Shown piece by piece: positions 1 through 59,189 of a stretch of 59,189 bases of DNA. Within the stretch, counting starts at the first letter, position 1. Every line of letters starts with the position of its first letter. The translations under genes were made by a program, and so were the position numbers. The notes under the pieces are model-generated. The model did no database searches. It was not told where the DNA came from and worked only from the letters and a program-made list of their open reading frames with translations. The DNA is from Bacteroidales bacterium (GTDB lineage Bacteria > Bacteroidota > Bacteroidia > Bacteroidales > P3). The stretch is taken from the NCBI GenBank assembly GCA_031272245.1, contig JAISUE010000004.1:1-59189 (forward strand), in the 5' to 3' direction.

Positions 1-76
1 CAATGAGCCGTTGCAGGAAGCGATATATTCCATTGCTATAGTCATTTACACATCTGTTATAGTCCTTTGCTGTCAT
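1..76 (-). CDS. ECF-type RNA polymerase sigma factor, N-terminal fragment (cut by window edge)
   Basis: Only the first 25 codons are in the window. They read MTAKDYNRCVNDYSNGIYRF and continue off the left edge. The pattern 'YNxCVxxYSxxxYRF' is what I know from the start of region 2 in Bacteroidetes ECF-like sigma-70 factors, which bind core RNA polymerase and direct it to specific promoters. A TAnnTTTG box (TACCTTTG) lies about 35 bp upstream, which supports this ATG as the real start. The ORF track misses the gene because it is truncated. The subfamily cannot be told from 25 residues. Confidence 0.65.
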   Translation of the reverse strand, partial: MTAKDYNRCVNDYSNGIYRFLQRLI

Positions 77-111
77 CTTTCCTTCTTTTGTGAAAACATT
101 GTTAAGACGAA

Positions 112-119
112 CAAAGGTA
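112..119 (-). promoter_or_regulatory. -7 promoter box of the sigma-factor gene
   Basis: On the minus strand this is TACCTTTG, a full match to the Bacteroidetes -7 consensus TAnnTTTG. A weak TTTC lies about 20 bp further upstream at the -33 position. The rest of the 77-408 gap holds AT-rich sequence and the terminator at 341-377; I see no other gene in it. Confidence 0.55.
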
Positions 120-340
120 GTGAAAAGTTACAGCACTCTGAAATTTTTTTGATTTTACTTTTTTAACTCTTTATTTTCATTATGCTTTATTTTGAATAAA
201 AAAATTAAATTTTTGATGTTTAACAGTTGTGTTTTCAAAAAGTGCTTATGGCTATTGGAAATATGTATTCCTTCACATAAATATAAGTTTTAATTGTAGG
301 AAATGTGTGTTTCTAATAAAACGTAATTGAAAGATACTAC

Positions 341-377
341 AAAAAAGCATATTCAAAAATTTTGAATATGCTTTTTT
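341..377 (-). terminator. Rho-independent terminator after the small lipoprotein
   Basis: A near-perfect palindrome: AAAAAAGCATATTCAAAA is followed at once by its complement and ends in a T run when read on the minus strand. It begins about 30 bp past the stop codon of the 37-residue lipoprotein, so it most likely ends that transcript. Being symmetrical, it could work in both directions. Confidence 0.7.
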
Positions 378-408
378 GTAACAATGCTTCAATTTGTTCC
401 ATGAATAA

Positions 409-522
409 TTATACTCTATAATGATTTGTACTTTTATAAGTTTCGCAACGCTGTGAAGAACAACTTGATGCAAACAAGCCCAAACCAATAACTGCAATAA
501 GGATTAAAATTATTTTTTTCAT
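409..522 (-). CDS. Tiny predicted lipoprotein (37 aa)
   Basis: This short gene is absent from the ORF track. It translates to 37 residues starting MKKIILILIAVIGLGLFASS. The start has two lysines, then a hydrophobic stretch, then a lipobox-like LFASSC with the lipidation cysteine at residue 21. The mature part is only about 17 residues (CSSQRCETYKSTNHYRV). A -7 box (TATATTTG) lies 37 bp upstream of the ATG and a strong hairpin terminator lies downstream, so it forms a complete single-gene transcription unit. The longer overlapping ORF at 273-497 is a frame shadow running through the terminator. Function is unknown; small lipoproteins of this kind (entericidin-like in size only) are common. The export prediction is sounder than any role. 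Confidence 0.65.
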   Translation of the reverse strand: MKKIILILIAVIGLGLFASSCSSQRCETYKSTNHYRV

Positions 523-558
523 TTTTGTTTATTGTTATAAATTTATTATTTTCACTTG

Positions 559-566
559 CAAATATA
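559..566 (-). promoter_or_regulatory. -7 promoter box of the small lipoprotein
   Basis: Minus-strand TATATTTG matches TAnnTTTG. It lies 37 bp before the ATG at 522, which predicts a leader of about 30 nt. Confidence 0.55.
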
Positions 567-655
567 CTCTTTTTTTTAATATAAACGCAATTATGAAATA
601 TTATTATATATATAAATATAATTTCATTTATATTATAGAAAAATATTGCAGGCGA

Positions 656-1381
656 TTATACCGTCATTCCTCCGTCAACGGAAAGCGTATGACCATTTAT
701 ATATGCCGCTTCGTCACTGGAAAGAAAACAATATGCGTTAGCTATTTCATCAGGTTTTCCTAAACGTTGCAAAGGAACTTTAGCTTTCATTGTTTCAATA
801 ACATTGTCAGGCATTTTGGCGACCATTTCCGTTGCAATAAATCCGGGTGCAACACAATTAACAGTAATTCCTTTGCGACCTAATTCACGAGCAAGTGTTT
901 TAGTCATTCCAATTAAACCGCTTTTTGTAGCAACGTAATTAGTTTGTCCAAAATTACCGTAGAGTCCAACCACAGAAGAAGCATTTACTATTCTGCCATA
1001 ATTATTTGCAAGCATATATTCACTAACTGCCTTTATGCAATAGAATACCCCGGTTAAATTTACATCAATAACTTGTTGCCATTGTTCTATCGTCATTTTT
1101 TTTAACGTAGCATCGCGAGTTATTCCTGCATTATTTATCAAAATATCAATACGACCGAATTTGTTATTAACTTCTTTAGCTGCATTTTCTACTTCTTCAA
1201 ATTTTGCAGTATTAACTTTCATAAAAATTGCGTTAATCTTTGTGGCTAAATCATTGCCACGCGCTTCATCCAAGTCCCAAATAATTACTTTTGCACCCTC
1301 TGTTGCAAATTTAATGGCAGTTGCTTCTCCAATACCTGCAGAACCACCGGTGATAATTGCTATTTTATCTTTTAATCTCAT
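656..1381 (-). CDS. fabG: 3-oxoacyl-[acyl-carrier-protein] reductase
   Basis: A 241-residue short-chain dehydrogenase that would reduce 3-oxoacyl-ACP to 3-hydroxyacyl-ACP with NADPH in fatty acid elongation, in the cytoplasm. The cofactor glycine motif TGGSAGIG is at residues 11-18, NNAG at 83-86, and the catalytic Ser136, Tyr149 and Lys153 are in the usual S...YxxxK arrangement. The end GHTLSVDGGMTV is typical of FabG, and the length is normal for the family. It follows metG on the same strand after a 54-bp gap with no clear -7 box, so the two may be co-transcribed. Many SDRs share this fold, so a related reductase is possible, but the overall match to FabG is close. Confidence 0.9.
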   Translation of the reverse strand: MRLKDKIAIITGGSAGIGEATAIKFATEGAKVIIWDLDEARGNDLATKINAIFMKVNTAKFEEVENAAKEVNNKFGRIDILINNAGITRDATLKKMTIEQWQQVIDVNLTGVFYCIKAVSEYMLANNYGRIVNASSVVGLYGNFGQTNYVATKSGLIGMTKTLARELGRKGITVNCVAPGFIATEMVAKMPDNVIETMKAKVPLQRLGKPDEIANAYCFLSSDEAAYINGHTLSVDGGMTV

Positions 1382-1435
1382 ATTATTTATTTATGTTTTG
1401 ATTTATATTATTTGTACAAACTAATATTGGTATTA

Positions 1436-3490
1436 CTATCTAACTTCGCTACCATTGTTTATTATTGTAGATGGCTGGATAAAATGCAAAGATCCGTCAG
1501 CGTTTTCTGCCATTAAAATCATTCCCTGCGAAGTTATACCTTTTAATTCCTTAGGTTCAAGATTAACAAGCACACAAACCTGCTTGCCAATAATATCTTC
1601 AGGTTCATAGTATTCAGCTATGCCACTTACAATAGTCCTTTTATCCAAACCCGTATCAATAGTAAGTTTTAGTAATTTCTTTGTTTTAGTAACTTTTTCT
1701 GCTTCTAAGATGGTAGCCGTTCTAATATCTATTTTAACAAAATCTTCAAAGCTTATATTATTTTTTTGATGTTCAACCTTTGCATTGGAAAGAGCGTTCT
1801 CTTTCTTTATGTTTTCCAGTCTTTGCATTTGGTTTTCTATTGTTTTGTCATCTATTTGTTCAAACAACAATTCAGGTTTTTCTATTGCAGAACCTTCGCT
1901 TAATAAATTGCATTTGCCGGCATCTGTCCAGTTTAACTTTGGTAAATTAAGCATTGTCGAGAGTTTTTTTGCAGTGAAAGGAAGAAAAGGCTCACACAAT
2001 ACAGCCAGACCGGCACAAATTTGCAAACTTAAATTTAATACCGTTGCGGTTCTATCTTTATCTGTCTTTATAAGTTTCCAAGGTTCACATTCAGTCAAAT
2101 ATTTATTACCAAGTCTTGCAAGATTCATCACTTCCATTAAAGCTTCGCGAAACTTGTAATTTTCAATAGCGCTGCCTGTCTTTTGAGGATAAGAGGCTAC
2201 ATCTCTGATTACATCTTTTTCTAATTGAGTTAAGTTATTAGTTTGAGGGACTTTGCCGTCAAAGAATTTGTGAGTTAAAACCAGTGTTCTGTTTACAAAG
2301 TTGCCAAGTATAGCTACAAGTTCCGAATTATTTCTAGTCTGAAAATCCTTCCACGTGAAGTCATTATCTTTTGTTTCAGGAGCATTGGCACAAAGAACAT
2401 AACGAAGAACATCCTGTTTGTCTTTGAAATCATTAAGATATTCATGCAACCATACTGCCCAGTTTCTTGATGTAGATATTTTATCGCCTTCCAAATTCAA
2501 AAACTCATTTGCAGGTACATTTGCAGGAAGAATAAAAGAACCTTCCGCTTTCAACATTGCGGGGAAAATTATACAATGAAAAACTATGTTGTCTTTTCCA
2601 ATAAAATGTACAAGTTTGGTATCCTTATTTTTCCACCACTTTACCCAGTCATCGCCGCATAATTCTTTTGTATTGGAAATGTAACCTATGGGAGCATCAA
2701 ACCAAACATATAAAACTTTTCCTTCCGTATCCGCAAGAGGTACTTTCACTCCCCAGTCCAAGTCTCTTGTTACGGCTCTTGGCTGCAATCCCTGTTCAAT
2801 CCAACTTTTACACTGTCCATAAACGTTTGCTTTCCAGTCTTTATGCCCATCTAAAATCCATTCTTTCATAAACGTTTCATAATCATTCAAGGGCAAATAC
2901 CAGTGCTTTGTTTTTCTCAATACAGGCTCATTACCGCTCAATGCACTCTTTGGATTTAGCAATTCAATTGGAGAAAGACTGCTTCCGCACGCTTCACACT
3001 GGTCTCCGTAAGCTTTCTCATTACCGCAATGAGGACAAGTTCCTGTGATATACCTGTCAGCAAGGAAAGTTTTAGCCTCTTCGTCGTAGTATTGCTCACT
3101 TATTTGCTCTATGAACTTGCCTGCATCGTAGAGTTTTTTGAAAAAATCTGATGCTGTTTCGTTATGAATTTTTGAAGATGTGCGAGAATAAATGTCAAAT
3201 GAAATGCCAAATTCCTCAAAAGAGCGTTTAATAATCTCATGGTATCTGTCAACAATCTGCTGAGGAGTAACGCCTTCTTTTCGTGCCTTTATTGTAATGG
3301 GGACGCCGTGTTCATCGCTTCCGCCAATGAAAACAACATCTTCGTTATTTGCTCTTAAATATCTTACATAAATATCCGCCGGAATGTAAACGCCTGCCAA
3401 ATGTCCAATATGCACAGGACCATTTGCATAAGGTAAAGCAGTTGTAACGCAATAACGGTTAAAGTTTTTATCTTCCTGTTTGTATTTCAT
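1436..3490 (-). CDS. metG: Methionyl-tRNA synthetase
   Basis: A 684-residue class I aminoacyl-tRNA synthetase that charges tRNA-Met. The HIGH signature is exact (VHIGH, residues 26-30). A zinc-knuckle insert with CPHC...CEAC lies near residues 155-170. The KMSKS loop is the variant KISTS near residue 340, as in other MetG proteins. The last about 110 residues form an EMAPII/Trbp111-like tRNA-binding domain ([17 protein letters not shown]), as in the long, dimeric bacterial MetG. The length fits this form. The ATG is preceded by a -7 box at 3513-3520. Essential housekeeping gene; confidence is high. Confidence 0.97.
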
Positions 3491-3512
3491 TATCTTTAAT
3501 AATTTGAGGTTG

Positions 3513-3520
3513 CAAAAGTA
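3513..3520 (-). promoter_or_regulatory. -7 promoter box of metG
   Basis: Minus-strand TACTTTTG matches TAnnTTTG and sits 23 bp before the metG ATG. No convincing TTTG is found at the -33 position. Confidence 0.5.
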
Positions 3521-3716
3521 ATAAAAATAAAAAAGTTGTTTTATTTTATTTGAATATATTTGGTTAAGAATAATTTAGATACATATATATTTGTTATTAT
3601 TACTAATTATTTATGTTGCAGAAATATAATTTTGAAATTCTCCATATCGGAAAAATATTTTGCAAAATAAATCTTTATTGCACGGCGTAAAAAATATTAA
3701 TTGTGTAACAATAGCG

Positions 3717-3800
3717 ATAAATCTTGATTAATTGCTAATAAATTTTGATTATTTGGGAATAAATCTTGATTAAGCACAAAATAATTTTGATTATTTAGAA
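3717..3800. repeat. 21-bp-period AT-rich repeat array A (metG-hutI gap)
   Basis: Four copies of a degenerate unit, about AATAAATYTTGATTAT. The core TTGATTA starts at 3724, 3745, 3766 and 3787, an exact 21-bp step, and an inverted AATCAAATTT follows. The array lies between the divergent promoters of metG and hutI. The same kind of unit recurs at 6824, 37248 and 49070. The rest of the 3491-3919 gap is AT-rich with the two promoters. Confidence 0.8.
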
Positions 3801-3858
3801 ATCAAATTTAGAAGGTTGAAAATGATTGTTGTTATTTCTTCTTTGTAAAAATAGGCTT

Positions 3859-3890
3859 TTTGAATTTTTTACTTTGTTTTCGTACATTTG
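3859..3890 (+). promoter_or_regulatory. hutI promoter (-33 TTTG, -7 TACATTTG)
   Basis: TTTG at 3859-3862, 20 bp spacer, TACATTTG at 3883-3890: a complete Bacteroidetes-type sigma-ABfr promoter. It overlaps the ORF-track start (a TTG at 3860), which shows that the true hutI start must lie downstream, at the ATG at 3920. Confidence 0.75.
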
Positions 3891-3919
3891 CACATAAATT
3901 TTATTATAAGTTTAGGAAT

Positions 3920-5161
3920 ATGAGAACAATTATAAGGAATATTAAAGGTCTTGCAGGTGTAGAAACGGATAAAAGAGCAATAGCAGTATGTGGAAAGGAT
4001 ATGGATAATCTGAACATAATCAATGATGCCTATCTAATTTGTAATAATGGTAAGTTTGAGTGCTTTGGTCGTATGACGGAATTGGATAAAGAACAGAACT
4101 TTGATTTTGATTTTGATGCTGATAATGGTTATGTTTTACCTTCATTCTGTGATTCACATACACATTTGGTTTATAAAGGTAGTAGAGAAATAGAATATAT
4201 AGATAAGATAAAAGGTTTGTCATACGAAGAAATAGCAAAAAGAGGCGGGGGGATTTTAAATTCCGCAGAGCGATTAAGATCTGCTTCGGAACAGGAATTG
4301 TTTGAAGATGCGTATGTCAGAATTGAAGAAATAAAATGTTTAGGAACGGGAGCTGTTGAAATAAAATCAGGCTATGGATTAAATACCGAAAGTGAGTTAA
4401 AGATGTTGCGTGTGATTCGTAGGTTGAAAGAAGAATGTGATATTGTTATAAAGGCTAATTTTCTTGCTGCTCATGCTTTTCCTTTGGAGTATAAAGGGAA
4501 TCCAAATGGTTATGTAGATTTGATTGTTAATGAAATGTTACCACGAGTTGCCGACGAGGGTTTGGCAGATTATGTGGATGTGTTTTGTGACAGAGGTTTT
4601 TTTACAACGGAACAAACAGAAAGAATTCTTTTAGAAGCTTTACAGTATAATTTAATACCGAAAATACATGCTAATGAATTGGATTTTTCAGGCGGAGTTG
4701 AAACAGGAGTAAAATATAATGCTCTTTCTGTTGATCATTTGGAATACATAGGTGAACGGCAAATAGAGGTTTTGAAAGCATCTCAAACAATGCCTACAAT
4801 TTTACCGGGAGCTGCCTTTTTCCTTAATATGAAACTTTCACCTGCAAGAGAAATGATAAACGCCGGTTTACCGATAGCTATGGCTTCGGATTTTAATCCT
4901 GGTTCTTCACCTTCGGGAAATATGCAGTTGATACTTTCTTTTGCCTGCATTAATTATAAATTAACACCATTTGAAGCAATAAATGCAACAACTTTAAATA
5001 CAGCCTACGCTATGGGAATAAGTAATACACATGGAACTATTGCGGCAGGGAAAGTTGCTAACTTCTATATTACGAAAAAAATACCAAGTATAGAATATAT
5101 GCCTTATTATTATGGCAGTAATAAAATAAAAGAAATATTTATTAATGGAATAAAACACTAA
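3920..5161 (+). CDS. hutI: Imidazolonepropionase
   Basis: A cytoplasmic amidohydrolase that opens 4-imidazolone-5-propanoate to N-formimino-L-glutamate, the third step of histidine breakdown. The metal-site motif SFCDSHTHL near the N-terminus, the KIHANE and SVDHLEYIG histidines in the middle, and DFNPGSSPS near the C-terminus are the family's conserved blocks. I start it at the ATG at 3920 (413 aa), not at the track's TTG at 3860, because the promoter's -7 box lies between the two. No hutH, hutU or formimidoyltransferase gene is nearby, so the rest of the pathway must be encoded elsewhere or be missing. A small TPR gene follows after 10 bp and is probably in the same transcript. Confidence 0.95.
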   Translation: MRTIIRNIKGLAGVETDKRAIAVCGKDMDNLNIINDAYLICNNGKFECFGRMTELDKEQNFDFDFDADNGYVLPSFCDSHTHLVYKGSREIEYIDKIKGLSYEEIAKRGGGILNSAERLRSASEQELFEDAYVRIEEIKCLGTGAVEIKSGYGLNTESELKMLRVIRRLKEECDIVIKANFLAAHAFPLEYKGNPNGYVDLIVNEMLPRVADEGLADYVDVFCDRGFFTTEQTERILLEALQYNLIPKIHANELDFSGGVETGVKYNALSVDHLEYIGERQIEVLKASQTMPTILPGAAFFLNMKLSPAREMINAGLPIAMASDFNPGSSPSGNMQLILSFACINYKLTPFEAINATTLNTAYAMGISNTHGTIAAGKVANFYITKKIPSIEYMPYYYGSNKIKEIFINGIKH

Positions 5162-5171
5162 AATTTTTATT

Positions 5172-5453
5172 ATGCAAGAAGATGTTATTTACACAGAAAT
5201 AAGAGATTTGATAGATAAGTTTAAATACGATAAAGCAATTATCCTGTTGGATAGTCTGATAAAAAGCGGTAAAGCAACGGATATAACTTATTATATTAAG
5301 GGTAATATATATCGCAGACAAAATGACTGGAAAAATGCTATTGACAACTATTCTATAGCCATAGAACTAAATTCTGAAAGCCCTGCTGTTACTGCAAAAG
5401 AAATGGTTATAAACATTCTTAATTTTTATAATAAGGATATGTATAACCATTAA
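5172..5453 (+). CDS. Small tetratricopeptide-repeat protein
   Basis: 93 residues, helical. One clear TPR is visible (YYIKGNIYRRQNDWKNAIDNYSIAIELN, about residues 38-65), with a helical pair before it (FKYDKAIILLDSLIKSG) that resembles half a TPR. There is no signal peptide or membrane segment, so it is likely a cytoplasmic protein-binding adaptor. It follows hutI by 10 bp, probably in one operon, and converges on the antiporter gene with only 4 bp between the stop codons. The partner and role are unknown. Confidence 0.75.
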   Translation: MQEDVIYTEIRDLIDKFKYDKAIILLDSLIKSGKATDITYYIKGNIYRRQNDWKNAIDNYSIAIELNSESPAVTAKEMVINILNFYNKDMYNH

Positions 5454-5457
5454 CATT

Positions 5458-6693
5458 TTAATCTTTTTTCTTTTTTCCCCAGAATTTATGCAGTATAAAT
5501 TGCAAAAATGACACGTGTTCAATCAAAAATACACATAAAGAACAAATTAAAATAGAGAAGAAAACAACTGCAAATGCAATATCTCTAATGGTATCTCCCT
5601 GCGGCAAGTCAAATTGTGCAGGAATAGACGCAAGTACTGCTGTGGCTAATCCTTTAGGTATCATAAAAGCAATGATACTTTTGTCAAAATTATTAGATCC
5701 TTTTGGAGAACAAAATTTTGCTACAGCGAGTCTTGCAATTAAAAGCAAAAGAGAAATTACTACACCTGCAAGAAGAGAAGTCAAATTATCAAAAGTAATA
5801 GATAATCCTATATAAACGAAGAAAAGAGTTTTGAGAAAAAATACTATTTCACTTATAAAACTTTCTTCATGTTCGTTGAGTTTGAGCATTTCTTTATTAC
5901 GTTGAAAACGTTGCAGGATACGAAAATGAAAATACTCCATATTTGCAATAGTAATTCCAAAAGATAAAACTGCTATTGCACCGCTAAATCCCATCAATTC
6001 AACAATTCCATATATCAAAAACAAATATGCAGGAGTGAGAAACATAGAATTGCGCAGTTTTCGTATCTTTTCTAATAAACTTGCCCAGACTAACGCTGAC
6101 AGGAATCCGACAATGATTGCAACTACAAAAGAAGAAATCAGGCTGCCGGTTATTTTTAATATGTTTAAACCTTCTCCAAGTTTAGCAGCATCAATAAGAG
6201 CCAATGTTGTAACAAGACAAATTACATCACTTAATGCGGATTCTAATACTAAGGCTGTTTTTGTTTCACTTCCTATTTTTAGATAGTTTGTCATTGGAAT
6301 AACTACTGCGGCTGCTGTTCCGCTTAATGCACAACCAACAATAAGACTGTTGATTAAAGTTAGACCGAATATATTAGATACAAAAACACCTACACCTATT
6401 GTGCAAACAACATTGATGACAGTTAAGCGGACAGTTGTCTTCCAACTTCTTCGTAAATCCGTAAGAGAAATATCTATTGCCCCTTCAAAAAGAATTACAA
6501 CCAAAGTAATTGTAGTGAAAACTTCGCCAACATTTCCAAACTCTTTTGGAGAAACAAGGTGAAGGACAGGACCCATCAAAATGCCAATAATCATTAGCAG
6601 TAACACATCAGAAACTTTTTTCTTGCTGAAAATCATTGAGAAGAAGTGTGCTGCAAAAACTAATAAACCCAAAAAAACAAGAGTTTCTCCCAT
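5458..6693 (-). CDS. Cation:proton antiporter (CPA family)
   Basis: 411 residues, almost entirely hydrophobic, with about 11-12 membrane segments: a Na+(K+)/H+ exchanger of the inner membrane used for pH and ion balance. Family features are the glycine-rich early helices (LMIIGILMGPVLHLV), VILFEGAIDIS near residue 70, GCALSGTAAAVV near 120, and LESALSDVIC near 150, where the conserved acidic residue sits. It lacks a long cytoplasmic C-terminal regulatory domain; the end is a short lysine tail GKKKKD. The gene stands alone, with its own -7 box. Which ion it moves cannot be told from sequence. Confidence 0.9.
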   Translation of the reverse strand: MGETLVFLGLLVFAAHFFSMIFSKKKVSDVLLLMIIGILMGPVLHLVSPKEFGNVGEVFTTITLVVILFEGAIDISLTDLRRSWKTTVRLTVINVVCTIGVGVFVSNIFGLTLINSLIVGCALSGTAAAVVIPMTNYLKIGSETKTALVLESALSDVICLVTTLALIDAAKLGEGLNILKITGSLISSFVVAIIVGFLSALVWASLLEKIRKLRNSMFLTPAYLFLIYGIVELMGFSGAIAVLSFGITIANMEYFHFRILQRFQRNKEMLKLNEHEESFISEIVFFLKTLFFVYIGLSITFDNLTSLLAGVVISLLLLIARLAVAKFCSPKGSNNFDKSIIAFMIPKGLATAVLASIPAQFDLPQGDTIRDIAFAVVFFSILICSLCVFLIEHVSFLQFILHKFWGKKKKD

Positions 6694-6723
6694 AAGTTAA
6701 ATTATTTAGTTTCTTTTTGCGTA

Positions 6724-6731
6724 CAAAAGTA
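6724..6731 (-). promoter_or_regulatory. -7 promoter box of the antiporter gene
   Basis: Minus-strand TACTTTTG, matching TAnnTTTG, 31 bp before the ATG at 6693. Confidence 0.5.
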
Positions 6732-6823
6732 ATTAAAATTACGCTATATTTTTTTGTACCGTTTATTAAAGGAGTTATAAAAGTATATAAGATAAAAATG
6801 AAATAAGTCAAATATATAGAATT

Positions 6824-6886
6824 TTATAATCAAGTTTTAGAAATATAAATCTTGACTTTATATTTTTTTAATCAAGTTTTATATTT
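6824..6886. repeat. 21-bp-period AT-rich repeat array B
   Basis: Three consecutive 21-bp units. Read on the minus strand they are of the type AAATATAAAACTTGATTAAA; the middle unit carries the TTGA core in the opposite orientation. The outer TAATCAAG motifs start at 6827 and 6869, exactly 42 bp apart. The array lies between the divergent antiporter and SUMF1-like lipoprotein genes, like array A between metG and hutI. Confidence 0.7.
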
Positions 6887-6968
6887 CTAAAATTTGATTT
6901 TAGTATATTAAAACGAAGTAATAATTACACTTATCTTAATGCTTGTTTTATAATTAAAATGATTTTAT

Positions 6969-6976
6969 TATTTTTG
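6969..6976 (+). promoter_or_regulatory. -7 promoter box of the SUMF1-like lipoprotein
   Basis: TATTTTTG matches TAnnTTTG. Transcription would begin near 6983, leaving only about 6 nt before the ATG at 6989 but about 60 nt before the ATG at 7046. This favours the later start. Confidence 0.5.
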
Positions 6977-7045
6977 TAATAAAAAAATATGTTTAATAAG
7001 GTAAATCAAACGAAATCGTTTTATTGGATAATGTTCGGAATATTT

Positions 7046-7897
7046 ATGAGCAAAACGCTTTGCTTTGTAATGATAGCAACGGCTATCGTAAGTTTGTCAT
7101 CGTGCAGAGGCGATGACGAAGAAGATAACAATGGCGGGACTACTCCAACCCCAACAGTTGTAACTCAAACTTATACCGTTAATGAAGTAAGTTTTAAGAT
7201 GGTTGCTGTTAAAGCAGGCAGTTTTACAATGGGAGATACAATTTATAATGAAGATTATTTATATGATTGGTGCTTACCTGAACATCAAGTAACACTTACT
7301 AATGATTATTTGATTGGTGAAACGGAAGTAACGCAGGAACTTTGGCAGGCAGTAATGGGTCAATCGTTAAGAGAATGGCAGGATAGTATTGGAACTAACT
7401 GGTATTATGGTGAAGGTGCAAATTATCCTATGTATATGATTAGTTGGAACGATATTCAGGTATTCATAGAGAAATTAAATCAACTGACGGGTAAAACATT
7501 TCGTTTACCAACCGAAGCGGAATGGGAATTTGCAGCAAGAGGCGGCAATCAAAGTCATAACTATCTTTATAGCGGCAGCAATGATATAGATGCTGTTGCT
7601 TGGTATGTAGACAATTCCAACCAAACATCGCATCCTGTAAAGACAAAAGCGGCAAACGAATTAGGTTTGTATGATATGAGTGGAAATGTTTATGAATGGG
7701 TTAATGATTGGTGGTCAGACTATACAAGTGATGCACAAACCAATCCTCAAGGATCAACTACCGGCTCCCGCCGAGTTTTTCGTGGCGGCATTTGGGGCTA
7801 CTATGCGTCTGGCTGTCGTGTGGCTTACCGCAGCAACCATACGCCCGACTATTGCAGCAGCGGCATAGGCTTCCGTTTGGCTTGCAGTTCAAATTAA
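7046..7897 (+). CDS. SUMF1/FGE-fold surface lipoprotein with DGR-like variable C-terminus
   Basis: From the ATG at 7046 the product has 283 residues and begins MSKTLCFVMIATAIVSLSSC, an ideal lipoprotein signal with the lipid cysteine at residue 20. The track start at 6989 adds 19 residues and an unusually long signal. After the cysteine, RGDDEEDNN is acidic, as in Bacteroidetes surface-export signals. The body is an FGE-sulfatase/SUMF1 domain (VEMKAGSFTMGD-like start, RLPTEAEWEFAARGG, GNVYEWVNDWW). The end, RGGIW...GCRVAYR...IGFRLACSSN, is the C-type-lectin-like segment diversified in retroelement target proteins. Cysteines of true sulfatase activators (RGGSxxCxxxYC) are absent, so it is more likely a ligand-binding display protein than an enzyme. 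GC content jumps to about 60% in the last 130 bp, against about 35% before it. Confidence 0.88.
   Translation: MSKTLCFVMIATAIVSLSSCRGDDEEDNNGGTTPTPTVVTQTYTVNEVSFKMVAVKAGSFTMGDTIYNEDYLYDWCLPEHQVTLTNDYLIGETEVTQELWQAVMGQSLREWQDSIGTNWYYGEGANYPMYMISWNDIQVFIEKLNQLTGKTFRLPTEAEWEFAARGGNQSHNYLYSGSNDIDAVAWYVDNSNQTSHPVKTKAANELGLYDMSGNVYEWVNDWWSDYTSDAQTNPQGSTTGSRRVFRGGIWGYYASGCRVAYRSNHTPDYCSSGIGFRLACSSN
7773..7894 (+). other. Candidate DGR variable region (VR)
   Basis: In this segment the codons at expected variable positions are GGC TAC TAT, TCT GGC, TAC, AGC AAC CAT, and TAT TGC AGC AGC GGC. All can be derived from AAC or AAT by changing only the first two A bases, the hallmark of adenine-specific retroelement mutagenesis. 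The framework between them (RGG, W, CRVA, R, TPD, IGFRLA) matches the constant part of known variable-lectin proteins such as Treponema TvpA. No template repeat or reverse transcriptase is in this window, so the call rests on pattern alone. Confidence 0.6.
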
Positions 7898-7942
7898 AGT
7901 AAAGAGCGAATTTTAATCTATTTTTGCTAATTAGACTTTTAT

Positions 7943-7950
7943 TATTTTTG
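7943..7950 (+). promoter_or_regulatory. -7 promoter box of the thioesterase-purN unit
   Basis: TATTTTTG, matching TAnnTTTG, 26 bp before the ATG at 7977. A TTTG lies 16 bp upstream, closer than ideal. Confidence 0.5.
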
Positions 7951-7976
7951 CATTATTAAAATCTCAAATAAAATAT

Positions 7977-8372
7977 ATGGATATTCAAATTCCGGAAGGG
8001 TTGGAAAACCGAATAGAAACTGTTGTGAATGAAAAAAATACAGCAAAAGCTCATGGTTCAGGTTTGCTTGACGTTTTTGCAACTCCTGCAATGATTGCTT
8101 TGATGGAAGAAACATCACATAAAAGTATTGAAAGTTATTTGCCGCATGGGTATGCTTCAGTTGGAACACAATTAAATATAAAACATGTGAAAGCTACGCC
8201 AAAAGGAATGAAGGTTTATTGTATTTCTAAATTGCAGACGGTGGAAGGCAGAAAGCTTTTGTTTTCGGTTGAGGCTTATGATGAAACAGACAAAATAGGG
8301 TATGGATTGCACGAGAGATATATTGTGGAAACAGATAGGTTTATGTCAAAAATTACTGTAAATAATAATTAA
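7977..8372 (+). CDS. FlK-like hotdog-fold thioesterase
   Basis: 131 residues of the small hotdog thioesterase type related to fluoroacetyl-CoA thioesterase FlK. The segment GSGLLDVFATPAMIALMEET (residues 27-46) carries the Thr and Glu of the FlK active site, and the His in NIKHVKATP is the third member. The length is normal. It would hydrolyse an acyl-CoA in the cytoplasm; the substrate is not evident, and specificity for fluoroacetate is not implied. It is followed after 6 bp by purN, so the two probably share a transcript, though no pathway link is obvious. Confidence 0.85.
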   Translation: MDIQIPEGLENRIETVVNEKNTAKAHGSGLLDVFATPAMIALMEETSHKSIESYLPHGYASVGTQLNIKHVKATPKGMKVYCISKLQTVEGRKLLFSVEAYDETDKIGYGLHERYIVETDRFMSKITVNNN

Positions 8373-8378
8373 AGAAAA

Positions 8379-8948
8379 ATGATTAAAGTAGCTTTGTTTG
8401 CATCAGGTAACGGAACAAATGTTCAACAGATTGCGGAGTATTTTTTGAAAAATGATAATGTTAAAATAGAAACAGTTATAGTTAATAAATCTGATGCTTA
8501 TGTGCTTGAAAGAGCAAAGAAACTTGGTATTGAAACTGCATACTTTAATAAAAATGATTTTTATAATACAGATAACGTTCTTAAATATTTGTTTGAAAAG
8601 GATATAGATTGGATTGTGCTTGCAGGTTTTCTGTGGCTTATACCTGAAAATCTATTGAAAAAATTTAATAATAAAATCATAAATATTCATCCTGCTCTTT
8701 TACCTCTATATGGCGGAAAGGGAATGTATGGACATTTTGTGCATGAGGCTGTGATTGCCGCAAAGGAAAAAATAAGTGGAATAACAGTACATACGGTTAA
8801 TAAAGATTACGATAAAGGAAAAATTATTTTTCAGGCAAGATGTAAAATAATGAGTACAGATACACCGCAAACACTTGCAGAAAAGATTCATTTGTTGGAA
8901 AAAGAATATTTTCCAACTGTTATAGCTTCTTTGTTAGCGTCATCTTAA
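8379..8948 (+). CDS. purN: Phosphoribosylglycinamide formyltransferase
   Basis: 189 residues, the usual PurN length. It transfers the formyl group of 10-formyl-tetrahydrofolate to GAR in purine synthesis. The phosphate-binding start VALFASGNGTN and the catalytic block NIHPALLP (Asn, His) are present; the catalytic Asp follows in HTVNKDYDKG. The family loop LPLYGGKGMYG is typical. It lies 6 bp after the thioesterase gene, and its last 9 bp overlap the convergent tsaB gene, so transcripts from the two strands meet here. Confidence 0.96.
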   Translation: MIKVALFASGNGTNVQQIAEYFLKNDNVKIETVIVNKSDAYVLERAKKLGIETAYFNKNDFYNTDNVLKYLFEKDIDWIVLAGFLWLIPENLLKKFNNKIINIHPALLPLYGGKGMYGHFVHEAVIAAKEKISGITVHTVNKDYDKGKIIFQARCKIMSTDTPQTLAEKIHLLEKEYFPTVIASLLASS

Positions 8949-9638
8949 TCCTTTTACTTGAGATGGTGCAGCAATGAAATCTTTTAGATAATAGGGTTCA
9001 AAGTATGCTATATCTTCAAATTCATTATTCATATATTTTTTTATGACAGGTTTTATCATATATTTTGCAGATAAAAGAATGGTTTCATCAAAAATATATT
9101 TTTTATCTGTCAAAATGTTTCTGCATTTGGCAGCTCCATCACCGCAAACAAGAATATTTTCCGCATTTTTAAGGTAATCATTATAAATATTAGGTGTAAT
9201 AATATCTGCAGATACTTGCTTGATAATTTGCATATCTGAATTGTAAATAGCGGAATAAACTTCCATTCTTCGTGCATCAATCATAGGGAGAATGGTATTT
9301 GGATGATTTTTTTCAGTTAATACTCTTTCTACTAATATTTGTAGAGTTTCAATACTGATAAGTGGTATATTTAAAGCATAACAGATACCTTTTGCAGTTG
9401 AGACTCCAATGCGTAAGCCTGTATATGAACCAGGTCCTTTGCTAACTGCTACAGCGGAAAGGTTATTATAATTATAAGAAAGCTTGTGAAATAAATTGTC
9501 AATAAAAACTGACAGTAAGCGAGAATGAGCATTAGGAATATTGCTTTCATTGTATGCAACAATGTTTTCGCCTTCTGCTAAAGCACAAGAGCATATATTA
9601 GTTGCGGTTTCAATTAATAAAAATAAAGGCTTATTCAC
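8940..9638 (-). CDS. tsaB: tRNA threonylcarbamoyladenosine biosynthesis protein TsaB
   Basis: 232 residues, ASKHA-fold partner of TsaD in making the t6A modification at position 37 of ANN-decoding tRNAs. The start LFLLIETATNICSCAL and the block AVSKGPGSYTGLRIGVSTAKG (about residues 62-82) are diagnostic of TsaB, which lacks the metal-site histidines of TsaD. The start codon is GTG, and no in-frame ATG lies near the N-terminus. It follows the S41 protease gene by 15 bp on the same strand, in a glmS - protease - tsaB run. The 3' end overlaps purN by 9 bp. Confidence 0.94.
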   Translation of the reverse strand: MNKPLFLLIETATNICSCALAEGENIVAYNESNIPNAHSRLLSVFIDNLFHKLSYNYNNLSAVAVSKGPGSYTGLRIGVSTAKGICYALNIPLISIETLQILVERVLTEKNHPNTILPMIDARRMEVYSAIYNSDMQIIKQVSADIITPNIYNDYLKNAENILVCGDGAAKCRNILTDKKYIFDETILLSAKYMIKPVIKKYMNNEFEDIAYFEPYYLKDFIAAPSQVKGLR

Positions 9639-9653
9639 TTTTTGAATTTGTAA

Positions 9654-11237
9654 TTAAAATTTGGTTAATGCTTTCTGCACATCTTCATCCATTGTAAGAA
9701 AAATAGAGTAGAATGTTTCATCATCAAAAATAATTTGACCAATATATGATTTTATCAAAGTTTTTACTGATATAATTTCCTTTTCAGATAAGCGTGGTGT
9801 GCAGTTGTTGTTTTTTGCATACATAAGAAATTGGTTGTAAAGATTAGAGTTTATATTGAATTGTGATATAAACTGTTTGCCATTAGAATATTTTGTAAAA
9901 TCTTTGCGATTTTTGTCTGCATATTCAAAACAGAATTTGTAAATAAGTCCAAAACGAAGGAGTTCAGAATAACTTTCCGAACGTTTATAATTATGATAAG
10001 GAAAATCTATGTCTGGTTCAATTCCACCACCTCCGTAAACGGTACGTCCGTTTTTTGTTTTATAGAGAAGGGAATCAACATGAGAAATAGTGTCGGCATT
10101 TTTTTCCATATTTGCATATCTTGTAATGAAATCTGCATAGTATTGTTCAGGATCATTTGAAACATAAGGTCGTTGAATACATCTGCCTGATGGAGTATAA
10201 TAGCGGCTGACAGTTAATCTTATTGCAGAACTGTCTGTTAAAAGTATTTGCTCCTGTACTAAACCTTTTCCAAATGTACGTCTTCCTGCTATTGTTGCAC
10301 GATCGTTATCTTGTAATGCCCCTGCAAGTATTTCAGATGCAGATGCACTTACTTCGTCTATTAATACAATCATTTTGCCCTTTTCAAACAACCCGCCGGA
10401 TGTAGCAAAACTTTTATTTTCTTTTGTGCCATTGCGACCTTTGGTAAAGACTATTAAATCTCCTTTAGGCAAAAATTCATCAGCAATAGCAACTGCTTCC
10501 TGTAAGTAGCCTCCACCATTTCCTCTTAAATCAAATATTAATTGAGTCATACCATGATCATATCGTAAAATATATAAAGCTTTACTTACTTCATTTGCCG
10601 AAGAAGCGCTAAATTCATTAAGTTTTATGTAGCCAGTGTTTTCATTTAGCATACCAAAATAATCAACACTGTTTGTTGTTATTACATCTCGTAATACATA
10701 AAAATCTAACAATTTACTCAATCCATTCCGTTTTATAGACAGTTTTACTTTTGTTCCTTTTTTACCTTTAAGAAGTTTTAGGACATTATCATTATCTATG
10801 TTTTTATTTGCCCAAAGAGAATCATTAATCTTTACAATCCTATCACCTGCCATAATTCCAACTTTATATGAAGGTCCTCCTTTTAAAGGTTGTATAACGA
10901 CAATGGTATCTTCTACTATTCTAAATTGAATACCAATTCCTTCAAAATTACCATTAAGATTTTCACTTTCTTTTCTTACTTGAGCAACTGTAAGATAGAC
11001 ACTGTGTGGATCTAATTGTGATAAAATACTTGTAATAGCTTCATCAGTTAGGGTATCTAAATTAACTTTGTCCACATAACGTTCGTTAATAAGTTGAAGT
11101 ATGTTTTGAAGTTTAGTTGCACTGTTATTTGTTGGGTATTTGATGAAGGTTGTTTTTTGTACTTCAATTATACCTATTGCAATGCCAACAAGTAGAGATA
11201 TAATAATTATTGTAACGGTTTTTGCTTTTGATTTCAT
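9654..11237 (-). CDS. S41 family C-terminal processing peptidase
   Basis: 527 residues with an N-terminal signal anchor (about residues 7-25), so it acts in the periplasm. A PDZ domain follows (residues about 85-170: IQPLKGGPSYKVGIMAGDRI) and then the S41 protease core. The catalytic Ser is in VSASASEIL and the Lys in GRRTFGKGLVQ, the usual Ser-Lys dyad. A C-terminal helical region of about 120 residues follows YGGGGIEPDI. Such CtpA/Tsp-like enzymes trim or degrade periplasmic proteins. Located between glmS and tsaB with gaps of 23 and 15 bp, it is probably co-transcribed with both. Confidence 0.94.
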   Translation of the reverse strand: MKSKAKTVTIIIISLLVGIAIGIIEVQKTTFIKYPTNNSATKLQNILQLINERYVDKVNLDTLTDEAITSILSQLDPHSVYLTVAQVRKESENLNGNFEGIGIQFRIVEDTIVVIQPLKGGPSYKVGIMAGDRIVKINDSLWANKNIDNDNVLKLLKGKKGTKVKLSIKRNGLSKLLDFYVLRDVITTNSVDYFGMLNENTGYIKLNEFSASSANEVSKALYILRYDHGMTQLIFDLRGNGGGYLQEAVAIADEFLPKGDLIVFTKGRNGTKENKSFATSGGLFEKGKMIVLIDEVSASASEILAGALQDNDRATIAGRRTFGKGLVQEQILLTDSSAIRLTVSRYYTPSGRCIQRPYVSNDPEQYYADFITRYANMEKNADTISHVDSLLYKTKNGRTVYGGGGIEPDIDFPYHNYKRSESYSELLRFGLIYKFCFEYADKNRKDFTKYSNGKQFISQFNINSNLYNQFLMYAKNNNCTPRLSEKEIISVKTLIKSYIGQIIFDDETFYSIFLTMDEDVQKALTKF

Positions 11238-11260
11238 TCTGTTACTTAATAGTGTTTGAG

Positions 11261-13108
11261 TTATTCTACAGTTACGCTTTTAGCCAAATTTCTTGGCTGG
11301 TCAACATTTCTGCCTTTGGCTGTAGCAATGTAATATGATAAAAGTTGCAATGGAATAACTGTAAGCAATGGAGTTAAGCATTCTTCAGTATTAGGAATTT
11401 CTATAACATAGTCAGCAATGTTTGATATTGTAGTATCTCCTTCGGAAACGATAGCAATAATTCTTCCTTTTCGTGCTTTTAATTCTTCAATGTTGGATAC
11501 TATTTTGTCATACATTTTGAATTTTGGAGCTATAACAACAATAGGCATTTCTTCATCTATTAAAGCAATAGGTCCGTGTTTCATTTCAGCAGCAGGATAA
11601 CCTTCGGCGTGAATGTATGAAATTTCTTTAAGTTTCAAAGCACCTTCCAAAGCTACGGGATAATTGTAACCTCGTCCCAAATACATAAAGTTATGAGCGT
11701 AAGTAAAAATCTTGCTCATATTTTTTATTTCATCAGCTTTTAGAATTATTTTTTCTATTTTGTTGGTTATTTCAAATAATGCTTTAACTAATTGTTTATA
11801 CAGAGATATTTCTATCGTTCCGAGTTCCTTTCCTAATAAAAGAGTTATCATTGTTAAAACGGCTACTTGTGTAGTAAAAGCTTTAGTTGACGCAACTCCT
11901 ATTTCTGGTCCAGCATGAGTGTATGTGCCACTATGTGTTACTCGAGCTAAAGATGAACCTACAACATTGCAAATCCCATAAATGAATGCCCCTTTTCCCT
12001 TTGCAAGTTCAATAGCTGCAAGAGTATCTGCGGTTTCTCCCGATTGAGAAATAGCAATCATTACATCGTCTTCAAATATTACAGGATTGCGATAACGAAA
12101 TTCTGATGCTACTTCTACTTCTACAGGTAATTTGCAATAGTACTCAATTAAATATTTTCCTATTAAAGCAGCATGCCATGAAGTACCGCAGGCTGTAATG
12201 AGAATACGGCGGGCTTTGCGAAATTTTTCTATGTTTTCACGGATGCCGCTTAACATTATGTCCTGTAATTCTGTTTGAACACGTCCATTCATACACATTA
12301 TAAGGCTTTTTGGCTGTTCAAAAATTTCTTTGAGCATAAAATGAGGAAAGCCACCTTTTTCTATTTCGCTTAAATCCATTTGTATTTTTTGAATTTTAGG
12401 TTTCAGCTCTATGTTAGCAAGGTTTTTAACTACTATTTCTTTTGCACCTCTTTTTATTTCAACTATTTCCTCATCATTAAGATAAATTACATCTTTTGTA
12501 TATTCAACGATTGGTGAAGCATCAGAACCTAAAAAATATTCATCTTTGCCAACGCCTATAATTAAAGGTGAGCCTTTGCGGGCAGCAACTAATGTATTAG
12601 GATTTCCCTTTTCCAAAACTCCTATTGCATAAGCACCTACTACTTGCGAAAGAGCCTGATGTACAGCTTCATAAAGAGAACACTGTTCTTCATTCATTAT
12701 ATATTCTATAAATTGAACCAAAACTTCAGTATCAGTTTGACTGATAAATTTAAATCCTTTTAGTTCTAACATTTGTTTTAACGCTAAATAATTTTCAATT
12801 ATTCCGTTATGTATCAATGCAAGATTTTCACTTTGTGAATAATGAGGGTGAGCGTTAATATCACTTGGCTCTCCATGTGTTGCCCAACGAGTGTGAGCAA
12901 TTCCTATAGTTCCATTAATGTTTTTATCTTTACAGAATTGTTCTAAATTTATTACTTTCCCACGAGTTTTATATACATGAAGTTCAGCATTATTATCTAA
13001 TAATGCTATACCTGCACTGTCATATCCACGATATTCTAAACGATGAAGACCTTTTATTAAGATAGGATAAGCATCTTTATTGCCGATATATCCAACTATT
13101 CCGCACAT
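11261..13108 (-). CDS. glmS: Glutamine--fructose-6-phosphate aminotransferase (isomerizing)
   Basis: 615 residues, normal for GlmS. It makes glucosamine-6-phosphate from fructose-6-phosphate and glutamine, the first committed step to UDP-GlcNAc for peptidoglycan and LPS. The N-terminal amidotransferase has Cys2 (MCGIVGYIG) and RLEYRGYDSAG. Two SIS domains follow (TACGTSWHAALIGKY; SQSGETADTLAA; second at LGRGYNYPVALEGALKLKEI). The C-terminus RNLAKSVTVE is the classic family end. First gene of the glmS - S41 peptidase - tsaB run. A -7 box is at 13140-13147. I see no glmS ribozyme upstream. Confidence 0.98.
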   Translation of the reverse strand: MCGIVGYIGNKDAYPILIKGLHRLEYRGYDSAGIALLDNNAELHVYKTRGKVINLEQFCKDKNINGTIGIAHTRWATHGEPSDINAHPHYSQSENLALIHNGIIENYLALKQMLELKGFKFISQTDTEVLVQFIEYIMNEEQCSLYEAVHQALSQVVGAYAIGVLEKGNPNTLVAARKGSPLIIGVGKDEYFLGSDASPIVEYTKDVIYLNDEEIVEIKRGAKEIVVKNLANIELKPKIQKIQMDLSEIEKGGFPHFMLKEIFEQPKSLIMCMNGRVQTELQDIMLSGIRENIEKFRKARRILITACGTSWHAALIGKYLIEYYCKLPVEVEVASEFRYRNPVIFEDDVMIAISQSGETADTLAAIELAKGKGAFIYGICNVVGSSLARVTHSGTYTHAGPEIGVASTKAFTTQVAVLTMITLLLGKELGTIEISLYKQLVKALFEITNKIEKIILKADEIKNMSKIFTYAHNFMYLGRGYNYPVALEGALKLKEISYIHAEGYPAAEMKHGPIALIDEEMPIVVIAPKFKMYDKIVSNIEELKARKGRIIAIVSEGDTTISNIADYVIEIPNTEECLTPLLTVIPLQLLSYYIATAKGRNVDQPRNLAKSVTVE

Positions 13109-13139
13109 AAAATTATTTTATTTATAATATTTTAAGTTG

Positions 13140-13147
13140 CAAAATTA
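13140..13147 (-). promoter_or_regulatory. -7 promoter box of the glmS operon
   Basis: Minus-strand TAATTTTG, matching TAnnTTTG, 32 bp before the glmS ATG. Confidence 0.5.
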
Positions 13148-13288
13148 AGGAAAAAAAATATAAAAGTAGTAAAATACCTATAAAAAACGCTGTAAAAAAT
13201 AAAAAAAACACTGTAAAATAAAACAAAGATATATATTCAATAAATCTTTTTCTTTTTATAATTTTCTTTTGTTTATTCTTAAATTTCT

Positions 13289-13296
13289 TACTTTTG
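13289..13296 (+). promoter_or_regulatory. -7 promoter box abutting the tamB-like start codon
   Basis: TACTTTTG with TTTG 17 bp upstream (13268-13271). It ends only 4 bp before the ATG at 13301, so transcription would start at or just after the initiation codon. Either the mRNA is leaderless or nearly so, or a different promoter is used. Confidence 0.45.
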
Positions 13297-13300
13297 CCAA

Positions 13301-16300
13301 ATGAAACGAAGCAAATTTAAAGTTAAACAATTATTACAAAACAAAATAGCAAAGATTATTTTTAAGTCTTTGATATGTTTGTTTGTTGTTATTTATTTGC
13401 TTGTTACTTTACTTAACACATCTCTATTTCAAACTATTATAGCAAACTCTGCTTCAAATTTTTTTTCACAGCAATGGCAAACAGAATTAAGAATTTCTGC
13501 AATTTCCATAGATATTTTCAGAGGTATTAAAATTCATGATGTTTATTTGGAAGACCAAAAGGGAGATACAATAATTGCTGCAGATGATATACGCATATCG
13601 TTTGACTTTTTCCCTTTTTACAATGGATTGAACGTTAACAGGGTAACTTTAAATGATGTAACCTTCAATCTTTGTAAAAATGACGGAAGATTGAATTTTG
13701 CATTCATCATTGATTACTTTAAAAGTAACAAGGAAAAAAAGAAAAAGAACAAAAAAGCTTTTGTAGTTAGGGTAAAGCATGTATCTATGAAGAATGTTAA
13801 CTTTCTTCTTGATGTAAGTAATGAAAAACCTGATTTGCAAGAGGGGTTATTCAATGGGAAGTATGAAAAATATACAAATATAAATGCGGAAATAAGCAAT
13901 ATAAAAGTTATCAAAGACAGTGTGTTGTGTGAAATAAAACATTTTGAAACTAGAGAACGTTCAGGTTTTGTTTTGAATAATTTGATGGGTAAAATTATTG
14001 CCTCACCATCTTTAATTGAGGTAAAGGGAATGAATTTGATAACGCCTTTTACACACATTTATGCTGACTGTCGTTTGCAGGCTACAAGTTGGAAAACTTA
14101 TAAATATTTCATGGATAGTGTCAATATGAATGTGGTATTTAGAGATAGTACATTGCTTGGTGGAAAGGATGCAACTTTTTGGACAAAGAGTATGCAGGGA
14201 TTTACTGAAAAATTCAATGTAAAAGGTAATGTTAATGGCTGTGTAGCCAATATGAAAATAGGTGATTTGGAAATAATAAACAAAAATACGCATATTGCTT
14301 TGGATGGTGTGATAGAAGGATTGCCTGATGTTACAAACACGTATTGTGATTTGAATTTAAAGGATTTAACATCTTCATGTGAGGATATAAATGGATTAGC
14401 AATGGGAAAGATAGGTGAGAATATAAAATTACCAAAGCAGTTGGCAAATATTGGTACTTTTTCCATTGTTGCAAATGTGAAAGGGATGATGAAAGAGTTT
14501 GATGCTGCTGCCTTTGTAACTTCACAAGCCGGTACTTTGGACTTGATAGCAAAGAGTGTTTATGATGAAACATCAAATGTTACAACTTATGCTGCAGAAT
14601 TAAATTCAGGGGGCTTTAATATAGGACAGGTGTTAGATAACGATATGTTTGGCACGGCAGATGTGAATGCCAAAGTAAGTTTTAAAGGTACTGACTTTAA
14701 ACAAAATATGACTGCTGATATTGATGTCGATTTACATTACGCAACCATAAAAGGCAATACTTATAACATTGTGAATTGTGTGGGAAAACTGCATAATGGT
14801 AAAGTAGATGCATGCTTAAATATTGAAGACAAAGATATTGTTATGATGGCAAATGCGATAGTGGATTTAACTGATAGCAAACGGACGTCAATAAATTTTT
14901 CGGCAGATATTGACAATGCGGATTTGGCAGAGATAAACTTTTTCACATTTGCGGATTCAAATGCTGTTGTGTCGGCGAAGATTGAAGCGGATATTCGTAA
15001 TTTAAATATGAAAATGCTTGATGCAGACGTGAATATAAAAGATTTTGAGGTGAGAAATACGAAAAAAGATTTCACATTGAACAATTTTAATTTGAATATA
15101 GCTTCCGTGGATACTATTAATAAACAATTAACTATCAACTCTGAAGTGTTTGATTTCCGCCTCTTCGGGCGTTTTGAATTGAATGAAATAGGTGGAGATT
15201 TTGCTAATGTGATTAAAAATTATCTCCCGGATTTCAAAGAAAAAGAAATTGATAATACAATTGCAGATACTAAAAATTTGTTAAAAAATAAAACTAAACA
15301 AGTGGAAGATTCTGCAATTATACATTCAGACATAACCTTTGATGCTGATTTGAAAAACGTTACTCCTTTGTTGCATCTTTTTATACCGCAGATAGAACTT
15401 AATCACAGTACTAAAATAAATGGAAGTCTTAATAATGAAGATAAGTTAAAGTTTAATTTTACAAGTAGAGAAGTAAAACTGTCTTCAATTCTTTTGGAAA
15501 ATTTTGCGATAAAATGTGAAGACAAAAAAGGTACATTAGCTATCAATCTTACAATGGATAAATGTTTCCTGTCAGACAGCTTGTACTTACCGCAATTTAA
15601 CGGACAGATTTCAACAAGCAAAGAGAAAATAAATATGTCGTTGTTGTTTGACGATAAATTGAATAAAGCAAATCAGTTGGAAGGTAATCTGAATTTGGGA
15701 TTTTTCATTGACGGGAAAAATATGCACGGCAGTTTTGCAAATTCGTATTTGCAAATTTTGAACAGGAAAATAAATATAAATGAAAATAATCTCATAAGTT
15801 ATAATGGTGAAAAACTTTCATTGATCAATTTAATGCTTTATGATAGCGAAGAAAAGATACAGATAGATGGAAATCTATCGGAATCTATTGATGATTCCTT
15901 AAAAGTTAAGTTTGAAAACTTGGATATATCTCTGCTCAATTCTTTTCTAAAGGAATCAAATACTATTCTCTATGGCAGGTTGAATGAAACAGTAATTCTG
16001 AAAACTGTGTTTGATAAACCTGTTCTTACATCATCTTTGCGTATAGATGATTTAAAAATTAACGACATCTCTTTAGGATACGCATGGCTTAATGTTAATA
16101 AAACTTACAATACTGAAAAACTTTATGCCGATATTAAGTTATTGAAACAAGATTCTGTGCAAAACATACCTTTATCAGTTAAAGGATATATAAATCTTAA
16201 TGATGAAAAAGACAATCTTGATTTATCTGTAGGATTTAAAAACTTTAACGTTGGCATCATTCAAAAATATCTTGCAAAGTTTTCTTCTAAATTTTCAGGT

Positions 16301-17848
16301 TATCTTTTTGCAGATAATATCAAAGTAAAAGGAAAGTTTAATCAGCCGGATATAAGAGGAAATTTATTTGTTAAAGATGGAGTAATCAAAATAGATATGA
16401 TAGGTACAACGTATTTCTTTGACGACACAATCAAATTAAATAACAATTATTTTTCATTTAATAATTTTATGTTTTATGATGAACAGCAAAACAAAATAGT
16501 TTTAAATGGTAGTGTCAATCATAAAGAATTCCGTGATTATAATATTAATCTTATAGCTTTGGCAGATAAAATAAAGATATTAAATACGAAAGCGAGTGCT
16601 AATACAAAATATTACGGCACTGCTTATGCTTCGGCAAGTGTAAAATTAGACGGTGATCTTAACCTTTTAAATATAGATATAAAAGCTAAAACAGAGAAGG
16701 GAACAATGTTGGTCGTGCCGGTTAGCAGTAAAATGTCGGCAAAAGAAAACGATTTCATTGTCTTTTCTGCTCCCGAAACAGATTCTGTATCATGGCAATC
16801 TGACATTACGACAAACTCATCCATCAATAATAATGGTAAAGACGAATATATGAAATTGAATATTTCTATGGATTTAAGCGTAACTCCGGATGCACAAATT
16901 AATGTGCCTATGGATTTCAAAGAGATTTCAGGAAGTCTTTCCGCTTTTCCAAGTGGTGATTTGAAAATAGACATTGATACAAAAGGTGATGTAAAAATGT
17001 ATGGTAAGGTAGATATTGATAAAGGTAATTTTAATATGGGATTGCTTTCGGCTGTAGCAAGGAATTTTGTGTTGCAGAAAGGCGGTTCAATACAGTTTAC
17101 AGGTGGAAGCCCTTCTGAAGCACAGATAGACATAAAAGCTATTTACAAAACCAAAGCTCCATTAACAATGTTGGGTGAAGGGTTAGAATATAGACAGAAA
17201 GCGGATGTGGATTGTATTGTTAATTTGACGGAAAATCTTACTGACCCCAAACCATCTTTTGACATACAACTGCCAAATACTGACCAGCAGACAACGGATA
17301 AACTCTTTAATGTCCTTAATCTTGACAAGACAAACAGTGAAACAATGTTTATGCAGGTGGCATCTCTTATGATTACAGGTGGTTTTTATCAGGACGGTGG
17401 AGATTATGCAACTAATTTTAATGCATCTTATGTGGAAAATTCAGCTTTTGATGCTCTTTTCTCGCAGGTGAACAGCAAAATTTCTAACTTTTTTAATGTA
17501 GATTTCACAGGAGGAGTAGAGATGAGTGATGATGAAACTGTTGGGAATCGCCTTAATGCCGGTGTTTCCAAAGACTTTGGGCGTTGGTATTTCAATGTTA
17601 ATACAAGTTTTAATCAGACTAATCAACAGCAGAGTGAAGAAAACTCAGACATTACTTCACTTGGTATCTTTGAAGGAAATGTTGGTTACAGAATCACGGA
17701 TAATCTGGTTATTCAAGGTTACAATAAGTCAAATAAAGATAACTTTGAAAAGATGTATATTACTCCTTATACACAAGGTATTGGATTGCAATATCGCCGT
17801 CAATATCGTAAATTCTCTGATATATTTCGCACAAAACGTAAAAAATAA
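13301..17848 (+). CDS. TamB-like translocation/assembly module protein
   Basis: 1515 residues with one N-terminal membrane anchor (about 18-38) and then a very long beta-rich body of repeating AsmA/DUF490 strands, ending in the conserved TamB C-terminal domain (about residues 1120-1470: GTMLVVPVSSK, then VARNFVLQKGGSIQFTGG, and DFTGGVEMS). TamB-type proteins span the periplasm from the inner membrane and help move lipids or assemble outer-membrane proteins. The length and domain order fit the Bacteroidetes form. The stop codon overlaps the start of hemW (TAATG), so the two are translationally coupled. TamA is not nearby. No internal Met gives a better start; the odd promoter spacing is noted separately. 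Confidence 0.9.
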   Translation: MKRSKFKVKQLLQNKIAKIIFKSLICLFVVIYLLVTLLNTSLFQTIIANSASNFFSQQWQTELRISAISIDIFRGIKIHDVYLEDQKGDTIIAADDIRISFDFFPFYNGLNVNRVTLNDVTFNLCKNDGRLNFAFIIDYFKSNKEKKKKNKKAFVVRVKHVSMKNVNFLLDVSNEKPDLQEGLFNGKYEKYTNINAEISNIKVIKDSVLCEIKHFETRERSGFVLNNLMGKIIASPSLIEVKGMNLITPFTHIYADCRLQATSWKTYKYFMDSVNMNVVFRDSTLLGGKDATFWTKSMQGFTEKFNVKGNVNGCVANMKIGDLEIINKNTHIALDGVIEGLPDVTNTYCDLNLKDLTSSCEDINGLAMGKIGENIKLPKQLANIGTFSIVANVKGMMKEFDAAAFVTSQAGTLDLIAKSVYDETSNVTTYAAELNSGGFNIGQVLDNDMFGTADVNAKVSFKGTDFKQNMTADIDVDLHYATIKGNTYNIVNCVGKLHNGKVDACLNIEDKDIVMMANAIVDLTDSKRTSINFSADIDNADLAEINFFTFADSNAVVSAKIEADIRNLNMKMLDADVNIKDFEVRNTKKDFTLNNFNLNIASVDTINKQLTINSEVFDFRLFGRFELNEIGGDFANVIKNYLPDFKEKEIDNTIADTKNLLKNKTKQVEDSAIIHSDITFDADLKNVTPLLHLFIPQIELNHSTKINGSLNNEDKLKFNFTSREVKLSSILLENFAIKCEDKKGTLAINLTMDKCFLSDSLYLPQFNGQISTSKEKINMSLLFDDKLNKANQLEGNLNLGFFIDGKNMHGSFANSYLQILNRKININENNLISYNGEKLSLINLMLYDSEEKIQIDGNLSESIDDSLKVKFENLDISLLNSFLKESNTILYGRLNETVILKTVFDKPVLTSSLRIDDLKINDISLGYAWLNVNKTYNTEKLYADIKLLKQDSVQNIPLSVKGYINLNDEKDNLDLSVGFKNFNVGIIQKYLAKFSSKFSGYLFADNIKVKGKFNQPDIRGNLFVKDGVIKIDMIGTTYFFDDTIKLNNNYFSFNNFMFYDEQQNKIVLNGSVNHKEFRDYNINLIALADKIKILNTKASANTKYYGTAYASASVKLDGDLNLLNIDIKAKTEKGTMLVVPVSSKMSAKENDFIVFSAPETDSVSWQSDITTNSSINNNGKDEYMKLNISMDLSVTPDAQINVPMDFKEISGSLSAFPSGDLKIDIDTKGDVKMYGKVDIDKGNFNMGLLSAVARNFVLQKGGSIQFTGGSPSEAQIDIKAIYKTKAPLTMLGEGLEYRQKADVDCIVNLTENLTDPKPSFDIQLPNTDQQTTDKLFNVLNLDKTNSETMFMQVASLMITGGFYQDGGDYATNFNASYVENSAFDALFSQVNSKISNFFNVDFTGGVEMSDDETVGNRLNAGVSKDFGRWYFNVNTSFNQTNQQQSEENSDITSLGIFEGNVGYRITDNLVIQGYNKSNKDNFEKMYITPYTQGIGLQYRRQYRKFSDIFRTKRKK

Positions 17849-18960
17849 TGGCAGGACTTTACGTTCATATTCCATTTTGTAAAAGACGCTGTATTTACTG
17901 CGACTTTTTTTCTTGTGTATCAAAAGATGTACCTGATGCTTATATTACTAAACTTGGTGAAGAATTAGAAGAACGAAAAACATTTTTAACTGACAGGGTA
18001 ACCACGCTTTATTTTGGTGGTGGAACTCCCTCTCTTATGTCGTTAAATCAAATAGAATATCTTATTTCTCAAATCAATAAATATTTTCCTGTCTCTCAAA
18101 TGGAGGAAATTACTTTGGAAGCAAATCCGGACGATTTATATTTGGAATATCTTAAAGGGCTGAAATCTATAGGTGTTAACAGACTTTCTATAGGAGTGCA
18201 AAGCTTTGATGACAAAGAACTTCAACTTTTGGGACGCAGACATAATGCTGCTCAAGCTATAAAGGCTATAAATGATTCGGCAGATGCAGATTTTGAGAAC
18301 GTAAGTATTGACTTGATGTTTGCATTGCCGGCGGAGAGAAAAACAAACAGTTTTGAAATGTCATTAAAAAAAGCGGTCTCTCTGCCCGTCAATCATATTT
18401 CCGCTTATTTGCTTTCACAGGAAAATGATACTGCACTTGATACCATGATTAAAAAGGGTTTGATAACCTTGCCTGATGAGGAGAAAGCGTTGGAGGAGTT
18501 TGATTTCACCGAAGATTTTTTGACTTCCAAAGGTTTTATTCATTATGAAACTTCATCATATTGTTTGTTGGGGTGTTATTCAAAACATAATTCAAATTAT
18601 TGGAAACAAAAACAATATCTTGGTATTGGTGCGGCAGCTCATTCTTTTAACGGAGAAAAACGGATGTGGAACGTTGCGGATTTATTTTCTTATGTTGAGA
18701 AACCGTTGAATGAAACTCGGAAAAGCGAGAGGTTAACACTCATAAATCGTTATGAAGAATATATAATGTTGTCTTTGCGAACGATGGAAGGATTGGATGT
18801 GTCTGTGATAGAAAAAGAATTTCCAACTTTTTATTCTTCCTTTTTGCAAAAATCGCAAATACAAATTGATGCGGGACTGTTGAAACAGGAAAATACCCAC
18901 TTGAAAGCAACACGACTCGGACAACACCTCCTTAATCAACTCATCCTTTCTCTTTTTTGA
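17848..18960 (+). CDS. hemW: Radical SAM heme chaperone
   Basis: 370 residues. The radical SAM cluster motif CKRRCIYC (CxxxCxxC) is at residues 11-18, followed by the HemW-type DFFS. TLYFGGGTPSLM and the NRLSIGVQSFDDKEL block are typical of HemW/HemN-like proteins, and IGAAAHSFNG near residue 260 is characteristic. HemW delivers heme to acceptor proteins; it was long misannotated as coproporphyrinogen dehydrogenase, from which it differs by lacking the HemN N-terminal extension. Translationally coupled to the tamB-like gene through an overlapping TAATG. Confidence 0.93.
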   Translation: MAGLYVHIPFCKRRCIYCDFFSCVSKDVPDAYITKLGEELEERKTFLTDRVTTLYFGGGTPSLMSLNQIEYLISQINKYFPVSQMEEITLEANPDDLYLEYLKGLKSIGVNRLSIGVQSFDDKELQLLGRRHNAAQAIKAINDSADADFENVSIDLMFALPAERKTNSFEMSLKKAVSLPVNHISAYLLSQENDTALDTMIKKGLITLPDEEKALEEFDFTEDFLTSKGFIHYETSSYCLLGCYSKHNSNYWKQKQYLGIGAAAHSFNGEKRMWNVADLFSYVEKPLNETRKSERLTLINRYEEYIMLSLRTMEGLDVSVIEKEFPTFYSSFLQKSQIQIDAGLLKQENTHLKATRLGQHLLNQLILSLF

Positions 18961-19042
18961 TAGTACATACTTTTTTTAAGTTCTTATAACTTCAAAACAA
19001 TATTATTACTCTTACAAATGAGTTGTTAAAACCTTCATAAAT

Positions 19043-19071
19043 AAAAAAGGGTAATCGTTTTGCGACTACCC
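19043..19071 (-). terminator. Rho-independent terminator of mutA
   Basis: On the minus strand, GGGTAGTCG, loop CAAAA, CGATTACCC (one G-T wobble), then TTTTTT. It lies 30 bp past the mutA stop and ends that transcript. In the plus direction there is no T run. Confidence 0.8.
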
Positions 19072-19100
19072 TCAATGCAATATGAATAACAACTAACTGA

Positions 19101-20963
19101 TTATTTTTGTAACAGCCTGTTGTTGTATTTTTGTAAAGTTTCAAGTACATTGGTCTTCACGTGAATGAAATCCGTTATACCCTGAGCTTTGAAATTCTCA
19201 ATTTGTTCAACAGGATTTCCCGCAATAACTATGTTCTCCACTTTGCCTTTGAGTAACGGCATAACTCCTGCAACCAAATCAATATATTCTTCATCGGAAG
19301 AACACAAAACAACAATGTCGGCATTACTGTTCAATGCCGCATTTGCACCTTCATTTACATCATTATACCCCGATCCTTCTTCGATAGTATATCCTGCAAC
19401 GGCGAAGAAATTTGTAGAAAAACCGGCTCTCGCTTTTCTCATCGCAAGATTACCATAAGTTAAAAGAAACACTTTCGGACATTTTGCCGATTTCAATGTG
19501 GCTAACCTTAATTCCTCAAATGGTTCTGAGAAACGAATGAAAGGTAGAGTTTTAATATCGGTACTTTCGGATTTATACCCGCAAGGTTTCAAATTCTCCA
19601 ATTCATTCACTTTGGTTTCCTCCATAAGATTAGGATACTGATTTGTTCCGAGAATTGTGGTCTTACGCATAGCTACATCTTTAGCTCTTTGTTCGGCAGT
19701 TTTAGCTATTGCATCCTGAACCGTACCTTTTCTTATGGCAGCAACAAATCCGCCTTCGGCTTCCGTATCCTTAAAAATTTCCCAAGCCTTTGCTGCTATG
19801 GCATCTGTCAGACTCTCTATATAATATGCCCCCGCTGACGGATCAACAACCCTGTCCATATAACTCTCTTCCTTTAAGAGTATCTGCTGATTGGTTGCTA
19901 TGCGGCGGGAAAACTCACTGTCGTGCGAAAACGCAACATCAAAAGGGAAAACGCTAATGCTGTCTGCTCCTGCAATAGCGGAAGACATTGTTTCGGTAGT
20001 TGTACGCAACATATTAACATACGGGTCAAAGACAGTCTTATTGGATAAACCGCTCTCGCTATGAATATGAAGACGGTAAGCCGTATCGCATTTCGGATTG
20101 TACTCTTTCATTATCCTGCTCCACAGCAAACGAGCCGCACGCAACTTTGCTATCTCCATAAAGTAATTTGAACTCGTAGCGAATGAAAACACCATTCTAT
20201 AGCCCACAGAGTGAGCATCCACGCCTTTAGCAGTTAAATGATGCAAATAATCGTTAGCCGCCGAAAGCGTAAAGGCTAACTGCTGAACAATACCCGCACC
20301 CGCATTGTAGAACACCGAACCGTTCACTGTTATACAGTCAAAATGAGGAATGTTCTCTCTGATTAGTCGGATGATATTTGCCATTTCCTCATAATTAGAT
20401 TCTTCGCTGTCGTAAAAAAATCCTCTTTTCAGAGCGAAAGCATAAGGATCGAAATTTAAAGATCCTTTTATCTTTTCTTTATCATAACCCTTAATCTTAA
20501 TATATTCTATGAACAGTTTCACAAGCTCAACGAAGGAAATCGTCTTGGTGAAATTCACTTTTATCTTTTCCAAATCAATATCTTTCAGGAGTATTTTCAA
20601 ATCCTCAACCGATTTCACGGCTTTGGCACTCAAACCCAACGAAGTAACACCGCGTTTAATGGCATAAATCGCAATATCATTTGCGGCTTTAGGATCATCC
20701 TGCTCAACATCCTGCCTTATATCCCACGCATTATTGGTTTTATTGTGTCCCCTCGTGTAAGGAATCTCGGCAGGATTGGTATCCAAATACTCTTTACCCT
20801 GCAAATTTTCGGCTCTGTAATAAGGTTGCACATCAAACCCCTCTATTGTCTTCCACACAAGTTTTTTATCGTAGTCCGCACCTTTAAGGTCGGCTTTTAT
20901 AACTTCTTCCCACTGTTCCGTAGAGATAGGAGGGAACTCTGTAAATAATTTATTATCGTTCAT
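19101..20963 (-). CDS. mutA: Methylmalonyl-CoA mutase small (non-B12-binding) subunit
   Basis: 620 residues from the ATG at 20963; the track's first codon at 20966 is a GTG. The protein has the mutase TIM-barrel (EEVIKADLKGADYDKKLVWKT at the start, GSVFYNAGAGIVQQLAFTLS, SYMDRVVDPSAGAYYIE) and a Rossmann-like C-terminal domain that lacks the cobalamin motif DxHxxG, so it is the small subunit, which supports the catalytic MutB. Together they convert succinyl-CoA and methylmalonyl-CoA in propionate formation. MutB, which normally follows directly, is not here: a terminator comes next, so this gene is separated from its partner. The gene is visibly more GC-rich (about 45%) than its neighbours. 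Confidence 0.94.
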   Translation of the reverse strand: MNDNKLFTEFPPISTEQWEEVIKADLKGADYDKKLVWKTIEGFDVQPYYRAENLQGKEYLDTNPAEIPYTRGHNKTNNAWDIRQDVEQDDPKAANDIAIYAIKRGVTSLGLSAKAVKSVEDLKILLKDIDLEKIKVNFTKTISFVELVKLFIEYIKIKGYDKEKIKGSLNFDPYAFALKRGFFYDSEESNYEEMANIIRLIRENIPHFDCITVNGSVFYNAGAGIVQQLAFTLSAANDYLHHLTAKGVDAHSVGYRMVFSFATSSNYFMEIAKLRAARLLWSRIMKEYNPKCDTAYRLHIHSESGLSNKTVFDPYVNMLRTTTETMSSAIAGADSISVFPFDVAFSHDSEFSRRIATNQQILLKEESYMDRVVDPSAGAYYIESLTDAIAAKAWEIFKDTEAEGGFVAAIRKGTVQDAIAKTAEQRAKDVAMRKTTILGTNQYPNLMEETKVNELENLKPCGYKSESTDIKTLPFIRFSEPFEELRLATLKSAKCPKVFLLTYGNLAMRKARAGFSTNFFAVAGYTIEEGSGYNDVNEGANAALNSNADIVVLCSSDEEYIDLVAGVMPLLKGKVENIVIAGNPVEQIENFKAQGITDFIHVKTNVLETLQKYNNRLLQK

Positions 20964-20999
20964 CACTTTATTTTTTTTATACGTTTTATTTTAACGGTG

Positions 21000-21007
21000 C
21001 AAAAGTA
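21000..21007 (-). promoter_or_regulatory. -7 promoter box of mutA
   Basis: Minus-strand TACTTTTG, 37 bp before the ATG at 20963. It is divergent from the duplicated plus-strand promoters that follow. Confidence 0.5.
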
Positions 21008-21045
21008 GTGTTTTTTTTAAATATTCATTTATTATTATTTTTTAC

Positions 21046-21053
21046 TACTTTTG
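21046..21053 (+). promoter_or_regulatory. -7 box P1 of duplicated unit
   Basis: TACTTTTGCAAC contains TAnnTTTG. Predicted transcription start is near 21060. P2 lies 168 bp downstream. Confidence 0.5.
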
Positions 21054-21059
21054 CAACAT

Positions 21060-21146
21060 ACGTTATTTATTATTTAAATAATAGTAATTTTCATATTGAT
21101 TTGAAATTGACAGACATGGCGGGTAATATATCCGCCATCTGTTTTA
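21060..21146 (+). ncRNA. Candidate small RNA, copy 1
   Basis: Begins about 6 nt after a TAnnTTTG box and ends in a long hairpin: an ACAGA..TGGCGG arm, an AATAT loop, a CCGCCATCTGT arm, then TTTT. No open reading frame with a sensible start fits inside. The length would be about 85 nt. Structure and duplication support it; expression is unproven. Confidence 0.4.
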
Positions 21147-21213
21147 TGAGTTACGGCATGACAAAGAAGACATATTTTTTACGTAAAAATATTCATTTAT
21201 TAATTTTTTTTAA

Positions 21214-21221
21214 TACCTTTG
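21214..21221 (+). promoter_or_regulatory. -7 box P2 of duplicated unit
   Basis: TACCTTTGCAAC, matching TAnnTTTG, exactly 168 bp after P1. Confidence 0.5.
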
Positions 21222-21227
21222 CAACTT

Positions 21228-21316
21228 TGTTATGTTATAGTATAATTTTCAATTTGTAGGTTTTGTTTACTTATTATTGTGAAAGGGCGGGCAATATGTC
21301 CGCCTTTACTTTTGCC
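21228..21316 (+). ncRNA. Candidate small RNA, copy 2
   Basis: Same layout as copy 1. Its hairpin GGCGGGCAATATGTCCGCC differs from copy 1 (GGCGGGTAATATATCCGCC) at two paired positions, T-A changed to C-G, which keeps the stem and the AATAT loop. The outer stem also changes on both sides (AAAG with CTTT). Confidence 0.4.
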
Positions 21317-21367
21317 CCATATCAATAAAAAAATGCCACATATTGATACGGTTTCAAGATTTTTTTG

Positions 21368-21375
21368 TACTTTTG
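21368..21375 (+). promoter_or_regulatory. -7 box P3, before the 82-aa ORF
   Basis: TACTTTTGCAAT, a third plus-strand match in the same gap. Transcription would start near 21382, 28 nt before the ATG at 21410. Confidence 0.5.
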
Positions 21376-21409
21376 CAATATCTAACAACATAAAAACGAA
21401 AATTACAGC

Positions 21410-21658
21410 ATGTCAAAACGTATAAATATCTCAAAAAACAACAGGTCGCACTACTTACTGCATATCTCCGATTTATGCTGCAATTCATACCGCAATTCAT
21501 ACCACACATACCTTACAAATTATGAAACATACAAAATATTGAGCGGTACGTCCCACAAATTCATTGGTACGTACCGCAAATTCATTGGTATGTACCACAA
21601 ATTCATTGGTACGTACCTTTTTGATTTTGGTAGGCATTATAATTTTGAACATAAATAA
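21410..21658 (+). CDS. Small ORF or leader of unknown function (82 aa) with 7-residue repeats
   Basis: An 82-residue reading frame placed well behind promoter P3. The second half contains the repeated heptad HKFIGTY / RKFIGMY / HKFIGTY, encoded by 21-bp DNA repeats, and is rich in Tyr, His and Asn. No signal peptide, membrane segment or known domain is visible. It ends 44 bp before the 227-aa gene. It may be a real small protein, or the repeats may act as DNA or RNA elements in a leader with an incidental frame. I cannot decide from sequence; composition (many Tyr, Ser and Asn, few acidic residues) is poor for a normal protein. Confidence 0.35.
   Translation: MSKRINISKNNRSHYLLHISDLCCNSYRNSYHTYLTNYETYKILSGTSHKFIGTYRKFIGMYHKFIGTYLFDFGRHYNFEHK
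21545..21617. repeat. 21-bp repeat of palindrome GGTACGTACC
   Basis: Four GGTAcGTaCC palindromes at 21545 (imperfect), 21566, 21587 and 21608, each separated by an 11-bp spacer RCAAATTCATT. A shorter 12-bp direct repeat CAATTCATACCR lies at 21481-21504. This differs in sequence from the AT-rich 21-bp intergenic arrays, although the period is the same. Confidence 0.85.
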
Positions 21659-21702
21659 TTAAAACAAAATAATATATCATTAATAAAAAAAATTAAGCAG
21701 TT

Positions 21703-22386
21703 ATGACTTACAGTAAGGATTGGATATTTAGAAAAGAGGATGATTTTTTTCATCAGGCTGAAGTTCAAGTAGATTACTATGACCAGCAAAAAGAGTTCCT
21801 TGAAATTCCAAGTGCCACAGTTACAAATTTGAAAGCCGAATTTCAAAAGTATAAATCCGACTACGAACTTTATCTGGCAAGCAACAAAAGCGCCACAAAG
21901 CCGGATACCATTAAACGGAATATGCATAAAGAAGTGGTTATCGGATTATTACGGGATATGTACAACTTGTACGTGCGTCTTAATCCAAAAGTGAAGAATG
22001 ATGACAGAGAAGCAAACTATTTTCCTGTATTTGACACCAAAAAAACATCGCTTCACCCGCCTCTTGAACCGCCTGTCTTTGAAGTTAAAGCAATGGGACA
22101 CGGATTGATAGAATTGGCATTCGGATATAATATGACGGACGGCGGAAAACTCTCTCACGGTTTGCCAAAAGGTGCGGACGGAGTTGCAATTCATTACTTC
22201 ATAGGAGATGTTGAACCGACTACAGCCGACAAAATGCTGTCGTGGGGAGTAGATACGAGAAGCCCAATTAAAATGATATTCGGTGCAGAGAACGAAAGCA
22301 AAAGAGTATGGATCGCAATGAGATATTTCAATGTCAAAGGCGAGTATTCATTGTGGTCGGACATAAAGTCACTGGTAATCAATTAA
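21703..22386 (+). CDS. Conserved Bacteroidetes protein of unknown function with C-terminal FN3-like domain
   Basis: 227 residues, no signal peptide. The N-terminal half is helical and starts MTYSKDWIFRKEDDFFHQAE; I know similar starts with 'KDW..RKE' from uncharacterised Bacteroidetes proteins. The second half (from LEPPVFEVKAMGHG) looks like a fibronectin-III-type beta sandwich ending in VWIAMRYFNVKGEYSLWS. A short proline-rich linker (SLHPPLEPPV) joins the two. It is behind promoter P3 and the repeat ORF, and before a terminator-like hairpin. Codon use is less AT-rich than in the flanking non-coding DNA. Function is unknown. Confidence 0.8.
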   Translation: MTYSKDWIFRKEDDFFHQAEVQVDYYDQQKEFLEIPSATVTNLKAEFQKYKSDYELYLASNKSATKPDTIKRNMHKEVVIGLLRDMYNLYVRLNPKVKNDDREANYFPVFDTKKTSLHPPLEPPVFEVKAMGHGLIELAFGYNMTDGGKLSHGLPKGADGVAIHYFIGDVEPTTADKMLSWGVDTRSPIKMIFGAENESKRVWIAMRYFNVKGEYSLWSDIKSLVIN

Positions 22387-22397
22387 GAAAAAGTTAA

Positions 22398-22488
22398 GGG
22401 GTAGCCGAAAACCTTTGATAGAGTAGGCTTGGTTTTAAAATAGTAAATACAGTGAGAGGCTAACCCACAGGGGATGCCTCTTTTTTTT
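22398..22488 (+). terminator. Terminator with overlapping antiterminator pairing, before porZ
   Basis: AGAGGC (22455-22460) and GCCTCT enclose a CCC/GGG inner stem and are followed by eight T: a good terminator. GGGGTAGCC at 22398-22406 can instead pair with GGCTAACCC at 22458-22466, 8 of 9 positions, which would take up the 5' arm of the terminator. No TAnnTTTG box lies between here and porZ at 22556, so porZ may depend on read-through. Confidence 0.65.
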
Positions 22489-22555
22489 GCTCAAAAAGAG
22501 GATTTTACAATAAAATCACCCGATTTTCGTTTATTTAACCATAAAAATATGTAAG

Positions 22556-24928
22556 ATGAAAAGGATAATTTTTACGCTCTTTTGTTTGGTTTTTACTATA
22601 GAAACGTTTGCTCAGGCTTCTGATAATATTCCTGTCGGTAAGTGGCGTGAGCATTTGTCGTATTATAGCACTCACGCCATTGTCAATATGGGAGAAAAAA
22701 TGTTGTTGGCGGGAGAAAGTTCTCTGTTTTTTATTGATAAAAAGACAGAGAAGATGGAAAGGTTTTCAAAGGTGGCAGGTCTGTCTGACGCAGGGGTAAA
22801 TCTGTTAGGGTATGACAAAAACTCCAATACGGTTATAATAACTTACAGTAACTCCAACATAGATATAGTTCAGGGAACAAAAATTTACAACATATCGGAT
22901 ATTCGCTTGAAGACCATTGAGGGAAGTAAGGAGATAAACCAGATAATTTTCGATAACGGAAAGGCATATTTGGCGTGCGGGTTCGGAATTGTGGTGCTTG
23001 ATTTGAAAAAACACGAGATAAACGATACATGGTTCATTGGCAATAATTCTTCTGCAATTAAAGTTCTGCAAATTGCAATTAACGACACGGCAATTTTCGC
23101 TGCCACTAAAGATTTCGGTATTTTGTATGCTCCGAAATCAAGTCATTCCTTAGCCGTTAGCGATACTTGGAAAACTTTACCGAATCTACCCGTTACAACC
23201 AACGATACCGTTGTAATAAATAATGATACGATTAAAAACGATTTGCTTAACGTTACCTCCGTTTTTTCTTTGCCCAACAATGATTTGGTGATAGGTATGC
23301 AAAGGAAAAACGGCGAGACGGATATTTTTAAGTACAATGGGAATTTTGAACCTGTATGGAAGAATATGCAAATGAGCAAACTGCTTTTCAGTGAGGGAAA
23401 GATAATAAAACTTGCGTGGAAGACGGTAACCGTGTATGATACTGCTTTTGCGAGAATTGGTGAATTGACGGAAAGCCCCGAATGGAATGTTGCTTTGCGG
23501 TATAATTCCTCCATTTTGCCTTTGGATATAAATGATGCCGTTATGGACGGAGATAAGATCTGGTTTGCCCATCAAAATATTGGTGGAGTGCAGACAGATG
23601 TGTATAAGTGGCATCCTGATGCTAAAGAGTATTATCCTAATGGTCCTTTATATACATCGGCGGCAAAGGTTAAGGCTGCGGAAGACGGTACGATTTACGT
23701 TGCACCAACGGCTATCGGAGGATGGCAGGAGGCGGATTTGTTCATGTTTGACGGTTATGAATGGAGTTTTCTTACAAAGACTGACGGTATTGATACATTG
23801 TTTGGCATTTGCGATATGGCTGTTGATCCTTTGGATGAGAACCATCTTTTTTTGGCTTCGTGGTGGAACGGAATAATTGAGGTTCGCAACAATCGCGTGG
23901 TTAAGATATGGAATGATGCTAACACCAACGGTTTTATGCAGCGATATTATGGTGTCAGGTGTGTGTGTGTGGATTATGACAAGGCGGGCAATCTTCTTGT
24001 GGCTAATGCTTTGAGTTCTTACGGTATAGTTGCCATGCGAGCCGATAATAAGGAATGGACAGGATTTAGCACTTCGGATATGATTGGTGTGAATCAGTTG
24101 ATAACCGGGTTTGTGAAAGATTCCATAACGGGTTATATTTTGATTTATGGAGGCGATACGAAAATTATACTGTTGGATAATTATAATAATGCGTTGTATA
24201 TAGATCCTAACAATGGTGCTAAAGATAAAACAAATACCGTTCGCTGTATGGTGCAGGATATGGATGGAGAAATTTGGATAGGTACGGAAAAAGGTATTAA
24301 GGTTATTTATTCTTTGGTTGATGCTTTCAAAAGCAATAACGGGCAGACTTCGCTTGTGGAGTGTAACAATATAGTTTATGATGACAACGGGGTTCTTCAG
24401 TATTTGCTTAATTCGGATAATGTGTTGTGTATAATGGTTGATGGAGCAAATCAAAAATGGATAGGTACGGAACGTAACGGTATATATGTTTACAATTCAA
24501 ATGGAAGTAAGGAATTGCATCATTTTACGGCAGAAAATAGTCCTTTGTTGTCTAATCGTGTTTTATCTATGGCACAGAATCCTTTAACCGGTGAAGTTTT
24601 CATTGCAACAGATAGAGGGGTTGTTTCTTACAAGGCAGAATCTACAAAAGGGGCTGTAGAGGCAAATGATTTGACGGTTTTTCCTAATCCTGTGCGTCCG
24701 GATTATACGGGAGAGATTGCCATTCGTGGATTTGTTGCTAACAGTGATGTAAGAATTACTGACGTTTCGGGTAATCTTGTCAGGCATCTTAAATCTGTTG
24801 GAGGCACAGCCATTTGGGACGGGTGCAATATGAATAAAGAGAAAGTTAAGAGTGGAGTTTATCTTATATTTGGTTCTGCAAATGAGGGATCGGAAACGAC
24901 TGTCGGTAAAGTTCTAATAATAAGATAA
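22556..24928 (+). CDS. porZ: Type IX secretion system protein PorZ
   Basis: 790 residues with a signal peptide (MKRIIFTLFCLVFTIETFAQ). The mature start IPVGKWREHLSYYSTHAIVN is diagnostic of PorZ. The body is a run of beta-propeller blades of the two-component-regulator-propeller type (for example GEIWIGTEKGIKVIYS, NQKWIGTERNGIYVYN). The last about 80 residues form a T9SS sorting domain (VFPNPVRPDYTGEIAI ... GVYLIFGS ... VGKVLIIR). PorZ belongs to the cell-surface attachment complex that processes T9SS cargo and links it to A-LPS. It shows that this organism has T9SS, in line with the sorting domain on the M6 peptidase at 39-42 kb. It may be controlled by the attenuator-like structure upstream. 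recO follows by 30 bp. Confidence 0.93.
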   Translation: MKRIIFTLFCLVFTIETFAQASDNIPVGKWREHLSYYSTHAIVNMGEKMLLAGESSLFFIDKKTEKMERFSKVAGLSDAGVNLLGYDKNSNTVIITYSNSNIDIVQGTKIYNISDIRLKTIEGSKEINQIIFDNGKAYLACGFGIVVLDLKKHEINDTWFIGNNSSAIKVLQIAINDTAIFAATKDFGILYAPKSSHSLAVSDTWKTLPNLPVTTNDTVVINNDTIKNDLLNVTSVFSLPNNDLVIGMQRKNGETDIFKYNGNFEPVWKNMQMSKLLFSEGKIIKLAWKTVTVYDTAFARIGELTESPEWNVALRYNSSILPLDINDAVMDGDKIWFAHQNIGGVQTDVYKWHPDAKEYYPNGPLYTSAAKVKAAEDGTIYVAPTAIGGWQEADLFMFDGYEWSFLTKTDGIDTLFGICDMAVDPLDENHLFLASWWNGIIEVRNNRVVKIWNDANTNGFMQRYYGVRCVCVDYDKAGNLLVANALSSYGIVAMRADNKEWTGFSTSDMIGVNQLITGFVKDSITGYILIYGGDTKIILLDNYNNALYIDPNNGAKDKTNTVRCMVQDMDGEIWIGTEKGIKVIYSLVDAFKSNNGQTSLVECNNIVYDDNGVLQYLLNSDNVLCIMVDGANQKWIGTERNGIYVYNSNGSKELHHFTAENSPLLSNRVLSMAQNPLTGEVFIATDRGVVSYKAESTKGAVEANDLTVFPNPVRPDYTGEIAIRGFVANSDVRITDVSGNLVRHLKSVGGTAIWDGCNMNKEKVKSGVYLIFGSANEGSETTVGKVLIIR

Positions 24929-24958
24929 AGATATTATTCAAGATAAGTTATAAAACAG

Positions 24959-25528
24959 ATGTTGGAAACCACAGAGGCGATAGTTCTAAATTCATTTGCA
25001 TACAACGAAACGAGTCTTATCACAAAACTTTATACTGAGAAATTTGGTTTGAAAGGTTATATAATCAAAGGAGTACGGAAGCGAAAATCTTCATTTTCAT
25101 CCTCGCTTTTTCAACCTTTGCAGCTTATAGAAGCAGAAGTATATAATAATTCAAAGCAAAGTCTCCAGATTTTAAAATCTGCAACATTGACCGATGATGT
25201 GTCTGCTTTGCGTTTTGATATGATAAAATCCACATTAGCAATTTTCATCACCGAAATTATTTCTAACAGCATAAGGGAAGAAATGGCTGATATTTCTATT
25301 TTCAAGTTTCTTTCCTGTCAAATTAAGAGTCTTAATGCAGCAAACAGAATGCAATTAAGTAAATTTCATATTAATTTTATGACAATGTTTGCTACTTATC
25401 TTGGTTTTTCGTTAGAACATTATGATTGTAATAACACTTTAAATTCTTTGGTGTTGTTTTATGAAACACATATTACATCAGGTAGACGTATAGTTTCACA
25501 TAATATTTTACACGAGATTTTGCATTAG
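24959..25528 (+). CDS. recO: DNA repair protein RecO (short form)
   Basis: 189 residues. The N-terminal OB fold is clear (TEAIVLNSFAYNETSLITKLYTEKFGLKGYIIKGVRKRKS), as is the helical middle (LAIFITEIISNSIREE). RecO loads RecA on gaps together with RecR. Family members are usually about 230-250 residues; here the stretch after FATYLGFS is cut short and the usual FDLREG-type segment is missing, yet the C-terminal helix (IVSHNILHEILH) is present. This looks like an internal loss of about 45 residues, not a frameshift, because the frame stays open and ends in family-like sequence. It follows porZ by 30 bp and is probably co-transcribed. Confidence 0.85.
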   Translation: MLETTEAIVLNSFAYNETSLITKLYTEKFGLKGYIIKGVRKRKSSFSSSLFQPLQLIEAEVYNNSKQSLQILKSATLTDDVSALRFDMIKSTLAIFITEIISNSIREEMADISIFKFLSCQIKSLNAANRMQLSKFHINFMTMFATYLGFSLEHYDCNNTLNSLVLFYETHITSGRRIVSHNILHEILH

Positions 25529-25869
25529 AGAGTAGAAATATAAATTCTCATTATTGAGTTGTATTTTAATTTTCAAAGTTTAAAACGATTGAATATTTGT
25601 ATTCCATCAAAAAATATTGATACTTTCCCCATAAAATATATGTTTTTCTGAATTTTGATATATATCTAAATCAAAAAAATTAAGATTTTTTCTGAATAAA
25701 ACAGTGTAATTTACAAGAAATATGCGATTTTTCAAACAATAAAAACAGGTTTGCAAGCGTTAATTAAAGTAAATTATTAATAAATAAAAGTAAAAAAATA
25801 ACGTAAATAGATGATTTGAAAAAAAATATTTATCTTTGCTTTGTTTTTTAATAAAAAAAATAAAAAATA
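25529..25869. other. Intergenic region recO-lepB, AT-rich
   Basis: 341 bp without a convincing gene. It holds AT-rich sequence, including TTTTGATATATAT/CTAAATC stretches loosely like the 21-bp repeat unit but without a clean period, and the lepB -7 box. Nothing else is recognised. Confidence 0.6.
25831..25838 (+). promoter_or_regulatory. -7 promoter box of lepB
   Basis: TATCTTTG, matching TAnnTTTG, 32 bp before the ATG at 25870. The nearest upstream TTTG is at 12 bp, too close for a standard -33 element. Confidence 0.5.
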
Positions 25870-27624
25870 ATGAGTATATATATAATAGTCCTTCTTCTAA
25901 CAAGTGTCTGTATTCTTATTGGTTTTGCCGCTATATTCAAAAAGGCAGGAATTAATTTTTGGTGGGCAATCATACCAATTGTAAATATATGGTTTTTAGT
26001 TAAAATTATTGGAAAAAAATATTGGTGGTTTATTTATTTTTTAATTCCATGCATAAATATTTTTGTTTTTTTACTTGCAATTGTAGAAATAGCAAAATGT
26101 TTTAAAAAATATGGCTTGGGCTTTCAGCTTTTATCTGTACTTTTTCCATTCATTATTCTTCCATATCTTGGTTTTTCTAAAAAAGAAATTTATACTCATC
26201 CTTCAGAATTGCCTAAAAAAAAGTTATCAGCCACAAGAGAATGGGTAGATGCTATTCTTTTTGCTGTTATTGCAGCGACAATAATAAGAACTTTCTTCTT
26301 TGAAATGTATACTATTCCAACTTCTTCTATGGAAAAATCGTTGTTGGTTGGAGATTATTTAGTTGTAAGTAAAATTGCTTATGGACCAAGAGTACCTGAA
26401 ACACCTATAGCTTTTCCACTTGTACATCATACTATTCCTCTTTTGAATATAAAATCTTATTTAGACTGGATACATTTGGATTATTATCGTTTTCCCGGTT
26501 TTGGAAAAATAGAACGAAATGATGCTGTTGTATTTAATTTTCCGGACGGTGATACACTTTCAACGGTAGCTCAAAGTAATCAAAGCTATTATTCTTTAGT
26601 GAGAGAATATGGAAGAGATAGAGTATGGAATGACAGACAAACATTTGGAGACATAATAACTCGTCCTGTGGATAAAAGAGAAAATTTTGTTAAACGTTGC
26701 ATTGGATTACCGGGAGAAACTGTTTCTATTGATAAAGCAATAGTACACATAAATGGCAAAGCAATAGAATCACCTGAAAATTTCCAACTCACATATAGAA
26801 TAAAAACAAAGAAAAACGATAACAACGAAGCATTTTCACTTAATCAAAAAGAAATGTTGAAAATGGGCATATCAAAAGAAGATATGGATATGATGTACGA
26901 ATATTATTATGTGCAATTAACTAAAAAACAGATTTATGACCTTTCTCATACTCCTTATGTTCGTATCGTTGAACCTTTGCAATCAGGTGATAAAACTTAT
27001 ACTTCTATTATTTATCCGGAGGAAAAGATACCTTGTTATGTTGTCTTTGCATCAGAACTTTATGATAAAGGAAATTTTTTAAAAATAGTAGGATTGGATT
27101 CTGTTGAAATAGCAAATTGTTACAATTATCCTACCATTCCTTTAAGTCGTCCATTGGCAGAAAAAATTAGAAAACTGCCATATGTAGAAGAAGTAACTCC
27201 TATGTTATCAATAAAAGATTACAGAGATGAAAATATGTTTCCTTATGATGATAACTTAAAATGGAACGTTGATTTTTACGGACCTGTAACAATTCCTGCC
27301 AAAGGAATGACTATAACTCTTAACGACAGTACTTTAAAATTTTATAAACGAGCAATAACAGCCTTTGAAGGTAACACTTTGGAACAAACAAACAATGGAA
27401 AATATTTGATAAATGGGAAAGAAACCTTAACATATACATTTAAAATGAACTATTATTGGGTACAGGGAGATAACAGACACAATTCTGCTGACAGTCGTTT
27501 TTGGGGATTTGTGCCGGAAGACCACATTGTAGGTAAAGCTGTATTCGTATGGTTCTCCTTAAATAAGGATATGACATGGTTTAATAAAATAAGATGGTCT
27601 AAATTATTTAGAACAATAAAGTAA
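25870..27624 (+). CDS. lepB: Signal peptidase I (long Bacteroidales form)
   Basis: 584 residues, about twice the size of E. coli-type enzymes minus their loops. About three hydrophobic segments occupy the first 100 residues (a DUF5684-like front), then a further membrane helix (WVDAILFAVIAATIIRTFF). The catalytic Ser is Ser153 in TSSMEKSL, and the general-base Lys is near residue 276 in ENFVKRCIGLPGE. Box E GDNRHNSADSRFWG is near the C-terminus. A large insertion of about 200 residues between the last two boxes is typical of Bacteroidales LepB. It removes signal peptides from exported proteins at the inner membrane. The response regulator gene follows after 46 bp. Confidence 0.95.
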   Translation: MSIYIIVLLLTSVCILIGFAAIFKKAGINFWWAIIPIVNIWFLVKIIGKKYWWFIYFLIPCINIFVFLLAIVEIAKCFKKYGLGFQLLSVLFPFIILPYLGFSKKEIYTHPSELPKKKLSATREWVDAILFAVIAATIIRTFFFEMYTIPTSSMEKSLLVGDYLVVSKIAYGPRVPETPIAFPLVHHTIPLLNIKSYLDWIHLDYYRFPGFGKIERNDAVVFNFPDGDTLSTVAQSNQSYYSLVREYGRDRVWNDRQTFGDIITRPVDKRENFVKRCIGLPGETVSIDKAIVHINGKAIESPENFQLTYRIKTKKNDNNEAFSLNQKEMLKMGISKEDMDMMYEYYYVQLTKKQIYDLSHTPYVRIVEPLQSGDKTYTSIIYPEEKIPCYVVFASELYDKGNFLKIVGLDSVEIANCYNYPTIPLSRPLAEKIRKLPYVEEVTPMLSIKDYRDENMFPYDDNLKWNVDFYGPVTIPAKGMTITLNDSTLKFYKRAITAFEGNTLEQTNNGKYLINGKETLTYTFKMNYYWVQGDNRHNSADSRFWGFVPEDHIVGKAVFVWFSLNKDMTWFNKIRWSKLFRTIK

Positions 27625-27670
27625 ATAAAAAAAACAGAAAAAGTATAAAAATAATAAAAGTAAAAAAATT

Positions 27671-28378
27671 ATGGCTCAAATTAAGATTTTGTTAGCAGAT
27701 AGCGACTGGAATATAGGTCCTATATTAAAAAGTTACCTTGAGAAAAGGAACTTTGTGATAACTTTAGCTACCGATGGTGCTAAAGCATACGATACATTTG
27801 AAAAAGGAGACTTTGACTTCTGTATTTTTGAAGTAGTGTTACCAACAATAGACGGTTTTGAATTGACTCAAAAAATAAGAACAATAAATAGCAAAGTGCC
27901 TATTATGTTTTTATCTTCCCGTACAGAAGAGGTAGATAAGATAAAAGCTTTTGAATACGGAGCAGATGATTATTTGACCAAACCTTTTTCTATGGCAGAA
28001 TTGATATTGCGTATAGCTGCTATATCAAGACGTTGCCTTGATTTGGAAAAAGATGACAAAATTATTCAGATAAGCAATTTTACATTTGATAATGCCGCTC
28101 AACAATTAGTTTATAAAGATCCGCAAACAGGAGAAACTACAGTTTATAAACTTACAATTAAAGAAACAAAGATGTTACATTTGTTTGCTAAAAACATAGG
28201 TGTAGTTGTTTCGCGTGAGGAAGCACTTTCAAAAGTTTGGAATAATGAAACATATTTACATGCTCGCAGTATGGATGTTTATGTTACACGTCTCCGCCGT
28301 TTATTAGATCGCGACCCTAATATTAAGATAATTAATCAACATGGTTTAGGTTTTAAGTTAGAGATAGTAAATCAGTAA
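27671..28378 (+). CDS. OmpR-family response regulator, RprY-like, with Glu at the phospho-site
   Basis: 235 residues: receiver domain (1-120) and a winged-helix DNA-binding domain (about 135-232, ending in DVYVTRLRRLL and INQHGLGFKLE). It most resembles RprY of Bacteroides and Porphyromonas. The position that normally holds the phosphorylated Asp is Glu54 (CIFEVVLPTIDGFEL; codon GAA). The acidic pocket is D10-S11-D12 instead of EDD, and the switch Thr is Ser82, while Lys104 (LTKPF) is kept. No histidine kinase gene is adjacent. Inference: it probably works without standard phosphorylation, perhaps fixed in an active-like state. It may share the lepB transcript, and a terminator follows. Confidence 0.9.
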   Translation: MAQIKILLADSDWNIGPILKSYLEKRNFVITLATDGAKAYDTFEKGDFDFCIFEVVLPTIDGFELTQKIRTINSKVPIMFLSSRTEEVDKIKAFEYGADDYLTKPFSMAELILRIAAISRRCLDLEKDDKIIQISNFTFDNAAQQLVYKDPQTGETTVYKLTIKETKMLHLFAKNIGVVVSREEALSKVWNNETYLHARSMDVYVTRLRRLLDRDPNIKIINQHGLGFKLEIVNQ

Positions 28379-28425
28379 GCATTATTTAATTGAATAATTA
28401 TTAATAGAGTATAAATATATTTTTG

Positions 28426-28467
28426 AAATGTTGTAATTGATATAGCAGTTGCAACATTTTTTTTAAT
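28426..28467 (+). terminator. Terminator after the response regulator
   Basis: AAATGTTGTAA pairs with TTGCAACATTT (11 bp, one T-G), with a 12-nt loop, then a run of T. It lies about 50 bp past the stop codon. Confidence 0.8.
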
Positions 28468-28780
28468 TTTTTACTTAAGCACAAATAAAAATTACAAAAT
28501 CACAGAAAATGTCTTTACAATATATCTGAAATGTCAAATTAACAAGATCAGAAATAGGCACAACAGATTAAAATTATCTGCTTTTTACGGTGAAAAAGTG
28601 ATAAAAAATAATTAGACAATAGATATTTGTTTAATTATTATTTTTTGTTTTCCGCAAAGTATGTTTATAAATTTAATATATGTTGTTATGAATTTAGAAT
28701 TATAAATAGAAGATATGAGGATGTGTTTTTAATCTTATGTATAAAAATGTTACCTTTGCGAAATCTAAATATATAAGGAA
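28468..28780. other. Intergenic region before the FAD/Fe-S dehydrogenase
   Basis: Very AT-rich, no open frame of note. It contains the -7 box TACCTTTG at 28751-28758, 23 bp before the ATG at 28781. I see no repeat or riboswitch-like structure. Confidence 0.5.
28751..28758 (+). promoter_or_regulatory. -7 promoter box of the FAD/Fe-S dehydrogenase gene
   Basis: TACCTTTG, matching TAnnTTTG; predicted leader about 17 nt. Confidence 0.5.
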
Positions 28781-31699
28781 ATGCACGCTAAAAATTTGAA
28801 ATATTTAAGTAAAATTCTAAATTCACCTCTTCATTTTGATAGATGTACAAAAATAATTTATGCAACTGACGCTTCGGCTTATAGTGAGATGCCATTGGCT
28901 GTTTGTGAGTTAAAAGATGAAAATGATATTCCTAAATTAATTGATTTTGCACGTAAAAATAAAACAAGTCTTATTCCGAGAGCAGCAGGCACGTCCCTTG
29001 CCGGGCAAGTTGTAGGTAACGGAATAGTGATAGATGTTTCTAAATATATGAACAAAATTATTGAAATAAATGTAGAGGAAAAATGGGTTCGCGTGCAGTG
29101 TGGAGTAGTTTTAGAAAAACTCAATAATGTTTTAAAACAATTTGGACTTTTTTTTGCACCTGAGACTTCAACTTCAAATCGTTGTTGTGTTGGTGGAATG
29201 GTTGGAAATAATTCTTGTGGTTCTCATTCATTGGTTTATGGTTCTGTTAGAGAGCATCTTTTGGAAGCCAAAGTTTTTCTTGCTAATGGTGAACATGTTA
29301 CTATTAGTAACAGGATGGATATTTCGGACTTGAAGCAGTTTAAATCTATTGGTTTAAAAAATATTCTTGATTACATTGCAAAAACTTATTATAATTCTGA
29401 AATTCAGCAGGAAATAAAAAATAATTTTCCTGTCCCTGCCGTTACTCGCCGAAATCATGGCTATGCTTTAGACGAGTTAATAAACGATGATGGAAGTGTA
29501 AATTTGACTTCTATTTTTGCTGGAAGTGAAGGAACGCTTGCTTTTGCAACTGAATTAAAGTTGAATCTTGAACCTCTTCCCCCATCCCACAAAGTATTAC
29601 TGTGTGTTCATTTTCACAATCTTGAAGATGCTTTTTGTGCAAATCTTATTATTTTACGACACAAACCTTTTGCCGTTGAGTTAATAGATAAAAATATTAT
29701 AAGGGCTGCAAGCAGAAATATTTCTCAACGTCAAAATATGTTTTTTGTTGACGGAGAACCGGAAGCGGTGTTAATAGTGGAATTTTGCCATGCTGATGAA
29801 GATTATCTACAAAACGTTATAATTAAAGAATGTATTGATGATTTAAAGCAAAATTTTATGGGATATTCTTTTCCTGTAGTAACTGGTGAGAATGTGGGTA
29901 GAGTATGGGCTTTAAGGAAGGCTGGACTTGGCTTATTAACTAATGTAGTTGGAAGTTGTAAACCAGTTTCTGTAATTGAGGATACAGCGGTTGCTCCTGA
30001 ATATTTACCTCAATACATGAAGGAATTTCGTGCTTTGCTTGTAACTCATGGTTTAGAATGTGTGTTTCATGCTCATATTGCGACAGGAGAACTGCATTTG
30101 CGACCTATTCTTAATTTAAAAAAAGAGGCAGATGTTAAAAAATTTTGTGTTATAGCTAAAGAAGTGGCTAAGCTTGTAAAAAAATATCATGGTTCTCTTT
30201 CAGGCGAACATGGCGATGGAAGATTACGAGGGGCATTTATTCCTCTTATGTATGGAGAAAAAGTTTATGATTTAATCAGGCAAATGAAATCTGTATGGGA
30301 TAAAGATAATGTATTCAACAGCGGCAAGATAATTGATACTCCATCTATAGATAGTAACTTGCGATATGAAATTGCTGATGAAGACAAAATATTGGAGACT
30401 TATTTTGATTTTCAAAAAAATGCCGGATTTCTTTCAGCCATAGAGCAGTGCAACGGTGCGGCAGATTGTCGTAAAGCAGTGGAATTTGGCGGAATGATGT
30501 GTCCGTCTTATCGTGCAACAGAAGACGAAAAATTTACACCGCGAGCCAGAGCAAATATTATGCGAACACTTCTTTATCATTCTCAATTCAATAATCCTTA
30601 TGCAGAGAAAGATATTTATTTTATGCTTGATAATTGTTTATCTTGTAAGGCTTGTAAATCTGAATGTCCATCTAACATAGATATTGCAAGGCTTAAAAGC
30701 GAATATTTGCAGCATTATTATAAACATTATGGTTATCCGCTTTCTGTAATTTTAATAAATCTTTTACCTGTTTTGCAACGATTGGGTAGTATTTACCCTG
30801 CAGCATATAATTTTGTTGTTGGTAATCGTTTGAGTGCAATGATATTAAAGGCTATGATGGGTTTCTCTCAAAAAAGACAGTTACCTTTACTTCATAATTA
30901 TACAATGCGTTCAGGATTTAAAGCCTTATCTCAATATGCTGATGTGAAAGATAATAAGCCTGTGGTATATCTTTTTGCTGACGAGTTTTCTAATTTTAAT
31001 GATGCGAATATAGGGGTTATTGCTGCCAAGTTTTTCATTTCTCTTGGTTATTGTGTTAAAATAGCTGATTTAAAAGAAAGTGGGCGAATAGCCATCAGTA
31101 AGGGTATGGTTAAGCGTGCAAAGAAAATAGCTATTCGCAATGTTAAACGATTACAAAAATATGAAAAATGTGTTGTGAATGGAAAGGAAAGTGATTATGT
31201 TATTGTTGGTATTGAGCCTTCTGCTATTTTGTCTTTCCGCGATGAATATCCCGATTTGGTTTCTGATGATTTAGAAAATTTGAATAGAAAAATTTTATTG
31301 TATGATGAATTTATTTCACAACAAGTAGATAAAGGTAATATTCTCCCCAAACAATTTACAGACAAATCAGCAAATATTCTTTTGCACGGGCATTGTCAGC
31401 AAAAATCTCTAATTGGAACAAATGCCACCGAGCGAATTTTGCGGTTGCCCGTAAATTATAACGTAGAAATCATACCTTCTGGTTGTTGTGGTATGGCGGG
31501 AAGCTTTGGATATGAAAAGCGTCATTATGAATTGAGTAAAAGTATAGCTTATCAAACATTGATACCTGCAATTCTTTCTGCACCTAAAGATGTTTTAATT
31601 GCTGCTGTTGGGACAAGTTGTCGTGAGCAGATTCGTCATTTTGTTCCTGAACGTGAGCCATTACATCCTTTAGAAATACTTTACAGAGCGTTAAAATGA
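28781..31699 (+). CDS. FAD- and Fe-S-binding 2-hydroxyacid dehydrogenase (GlcD/GlpC fusion type)
   Basis: 972 residues. The N-terminal half is a GlcD/VAO-type flavoprotein: FAD-binding PRAAGTSLAGQVVGNGIVIDVSKY near residues 65-90, GGMVGNNSCGSHSLVYGS near 145, and the family end SGEHGDGRLRGAF near 475. The C-terminal half is GlpC-like: a cluster motif CLSCKACKSECP near residue 625 and a CCG-type block SGCCGMAGSFGYEKRHYELS near 910. This layout is that of the large D-lactate / D-2-hydroxyglutarate dehydrogenases that pass electrons to quinone or another carrier. The substrate cannot be fixed from motifs alone. Single gene with its own promoter. Confidence 0.92.
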   Translation: MHAKNLKYLSKILNSPLHFDRCTKIIYATDASAYSEMPLAVCELKDENDIPKLIDFARKNKTSLIPRAAGTSLAGQVVGNGIVIDVSKYMNKIIEINVEEKWVRVQCGVVLEKLNNVLKQFGLFFAPETSTSNRCCVGGMVGNNSCGSHSLVYGSVREHLLEAKVFLANGEHVTISNRMDISDLKQFKSIGLKNILDYIAKTYYNSEIQQEIKNNFPVPAVTRRNHGYALDELINDDGSVNLTSIFAGSEGTLAFATELKLNLEPLPPSHKVLLCVHFHNLEDAFCANLIILRHKPFAVELIDKNIIRAASRNISQRQNMFFVDGEPEAVLIVEFCHADEDYLQNVIIKECIDDLKQNFMGYSFPVVTGENVGRVWALRKAGLGLLTNVVGSCKPVSVIEDTAVAPEYLPQYMKEFRALLVTHGLECVFHAHIATGELHLRPILNLKKEADVKKFCVIAKEVAKLVKKYHGSLSGEHGDGRLRGAFIPLMYGEKVYDLIRQMKSVWDKDNVFNSGKIIDTPSIDSNLRYEIADEDKILETYFDFQKNAGFLSAIEQCNGAADCRKAVEFGGMMCPSYRATEDEKFTPRARANIMRTLLYHSQFNNPYAEKDIYFMLDNCLSCKACKSECPSNIDIARLKSEYLQHYYKHYGYPLSVILINLLPVLQRLGSIYPAAYNFVVGNRLSAMILKAMMGFSQKRQLPLLHNYTMRSGFKALSQYADVKDNKPVVYLFADEFSNFNDANIGVIAAKFFISLGYCVKIADLKESGRIAISKGMVKRAKKIAIRNVKRLQKYEKCVVNGKESDYVIVGIEPSAILSFRDEYPDLVSDDLENLNRKILLYDEFISQQVDKGNILPKQFTDKSANILLHGHCQQKSLIGTNATERILRLPVNYNVEIIPSGCCGMAGSFGYEKRHYELSKSIAYQTLIPAILSAPKDVLIAAVGTSCREQIRHFVPEREPLHPLEILYRALK

Positions 31700-31767
31700 G
31701 CGTTAAAATCACGTGGGAGTAATCTTTTTGTTTTATACATTTATAAAATTGATTGAATACATAACAG

Positions 31768-31793
31768 TATTTTATATACATAACTATAAAATA
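31768..31793. other. AT-only inverted repeat
   Basis: TATTTTATA, 8-bp loop, TATAAAATA. A weak all-AT hairpin about 70 bp after the dehydrogenase stop; it might aid termination, but it lacks a G/C stem and T run. Confidence 0.35.
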
Positions 31794-31814
31794 ATAATTA
31801 AAAAAGAAGAAAAT

Positions 31815-31845
31815 TTTGTTTGATTAAGATTTTTTTGTATTTTTG
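31815..31845 (+). promoter_or_regulatory. Promoter of the small-ORF pair (TTTG-N19-TATTTTTG)
   Basis: TTTG at 31815-31818, 19-bp spacer, TATTTTTG at 31838-31845: a complete Bacteroidetes promoter. Transcription would start near 31852, about 29 nt before the ATG at 31881. Confidence 0.7.
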
Positions 31846-31880
31846 CATTTGAAAATATAAATAAATATACAAATGACGCT

Positions 31881-32063
31881 ATGGATTTGTTATATAATCA
31901 CAGACACACAGTAATTTATCCAAACGGACAGCAAACGAGTTATAGTAAATTTAAATACTATATTTATGGTATACTTGTGCCTTTTTTACCATTTTTAATT
32001 ATTTGCAGTAATATATTTATCCACAAACACTCAAAAGATTATGGCTTGGTTAATAAAAACTGA
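31881..32063 (+). CDS. Small predicted membrane protein (60 aa), unknown
   Basis: 60 residues with one hydrophobic segment (YYIYGILVPFLPFLIICSNIFI, about residues 26-47) flanked by basic and polar ends, so it is probably a single-span membrane peptide. It sits 36 bp behind a full consensus promoter. The last 23 bp overlap the next frame, a typical translational-coupling layout. No family is recognised. An upstream ATG at 31874 in another frame gives only 13 codons. Confidence 0.5.
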   Translation: MDLLYNHRHTVIYPNGQQTSYSKFKYYIYGILVPFLPFLIICSNIFIHKHSKDYGLVNKN

Positions 32064-32361
32064 GAAGAAGTTTTATGAAACAGTAGTTGCACATAGAACT
32101 TTTTATAAAAACAATCAATCTGCGTTGAAAATAAACAGCAAGGATAAAGCAAAATACAGAGCAGCGTTTGCAAAATATGAAGAGGCATACAAAAACAGTT
32201 TTTCTGATGTAGCCTCACAGCAAAATATAGTTAAGAGACATTTTGCTCGAGAAGAGATGGAAATAATGGAACGATTTTTCTATAATAAATATATCAAATA
32301 CAAATGTGTTTTTTCAAATGAGATATTGTTATTGAACAAGTTTCCCAAGAATAAAAAATAA
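32041..32361 (+). CDS. Hypothetical protein (106 aa), Lys/Tyr-rich, helical
   Basis: 106 residues, strongly basic (many Lys) with a predicted all-helical body (KDKAKYRAAFAKYEEAYKNSF). No signal peptide, membrane segment or known domain. It overlaps the preceding 60-residue frame by 23 bp and is likely expressed from the same promoter. It could bind nucleic acid given its charge, but that is speculation. Confidence 0.6.
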   Translation: MAWLIKTEKKFYETVVAHRTFYKNNQSALKINSKDKAKYRAAFAKYEEAYKNSFSDVASQQNIVKRHFAREEMEIMERFFYNKYIKYKCVFSNEILLLNKFPKNKK

Positions 32362-32382
32362 GGTTTTTATTGTAAATTTTCT

Positions 32383-32390
32383 TACTTTTG
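32383..32390 (+). promoter_or_regulatory. -7 promoter box of the DUF2461 gene
   Basis: TACTTTTG, matching TAnnTTTG, 50 bp before the ATG at 32440. Confidence 0.5.
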
Positions 32391-32439
32391 TTGCTCAAAA
32401 ACAAAACAATAATATGTTTTTATCAAAAAAAATAATGAT

Positions 32440-33180
32440 ATGCAACAAGTATTTGATTTTTTAAAAGGATTAAGAGCGAATAATAATAAAAATTGGTTTG
32501 ACGCTCATAAAAATGAATATAAAGAAATTCAGACAAAGATAGAATTTCTTACTCGTGATTTAATTAAATATTTGTCTAATTATAATCCGGAACTCAGGAG
32601 TTTGCAACCTGCTGATTGTTTATACAGGATAAATCGCGATATTCGGTTTTCAAAAGACAAAACTCCATATAAAAATCATATTGGAATTTTTATAGCACAG
32701 GGAGGAAAGAAAAATGGTAAAGCTGGATATTATTTTCATTTTGAACCGGAAACAGAAAATGAAGAAGGGCATAGTTTACTTGCAGCAGGAACATATATGC
32801 TTGATAATAAATATTTGAAAGTTATACGTGAAGATATTTGGAACGATTACGATGGATTTAGAAGCATATTGCGTGCAGCAAGCGGTTTTTGTTTAGATGA
32901 AAGCAATAAATTAAAACAAACGCCTCATGGCTATCCGAAAAAAACAAAATATGACAAATATTTAACACTTAAAGATTTTTGTCTTACTCGAAAACTTGAC
33001 GAAGAGAATTTGTTACGTGAAGGTAATAGACATTATATGGATAGTTCACAATCCATATCCAATGGAATGCTTGCTCACTATCTTGTAAATGAAATTCATA
33101 CCACACATCGCTTTGTAGAATTTCTAAATAGAGCAATAAATTTTGTTGATGAGCAGGTTGAAGAAGAAATAACATGGTAG
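32440..33180 (+). CDS. DUF2461 domain-containing protein
   Basis: 246 residues covering the whole DUF2461 family (TIGR02453). The N-terminal pattern FLKGLRANNNKNWFDAHKNEY is diagnostic, followed by RINRDIRFSKDKTPYKNHIG and a YYFHFEPE block. The protein is cytoplasmic with no signal peptide. The family is widespread in bacteria and fungi and has no proven biochemical role that I can state. It stands alone, with its own -7 box; pheT follows after 61 bp with a separate box. Confidence 0.92.
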   Translation: MQQVFDFLKGLRANNNKNWFDAHKNEYKEIQTKIEFLTRDLIKYLSNYNPELRSLQPADCLYRINRDIRFSKDKTPYKNHIGIFIAQGGKKNGKAGYYFHFEPETENEEGHSLLAAGTYMLDNKYLKVIREDIWNDYDGFRSILRAASGFCLDESNKLKQTPHGYPKKTKYDKYLTLKDFCLTRKLDEENLLREGNRHYMDSSQSISNGMLAHYLVNEIHTTHRFVEFLNRAINFVDEQVEEEITW

Positions 33181-33199
33181 TATTTTGGGGATAAATTAT

Positions 33200-33207
33200 T
33201 ATTTTTG
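33200..33207 (+). promoter_or_regulatory. -7 promoter box of pheT
   Basis: TATTTTTG, matching TAnnTTTG, 34 bp before the ATG at 33242. Confidence 0.5.
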
Positions 33208-33241
33208 CCTATCTAAAACTAACTGAAAATATAATAAAAAA

Positions 33242-35710
33242 ATGAAAATATCTTATAATTGGCTAAAAAATTATATACAGACAGATATTTCCGCTGAAAA
33301 AGTTGCAGAATTATTAACGTTTTGCGGGCTTGAAGTGGAAAATATAGAAGTTGTTGAATCTGTAAAAGGTGGTTTAAAATATTATTTTGTGGGTGAAGTG
33401 ATAGAATGTGAACCTCATCCTGACAGCGATCATTTACATTTAACCAAAGTCAATGTTGGTTTTCCTGAAATATTAAATATTGTTTGTGGAGCAGGAAATG
33501 TAGCCAAAGGGCAGAAAGTTATTGTTGCAACTATTGGAGCAAAAGTTTATACTGATGAGAATGAGTATTTTGAAATAAAGAAAACTAAACTTCGCGGTGC
33601 TGTATCAGAAGGAATGATTTGTTCGGAAAAAGAATTGGGATTGAGTGATAATCATGCTGGAATAATGGTGTTAAGAGAAAATGCTCCTGTTGGACAGAGT
33701 GCCAAAGATTTTTTCAACATCAAAGAAGATTATGTTTTTGAAATAGGATTGACACCTAATCGTTCTGATGCAACATCTCATATTGGTGTAGCTAGAGATT
33801 TAGCAGCAGTTCTAAATAATCAGAACGGGAAAACCGAATATAAAATAAATTATCCTTCAATAGATGGTTATCAAACAGACTCTAATGATTATGAAATAAA
33901 AATAAAAATAAATAAAGATGTTTGTGGTCGTTATGCAGCGGTAGTAATTAGCAATTTAACTATAGAACAATCGCCTGAATGGTTGCAAAATTACCTGCGA
34001 GCTATTGGATTAAAACCTGTAAATAATGTTGTAGATATTACTAATTTTGTTCTAATGGAAACAGGACAACCGTTGCATGCTTTTGATTTTGATAAAGTTT
34101 CCGGTGGTAATGTAGAAGTGAAAACTCTACCTAAAGGAACTAAATTCAAAACTCTTGATGGTATAGAAAGAGAATTAAATGGTAAGGAGGCTATGGTTTG
34201 CAATACAAACGAGCCAATGTGCATGGGAGGTATTTATGGGGGACTTATTTCTGGAATAAGTTCTCAAACTAAAAACGTAATGATTGAATCTGCTTATTTT
34301 AATCCTGTTGTAATACGTAAGGCTTCCAAATACCATAATTTGCATACTGATGCTTCATTCCGTTTTGAACGTGGAGCGGATATAAATATAATAATTTATG
34401 CTTTAAAACGCGCAGCTCTGTTAATGAAAGAGATTGCAAACGGAAAAATTGCTTCTGAAATAGTAGATGTTTATCCTCAAATAATAGAAGAAGCAAAGAT
34501 AGAATTGAATTATGTACGAATAGATAATTTAATAGGGAAACGGATAGACAGAGCAATCATAAAACTTATTCTTACTTCTTTAGAAATGAAAATTATAACT
34601 GAAAACGAAGAAGGTTTAATAGTTTCTGTCCCGACAAACAAAGTTGATGTAACCAGAGAATGTGATGTAATAGAAGAAATATTGAGAATTTACGGTTATA
34701 ATAATGTTGATATTCCACAAAATGTTTTAAGCAGTCTTTCATATCAACCAAAACCGGATAAAGAAAAAATACAAAATATAATATCAGATTATTTAGCTGC
34801 AATAGGGTTTAGTGAAATAATGAACAATTCTCTTACAAAAGTTGTCTATTACGAAAACAATAAAGATTTTCCGAAAGAAAAATCAGTAGCAATTCTCAAT
34901 GCTCTAAGTAAAGATTTGGGAGTTATGCGTCAGACATTGTTATATGGAGGTCTTGAAACAATAATTTACAATATAAATCGCAAAACTAATAATATACGTA
35001 TATTTGAATTTGGTAACTGTTATAAAAGAAATATTGAAACGTTTTTAGACTCTAATATAACTAATAGATACGATGAACAACAACATTTAGCTGTTTTTGT
35101 AACAGGAAATTTACAGGATGAAAACTGGATACAAAAACCTCAAAAGACAGATTTTTATTATTTGAAAAACATTGTGGTTAATGTATTGCAGCGTTTAAGG
35201 ATAGACGAGAGTCGTTTTAATGTAGAGAATGTGGAAACTGATTACTTTGAACAAGGATTGCAATTAGTTAATCGCGACAATAATAAAATTTATGTGCAGT
35301 TTGGAAAGTTAAAATCAAAAATTTGTAAAGTATTTGATATTAAACAGGAAGTTTTTTATGTTGATTTTTCATGGACTTTACTTTTGAAAATGCTGTCTAA
35401 AAAAGAAATTAAATATGAAGAGGTAGCAAAATATCCTGAAGTCCGTAGAGATTTGGCTTTAGTTGTAGATAAAAATGTAACATTTAAAGAGATTTATTCT
35501 TTGGCTATGCAAACAGAAAAACACTTATTGAAGGATATTTTTCTCTTTGATGTATATGATGGTGATAAATTGGAAGAGGGTAAAAAACAATATGCTGTAA
35601 GTTTCATTTTGCAAGATAACGAAAAAACTTTAACTGATAAACAAATTGAAGCAATAATGAATAAATTGCTTAAGAGTTTTGAGGTAAAACTTGGAGCAAA
35701 ATTAAGATAG
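33242..35710 (+). CDS. pheT: Phenylalanyl-tRNA synthetase beta subunit
   Basis: 822 residues, the normal PheT length. The order of domains is standard: an N-terminal start MKISYNWLKNYI, an EMAPII-like tRNA-binding domain (about 40-150, with YFVGEVIECEPHPDSDHLHL), B3/B4 editing domain (ending near IESAYFNP), B5 (about 405-475), a catalytic-like core (from about 490), and a C-terminal FDX-ACB domain (KYPEVRRDLALVVDKNVTF, last 95 residues) that binds the tRNA anticodon. With PheS it charges tRNA-Phe; PheS is not adjacent, which is common in Bacteroidetes. Two unknown genes follow closely and may share the transcript. Confidence 0.97.
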   Translation: MKISYNWLKNYIQTDISAEKVAELLTFCGLEVENIEVVESVKGGLKYYFVGEVIECEPHPDSDHLHLTKVNVGFPEILNIVCGAGNVAKGQKVIVATIGAKVYTDENEYFEIKKTKLRGAVSEGMICSEKELGLSDNHAGIMVLRENAPVGQSAKDFFNIKEDYVFEIGLTPNRSDATSHIGVARDLAAVLNNQNGKTEYKINYPSIDGYQTDSNDYEIKIKINKDVCGRYAAVVISNLTIEQSPEWLQNYLRAIGLKPVNNVVDITNFVLMETGQPLHAFDFDKVSGGNVEVKTLPKGTKFKTLDGIERELNGKEAMVCNTNEPMCMGGIYGGLISGISSQTKNVMIESAYFNPVVIRKASKYHNLHTDASFRFERGADINIIIYALKRAALLMKEIANGKIASEIVDVYPQIIEEAKIELNYVRIDNLIGKRIDRAIIKLILTSLEMKIITENEEGLIVSVPTNKVDVTRECDVIEEILRIYGYNNVDIPQNVLSSLSYQPKPDKEKIQNIISDYLAAIGFSEIMNNSLTKVVYYENNKDFPKEKSVAILNALSKDLGVMRQTLLYGGLETIIYNINRKTNNIRIFEFGNCYKRNIETFLDSNITNRYDEQQHLAVFVTGNLQDENWIQKPQKTDFYYLKNIVVNVLQRLRIDESRFNVENVETDYFEQGLQLVNRDNNKIYVQFGKLKSKICKVFDIKQEVFYVDFSWTLLLKMLSKKEIKYEEVAKYPEVRRDLALVVDKNVTFKEIYSLAMQTEKHLLKDIFLFDVYDGDKLEEGKKQYAVSFILQDNEKTLTDKQIEAIMNKLLKSFEVKLGAKLR

Positions 35711-35731
35711 AACCAATTAAATAAGATAATA

Positions 35732-36145
35732 ATGAAAACGCTCACGCATTATGACATTAAAATTTTGCTTGCACTGGTAAAATCTTTGCACGGAGAAACA
35801 AAATTTTTCAAGTTTCTTTTAAACAATGGCTATCCGGAGTTAGCTGCATGGTCTAATGCGGTTAGAGGAGATGAAGAAGCGTTACATTGGTTATTTGATA
35901 ATGGCTTTGAAGTTTTAGGTGTACTTTCTAATGCAATAGATAATGAAAAAAAAGCAGTGCAATGGGTATTGCAATCAAAAGACGATTTTCTTATAAACTT
36001 TTCAGCAGCTTGTCGACAGGAAAAAGATGGATTAAAATGGTTAAAGTCTAATAATCTTGATGTGTTTATTATGATGGCAAATGAAATAATTGTTGTTTTG
36101 GAAACACAAATCAAGGATAAAATGTTTTGGTATAGATGGAGATAA
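35732..36145 (+). CDS. Unknown helical protein (137 aa)
   Basis: 137 residues with three similar helical segments: KFFKFLLNNGYPELAAWSNA, EALHWLFDNGFEVLGVLSNA and KAVQWVLQSKDDFLINFSAA, followed by GLKWLKSNNLDVFIMMA. These look like a short repeat of about 30-33 residues with the pattern 'hWLhxxGaxxLhxhSNA', reminiscent of ankyrin-like or solenoid repeats. No signal peptide. It lies 21 bp after pheT, and its end overlaps the next gene by 10 bp. I do not recognise the family. A protein-interaction role would fit a solenoid, as inference only. Confidence 0.75.
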   Translation: MKTLTHYDIKILLALVKSLHGETKFFKFLLNNGYPELAAWSNAVRGDEEALHWLFDNGFEVLGVLSNAIDNEKKAVQWVLQSKDDFLINFSAACRQEKDGLKWLKSNNLDVFIMMANEIIVVLETQIKDKMFWYRWR

Positions 36146-37209
36146 TAGAAACACGTAAAAAACATAACAGAATAGTTATGTTAAACAATGCAGCAATTTT
36201 TATTGTGTCGTACTTGATAGTTTTTTACATATATCAACTTTTTACTTTAATACCTGCTTTTGCTCTGCAAATACCTTCGGTATTTCATACGGGATACATT
36301 GATTTTGATTCTGTAACTTCTTCTGCTTCGGCAGATGTTTGGCAAGACAAAGATAATATCTTTGCAGTTTTTGGTACATCGCCGTTAGTGATAGCAATCT
36401 TTGTTCTCTTTAATATATTAATTTTAACAGCGGCGGTTCATAAATTAAATTATTCATTGAGCGTTTTTTGTTTTTGGAATATTGTAAACGGCATATTGCG
36501 ATTTTTGGGTAATTTTATTTCCGGGCATATCTTTTATTTATGGTCTTCCAATCTGATAACTGATTTTTTGGGTTTATCTTATCCTTCAAAAATTGGCACT
36601 CTGCTATGTGTAATCGTAGCATTGATAATTACTTTTTTATGTATTACTTCTACAGTAAGACTTATTAAATATGTATTTAATCCTTTTACCGGTGCTGTAA
36701 AAGAAAAAGTTCTTTATTATATTTTGCTTCCTGTTTTAATTGGTATTTTGTTTCTATATACATATCTTTCGATTCCTAAATTTAACGAAAATGAATTTGG
36801 TATTTTTATTCTCACAGCTGCATCAGTTTATTTGATTTATTTTATGACAAACCGCAAATACAAAAACATAAAGGAAAGACGTGAAAGTATGTATGTGAAG
36901 TTCAATCGTCCTTTAATAATATCTGTATTAGTTTTACCATTTATTAAAATAATAACAGATAGAGGCATAAGTATTAATGCTTCTGTTTATCGCCAATACA
37001 TAATAGAAATGTTTCTTTTAATCAGTTTTTCACTTATAGCTTTTATAACTCTTGTATCTGTAATTTATTATTTTCATAAAAGACGTAAAATTCATAAACA
37101 GAAAATACTTAATGCACAAAATACATTCATAGAAAATAATGCTGATATAAATAATGCTGAATGGGGTATAAAGAAGCATGATATGGATAAATATAAAGAT
37201 GTATTGTAA
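36136..37209 (+). CDS. Unknown multi-pass membrane protein (357 aa)
   Basis: 357 residues with about 7-8 hydrophobic segments: near residues 16-36, 85-103, 108-125, 155-178, 190-212, 220-240, 260-275 and 290-312. A soluble loop (about 50-80, FDSVTSSASADVWQDKDNIF) follows the first, and a charged C-terminal tail of about 45 residues ends the protein. The start overlaps the preceding 137-aa gene by 10 bp (ATGGAGATAA), so translation is probably coupled, which ties the two unknowns together. No transporter or enzyme motif is visible. M15 (36178) is an alternative start. Confidence 0.8.
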   Translation: MEIIETRKKHNRIVMLNNAAIFIVSYLIVFYIYQLFTLIPAFALQIPSVFHTGYIDFDSVTSSASADVWQDKDNIFAVFGTSPLVIAIFVLFNILILTAAVHKLNYSLSVFCFWNIVNGILRFLGNFISGHIFYLWSSNLITDFLGLSYPSKIGTLLCVIVALIITFLCITSTVRLIKYVFNPFTGAVKEKVLYYILLPVLIGILFLYTYLSIPKFNENEFGIFILTAASVYLIYFMTNRKYKNIKERRESMYVKFNRPLIISVLVLPFIKIITDRGISINASVYRQYIIEMFLLISFSLIAFITLVSVIYYFHKRRKIHKQKILNAQNTFIENNADINNAEWGIKKHDMDKYKDVL

Positions 37210-37247
37210 AATATTTACTTTAATAAAATTAATAGTGCTAATTTTCT

Positions 37248-37331
37248 AATAAAAATGTTTTGATTTTAGAATAAAAGTTTTTAATTTTGGATTAAAATGT
37301 TTTGACTTTGGATTAAAATGTTTTGATTTTC
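37248..37331. repeat. 21-bp-period AT-rich repeat array C
   Basis: Four head-to-tail 21-bp units of the type GATTAAAATGTTTTGATTTT (37248, 37269, 37290, 37311). The third and fourth are nearly identical. It lies between the unknown membrane protein gene and the aminopeptidase gene. This is the clearest of the four arrays. Confidence 0.9.
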
Positions 37332-37367
37332 AATAAATGTAAATAATATCATTTTTAATTAAAATAG

Positions 37368-37375
37368 TAATTTTG
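37368..37375 (+). promoter_or_regulatory. -7 promoter box of the aminopeptidase P gene
   Basis: TAATTTTG, matching TAnnTTTG, 56 bp before the ATG at 37432 and 37 bp after repeat array C. Confidence 0.45.
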
Positions 37376-37431
37376 TCATACAGATAAACTGAAAAAAGAT
37401 AAAAAGTAAATAATAATTTAAAATTAAACTT

Positions 37432-38820
37432 ATGTTTAGAAAAGAAATTTATGAGCAGCGAAGAAAACAATTAGCAAAAGACGTTGCTAACGGTATCATT
37501 CTCATTGCAGGCAACAGTGATGCTGCATTCAATTATCCAAATAATACTTATTCTTTTCGTCAGGACAGTACATTCCGTTACTTTTTTGCTCACAATCTGC
37601 AGGATTTGGCAGGAGTTATTGATTGCGAAAGCGGAGAGGAATGGTTATTTGGCGAAGATGTATCAATGGACGATATTATATGGACAGGTCCCGTACCTTC
37701 AATGAGAGAGAGAGCGGAAGAAGCAGGCGTAAAAAATTCCGGTTCTCTGGCTGATTTGGCTCTCATGCTCAACAACGCCATTGACCAAAGACGTAAAATA
37801 CACTATGTAACTCCTTACCGTATTAAAACTATCAACTACATTTCGGAGTTGCTTCATATAAAAAAGGATTGGGTTACAGCCTATTCTTCCGTTGAACTTA
37901 TGCAGGCGATAATAAAACAGCGTTCAGTGAAATCGGCAGAAGAGATTGTTGAAATAGAAAATGCTCTTGATACTGCCTTTAACATGCACACAACAATGAT
38001 GAGAATGGCTGCAAGGGAAGGAACGTTTGAATACGAAATAGCAGGAGCAATGGAGGGTTTGGCTTTGGCTGGAGGAGGTCCCGTATCATTCCCGATAATT
38101 CTAACAACTCACGGAGAGATTTTGCATGGACACGACCACAGTTTGAAATTAAAAAAGGGCAGAATGGTTGTTTCTGATGCAGGCAGCGAAAACCCTGAGG
38201 GTTATTGCAGTGATATTACACGGTCTGTTCCTGTTGGAGGGCATTTTGATGCAAGACAAAAAGCGGTTTATGAAACTGTTCTTTCTGCTCAATTACTCGT
38301 TCCAACTTTAATCAAGCCACACGTCCCTTACAAAGATGTTCACATTGCTGCTGTAACCCGTATTGGAGAAGGCTTAAAGGCAATGGGCTTGATGAAAGGC
38401 GATATAAATGAAGCGGTAAAAGAAGGAGCGATGGGTTTGTTTATGCCTCACGGACTTGGACACATGATGGGCTTGGACGTTCATGATATGGAGAATTATG
38501 GAGAAAACTATGTCGGTTATGATAAAAAATACAAACGTTCTGCACAGTTTGGTTTGGCATCTTTGCGTTTGGGAAGAGAATTGGAAAAAGGTTTTGTTAT
38601 AACAAATGAACCGGGTTGTTATTTTATTCCTGCTTTGATAGATCAATGGAAAGCCGAACACAAATGCGAAGCCTTTATAAACTACACGGAAGTAGAAAAG
38701 TATAAAGACTTTGGCGGTATTCGTATAGAGGACGATGTACTTGTAACCGAAGAAGGCTGTCGTACTCTTGGCAAACCAATACCAAAGACTGTTGAAGAGA
38801 TTGAAAGGGAGATGAGATAA
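37432..38820 (+). CDS. Xaa-Pro aminopeptidase (M24 family)
   Basis: 462 residues: an N-terminal creatinase-like domain (about 1-165) and a C-terminal 'pita-bread' metalloprotease domain. The metal ligands appear in order: Asp in MVVSDAGSE and Asp in YCSDITRSVPV, His in HGLGHMMGLDVHD, Glu in VITNEPGCYF and Glu in GGIRIEDDVLV. It removes N-terminal residues that precede proline; there is no signal peptide, so it is cytoplasmic. Codon use is a little richer in G+C than in the neighbours. It stands alone between repeat array C and a strong terminator. Confidence 0.94.
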   Translation: MFRKEIYEQRRKQLAKDVANGIILIAGNSDAAFNYPNNTYSFRQDSTFRYFFAHNLQDLAGVIDCESGEEWLFGEDVSMDDIIWTGPVPSMRERAEEAGVKNSGSLADLALMLNNAIDQRRKIHYVTPYRIKTINYISELLHIKKDWVTAYSSVELMQAIIKQRSVKSAEEIVEIENALDTAFNMHTTMMRMAAREGTFEYEIAGAMEGLALAGGGPVSFPIILTTHGEILHGHDHSLKLKKGRMVVSDAGSENPEGYCSDITRSVPVGGHFDARQKAVYETVLSAQLLVPTLIKPHVPYKDVHIAAVTRIGEGLKAMGLMKGDINEAVKEGAMGLFMPHGLGHMMGLDVHDMENYGENYVGYDKKYKRSAQFGLASLRLGRELEKGFVITNEPGCYFIPALIDQWKAEHKCEAFINYTEVEKYKDFGGIRIEDDVLVTEEGCRTLGKPIPKTVEEIEREMR

Positions 38821-38842
38821 ACTTTTTTATCACATAAATATA

Positions 38843-38885
38843 AATAAAGGCGTTTTACTGATAATAATAAAACGCCTTTATTTAT
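38843..38885. terminator. Bidirectional terminator between aminopeptidase P and ridA
   Basis: TAAAGGCGTTTTA, loop of about 9 nt, then TAAAACGCCTTTA, flanked by A and T runs on both sides, so it can end both convergent transcripts. Confidence 0.85.
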
Positions 38886-38907
38886 ATAATCTATTTTTAA
38901 TAGAACG

Positions 38908-39294
38908 TTAGTTTGCTTTGTATGCTATAGTTTCTATTTCTATTAATACTCCCATAGGTAATTTTTCCACTGCATAAGCAGCTCGTGCCGGTAGCATCTC
39001 ATTATAATATTTAGCATATATAGTATTCATGGCAGTAAAATCGTCCATAGAGTTAAGAAGACAAGTAGTTTTAACCACGTCTTTGAAAGTATAACCTGCT
39101 TCTTTCAGTATGGCTTCAGTATTTTTTAAAACTTGTTCAGTTTGTTCACTAATACTTCCTTCTACTATTTTTCCCGTTTTAGGATTTACTGGTATTTGCC
39201 CTGAAATAAATAACATTCCATTGCCTGATAGAATTGCCTGACTGTATGGTCCTATTGCTTTAGGAGCATTTTCTGTGTTAATGACTTTATTCAT
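38908..39294 (-). CDS. ridA: RidA family reactive-intermediate deaminase
   Basis: 128 residues, normal for RidA/YjgF. The motif AIGPYSQAI near the start, [13 protein letters not shown], the conserved [10 protein letters not shown], and the C-terminal arginine in [14 protein letters not shown] are all present. RidA hydrolyses reactive enamine/imine products of PLP enzymes to keto acids and ammonia. It lies 14 bp after the M6 peptidase gene on the same strand and so is probably expressed with it, although no functional link is evident. Confidence 0.93.
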
Positions 39295-39308
39295 ATTTTT
39301 TATTTAGT

Positions 39309-42300
39309 TTATTTGTTAATTATGATTTGTTTTTTTACTGTTTCGTTTTTAGTATTTATTGTTATAAAATAAATTCCATTGTCAAGATGTTTTAATGATA
39401 TTTTCTTATTTTGTAAATTTTCATTAGATGATGCATAAACAATTTGTCCCAAAGAGTTTGTTATTAGAATATCAGCATTGTCTTTTAGATTTGTTGTAAT
39501 TGTAATAATATCGTTTGAAGGATTAGGAAAAATGTTTAAATCATGTGCAGTTATTGTTGCAGGTAAAGAAAGCGATGAAGCAATAATACTTAATTCTGTA
39601 GAATAATCTGCTTCACATTGTTCTATTTGAACTTTTACTCTATAAGAATAGTTTCCCTCTGCTTCTAATGTTTCAATATATTTTGTTGAAATGTTACTTA
39701 ATGATTGCCAACCTTCTGTATTGAATTGACGTTCCCAATCAATAACTGTCCCTTTGTAACCAGAAAGTCTTAATGTATCAGTACTTTCTCCAATGCCGAT
39801 AGTATCACCGACTAATTTATTTATTTTACCTCCTACAGATGTAAGTACTGTCATTAAAACAGAATTACTTGTGTCTTGAATAGTTCCATTGGAAATAACT
39901 ATTCTTCTAAACAAAGTAGTGTCAGTTAATGCTGGAGGTTGATAATTTTGTTCATTATTTGTTCCTGTAGCTGCAATCCAGTTATTTCCTGTTCTGCCTT
40001 TTTGTTCCCAAAAATATGTGAAATTGCCTAAACCGTCTGTTGGTGTTGAACCTGTAATTATAGAAGGTGTAGAACCGGAACAAAGAGTTTGATTACCGGA
40101 AATAGTGTTATTATTTACAGGATGATAATTTGTGCGGAAATTTAATTTAGAACCGTATGCTGTTCCCAAAGAAGTTGTAACAAAAGCACGTACATAATAC
40201 CTCAAACCTTCTGCTAAACCTGTTAGATTTACATTAAAACTTCCTGTATCTGCTGTTAGTGCTGTTACAATAGTAGAATTGTTTATATCAGGAGTTATAT
40301 TTGCATTTGAAGTATAAACAATACCTCTTGATATAATAGAAGCATCTCCCGCTCTGCTAACATATCCACCTGCAGTTGCTGTATTGTAACCTATATTAAT
40401 TACTATAGATGTAGAAACTGTTCCAAGTCCTGTTGGTGTTGTGAGTTGCATTACGTTTCCCGTTACAGTATCATTAGATATTGTTATAACAAAAGCTTTA
40501 TAATAAATGGTTGTATAAGGTGTGAGAGCCGAAAGTGTTGCTCCAATAGTATCGTTAGATAAAGTACCTGTAACAATATTTGGATTTACATTTAATTCAT
40601 TTGCGTCCGTATTCCAATAGAACCCACATTGTGTTATTGTTTGAGAACCTTGGTAAATTATATTTCCTTTAACGTATGCACTTGTTGCGTGTAAAGAGTC
40701 ATAAACTTGTGATAAAGTTTGAACGACTGGACGACTTCCAAAAAATGCAAAAACTATTGTTGAATCATTTGTATAGTGTATTTCTGTTATTGGTTTATTT
40801 ATAAGTGTACCATTTTTTAATTTTGCGGCAGGATTAGAATTATTTGTATATAAAGTATTTCCTGTTGTTCCTGGAAAAGTTGCTGATGCTGCTACTGTTT
40901 GGTTATAATTGCCGCTGGCAGGTTCTATAAACCATCCTCTGTCATTAGCATTAGCATTAACACTATTACCGCTCGCATTCAATTTTTGATTATCGCCATG
41001 CCAAATCAACATTCCTTTGCCGGGAAGATAAGCATCCCAACTTTTTTGTTGCCTGTTTTCTATCATAAAAAACTCATTAGAAGATAAAGTTATCTTATAA
41101 GCAATGGTATCATCTGTTAAAGCAGGTAAAATTAAACTGTCATTTGCGATTGAAAGTGAAATGGGAGTAATCCATCCGCAATAAGATTTTTCCCATGCAT
41201 TTAATCCGGCAGGAGTTGCTCCATTATTATTGTAACTTCCGGATGCCATTAAATCCCAACTGCTTGGATGAACAGCGTCTCCGTTAATAGTATCATCGGT
41301 ATCATAAAAATCTGGGTAGCCTAACACATGTCCAAACTCGTGACAAATAGTCCCTATACCGTCCATTGTTGTTGCATTTCGCTTTTCGGCAGAACACGAA
41401 TAATTAGTTATTCGTTTGCCATCTTTCCAAATATTTGGACGATTACCATAATAAGAAGAATTATAATAATCTATATTATAGCGATGAGGCCATATTTCAT
41501 TTGTATTTCCGGTTGAAGATTGAGGTGTCCCTGCAAAAATAAAATGAATAGCATCAACTTCTCCATCATTATCATTGTCATAAACGGTGAAATCTGTTGA
41601 AGCTGCATCTGCTGCATTCAAAGCATCAGCAAGAAAATCATACATACGGTAATCTTGTCTCCTGTATCCATTGACGATGGTATCTAATCCATAATAAGCC
41701 ATTGGGTGAGGAATGGTAACAGGACCTTTCACATCTATATCCATAGTAAATTGTCCATAAGAGTTTTCAAGATAATAATCTTTTACACTTCCCGTTCCAT
41801 TATAATTACTGTCTGAAACAAGACTTACAAAATCTGCATTTGTATATGTAAAAGGTAAATCTGAAAAAGAAACAAGTATTACCAAAAGTTTAACTGTTCC
41901 CTGTGTAGGATATGATTTGAGCACTTTTGTTTTATCAACATAAAAATTATTTGCTTTAGATTTTTTTAACTGTGCATCACTGAAACGTAAATTAGGTGGA
42001 AGCATTGAAAGAAATTTGTTTTCTTCATTTGTTCTTTCTTCTTTATTTGCTGCCAAATAATTAGATGCTACCAAATAACCTTCGTCATTGAGTATAGCAT
42101 AACACCAAAAACCTTCATTATTAGTTACTAATGTATAAGAATCGAGAGTTTTACCCCAATGAAAATATTCATCACCACATAGAAACATCGTTAATGTTTT
42201 TCCATTTGGTTGTTTTATTGTTATAGATGTTGGAATTGCAGGTACAGAATATACTGTTTGTATTGTTATTGCACAAAAGACTATTACTAAAAATGTCTTT

Positions 42301-42323
42301 ATTGGCATTGTTTTACTTCTCAT
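39309..42323 (-). CDS. Secreted M6-family metalloprotease with T9SS sorting domain
   Basis: 1004 residues with a signal peptide (TFLVIVFCAITIQTVYS). The M6 (immune inhibitor A-like) domain spans about 45-470, with zinc site HEFGHVLGYPDFYD near residue 328. Several beta-sandwich segments follow (about 530-720, with the recurrent 'AYVKGNIIYQG', 'TATAGGYVSRAGDASI' pattern seen in FN3-like modules), an Ig-like part, and finally a type A sorting domain (LNIFPNPSNDIITI ... GIYFITINTKN, last about 75 residues). It should be exported through Sec and then T9SS, and anchored or released at the surface. Likely extracellular protein breakdown. Promoter with both elements upstream; ridA follows. Confidence 0.93.
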   Translation of the reverse strand: MRSKTMPIKTFLVIVFCAITIQTVYSVPAIPTSITIKQPNGKTLTMFLCGDEYFHWGKTLDSYTLVTNNEGFWCYAILNDEGYLVASNYLAANKEERTNEENKFLSMLPPNLRFSDAQLKKSKANNFYVDKTKVLKSYPTQGTVKLLVILVSFSDLPFTYTNADFVSLVSDSNYNGTGSVKDYYLENSYGQFTMDIDVKGPVTIPHPMAYYGLDTIVNGYRRQDYRMYDFLADALNAADAASTDFTVYDNDNDGEVDAIHFIFAGTPQSSTGNTNEIWPHRYNIDYYNSSYYGNRPNIWKDGKRITNYSCSAEKRNATTMDGIGTICHEFGHVLGYPDFYDTDDTINGDAVHPSSWDLMASGSYNNNGATPAGLNAWEKSYCGWITPISLSIANDSLILPALTDDTIAYKITLSSNEFFMIENRQQKSWDAYLPGKGMLIWHGDNQKLNASGNSVNANANDRGWFIEPASGNYNQTVAASATFPGTTGNTLYTNNSNPAAKLKNGTLINKPITEIHYTNDSTIVFAFFGSRPVVQTLSQVYDSLHATSAYVKGNIIYQGSQTITQCGFYWNTDANELNVNPNIVTGTLSNDTIGATLSALTPYTTIYYKAFVITISNDTVTGNVMQLTTPTGLGTVSTSIVINIGYNTATAGGYVSRAGDASIISRGIVYTSNANITPDINNSTIVTALTADTGSFNVNLTGLAEGLRYYVRAFVTTSLGTAYGSKLNFRTNYHPVNNNTISGNQTLCSGSTPSIITGSTPTDGLGNFTYFWEQKGRTGNNWIAATGTNNEQNYQPPALTDTTLFRRIVISNGTIQDTSNSVLMTVLTSVGGKINKLVGDTIGIGESTDTLRLSGYKGTVIDWERQFNTEGWQSLSNISTKYIETLEAEGNYSYRVKVQIEQCEADYSTELSIIASSLSLPATITAHDLNIFPNPSNDIITITTNLKDNADILITNSLGQIVYASSNENLQNKKISLKHLDNGIYFITINTKNETVKKQIIINK

Positions 42324-42363
42324 TATAAAATATTTTTTTATTATTTAATCAAGATTTCGGCTG

Positions 42364-42395
42364 CAAAGGTAATAAAAATAATGGTATTAGCCAAA
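42364..42395 (-). promoter_or_regulatory. Promoter of the M6 protease-ridA unit
   Basis: Minus strand: TTTG (42395-42392), 20-bp spacer, TACCTTTG (42371-42364). A complete Bacteroidetes promoter, 41 bp before the ATG at 42323. The rest of the 42324-42645 gap is AT-rich; a single AAAACTTGATTTTAGA near 42471 resembles the 21-bp repeat unit but shows no exact period. Confidence 0.75.
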
Positions 42396-42608
42396 ATATT
42401 TGTTTGTTAATTTGTCAATTTTAAATTTTATTTTATAAGTTATTATTTGTAATTTATTGTATTGCAATAAAAAACTTGATTTTAGAAGAGAAAAGTAAAG
42501 AATTTTTATACGAAAACGAAGATAAAAATTAGTAAAATCAAAATATTTGGGAACAATAACTTCACAATAATCTCTTGTAATTACAAAACAGCAAAATAAT
42601 AATTTATA

Positions 42609-42616
42609 TATTTTTG
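42609..42616 (+). promoter_or_regulatory. -7 promoter box of the SurA-like gene
   Basis: TATTTTTG, matching TAnnTTTG, 29 bp before the ATG at 42646. Confidence 0.5.
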
Positions 42617-42645
42617 CGTTCCTTAAACAATAATAAAAAAATAAA

Positions 42646-44034
42646 ATGAGAAATATAAAAACATTGTCCTGTATGTTGTCTTGCTGTTTTTTGTCGGCAA
42701 CGCAAATCTATGCACAGGAACAAGAAAGCAACGTTATTGATAAAGTTATTGCAGTTGTAGGAAAAAATATGGTTAAAGAATCAGACCTTGAAATAGCATA
42801 TCTGCAATCTAAAATGCAAAATAATTTGCCATCAGAGAATAAACATACTTCAAAATGTGAGTTTTTAGAAACAATGTTGTTAAATAAACTTCTTTTACAT
42901 GAAGCAGAAATTGATACTACGATTACTTTTACTGATGTAGAAGTGGAGAAAAATTTTGAAAATATAGTACGAATGAATTATGGTTCTATTGAAAATTGTG
43001 AGAAAGCAATGGGAAAATCTTTTCGTGAAATCAAAGAACAACAATTACCATTGCACAAAGAACGCATGATGATTCAAAGTGTTGTGGAAAAACTTTCAAC
43101 AGATAATAAATTGACTCCGAAAGAAGTAACAGATTTTTTCCATTCTATTCCGCAAGATAGTTTGCCTGTTATAAATGAAGAATACGAATTTACACAAATA
43201 GTTAAACTTCCTCTTATAAGTCAGGAAGATAAAGAAATAATATATCAACGATTGAATGATTATAGAGAACGTGCTTTGAAAGGTACTGCTTTTGCTACTC
43301 TCGCCAAACTTTATTCGGAAGATCCGGGAACTGCTAAAAAGGGTGGAGAACTTGGTTTCTTTTCAAGAGGACAAATGCTTGAAGAGTTTGAAACGGCTGC
43401 TTTTGCATTGGAAAAACCGGGTGATATTTCTCCTGTGATAGAAACAAAGTATGGTTTTCATATCATACAGTTGATAGAACGCAGAGGCAATCAGGTAAAT
43501 TGTCGTCATATTCTTATACAGGCTAAACCTTCCGATATAGCATTAGCAAAAGCAAAGACAGAATTAGATAGTGTAAGAGCGTTAATAGAGAGTGGAAAAA
43601 TATCGTTTGAAGAGGCAATAGGTACATTTTCTGATGACGAAAGCAAAATAAATGAGGGGTTGATTATAAATTCTTATAACGGTAGTGCAAAATTTTCTAA
43701 GGAAAATATAAATGAAATAATGAAGAACGTTAATAAGGTTGATTTTTTGTCAATGAAACAGGGAAACATAACACAACCTGTTTTGTTTGAAGCAGAAAGT
43801 GGAAATGCTTATAGATTGATTAAGGTAAGGCATAAAACGGAGGCTCATAAGGTAAATCTTCATGATGATTATGATAAAATTTATAACCTTGCAAGCGAAG
43901 CAAAACGTACAGAAGATCTTGTTAAATGGGCAGAAAAACATGTAGGAAAAACGTATGTTCGTCTTGATAACGATTATATCAACTGTAATTTCAAAATAAA
44001 TTGGACAAAAAACAAATTTGACTCAAAAGATTAA
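42646..44034 (+). CDS. Periplasmic peptidyl-prolyl isomerase, SurA-like
   Basis: 462 residues with a signal peptide (MRNIKTLSCMLSCCFLSATQIYAQ). A SurA-N-like helical region follows, with the hallmark NVIDKVIAVVGKNMVKESDLE. The first parvulin domain (about 178-283) is clear: LYSEDPGTAKKGGELGFFSRGQM and KYGFHIIQLIERR. A second, weaker parvulin domain starts at CRHILIQ (about 286) and runs to about 385. This order (N-domain, two parvulins) is that of SurA, the chaperone for outer-membrane proteins in the periplasm. A MoxR ATPase follows 10 bp later. Confidence 0.92.
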   Translation: MRNIKTLSCMLSCCFLSATQIYAQEQESNVIDKVIAVVGKNMVKESDLEIAYLQSKMQNNLPSENKHTSKCEFLETMLLNKLLLHEAEIDTTITFTDVEVEKNFENIVRMNYGSIENCEKAMGKSFREIKEQQLPLHKERMMIQSVVEKLSTDNKLTPKEVTDFFHSIPQDSLPVINEEYEFTQIVKLPLISQEDKEIIYQRLNDYRERALKGTAFATLAKLYSEDPGTAKKGGELGFFSRGQMLEEFETAAFALEKPGDISPVIETKYGFHIIQLIERRGNQVNCRHILIQAKPSDIALAKAKTELDSVRALIESGKISFEEAIGTFSDDESKINEGLIINSYNGSAKFSKENINEIMKNVNKVDFLSMKQGNITQPVLFEAESGNAYRLIKVRHKTEAHKVNLHDDYDKIYNLASEAKRTEDLVKWAEKHVGKTYVRLDNDYINCNFKINWTKNKFDSKD

Positions 44035-44044
44035 AACTAAATTT

Positions 44045-45034
44045 ATGAACACAGAACAATCGCAATTTTCATCAGATGTTGAGGCAATGGACTTTTTAGT
44101 AAGTAAAAGTCAGCAACTTAAAAAAGAAATATCAAAAATTATAATAGGGCAAGAGACAATTATCAATCAAATACTCATATCGATTTTTGCCAATGGACAT
44201 TGTCTTTTAGTTGGCGTACCCGGTTTAGCAAAAACATTATTAGTGAACACTATTGCACAAACTTTGGGATTGACTTACAGTCGCATTCAGTTTACACCGG
44301 ATCTTATGCCTTCTGACATTATTGGTAATGAAATACTTGATAAGGAAAGAGAATTTAAATTTATAAAAGGTGCTGTCTTTGCTAATATTGTGCTTGCTGA
44401 CGAAATAAATCGTACTCCACCCAAAACACAAGCGGCACTTTTAGAAGCTATGCAAGAACATAATGTAACTATATCTGGCACAAAGCATTTGTTGGAGGAA
44501 CCATTTTTTGTGCTTGCAACGCAAAATCCGATTGAACAGGAAGGAACATATCCTTTACCTGAAGCACAATTAGATCGTTTTATGTTTATGCTTTGGTTGG
44601 ATTATCCTTCATTTGATGAGGAAATAAACATACTTAAAGCAACAACAGGCAGTAATAAAAATCAAGTAGAAAAGGTGTTATCTGTAGAACAAATAATTAT
44701 TTTTCAACAGATAATACGTAAAATGCCTGTTGTAGATAATGTTTATAACTACATAGTTCGTTTGGTTGAAAGCACACGATTAAATAATCCAAAAAATGAC
44801 ATTGCTAATAAATATCTTTCATGGGGAGCAGGACCACGTGCTTCACAATATCTTGTACTTGGAGCAAAATGTAATGCAGCTTTAAATGGCAAATATTCTC
44901 CGGACATAGAAGATGTGAAAGCAGTAGCTGTTTCTGTTTTACGACACAGAATAGTATTAAATTATACTGCACAGGCGGAAGGTTTTACACCAGAAAAAAT
45001 AATAGAACAACTTATCAATAATGTGTTGTTTTAA
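44045..45034 (+). CDS. MoxR family AAA+ ATPase
   Basis: 329 residues from the ATG at 44045. The track start at 44018 is a TTG inside the end of the SurA-like gene, so I reject it. Walker A is GVPGLAKTLL, Walker B is IVLADEINR, and sensor 1 is LATQNPIEQEG; YPLPEAQLDRFM is the MoxR family block. MoxR ATPases act as chaperones, often with VWA-domain partners. None of the usual partner genes (DUF58, VWA) follow here: a 442-bp non-coding gap comes next, so the gene is cut off from the Bacteroides 'BatA-E' type cluster. Confidence 0.94.
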   Translation: MNTEQSQFSSDVEAMDFLVSKSQQLKKEISKIIIGQETIINQILISIFANGHCLLVGVPGLAKTLLVNTIAQTLGLTYSRIQFTPDLMPSDIIGNEILDKEREFKFIKGAVFANIVLADEINRTPPKTQAALLEAMQEHNVTISGTKHLLEEPFFVLATQNPIEQEGTYPLPEAQLDRFMFMLWLDYPSFDEEINILKATTGSNKNQVEKVLSVEQIIIFQQIIRKMPVVDNVYNYIVRLVESTRLNNPKNDIANKYLSWGAGPRASQYLVLGAKCNAALNGKYSPDIEDVKAVAVSVLRHRIVLNYTAQAEGFTPEKIIEQLINNVLF

Positions 45035-45237
45035 AAATATGTATTTAACTTATTATAACTGATAACCTATTTATTATTATTTGCACTTTATTTCTTATCA
45101 AAATTGGAACACAGATAATTATTTTAAGCAAAATTAAAAATATAATTAACTGATAATAAGTTATAAATAAATTGATAATGAAAAATTTATTTATTTGGAT
45201 GTAATTTTGGTAGGAATGTGTGATATGTTCTTCTATA

Positions 45238-45280
45238 TTATACTTTATAAGCTGAATTTGGACTATGATATAAAGTATAA
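45238..45280. other. 12-bp perfect inverted repeat with 19-nt loop
   Basis: TTATACTTTATA and TATAAAGTATAA, separated by 19 nt. It lies in the 45035-45476 gap upstream of an orphan terminator and may be an operator or an RNA stem. The gap also holds a 13-codon frame (MKNKSKGGQDREN, 45304-45345), too short to call. Confidence 0.55.
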
Positions 45281-45375
45281 ATTGTGAATTAAGTGTAGCA
45301 AACATGAAAAATAAAAGTAAGGGGGGACAGGATAGAGAGAATTGAGCTTTAAGAGGATAAAATTTGAATTAAAAT

Positions 45376-45408
45376 AAAAAGGGGTTACTTTAATTAGTAA
45401 CCTTTTTT
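45376..45408 (+). terminator. Orphan terminator upstream of glnN
   Basis: AAAAAGGGGTTACT, loop TTAATT, AGTAACCTTTTTT. It lies about 345 bp after the MoxR gene and before the glnN -7 box, so it ends a transcript that holds no recognised gene, or a very long MoxR 3' tail. It is near-symmetrical. Confidence 0.75.
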
Positions 45409-45429
45409 ATTTATTATAGTAAAAATTGT

Positions 45430-45437
45430 TATTTTTG
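45430..45437 (+). promoter_or_regulatory. -7 promoter box of glnN
   Basis: TATTTTTG, matching TAnnTTTG, 39 bp before the ATG at 45477. Confidence 0.5.
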
Positions 45438-45476
45438 CCATTTGATGATAAAAAATTTAATACATAAGATAAAAAA

Positions 45477-47672
45477 ATGAGTAATTTTAGAAAACAAGCC
45501 CTGCAAGAAATAGGGGTAAGAGAATTTAAACCGATGTTTAAGGAGCAAACTTCGTTAGCAGAAGAATTTGCTATTAATGTTTTTGACCGCAAGGCTATGA
45601 GGCATTATTTATCACCTGAAGCTTATAATGTTGTAATCGCAGCTATTGACGAGGGAAAAAAGATAGAGCGAAAGGTTGCAGACCAAATTGCTTCAGGTAT
45701 GAAAACATGGGCAATGCAAAGAGGTGCAACGCATTATACGCATTGGTTTCACCCTTATACCGATGCTACAGCGGAAAAACATGAAAGTTTTCTTGATAGA
45801 GCAAAAGACGGTTCTGTTTTTGAAAATTTTAATGGTGATGCTTTGGTGCAACAAGAGCCAGATGCGTCAAGTTTTCCAAATGGAGGATTAAGAAACACTT
45901 TTGAAGCACGAGGTTATACGGCATGGGATCCATCGTCTGCTGCCTTTGTTTTTGACCAAACGCTTTGCATTCCAACAATTTTTGTTTCTTATAACGGTGA
46001 GGCACTCGACCAGAAAACACCTTTGTTGCGGTCGTTGCAGGTTTTAGACCGTGCGGCAACTCAAGTTGCTCAATTTTTTGATAAAGATACCAAAAGGGTT
46101 AATAGTTGTTTAGGATTGGAACAGGAATATTTTGCGGTTGACAGTGCATTGTTTAAGGCTCGCCCCGATTTACAATTAACCGGCAGAACGCTTATAGGGC
46201 ATATTGCCGCAAAAGACCAGCAATTGGAAGACCATTATTTTGGAGCAATTCCACAGCGGACGATGTCGTTTATGAAAGAATTTGAACAGGAAGCTTATCG
46301 CTTGGGAATTTTGTTAAAAACAAGACATAATGAGGTTGCACCAAATCAGTTTGAATGTGCACCACTTTATGAAGAAGCAAATCTCGCAATAGACCATAAT
46401 CTTCTTTTGATGACTCTTATGAAGAGAGTTGCTGAAAAATATAATCTAAAAATACTTTTTCATGAAAAACCTTTCGCAGGAGTAAATGGTTCAGGAAAGC
46501 ACTGCAACTGGTCAATGATAACGGATAATGGCACAAATCTGCTTTCTCCGGGCAAAACTCCTCGAAGTAATTTGCAGTTTCTTACTTTTTTTGTTACTAC
46601 AATCAGGGCAGTTTTTGAACATCATTATCTTTTGATGAGCAGCGTGATGTCTTTAAGTAACAGTTTGAGGCTTGGCGCAAGTGAAGCACCGCCTGCGATA
46701 ATGTCCATTTTTACAGGTAGAAAGTTAGCCGAAACTCTACAATCTATAGTTGAAAGGGTTAGTGATAAAAAAATGAGTCCAGACGAAAAAACAGAATTAA
46801 AACTTGACGTTGTTGGAAAAATACCTGAAATTTTATTGGATAACACTGATAGAAACCGCACCTCGCCTTTTGCTTTTACAGGCAATCGTTTCGAATTTCG
46901 TGCAGTTGGTTCGTCATCTAATTGTGCGTTACCAATGACGGTATTAAATACTGCTGTAGCAGAGCAACTTGTAAGATTTAAAAATGAAGTTGAAGATTTA
47001 TTCTCTTCAAAGAAAATAAAAAGAGATGAGGCTGTTTTCCACGTTTTAAGAAAATTCATTGAAGAAAGTAAATCTATTCTTTTTGAAGGCAACGGGTACA
47101 GTGAAGAATGGTTAAAGGAGGCTTTAAAAAGAGGTTTGCGAGTTGTGGAAAGTGCAACGGAAGGATTTAAAGCCTTCATTGAGCCTGAAACTATAAGGCT
47201 ATTTGAAGAATATGGTGTTATGAGCGAAGCAGAATTACGAGCGAGATATGAAATTTTTAATGAGATATATGCTAAAAAAATTCAGATAGAAGCAAGAGTG
47301 ATGGGAGACTTGGCGATAAATCATATTGTACCTGCAGCTATAAAATATCAAAACAGATTAGTTGAGAATGTTTGTGGCTTAAAACAGATATTGACCGAAG
47401 AAGAATATGAGGAATTGGCAATGCCTCAACTTCATTCCATAAAAAAAATTGGCATATATATAAAGAATCTGAGAGATTTGATGCACAATTTAATAATTGA
47501 ACGTAAAAAAGCACATGATATTCCAACTTTTCCGGAACGAGCAAAGGCTTATAAGGATGATGTTTTGCCTATTATGCAGGAAATGCGGCTGAATACAGAT
47601 AAGTTAGAACGTATAATTGATGACGAAATATGGTCTTTACCAAAATACAGAGAATTACTTTTTGTACAGTAA
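45477..47672 (+). CDS. glnN: Glutamine synthetase type III
   Basis: 731 residues, the size of GSIII, much longer than GSI (about 470). It makes glutamine from glutamate, ammonia and ATP in the cytoplasm. Family blocks are visible: the GSIII-specific N-terminus (FGVREFKP-like GVREFKPMFKEQ), THYTHWFHPYTDATAEKH near residue 82, ANQFECAPLYEEANLAIDHN near 286, and KPFAGVNGSGKHCNWS near 333. GSIII is the main form in Bacteroidales. It stands alone; the secreted fucosidase gene follows after 48 bp without a visible -7 box. Confidence 0.97.
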   Translation: MSNFRKQALQEIGVREFKPMFKEQTSLAEEFAINVFDRKAMRHYLSPEAYNVVIAAIDEGKKIERKVADQIASGMKTWAMQRGATHYTHWFHPYTDATAEKHESFLDRAKDGSVFENFNGDALVQQEPDASSFPNGGLRNTFEARGYTAWDPSSAAFVFDQTLCIPTIFVSYNGEALDQKTPLLRSLQVLDRAATQVAQFFDKDTKRVNSCLGLEQEYFAVDSALFKARPDLQLTGRTLIGHIAAKDQQLEDHYFGAIPQRTMSFMKEFEQEAYRLGILLKTRHNEVAPNQFECAPLYEEANLAIDHNLLLMTLMKRVAEKYNLKILFHEKPFAGVNGSGKHCNWSMITDNGTNLLSPGKTPRSNLQFLTFFVTTIRAVFEHHYLLMSSVMSLSNSLRLGASEAPPAIMSIFTGRKLAETLQSIVERVSDKKMSPDEKTELKLDVVGKIPEILLDNTDRNRTSPFAFTGNRFEFRAVGSSSNCALPMTVLNTAVAEQLVRFKNEVEDLFSSKKIKRDEAVFHVLRKFIEESKSILFEGNGYSEEWLKEALKRGLRVVESATEGFKAFIEPETIRLFEEYGVMSEAELRARYEIFNEIYAKKIQIEARVMGDLAINHIVPAAIKYQNRLVENVCGLKQILTEEEYEELAMPQLHSIKKIGIYIKNLRDLMHNLIIERKKAHDIPTFPERAKAYKDDVLPIMQEMRLNTDKLERIIDDEIWSLPKYRELLFVQ

Positions 47673-47720
47673 AATAAAAATTTTCCATATTGTATAGATA
47701 GAAATAATAAAAAAACTCAA

Positions 47721-49070
47721 ATGAAAAGAACGTTTTTTTTAATAGCAAATATTTTTGTTTTTGTTGTAAATGCTTTATCTCAATCGGTGCTTCCAACGGA
47801 TGCTTGTGCGGAAACAGATGAGCGTATAATAGATAAAATAGAACAATGGCAGGACTTGAAATTCGGTTTTATGGTTCATTGGGGAATGTATTCGCAATGG
47901 GGAATAGTTGAAAGTTGGAGTGTATGTAATGAACCATGGATTTCTCGTAATGGGAAACCTTATGATGATTATAAGAAAGAGTATTTTTCTTTGAACAAAA
48001 CATTTAATCCTGAGAATTTTAATCCTGATAAATGGGCAGAGATTGCCGAGAAAGCAGGAATGAAATATTTTGTTTTTACTACCAAACATCACGATGGTTT
48101 CTGTATGTTTAATACTAAACAGACAGATTTCAGCATTGTTAATAAACAATGTCCATATTCTGTTAATGAAAAAGCCGATATAACAGGTGAGCTTGTAAAG
48201 AGTTTTCGTAAAAAGAATTTTTGGACTGGATTATATTTTTCCAAACCTGATTGGCATAATGAAGATTACTGGTCGCCTCTTTGGGCTACTCCAGACCGCA
48301 ATGTTAATTACAACATAGAAGATTTTCCGGATAAATGGGAACGGTTTTGTAATTTTACTTATGAACAGATAAAGGAACTAACTACTCAATATGACCCTGA
48401 TATACTTTGGCTGGATGGAGGTTGGATACGTCCTGTGTGGAGTTTGAATGAAGAAACTGCTGAATGGCTTGGATGTTATAAAAGAATACAGGATATAAAT
48501 ATGAGTCGTATAGCCATAATGGCAAGAGAAACTAATCCAGAACTTATTATAGTGGATAGGAGTGTTGGGGGAAAGTATGAAAACTATCATACACCTGAAA
48601 AAAAAGTGCCTGATTCTGTGCTTTTGTATCCGTGGGAAACTTGTATGACAATGGGTGAAAGCTGGTCGTATGTGCCTGATGACAATTATAAATCGGTTAA
48701 TACTTTGATACATCTTTTAATAGATATTGTTGCAAAAGGTGGAAATCTTCTGTTGAATGTTGGTCCTGATGCTCAAGGAGAGTTACCTCCGCAAGCTATT
48801 CAAAGAATGGAAGCAATAGGAGAATGGTTATCGTTAAATGGACAGGCTATTTATGCTACAAAACCTGTGTTTCCATACAAAGAAGGTAATATTTGTTATA
48901 CGCAATCAAAGAAAAATGGACAAATTTATGCTATTTATTTGCTTGAAGAAAATGAGATGTTGCCTGAAAAAATAGTGGTAAATAAAAATGGTGAAATAAA
49001 AAAGATAAAAATTTCACGCAAACAGCAGAAGCAAAGTAAATGTTCTCATGCTGTGGTTTTTCCTTTATAG
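47721..49070 (+). CDS. Secreted alpha-L-fucosidase (GH29)
   Basis: 449 residues with a signal peptide (MKRTFFLIANIFVFVVNALS). The GH29 barrel is clear: KFGFMVHWGMYSQWG near residue 48, MKYFVFTTKHHDGFCMFNTK near 113, and ILWLDGGW near 230, whose Asp is the nucleophile. YPWETCMTMGESWSY and GGNLLLNVGPDAQGELP are further family blocks. It removes terminal alpha-linked fucose from glycans in the periplasm or at the surface. There is no lipobox or T9SS domain. The adjacent GH2 gene suggests glycoprotein-glycan use, but no SusC/SusD pair is here. Confidence 0.94.
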   Translation: MKRTFFLIANIFVFVVNALSQSVLPTDACAETDERIIDKIEQWQDLKFGFMVHWGMYSQWGIVESWSVCNEPWISRNGKPYDDYKKEYFSLNKTFNPENFNPDKWAEIAEKAGMKYFVFTTKHHDGFCMFNTKQTDFSIVNKQCPYSVNEKADITGELVKSFRKKNFWTGLYFSKPDWHNEDYWSPLWATPDRNVNYNIEDFPDKWERFCNFTYEQIKELTTQYDPDILWLDGGWIRPVWSLNEETAEWLGCYKRIQDINMSRIAIMARETNPELIIVDRSVGGKYENYHTPEKKVPDSVLLYPWETCMTMGESWSYVPDDNYKSVNTLIHLLIDIVAKGGNLLLNVGPDAQGELPPQAIQRMEAIGEWLSLNGQAIYATKPVFPYKEGNICYTQSKKNGQIYAIYLLEENEMLPEKIVVNKNGEIKKIKISRKQQKQSKCSHAVVFPL

Positions 49071-49132
49071 ATTAAAAACTTGAATTTTAAGATTAAAATT
49101 TTGAATTTGTATATCAAAATCTTTATTTTTGA
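49070..49132. repeat. 21-bp-period AT-rich repeat array D
   Basis: Three 21-bp units starting at 49070, 49091 and 49112, of the type GATTAAAAnTTTGAATTT. It begins at the last base of the fucosidase stop codon and fills most of the gap before the GH2 promoter. Confidence 0.8.
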
Positions 49133-49191
49133 AATGAAAAACAGCATTTTTTTCAGATAATTTTTTTTCTTTTTACTTATTCAAAAAAATC

Positions 49192-49199
49192 TATATTTG
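49192..49199 (+). promoter_or_regulatory. -7 promoter box of the GH2 gene
   Basis: TATATTTG, matching TAnnTTTG, 28 bp before the ATG at 49228. Confidence 0.5.
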
Positions 49200-49227
49200 C
49201 AACTTCTAATTTTAATATTTATTTTGT

Positions 49228-51228
49228 ATGAAAAAATATCTATCTTTCTTTGTTGTTATTATTATATATGGAGTGTCTCTGGCTCAAAATGTAAAGTTTG
49301 ATACAACTTTTGTTGCCGACAGGTCTATGCTTGCAAATAAGAATGTTTTTTTGACAATAGACAGAATAAAGGGACTTGCAAATATTTTTGTGAATGAAAA
49401 ACATGTAATGCGGACAACAAATGAATTCATTCCTTATTCAATAAATATAAAATCATATTTGCATAAAGGTGAAAATAAAATAAACATTTTGTTTGACAGT
49501 CTTTTTACGGATACAAATGATTATGTAGCCCGCTATAACCTTTTGCCAAACGAACCGCGAGTTTTGTATAGAATGGCTCAATATAATTTTGGTTGGGATT
49601 TTGCAAAAGCGAATTTGAATCCTGAAATTTCAGGATTACGGATTGTAACTTCAAATGAAGATAATAATTTGCCGTTTTCTTATTATGTTACTACGGATAC
49701 GATAAAATATGATACGGCTTTTCTAACTCTGCATACCAAAGATAAAAAGCATCATTTTCAAGTAGCACATCCTGAACTGTGGTATCCAAATGGTCTTGGA
49801 AAGCCTTATCTGTATAATATGAAAGTTGATGGGAAAGATATACAGTTTGGCATTCGTACCATTCGTTTAATTCAGGAACAGGATTCTGCAGGACAATCTT
49901 TTTACTTTGAAGTTAATGGAAAACCAATGTTTGCAAGAGGCAGTAATTGGATACAATTACCTGAAACGGATACACTTTTACTTATGAAAGTAAAAGAAGC
50001 GAATATGAATATGTTACGTATTTGGGGAGGAGGTCGTTATGTTGATGAAGTGTTTCTTACATGGTGTGATAGAAATGGAATACTTGTATGGCAGGATTTT
50101 CCTTTTGCCTGTGCATTGTATCCGTCAGATAGTAAGTTTATAGATGAAGTAAAAAATGAAGCTGAAATAAATCTTAATAGAATGAAACGGCATCCAAGTC
50201 TTGCTTTACTTTGCGGAAATAATGAAAATTGGGAAGGAATTTTTAATTGGGGTTGGAAACGACAGGTGAAAGATTCAGTTTTAATGAAGGAGAATTACAA
50301 AAAACTTTTCATGGAAGCCTTGCCAAGTGTTGTGGAAAAAGTATGCCCGGATATTCCTTATATACATACTTCACCTTTGCATGGATGGGGTAGAAAAGAA
50401 AGTTTAACTCATGGCGATTGTCATTATTGGGGAGTATATCACGGAGACAGTTGTTTTGAAACTTATACTCGGAAGATAGGTCGTTTTATGTCAGAATATG
50501 GATTTCAGTCTCCATTTGTGTTATCTTCTGTTTTCAAAGGTCAATATCAAATGCGATTTACTTCTATTAAGGAAATGTATGCACGTTTTCAAAATCAACC
50601 ACAAGGATTTGATAAAATAGATAAAATGATTTCAGATTTGTATGGAGGTTATGAAGGTAACAGTGATTATTTTTTTAAGGCTCACAGAATAGTATGCCGA
50701 GCTTATCGTATTGCAATAGAAGCACACCGCAGGGCAAAACCTTATTGTATGGGTAGTCTTTCGTGGCAATTTAATGAACCTGCTCCTGCTTTTTCGTGGG
50801 CATGTATTGATGGAAATGGTACACCAAAGCCGGTTTATTATACTATAAAACGTGCTTTTGAACCTGTAATTCTTTCTATAGATACATATTCAAGCGAAGA
50901 CAGTGTAAAGATTTATTATTGCAATGATATGGATATTACTTACAATGTACAAAATATAAACATTTCATTCTTTGATGAAAACGAAAACATTATATATACT
51001 AAAATATTACATAACATTCCTTTTGATAAAAACACAAGTCATTGTTTTGTAGCATTAGCTCTTAAAGATATTCCAAACTTCAACAGTATTAAAACGTTTA
51101 TGAAAGTGAGTATAAATCAGGACGATTTACAATTGTATTCGTATTCCTTCTTTTGTAAACCGAAAGATTACATAGATTCATTGCTTTATGATAAAATAGA
51201 ATTTGATTATTTGCAGGATAAAGATTAG
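49228..51228 (+). CDS. GH2 family beta-mannosidase-like glycosidase, shortened N-terminus
   Basis: 666 residues with a signal peptide (MKKYLSFFVVIIIYGVSLAQ). The catalytic barrel begins at FYFEVNGKPMFARGSNWIQ (about 227). The acid/base Glu is in LCGNNENWEG and the nucleophile Glu in FMSEYGFQSPF; MLRIWGGGRYVDEVF is a beta-mannosidase block. Such enzymes are usually 800-900 residues. Here the N-terminal sugar-binding domain starts late (IDRIKGLANIFVNEKHV), lacking the usual first strands with the VPGTVH motif, and the domain before the barrel is reduced. Catalytic residues are intact, so activity is plausible. It converges on valS with 4 bp between the stop codons. Confidence 0.88.
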   Translation: MKKYLSFFVVIIIYGVSLAQNVKFDTTFVADRSMLANKNVFLTIDRIKGLANIFVNEKHVMRTTNEFIPYSINIKSYLHKGENKINILFDSLFTDTNDYVARYNLLPNEPRVLYRMAQYNFGWDFAKANLNPEISGLRIVTSNEDNNLPFSYYVTTDTIKYDTAFLTLHTKDKKHHFQVAHPELWYPNGLGKPYLYNMKVDGKDIQFGIRTIRLIQEQDSAGQSFYFEVNGKPMFARGSNWIQLPETDTLLLMKVKEANMNMLRIWGGGRYVDEVFLTWCDRNGILVWQDFPFACALYPSDSKFIDEVKNEAEINLNRMKRHPSLALLCGNNENWEGIFNWGWKRQVKDSVLMKENYKKLFMEALPSVVEKVCPDIPYIHTSPLHGWGRKESLTHGDCHYWGVYHGDSCFETYTRKIGRFMSEYGFQSPFVLSSVFKGQYQMRFTSIKEMYARFQNQPQGFDKIDKMISDLYGGYEGNSDYFFKAHRIVCRAYRIAIEAHRRAKPYCMGSLSWQFNEPAPAFSWACIDGNGTPKPVYYTIKRAFEPVILSIDTYSSEDSVKIYYCNDMDITYNVQNINISFFDENENIIYTKILHNIPFDKNTSHCFVALALKDIPNFNSIKTFMKVSINQDDLQLYSYSFFCKPKDYIDSLLYDKIEFDYLQDKD

Positions 51229-51232
51229 ATAT

Positions 51233-53854
51233 TTACAGTTGAGTTTTCAACAATTTAATTTTTTCCTGTGCATCAGCATATTTTTTCTTTTCTCCTTCAA
51301 CAACGGATTGCGGAGCTTTAGATATGAAATTTTCATTATTCAATTTCTTTGATACGCTTGCCATAAATCCTTCCAAATATGCTATCTCTTCCATTATTTT
51401 CTTTTTTTCTTCTTCCTTATTTATATTGTCGCCAAGCAATATAAACAATTCAAAATGTCCAATAAGTTTAGTTGCAGCTTCATCTATTGTTTTGGAAGTT
51501 GCTGCAGGCTTGTTTACATTTGCGAGCTTCAGTATTATATCGCCATATTTATCAACAAAATCATTTGCTTTTTCTCCCTTAATAAATAAAGGTAAAGTTA
51601 CTTTTGGACTTATGTTTTTCTCATTGCGAATTGAACGAACAGCAATAATAATATCCTGCATCAAGGTGAAATCATCTAACAATGTTTGAGAGTAGTCTTT
51701 GGCTTTTGGCATTTGGGAGAGCATTATTGTTTCATTGTCTTTTCTTGCGTCTAACAAGTGCCAAACTTCTTCTGTAAGGAAAGGCATAAACGGATGCAGT
51801 ATCTGCATTACATTAGAGAAAATATTTAGTGTTGAGATGTATGTGGTTCGGTCTATTGGCTTGCCATATTCAGGTTTTATTATTTCCAAATACCATGAAC
51901 AGAAATCATCCCATATAAATTTATATATTTTCATTAAGGCTTCAGATAAACGATATTTGCAGAAATCATCATCAACTTCTGTTATAACCGAATTAAATTT
52001 TTCATTTATCCATTTAACAGCAATGGCTGAAGTTTGTAATTGAGCGGCGTCTGTAATTGTCCATCCTTTTATTAACCGCATAGCGTTCCATATTTTATTG
52101 GCAAAATTTCTCCCCTGTTCACAATAACTTTCGTCAAAAGGAAGGTCATTTCCGGCAGGAGAAGCCATGAGCATACCCATTCGGACACCGTCTGCTCCAT
52201 ATTGCTCTATTAATTTTACCGGATCGGGACTGTTGCCTAACGATTTAGACATTTTTCTGCCAAGTTTGTCTCTCACTATACCCGTAAAATAAACGGCACG
52301 AAAAGGAATTTGTTTCCTGTATTCCAATCCCGCAATTATCATTCTTGCAACCCAGAAAAATATGATTTCAGGCGCAGTAATCAAATCGTTTGTCGGATAA
52401 TAATACTCTATTTCCCGGTTACGGGGATAACGTATGCCGTCAAAGACACTGACAGGCCAGAGCCAAGAGGAAAACCATGTATCCAAAACATCTTCGTCTT
52501 GAGTCAAATCATCAATGGTCTTAACAATATCAGGATATTTTTCTTTCGCAATTTCAAATGCCTCTTCTTTTGTCTTTGCGACCACAAACTCTCGGTTGGA
52601 CAGGTAATAGGCAGGTATTTGTTGCCCCCACCATAATTGCCTTGAGATGCACCAGTCCTTTACGTTTTCCATCCAATGTCTGTACATATTCTTGAATTTG
52701 GACGGATAAAATTTTATTTGGTCATTCATCACAACTTCTAACGCCGGTTTTGATAAATCTTCCATTTTCAAAAACCATTGTAACGAAAGTTTCGGTTCGA
52801 TGACAGCATCCGTACGCTCAGAACATCCGATTTTATTGACATAATCTTCAATTTTAGATATTAAGCCCGCCGCCTCCAGATCTTTTACTATCTGTTTCCG
52901 ACATTCAAATCGGTCTAAACCCCGATATTGCAAACCGTTTTCATTCAGTGTTGCGTCATCATTAAAAATATTGATGCTGTCCAATTTGTGTTTTATGCCG
53001 AGATTATAATCGTTGATGTCATGTGCAGGAGTGATTTTCAACGCTCCGGTGCCGAAATCCATATCAACGTATTCATCAAAAATAATATCAACAACCCGAT
53101 TGACAACAGGAACTATAACCCGTCTGCCTCTTAAATGTGTGTAGCGTTTGTCATTCGGATTTACGCAAACAGCCGTATCTCCCATGATGGTTTCGGGACG
53201 CGTAGTTGCAACTTCGATATATTCACCGTCTGTGCCGTCTATCATATATTTCAGGACATAAAGGTGAGATTTCTGCTCCTTAAATATTACCTCCTCGTCG
53301 GAGAGGGCAGTCTGAGCTTTTGGGTCCCAATTCACCATCCGAACGCCTCGATAGATAAGCCCTTTGTTATATAAATCAACGAAAACTTCTATCACGGACT
53401 CATATAAGGCTTTTTCCATCGTGAAACGGGTTCTATCCCAATCGCAGGACGCTCCCAACTTTTTTAATTGCTCTAAAATTATACCCCCGTGCTTCTCTTT
53501 CCATTGCCATGCGTGAGAAAGGAACTCCTCTCTCGTTAAATCTTTTTTACTTATTCCTGTCTCCTTCAATTTGGCTACAACTTTTGCTTCCGTAGCGATG
53601 GATGCATGGTCGGTTCCCGGAACCCAGCAGGCATTTTTGCCAATCATCCTTGCTCTCCGAACTAAAACATCCTGAATTGTATTGTTTAGCATGTGACCCA
53701 TGTGAAGGACCCCGGTCACATTTGGCGGCGGAATAACGACTGTATATGGTTCGCGGGCGTCAGGTTCGGAGTGAAAGCATTTATTGTCTAACCAGAAGTT
53801 ATACCACTTTTTCTCTATGCTTTGAGGATTATATTTAGAAGAAATCTCGCTCAT
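51233..53854 (-). CDS. valS: Valyl-tRNA synthetase
   Basis: 873 residues, normal for ValS. It charges tRNA-Val and edits Thr. The HIGH-type motif is [15 protein letters not shown] near residue 42, the editing insert spans about 190-340 ([14 protein letters not shown]), the KMSKS loop is [14 protein letters not shown] near 535, and a C-terminal coiled coil (about 805-873, [17 protein letters not shown]) ends the protein. G+C changes inside the gene: the C-terminal third is about 30% like the surroundings, while the N-terminal third reaches 45-55%. A -7 box is at 53884-53891. Confidence 0.97.
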
Positions 53855-53883
53855 TTGTTTTATTTTTTATTTTTTACAGTTTG

Positions 53884-53891
53884 CAAAGGTA
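53884..53891 (-). promoter_or_regulatory. -7 promoter box of valS
   Basis: Minus-strand TACCTTTG, matching TAnnTTTG, 30 bp before the valS ATG. Confidence 0.5.
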
Positions 53892-54038
53892 AGAAAACTT
53901 GCAGACTTAAATAAATGCCTCAATTTTTTCCTGAAAAGTAACTGTCGGGCAGGGGATGGGGCATGGGCGGACATCTCCTGCAACTTACCGAAAGTTATTC
54001 GCCCGCGGGCGATTTAAAGAAACCGGCGGATTCAGACT

Positions 54039-54170
54039 TTCGCCCCACGCCGAAAGTCTCCTGCAATTTACGAGAAGGTTTCGCCCCACGCCGAAAGTCT
54101 CCTGCAATTTGCGAGAAGGTTTCGCCCCACGCCGAAAGTCTCCTGCAATTTACGAGAAGATTTCGCCCCC
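54039..54170. repeat. 41-bp tandem repeat, three full copies plus a partial
   Basis: Units start at 54039, 54080, 54121 and 54162 (partial), each beginning TTCGCCCCACGCCGAAAG. A decayed copy (TCTCCTGCAACTTACCGAAAG) lies just upstream at about 53977-54006. Each unit can fold: CGAAAGTCTC with GAGAAGGTTTCG around TGCAATTTAC. The period is not a multiple of three, so the ORFs that cross it are not coding. The repeats fill most of the 53855-54239 gap. Confidence 0.9.
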
Positions 54171-54175
54171 AAAAA

Positions 54176-54207
54176 TTTGTGTATTTAATATAAATTACAT
54201 ATTTTTG
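54176..54207 (+). promoter_or_regulatory. Promoter of the M28 peptidase gene
   Basis: TTTG (54176-54179), 20-bp spacer, TATTTTTG (54200-54207): a complete Bacteroidetes promoter directly after the 41-bp repeats, 32 bp before the ATG at 54240. Confidence 0.75.
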
Positions 54208-54239
54208 CCCGCAGAAAAATAACCAAGCCCGTACGAAAT

Positions 54240-55433
54240 ATGAAAAAAGTCATTTTATTTTTATCTGCAATCCTGCTGACTCTCAATATTTTTTCTCAAA
54301 CAATGAAAGAGAGCGTTTATTTCCTTGCATCGGACGAGTTGGAAGGTCGGTTTCCAATGTCAAAAGGCGATTCGCTCGCTCGCAAATATATCGTTGAGAC
54401 GTTTCTTAATAATAAAATTGTGCCGATAACACAAAACTTCACATTTTCTTTCAAACCGAGATTGGCGGAAGAGAAAATTGAGTTGCAAACCGCTAATATT
54501 TACGGTATTATACGTGGAAATGACCACAAGTTGAAGGATGAGTACGTTGTCATTGGGGCGCATTTTGATCATTTGGGCAAAAATAACACGTACAGTATGC
54601 GAAATGACAGTACGAACATTCATTATGGTGCGGACGATAATGCGTCGGGAGTTGCAATGATGTTGGAAATGGCGGGCAGATTGAGCAAAGGGAATTACGG
54701 CAGAAGTTTGATTTTTGTCGCTTTTGCGGCGGAAGAAGAGGGACTTAACGGCTCAAAGTTTTTTGTTGAAAATATGCCCGTGAATAAAGATAATGTGGTG
54801 GCGATGTTTAATTTTGACATGGTGGGAAAGTTTCGGAACAATACAATTAACGCAGGCGGCATCGGGACATCGCTTGAATCGGAGGCGATTGTGAGAAATG
54901 TTGCAAAGGAATATAATTTAAATGTAAAATTATCGTCATCGGGCATTGGGGCTTCGGATCATTCATCGTTTTATGCGTCAAACATACCCGTTTTTTTCAT
55001 ACATACGGATGCGGACACGACATATCATACTCCGTCCGATAAACCGCAATATATAAATTACTCAGGCATGGACACGATAGCCGATTTCTCTTTTGCATTG
55101 ATAGAAAATGTACTTCTGAGAGAGAATCGCCTCACGTTTCAAAGGAGTATTGACCCGCAGAATACAAATCCCTCTCGGATGAAAGTCTCACTGGGTATCA
55201 TGCCTGACCATAGCGGCACGGCGAATGGGGTAAAGGTGGATGTCGTATCAAAAAATCGTGCGGCGGACAGGGCAGGAATAAAACAGGGAGACATTATTAT
55301 TGAGATAAATAACAAAAAGGTAGGGGATTTGTACGAATATATGGAGGCATTTTCAAACGTTGAACAGGGAGAAACAATTGACGTTAAGCTAATAAGAGAA
55401 GGGAAAGAAATTGTAATCAAAGTAAAAATGTAA
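54240..55433 (+). CDS. M28 family metallopeptidase with PDZ domain
   Basis: 397 residues with a signal peptide (MKKVILFLSAILLTLNIFSQ). The M28 domain (about 22-290) has the zinc ligands in order: GAHFDHLG, GADDNASG, AAEEEGLNGS, FNFDMVGKF and a last His in YHTPSD. A PDZ domain closes the protein (about 310-397, RAADRAGIKQGDIIIEINNKKV). It is probably a periplasmic or outer-membrane aminopeptidase. The next gene starts 4 bp after the stop, so they form an operon. The gene is GC-richer (near 45-50% in places) than most of the window. Confidence 0.93.
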   Translation: MKKVILFLSAILLTLNIFSQTMKESVYFLASDELEGRFPMSKGDSLARKYIVETFLNNKIVPITQNFTFSFKPRLAEEKIELQTANIYGIIRGNDHKLKDEYVVIGAHFDHLGKNNTYSMRNDSTNIHYGADDNASGVAMMLEMAGRLSKGNYGRSLIFVAFAAEEEGLNGSKFFVENMPVNKDNVVAMFNFDMVGKFRNNTINAGGIGTSLESEAIVRNVAKEYNLNVKLSSSGIGASDHSSFYASNIPVFFIHTDADTTYHTPSDKPQYINYSGMDTIADFSFALIENVLLRENRLTFQRSIDPQNTNPSRMKVSLGIMPDHSGTANGVKVDVVSKNRAADRAGIKQGDIIIEINNKKVGDLYEYMEAFSNVEQGETIDVKLIREGKEIVIKVKM

Positions 55434-55437
55434 TGAT

Positions 55438-56196
55438 ATGAAACGAAGAATATTCTTTTGGTTGCTTGCAATCGTTTTGACGCTTGCGGCGAGTGTCTAT
55501 CAAAGGAGAACGGGTCCGACCGTTCCTGCAACAGCAACCTTAAAAATGGAAAAAGGCGATTGTGTGTTTAAGTTTCCCCGCTCTGTTTCGACCGAGGATC
55601 TTTACCTGGAAATACGGTCGTCATCCGATTTTAATTTGGCGAATGGTTTTTTGCATTGGCGATCTTATAACAGCCATGAAATATTTCGCAGTATTCCATT
55701 GTGGGAAGAGACCGGCAATTGGCTATTTGCGGATTTGCCTCCGCGACATGCCTTGGACAAGATAGAATATTATGTTACGATTAACGACACAACATTGTTC
55801 AAGGACGAACCTTTGGTTGTCAGGTATAAAGATCCTGTGCCGTCATTATGGCTTATGATTCATATAGTTTTGATGTTTTTGTCAATGCTTTTTGCGGCGT
55901 ACGGATTCATTGTCTGTTTTACGAAAAACGGCAAAGTTTACCGCTATCTCACGCTTACTCTCTGGACATTGTTTCTTGGTGGAATTGTCTTTGGGGCAAT
56001 AATTCAGAAATATGCATTTGGTGTATTTTGGACAGGTTTTCCTTTTGGGAATGATGTAACCGACAATAAGACCTTGCTGGCTTTGATAATTTTGTTGCTG
56101 GCAGTTCTATTCAGGAATAAATCATATTTTCGGTATATTTCGATGTTTGTTTTTGCGGTTATGTTTGCCGTTTATTGCATTCCACATTCCGTGTAG
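55438..56196 (+). CDS. Unknown membrane protein (252 aa)
   Basis: 252 residues. An N-terminal signal anchor (RIFFWLLAIVLTLAASVY) is followed by a soluble beta-rich domain of about 110 residues (KMEKGDCVFKFPRSVSTEDLYLEIRSS ... FADLPPRHALDKIEYYVTIND), likely outside the cytoplasm, then about four membrane helices (about 138-160, 170-192, 208-225, 230-248). It starts 4 bp after the M28 peptidase and shares its GC-richer composition. I know similar uncharacterised Bacteroidetes proteins but no function. It converges on cdaA. Confidence 0.8.
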   Translation: MKRRIFFWLLAIVLTLAASVYQRRTGPTVPATATLKMEKGDCVFKFPRSVSTEDLYLEIRSSSDFNLANGFLHWRSYNSHEIFRSIPLWEETGNWLFADLPPRHALDKIEYYVTINDTTLFKDEPLVVRYKDPVPSLWLMIHIVLMFLSMLFAAYGFIVCFTKNGKVYRYLTLTLWTLFLGGIVFGAIIQKYAFGVFWTGFPFGNDVTDNKTLLALIILLLAVLFRNKSYFRYISMFVFAVMFAVYCIPHSV

Positions 56197-56209
56197 GAGG
56201 TCGGTTGAC

Positions 56210-56998
56210 TTATTCTTTGCTGTTAAATGTGTTATCCAAGTATTCCTGTAAATAAGTAAGGGTTACATTTGTTTGTATCTTACCTGCTTCGGCTATTGAG
56301 ATAAGTCCGGTTTGTTCACTGACTATTATTGCAATGGCATCCGAATCTTCGGTTATCCCAATGGCAGAGCGATGTCTTAATCCCAATGATACGGGGATTT
56401 CATTGCTGTGGCTGACAGGTAAAATGCAACGTGCGGCTTTAATTTTGTTGTTGTCAATAATCATTGCGCCGTCGTGCAAAGGAGTGTTTTTGAAGAATAT
56501 TGTTTCTATAAGTTGGGTATTTATTTGAGCGTCTAAACTTTCTCCGCTTGTTATAATTGCCTCAAGTTTGTCAAACCTGCAAATGATTATTAAGGCTCCG
56601 CACATAGAGTTGCTCATGTGTCCGCACGCTTGAACGATTGCTGTCGAATTGAAGACTTCCCCTTTTTTGTTGTATGTTTTTCTAAACAACCATTTGTAAC
56701 GTCTGTTTGTAATGGTTTTTGAGCCAACCATATTAAGAAATTTGCGAATTTCCGGTTGAAAGATTATAATCATTGCAATAAATCCTACGGAAATGAATCC
56801 TTCCATAATTTTAGAAAGTAACTCCAAATTAAAATGTTTAGCTAAAGCCCAGAGAATATAAATGGCTATAACGCCTATGAAAATACTTTGAGCGGTCGTA
56901 CCTCGTGTGAGCTTATAAACGAGCATAAATAGTGCAATAACAAGGCAAATATCAATAATACCCCCTATTGTGAAATGAAGAATGGTTGCAATTAGCAT
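56210..56998 (-). CDS. cdaA: Diadenylate cyclase CdaA
   Basis: 262 residues: three N-terminal membrane helices (about 10-75), then a DAC domain. The active-site motifs are DGAMII near residue 170 and GLRHRSAIG near 200, which bind and join two ATP to give c-di-AMP, a second messenger for osmotic and cell-wall control. Length and layout match CdaA/DacA. A CdaR partner gene is not adjacent. A -7 box is at 57065-57072, divergent from that of the DUF4290 gene. Confidence 0.95.
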   Translation of the reverse strand: MLIATILHFTIGGIIDICLVIALFMLVYKLTRGTTAQSIFIGVIAIYILWALAKHFNLELLSKIMEGFISVGFIAMIIIFQPEIRKFLNMVGSKTITNRRYKWLFRKTYNKKGEVFNSTAIVQACGHMSNSMCGALIIICRFDKLEAIITSGESLDAQINTQLIETIFFKNTPLHDGAMIIDNNKIKAARCILPVSHSNEIPVSLGLRHRSAIGITEDSDAIAIIVSEQTGLISIAEAGKIQTNVTLTYLQEYLDNTFNSKE

Positions 56999-57064
56999 AT
57001 CTTTTTGTTTTTTAATTTTATATTTAAGTTTTTATGCAGCGTGCTTTATTAAGTTTAACGGAGG

Positions 57065-57072
57065 CAAAATTA
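57065..57072 (-). promoter_or_regulatory. -7 promoter box of cdaA
   Basis: Minus-strand TAATTTTG, matching TAnnTTTG, 67 bp before the ATG at 56998. Confidence 0.4.
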
Positions 57073-57101
57073 AGAAATTCTTATAAATAAATAAAAATTT
57101 T

Positions 57102-57109
57102 TATCTTTG
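57102..57109 (+). promoter_or_regulatory. -7 promoter box of the DUF4290-murA operon
   Basis: TATCTTTG, matching TAnnTTTG, 54 bp before the ATG at 57163. Confidence 0.5.
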
Positions 57110-57162
57110 CAATCAGAATTTTATCCAAATTTGTAAAGAAAAAAAAGAATAAAGAAAACATA

Positions 57163-57819
57163 ATGTACAATACACAAAGAAAACCATTAGTAATACCCGA
57201 ATATGGACGTAATGTTCAAAATATGATTGATCTTGCCTTAACAATGGACAACAAGGAGAAAAGAACACAGTTTGCATATCTGATAGTGGAAGCAATGAGT
57301 AGAGTAAATCCTAATGCAAAGGATACATTGGACTATCGTAGGAAACTTTGGCATCATCTTTATATTATGAGTGATTATAAGCTTGATGTTGTATCTCCTT
57401 TTGATTTGCCTCAAAAAGGGAATAATAATTTTAAGCCAAAAACACTTGGTTATAAAAGTAATACGATAAAATTTCGTCCTTATGGCAATATAATAGAACA
57501 AATGATAGAACGGGTTATTTCAATGGCTGAAGGAGAAGAAAAGGATACATTGATAGGTATGATTGCTCAACAGTTAAAACGAGCGTATTTGCTTTGGAAT
57601 GTGTCTTCGTGCGATGATGAAACTATTTTACGACATTTTGAACATTTGTCCAAAGGTCAATTAAAATTAAGAGACGATTTCAAACTTAAAAGTACAGGTG
57701 CTATTCTTGCTACACAGAACAAAAAGAAAAAGAATGGCAAAAACAACAACCTTAACAATAAACAGAGAAATAAAAACAATAAAAGTATCAACAACAGAAA
57801 AAACACTAATAACAGATAA
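57163..57819 (+). CDS. DUF4290 domain-containing protein
   Basis: 218 residues. The first about 180 are the DUF4290 domain, starting MYNTQRKPLVIPEYGRNVQN, with RKLWHHLYIMSDYKLDV near residue 65. The last about 40 residues are a low-complexity basic tail of Lys and Asn (KKKKNGKNNNLNNKQRNKNN), which may bind nucleic acid. The family is found in Bacteroidetes next to murA, as here: its stop codon overlaps the murA start (TAATG), so translation is coupled. Function is unknown; the link to murA hints at the cell envelope or division, as inference only. Confidence 0.92.
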   Translation: MYNTQRKPLVIPEYGRNVQNMIDLALTMDNKEKRTQFAYLIVEAMSRVNPNAKDTLDYRRKLWHHLYIMSDYKLDVVSPFDLPQKGNNNFKPKTLGYKSNTIKFRPYGNIIEQMIERVISMAEGEEKDTLIGMIAQQLKRAYLLWNVSSCDDETILRHFEHLSKGQLKLRDDFKLKSTGAILATQNKKKKNGKNNNLNNKQRNKNNKSINNRKNTNNR

Positions 57820-59126
57820 TGGATTCCTTTGAAATCTACGGTGGTAAAACTTTGTCAGGTTCTATTGTGCCTCAAGGTGCAAAAAATGAAGCTTTGCAGG
57901 TATTATGTGCTGTGATACTTACTGACAAGGAAGTAACTGTAAGTAACGTTCCGAATATAAGAGATGTTAATAAACTTATAGACATATTGCAGTTTATAGG
58001 GGTGAAAATAAGAAAAGAAAACGAGGATACATTTACTTTCAAATCCGACGAAATAGAAATAGATAAAATTTATACAACAGAATATGCACAGCTTTGTTCA
58101 CAATTACGTGGTTCTATTATGCTTGCGGGTGCATTTCTTGCCCGTTTTCGCCGAGCAGTTGTAGGATCTGTTGGTGGAGATAAAATAGGACGCAGGCGAG
58201 TTGATACTCATTTTGACGGGTTTGAAAAACTTGGAGCAAAATTAACATATAATTCTACAAATAATTTCTTCTTAATAGAGGGAAATCTGAAAGGAAACTA
58301 TCTTTTGCTTGATGAGGCGTCGGTAACTGGAACAGCTAATCTAATTATGGCTTCTGTTATGGCTGAAGGTTTTACGACAATATTCAATGCAGCATGTGAG
58401 CCTTATGTTGCTCAATTATGTAAAATGCTAAATTCAATGGGGGCAAAAATTAGTGGAGTTGGCTCTAATCTTTTGACAATTGAAGGAGTTTCATCTCTTA
58501 ACGGCTGCGTTCATCGTTTATTACCGGATATGATTGAGGTTGGAAGTTTCATAGGTTTGGCTGCTATCACAGCTTCTTCTTTAACAATAAAAGATGTCTG
58601 TTATGAACAGTTGGGTATTATACCTGATGTTTTTCGTCGTCTTGGAATAAGAGTGGAGTGTAAAGGCGATGATTTATTTATTCCACAACAAGATATTTAT
58701 GAAGTAGAACGTTTTAAAGATGGCTCAATTATGACTGTTGCTGATGCTCCATGGCCTGGTTTTACACCTGATTTAATAAGTATAGTATTAGTTGTTGCTA
58801 CTCAAGCTTTGGGAAGTGTTCTTATACATCAAAAGATGTTTGAAAGCCGTTTGTTCTTTGTAGATAAACTTATTGATATGGGGGCACAAATTATTTTATG
58901 TGATCCTCACCGTGCATGCGTGATAGGGTCAGCAAGACGTTATCCTTTACGCGGTGTTCGTATGACTTCGCCTGATATTCGTGCGGGAGTTGCTCTTTTG
59001 CTTGCAGCTTTATCTGCAGAAGGAAGAAGTATAATAGACAACATTGAGCAGATAGACCGTGGTTATCAAAATATAGACAAGCGTTTGCAATTATTAGGAG
59101 CAGATATTCACAGAATAAATTGCTAA
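57819..59126 (+). CDS. murA: UDP-N-acetylglucosamine 1-carboxyvinyltransferase
   Basis: 435 residues, the usual MurA size. It transfers enolpyruvate from PEP to UDP-GlcNAc, the first committed step of peptidoglycan synthesis. Landmarks: the start IYGGKTLSGSIVPQGAKNEAL, QLRGSIMLAGAFLARF near residue 92, GGDKIGRRRVDTHFDGFEKLGA near 118, and PDIRAGVALLLAALSAEG near 388. In E. coli the loop reads GCxIGxRPVDLH with Cys115 as the fosfomycin target; here the position is Asp (GGDKIGRR). This is known from Bacteroidetes, Mycobacterium and Chlamydia, and implies native fosfomycin resistance. Translationally coupled to the DUF4290 gene. Confidence 0.97.
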   Translation: MDSFEIYGGKTLSGSIVPQGAKNEALQVLCAVILTDKEVTVSNVPNIRDVNKLIDILQFIGVKIRKENEDTFTFKSDEIEIDKIYTTEYAQLCSQLRGSIMLAGAFLARFRRAVVGSVGGDKIGRRRVDTHFDGFEKLGAKLTYNSTNNFFLIEGNLKGNYLLLDEASVTGTANLIMASVMAEGFTTIFNAACEPYVAQLCKMLNSMGAKISGVGSNLLTIEGVSSLNGCVHRLLPDMIEVGSFIGLAAITASSLTIKDVCYEQLGIIPDVFRRLGIRVECKGDDLFIPQQDIYEVERFKDGSIMTVADAPWPGFTPDLISIVLVVATQALGSVLIHQKMFESRLFFVDKLIDMGAQIILCDPHRACVIGSARRYPLRGVRMTSPDIRAGVALLLAALSAEGRSIIDNIEQIDRGYQNIDKRLQLLGADIHRINC

Positions 59127-59189
59127 AATAGACAATGTAGAAAATAGAAAAATGAAATTTATGTTAGTGTAAAAGTATACTAAAAAATA

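Follow-up and report, generated by a model that had tools for sequence, protein, structure and literature searches.

Tandem putative small RNA genes with conserved ends and diverged middles in a Bacteroidales genome

The DNA analysed here (the window, a 59,189-nucleotide stretch from a Bacteroidales bacterium) contains two short units, spaced exactly 168 bp apart, that are probably tandem paralogous small RNA (sRNA) genes. Both follow one plan, in which a promoter is followed by a 61-letter variable middle and then by a hairpin stop signal; judged by alignment, the ends appear conserved between the units and the middles diverged. A sequence-only reading of this DNA had seen covariation as a sign of a kept RNA structure and had proposed either two short RNAs or two copies of a structured leader element. 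The proposal of two short RNAs fits well: each unit has a promoter box, a predicted length of ~85 nt and an intrinsic terminator, no reading frame is conserved, and another locus elsewhere in the genome follows the same plan. A conserved RNA family demonstrated by covariation is not supported.

On comparison of positions 21000-21420 with themselves at offsets of 20 to 300, the best ungapped segment falls at offset 168 (score 30.2; runner-up 12.4). The boxes (21046 and 21214) and the hairpins (21118 and 21286) both recur at precisely this spacing, bearing out the two tandem box-and-hairpin units described earlier, and the distance from box to hairpin is 72 nt in each. All elements lie on the forward strand. 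The promoter region of unit 1 (21019..21057), AT-rich upstream of its box, is a 39-nt direct repeat with 90% identity to its counterpart in unit 2 (21187..21225), and the AT-rich promoter stretch common to both units is identical at 35 of 40 positions. The -7 box of unit 1, TACTTTTG (21046-21053), matches the TAnnTTTG consensus of Bacteroides sigma-ABfr (PMC7366714), and that of unit 2, TACCTTTG (21214-21221), is its 168-bp repeat. With one TAnnTTTGCAA box of the Bacteroidales promoter type per unit, each has a promoter of its own at the sequence level; a -33 TTTG motif, which would lie 19-21 nt ahead of the box, is visible in neither. Aligned part by part, the units agree at 24/27 positions in the upstream region (0.89), 10/11 in the box (0.91) and 17/19 in the hairpin (0.89). 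A further copy of TACTTTTG, the fourth box, lies within the T-rich tail of hairpin 2 (21307-21314). The third box, again TACTTTTG (21368..21375; direct repeat D3, 154 bp past box 2), had been assigned to the start of the following gene; it is present, and is likely to be the promoter of that gene.

Between these ends, the middles (21057..21117 and 21225..21285, the latter characterized by alignment and fold tests) are equally long (61 nt each) and look unrelated in sequence. Their identity is 38% ungapped and 62% gapped, compared with 60% for shuffled sequences (z 1.1). Folding of the two (z -1.2 for unit 1, -0.9 for unit 2; mean -1.05) lies within the background of 347 segments behind other boxes (P 0.11). 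As modelled, the RNA of unit 1 would be ~85 nt long, opening with an AT-rich 5' stem-loop that a linker joins to the terminator, while that of unit 2 would be alike but fold less well.

Each hairpin is 19 nt long. Hairpin 1, GGCGGGTAATATATCCGCC (21118..21136), has a stem reaching ~21110-21142, and that of hairpin 2, GGCGGGCAATATGTCCGCC (21286..21304), reaches 21283-21307. With up to three mismatches allowed, the hairpin pattern matches exactly twice in the window, against none in 100 shuffled versions, and these two remain its only matches in the whole 1.80-Mb genome. Folding z scores are -4.7 and -4.8, respectively. Both hairpins are also recovered as terminator-like sites, defined by a hairpin with a T-rich tail (2 found vs 0.3 expected in shuffles), although the tails are weak: CTGTTTTATG follows hairpin 1, and TTTACTTTTG, which is interrupted, follows hairpin 2. 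At the sequence level, each unit has an intrinsic terminator of its own, weak tail included.

The differences between the two hairpins had been taken as covariation and hence as evidence that an RNA structure is kept. The compensatory change in the closing pair, from T-A in unit 1 to C-G in unit 2, is real, though small. The outer stems had been described as changing on both strands, which is true of the pair adjoining GGCGG/CCGCC on its outer side (T-A to G-U) and not of the next outer pair, A-T; this pair and six other inner pairs, 7 of the 9 counted, are unchanged. With two sequences, such changes show only that each copy can form a stem, as terminators must, and pair-keeping changes are expected of any terminator. 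Since each hairpin, together with its T-rich tail, is recognizable as an intrinsic terminator, the conserved pairing needs no special RNA fold.

Homologues of the window hairpin were sought in 149 relatives, comprising three same-genus genomes and 146 from elsewhere in the family and order. The pattern search found a promoter-linked hairpin in none of the 149, including none of the three from the same genus, and likewise gave no promoter-linked copy in GTDB contigs and IMG/VR. GTDB contigs contain just 21 exact copies of the hairpin, and most of those outside Bacteroidota are apparently coding, judged by their context. Near-identical hairpins in three distant Bacteroidota (L039, L025 and L013) occupy terminator positions: in L039, from Prevotellaceae, GGCGGGCAATATGTCCGCC stands after a gene resembling those for FKBP-type peptidyl-prolyl isomerases and is followed by TTTTTT, while in L025 (exact) and L013 (one mismatch) the hairpin runs into T tracts. 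Because these three matches are plain gene terminators, the motif can be regarded as a good terminator hairpin whose pairing needs no other reason. With no promoter-linked copies, and with matches elsewhere that are coding by context or plain terminators, a conserved structured RNA family of Bacteroidales was rejected. Rfam 15, which may lack a FopS model in the copy used, gave no match to 21000-21420 at the gathering threshold, and raising E to 10 added chance-level hits only. Synteny is lacking even inside the genus, the DNA upstream of mutA being unrelated in each of the three same-genus genomes. As far as searched, and for the window and array hairpin types that the searches covered, the units appear to be species-specific.

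A scan of this genome, an assembly of 86 contigs, for a box, a hairpin and a T run, covering 1.743 of 1.802 Mb (97%), revealed another locus with the layout of the window pair. The scan returned 413 hairpins with an upstream box, forming 21 close clusters, and only at two places do neighbouring hairpins copy each other: the window pair and the terminal parts of contigs C83 and C46 (L241:7072-7858 on G000:C83; L198, G000:C46:20280-21965, minus strand). The C83 and C46 ends have ~35 nt of overlap in common, from which we infer that they probably form one array. This array, in itself more striking than the window pair, contains 19 hairpins, its exact number of units being uncertain owing to the contig ends. 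Its hairpin has the form TCCGARAG..AACA-GNRA-TGTT..CTTTCGG with a mostly GNRA loop and is followed, with few exceptions, by T runs; in many units the terminator T run passes directly into the next box. A TAnnTTTG box is present in 15 of the 19 units, the remainder having a changed box or being cut by a contig end. The middle measures 63-73 nt in ten long units, five of them at exactly 67, and 25-27 nt in five short ones. Identity is ~0.86 among the hairpins and 0.61, the chance level, among the long middles. A 5' stem-loop is predicted in every one of the ten long middles, with a mean z of -1.59 vs -0.06 behind 347 other AT-rich boxes (P ~4e-4).

How close is the array to the window pair? Both have tandem promoters, a middle of near-constant length and unrelated sequence, and a constant terminator, and the distance from box to hairpin is 70-79 nt in the long array units vs 72 in the window pair. 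In contrast to the pair, the array has a different hairpin, short units and some lost boxes, and its sequence is unrelated; the likeness is confined to layout. A covariance model of the array hairpin (R1) gave 19 matches at C83/C46 and weak matches only in the other 119 genomes, and none at the window units even at E 10. Base pairs in the array hairpin have no double changes and nothing above shuffles, so no covariation is claimed for it. Clusters from the pattern search occur in this genome alone, and the relatives' loci that were examined showed no array of this design. Phage origin was rejected for the units and the array (short AT-rich phage matches only, and no viral contig with the array hairpin), as was plasmid origin, the array having no plasmid match. 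The window pair is best regarded as a miniature of the layout that the array shows at large.

The surroundings of the pair have features of their own. The following gene (21703..22386, forward strand), outside the units, encodes a 227-aa protein of a multi-copy, nearly genus-restricted family without a Pfam match, which has 5 matches in this genome and 8, 17 and 16 in the same-genus genomes. Several copies lie at contig ends, further copies are found at L092, L093, L102, L103, L105, L115, L118 and L120, and a 106-aa reading frame at 32041-32361 matches the N-terminal part of the family (E 3e-16) and is apparently a truncated copy. Many copies have an array of 21-bp repeats just upstream, with a differing unit; the one in front of the window gene, also outside the units, comprises 3.5 copies of GGTACGTACCACAAATTCATT (21545..21617, forward strand, by Tandem Repeats Finder), a unit that recurs at C60 (L218:17983-18120) and C67. 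Repeats of this type also occur in the window at 3710-3796, 6817-6881, 37252-37337 and 49064-49120, their period in the genome being nearly always 21 bp (or 42, 63, 84) with many differing unit sequences. In C46, a 42-bp tandem repeat comes directly after the hairpin array, followed by a DUF6261 gene (C46:20015, minus strand). The association of both loci with such a repeat and a downstream gene lacking assigned function is suggestive at most: 148 such arrays are present in 1.74 Mb, which makes the repeat neighbourhood weak evidence, and a link of units and repeats into one system was rejected given their ubiquity. Nor do the units belong to a dispersed 860-bp repeat around the next gene, since that repeat starts at 21527. 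Short reading frames that follow a TAnnTTTGCA promoter contain poly-G tracts of ~6-12, possibly reflecting phase variation; they lie upstream of the family gene at L105, L093 and L103 and also occur at L153 and L154. A DUF805b RNA (RF02914, 41.5 bits) lies at 22395-22429, just past the stop of the 227-aa gene and before a PorZ-like gene, and has 4 copies in this genome and more in relatives.

Could the units act on the gene that follows them? Tandem promoters with early terminators might throttle the 227-aa gene through conditional read-through, as leader or attenuator copies. Every box and hairpin is oriented towards that gene, and the C83/C46 array likewise lies directly upstream of 21/42-bp repeats and the DUF6261 gene. 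However, a leader element is disfavoured by the terminator that closes each unit and by the separate box of the gene at 21368; the copy of the gene at C67, 88% identical and carrying a premature stop, has a promoter and repeats and lacks the hairpin units, and 21-bp arrays are frequent throughout the genome. The earlier alternative of two leader copies is, on this evidence, rather improbable.

It is somewhat less doubtful, though still unlikely, that the units yield no functional RNA, being either a decaying local promoter duplication that includes a spare terminator, or a set of terminators insulating the mutA promoter, which is divergent, from the gene downstream. The lack of conservation within the genus, the unrelated middles and the copy number of only two would agree with this. 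Nevertheless, promoter and hairpin are ~90% kept while the middle has diverged fully at constant length, a pattern not readily obtained from drift alone, and the same layout recurs in the genome at another, longer locus. Small proteins are the least credible reading by far. The hairpins would then stand at the start of short reading frames, and a frame of 47 codons is indeed open from ATG 21116 to 21259, but AAG replaces this ATG in unit 2, which makes coding unlikely, and the frame extends into the next promoter and has no Pfam match.

For the sRNA reading, which we prefer, each unit would be transcribed from its own sigma-ABfr-type promoter. The RNA would start a few nucleotides past the TAnnTTTG box, at ~21058-21060 and ~21226-21228, and end ~85 nt on at the intrinsic terminator hairpin of its unit. 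The pair would have originated by a 168-bp tandem duplication, after which promoter and terminator were retained while the middle, the would-be target-pairing part, diverged at constant length. The two transcripts would most likely regulate in trans, each with targets different from those of the other.

Known sRNA families usually conserve the seed while the remainder drifts. Neisseria NgncR_162/163 and Listeria LhrC1-5 are arranged in tandem and keep near-identical target-binding regions or seeds. Both are sibling or multicopy sRNAs (PMC9973317; PMC5880928) and, like the predicted genes here, are duplicated short sRNA genes with a promoter and a terminator each; in the window pair, by contrast, the middles are at chance level, and the systems are not homologous. 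Within the Bacteroidales, FopS is a family of 14 paralogous sRNAs of Bacteroides thetaiotaomicron conserved across Bacteroidaceae (PMC11697453). Like the candidate pair, FopS sRNAs are paralogous, with sigma-ABfr promoters and 3' ends formed by terminator hairpins, but the copies are not described as tandem and have a 5' single-stranded seed in common. The window pair is tandem, variable in its 5' part and confined to this species as far as searched; the shared 5' seed of FopS and GibS is absent, its middles being at shuffled identity. A transcription start site and terminator of its own mark a high-confidence sRNA in B. thetaiotaomicron (PMC7366714), and paralogous sRNAs with their own promoter and terminator are already accepted for Bacteroides (PMC7366714; PMC11697453). 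What would set the present units apart from the known Bacteroides families is the tandem layout, the restriction to one species as far as searched, and the variable 5' part.

The window pair, and more clearly the 19-hairpin array, combine constant ends with a middle that varies at near-constant length. It is possible, though the idea is tentative, that tandem sRNA arrays of this species hold promoter and terminator constant and replace or diversify the middle without changing its length, with the 5' stem-loop shape kept in the long array; the two independent arrays, with different hairpin types, would then be a dedicated maker of many short RNAs. If transcribed, such arrays would illustrate how a single cassette design could supply a Bacteroidales species with many different sRNAs.
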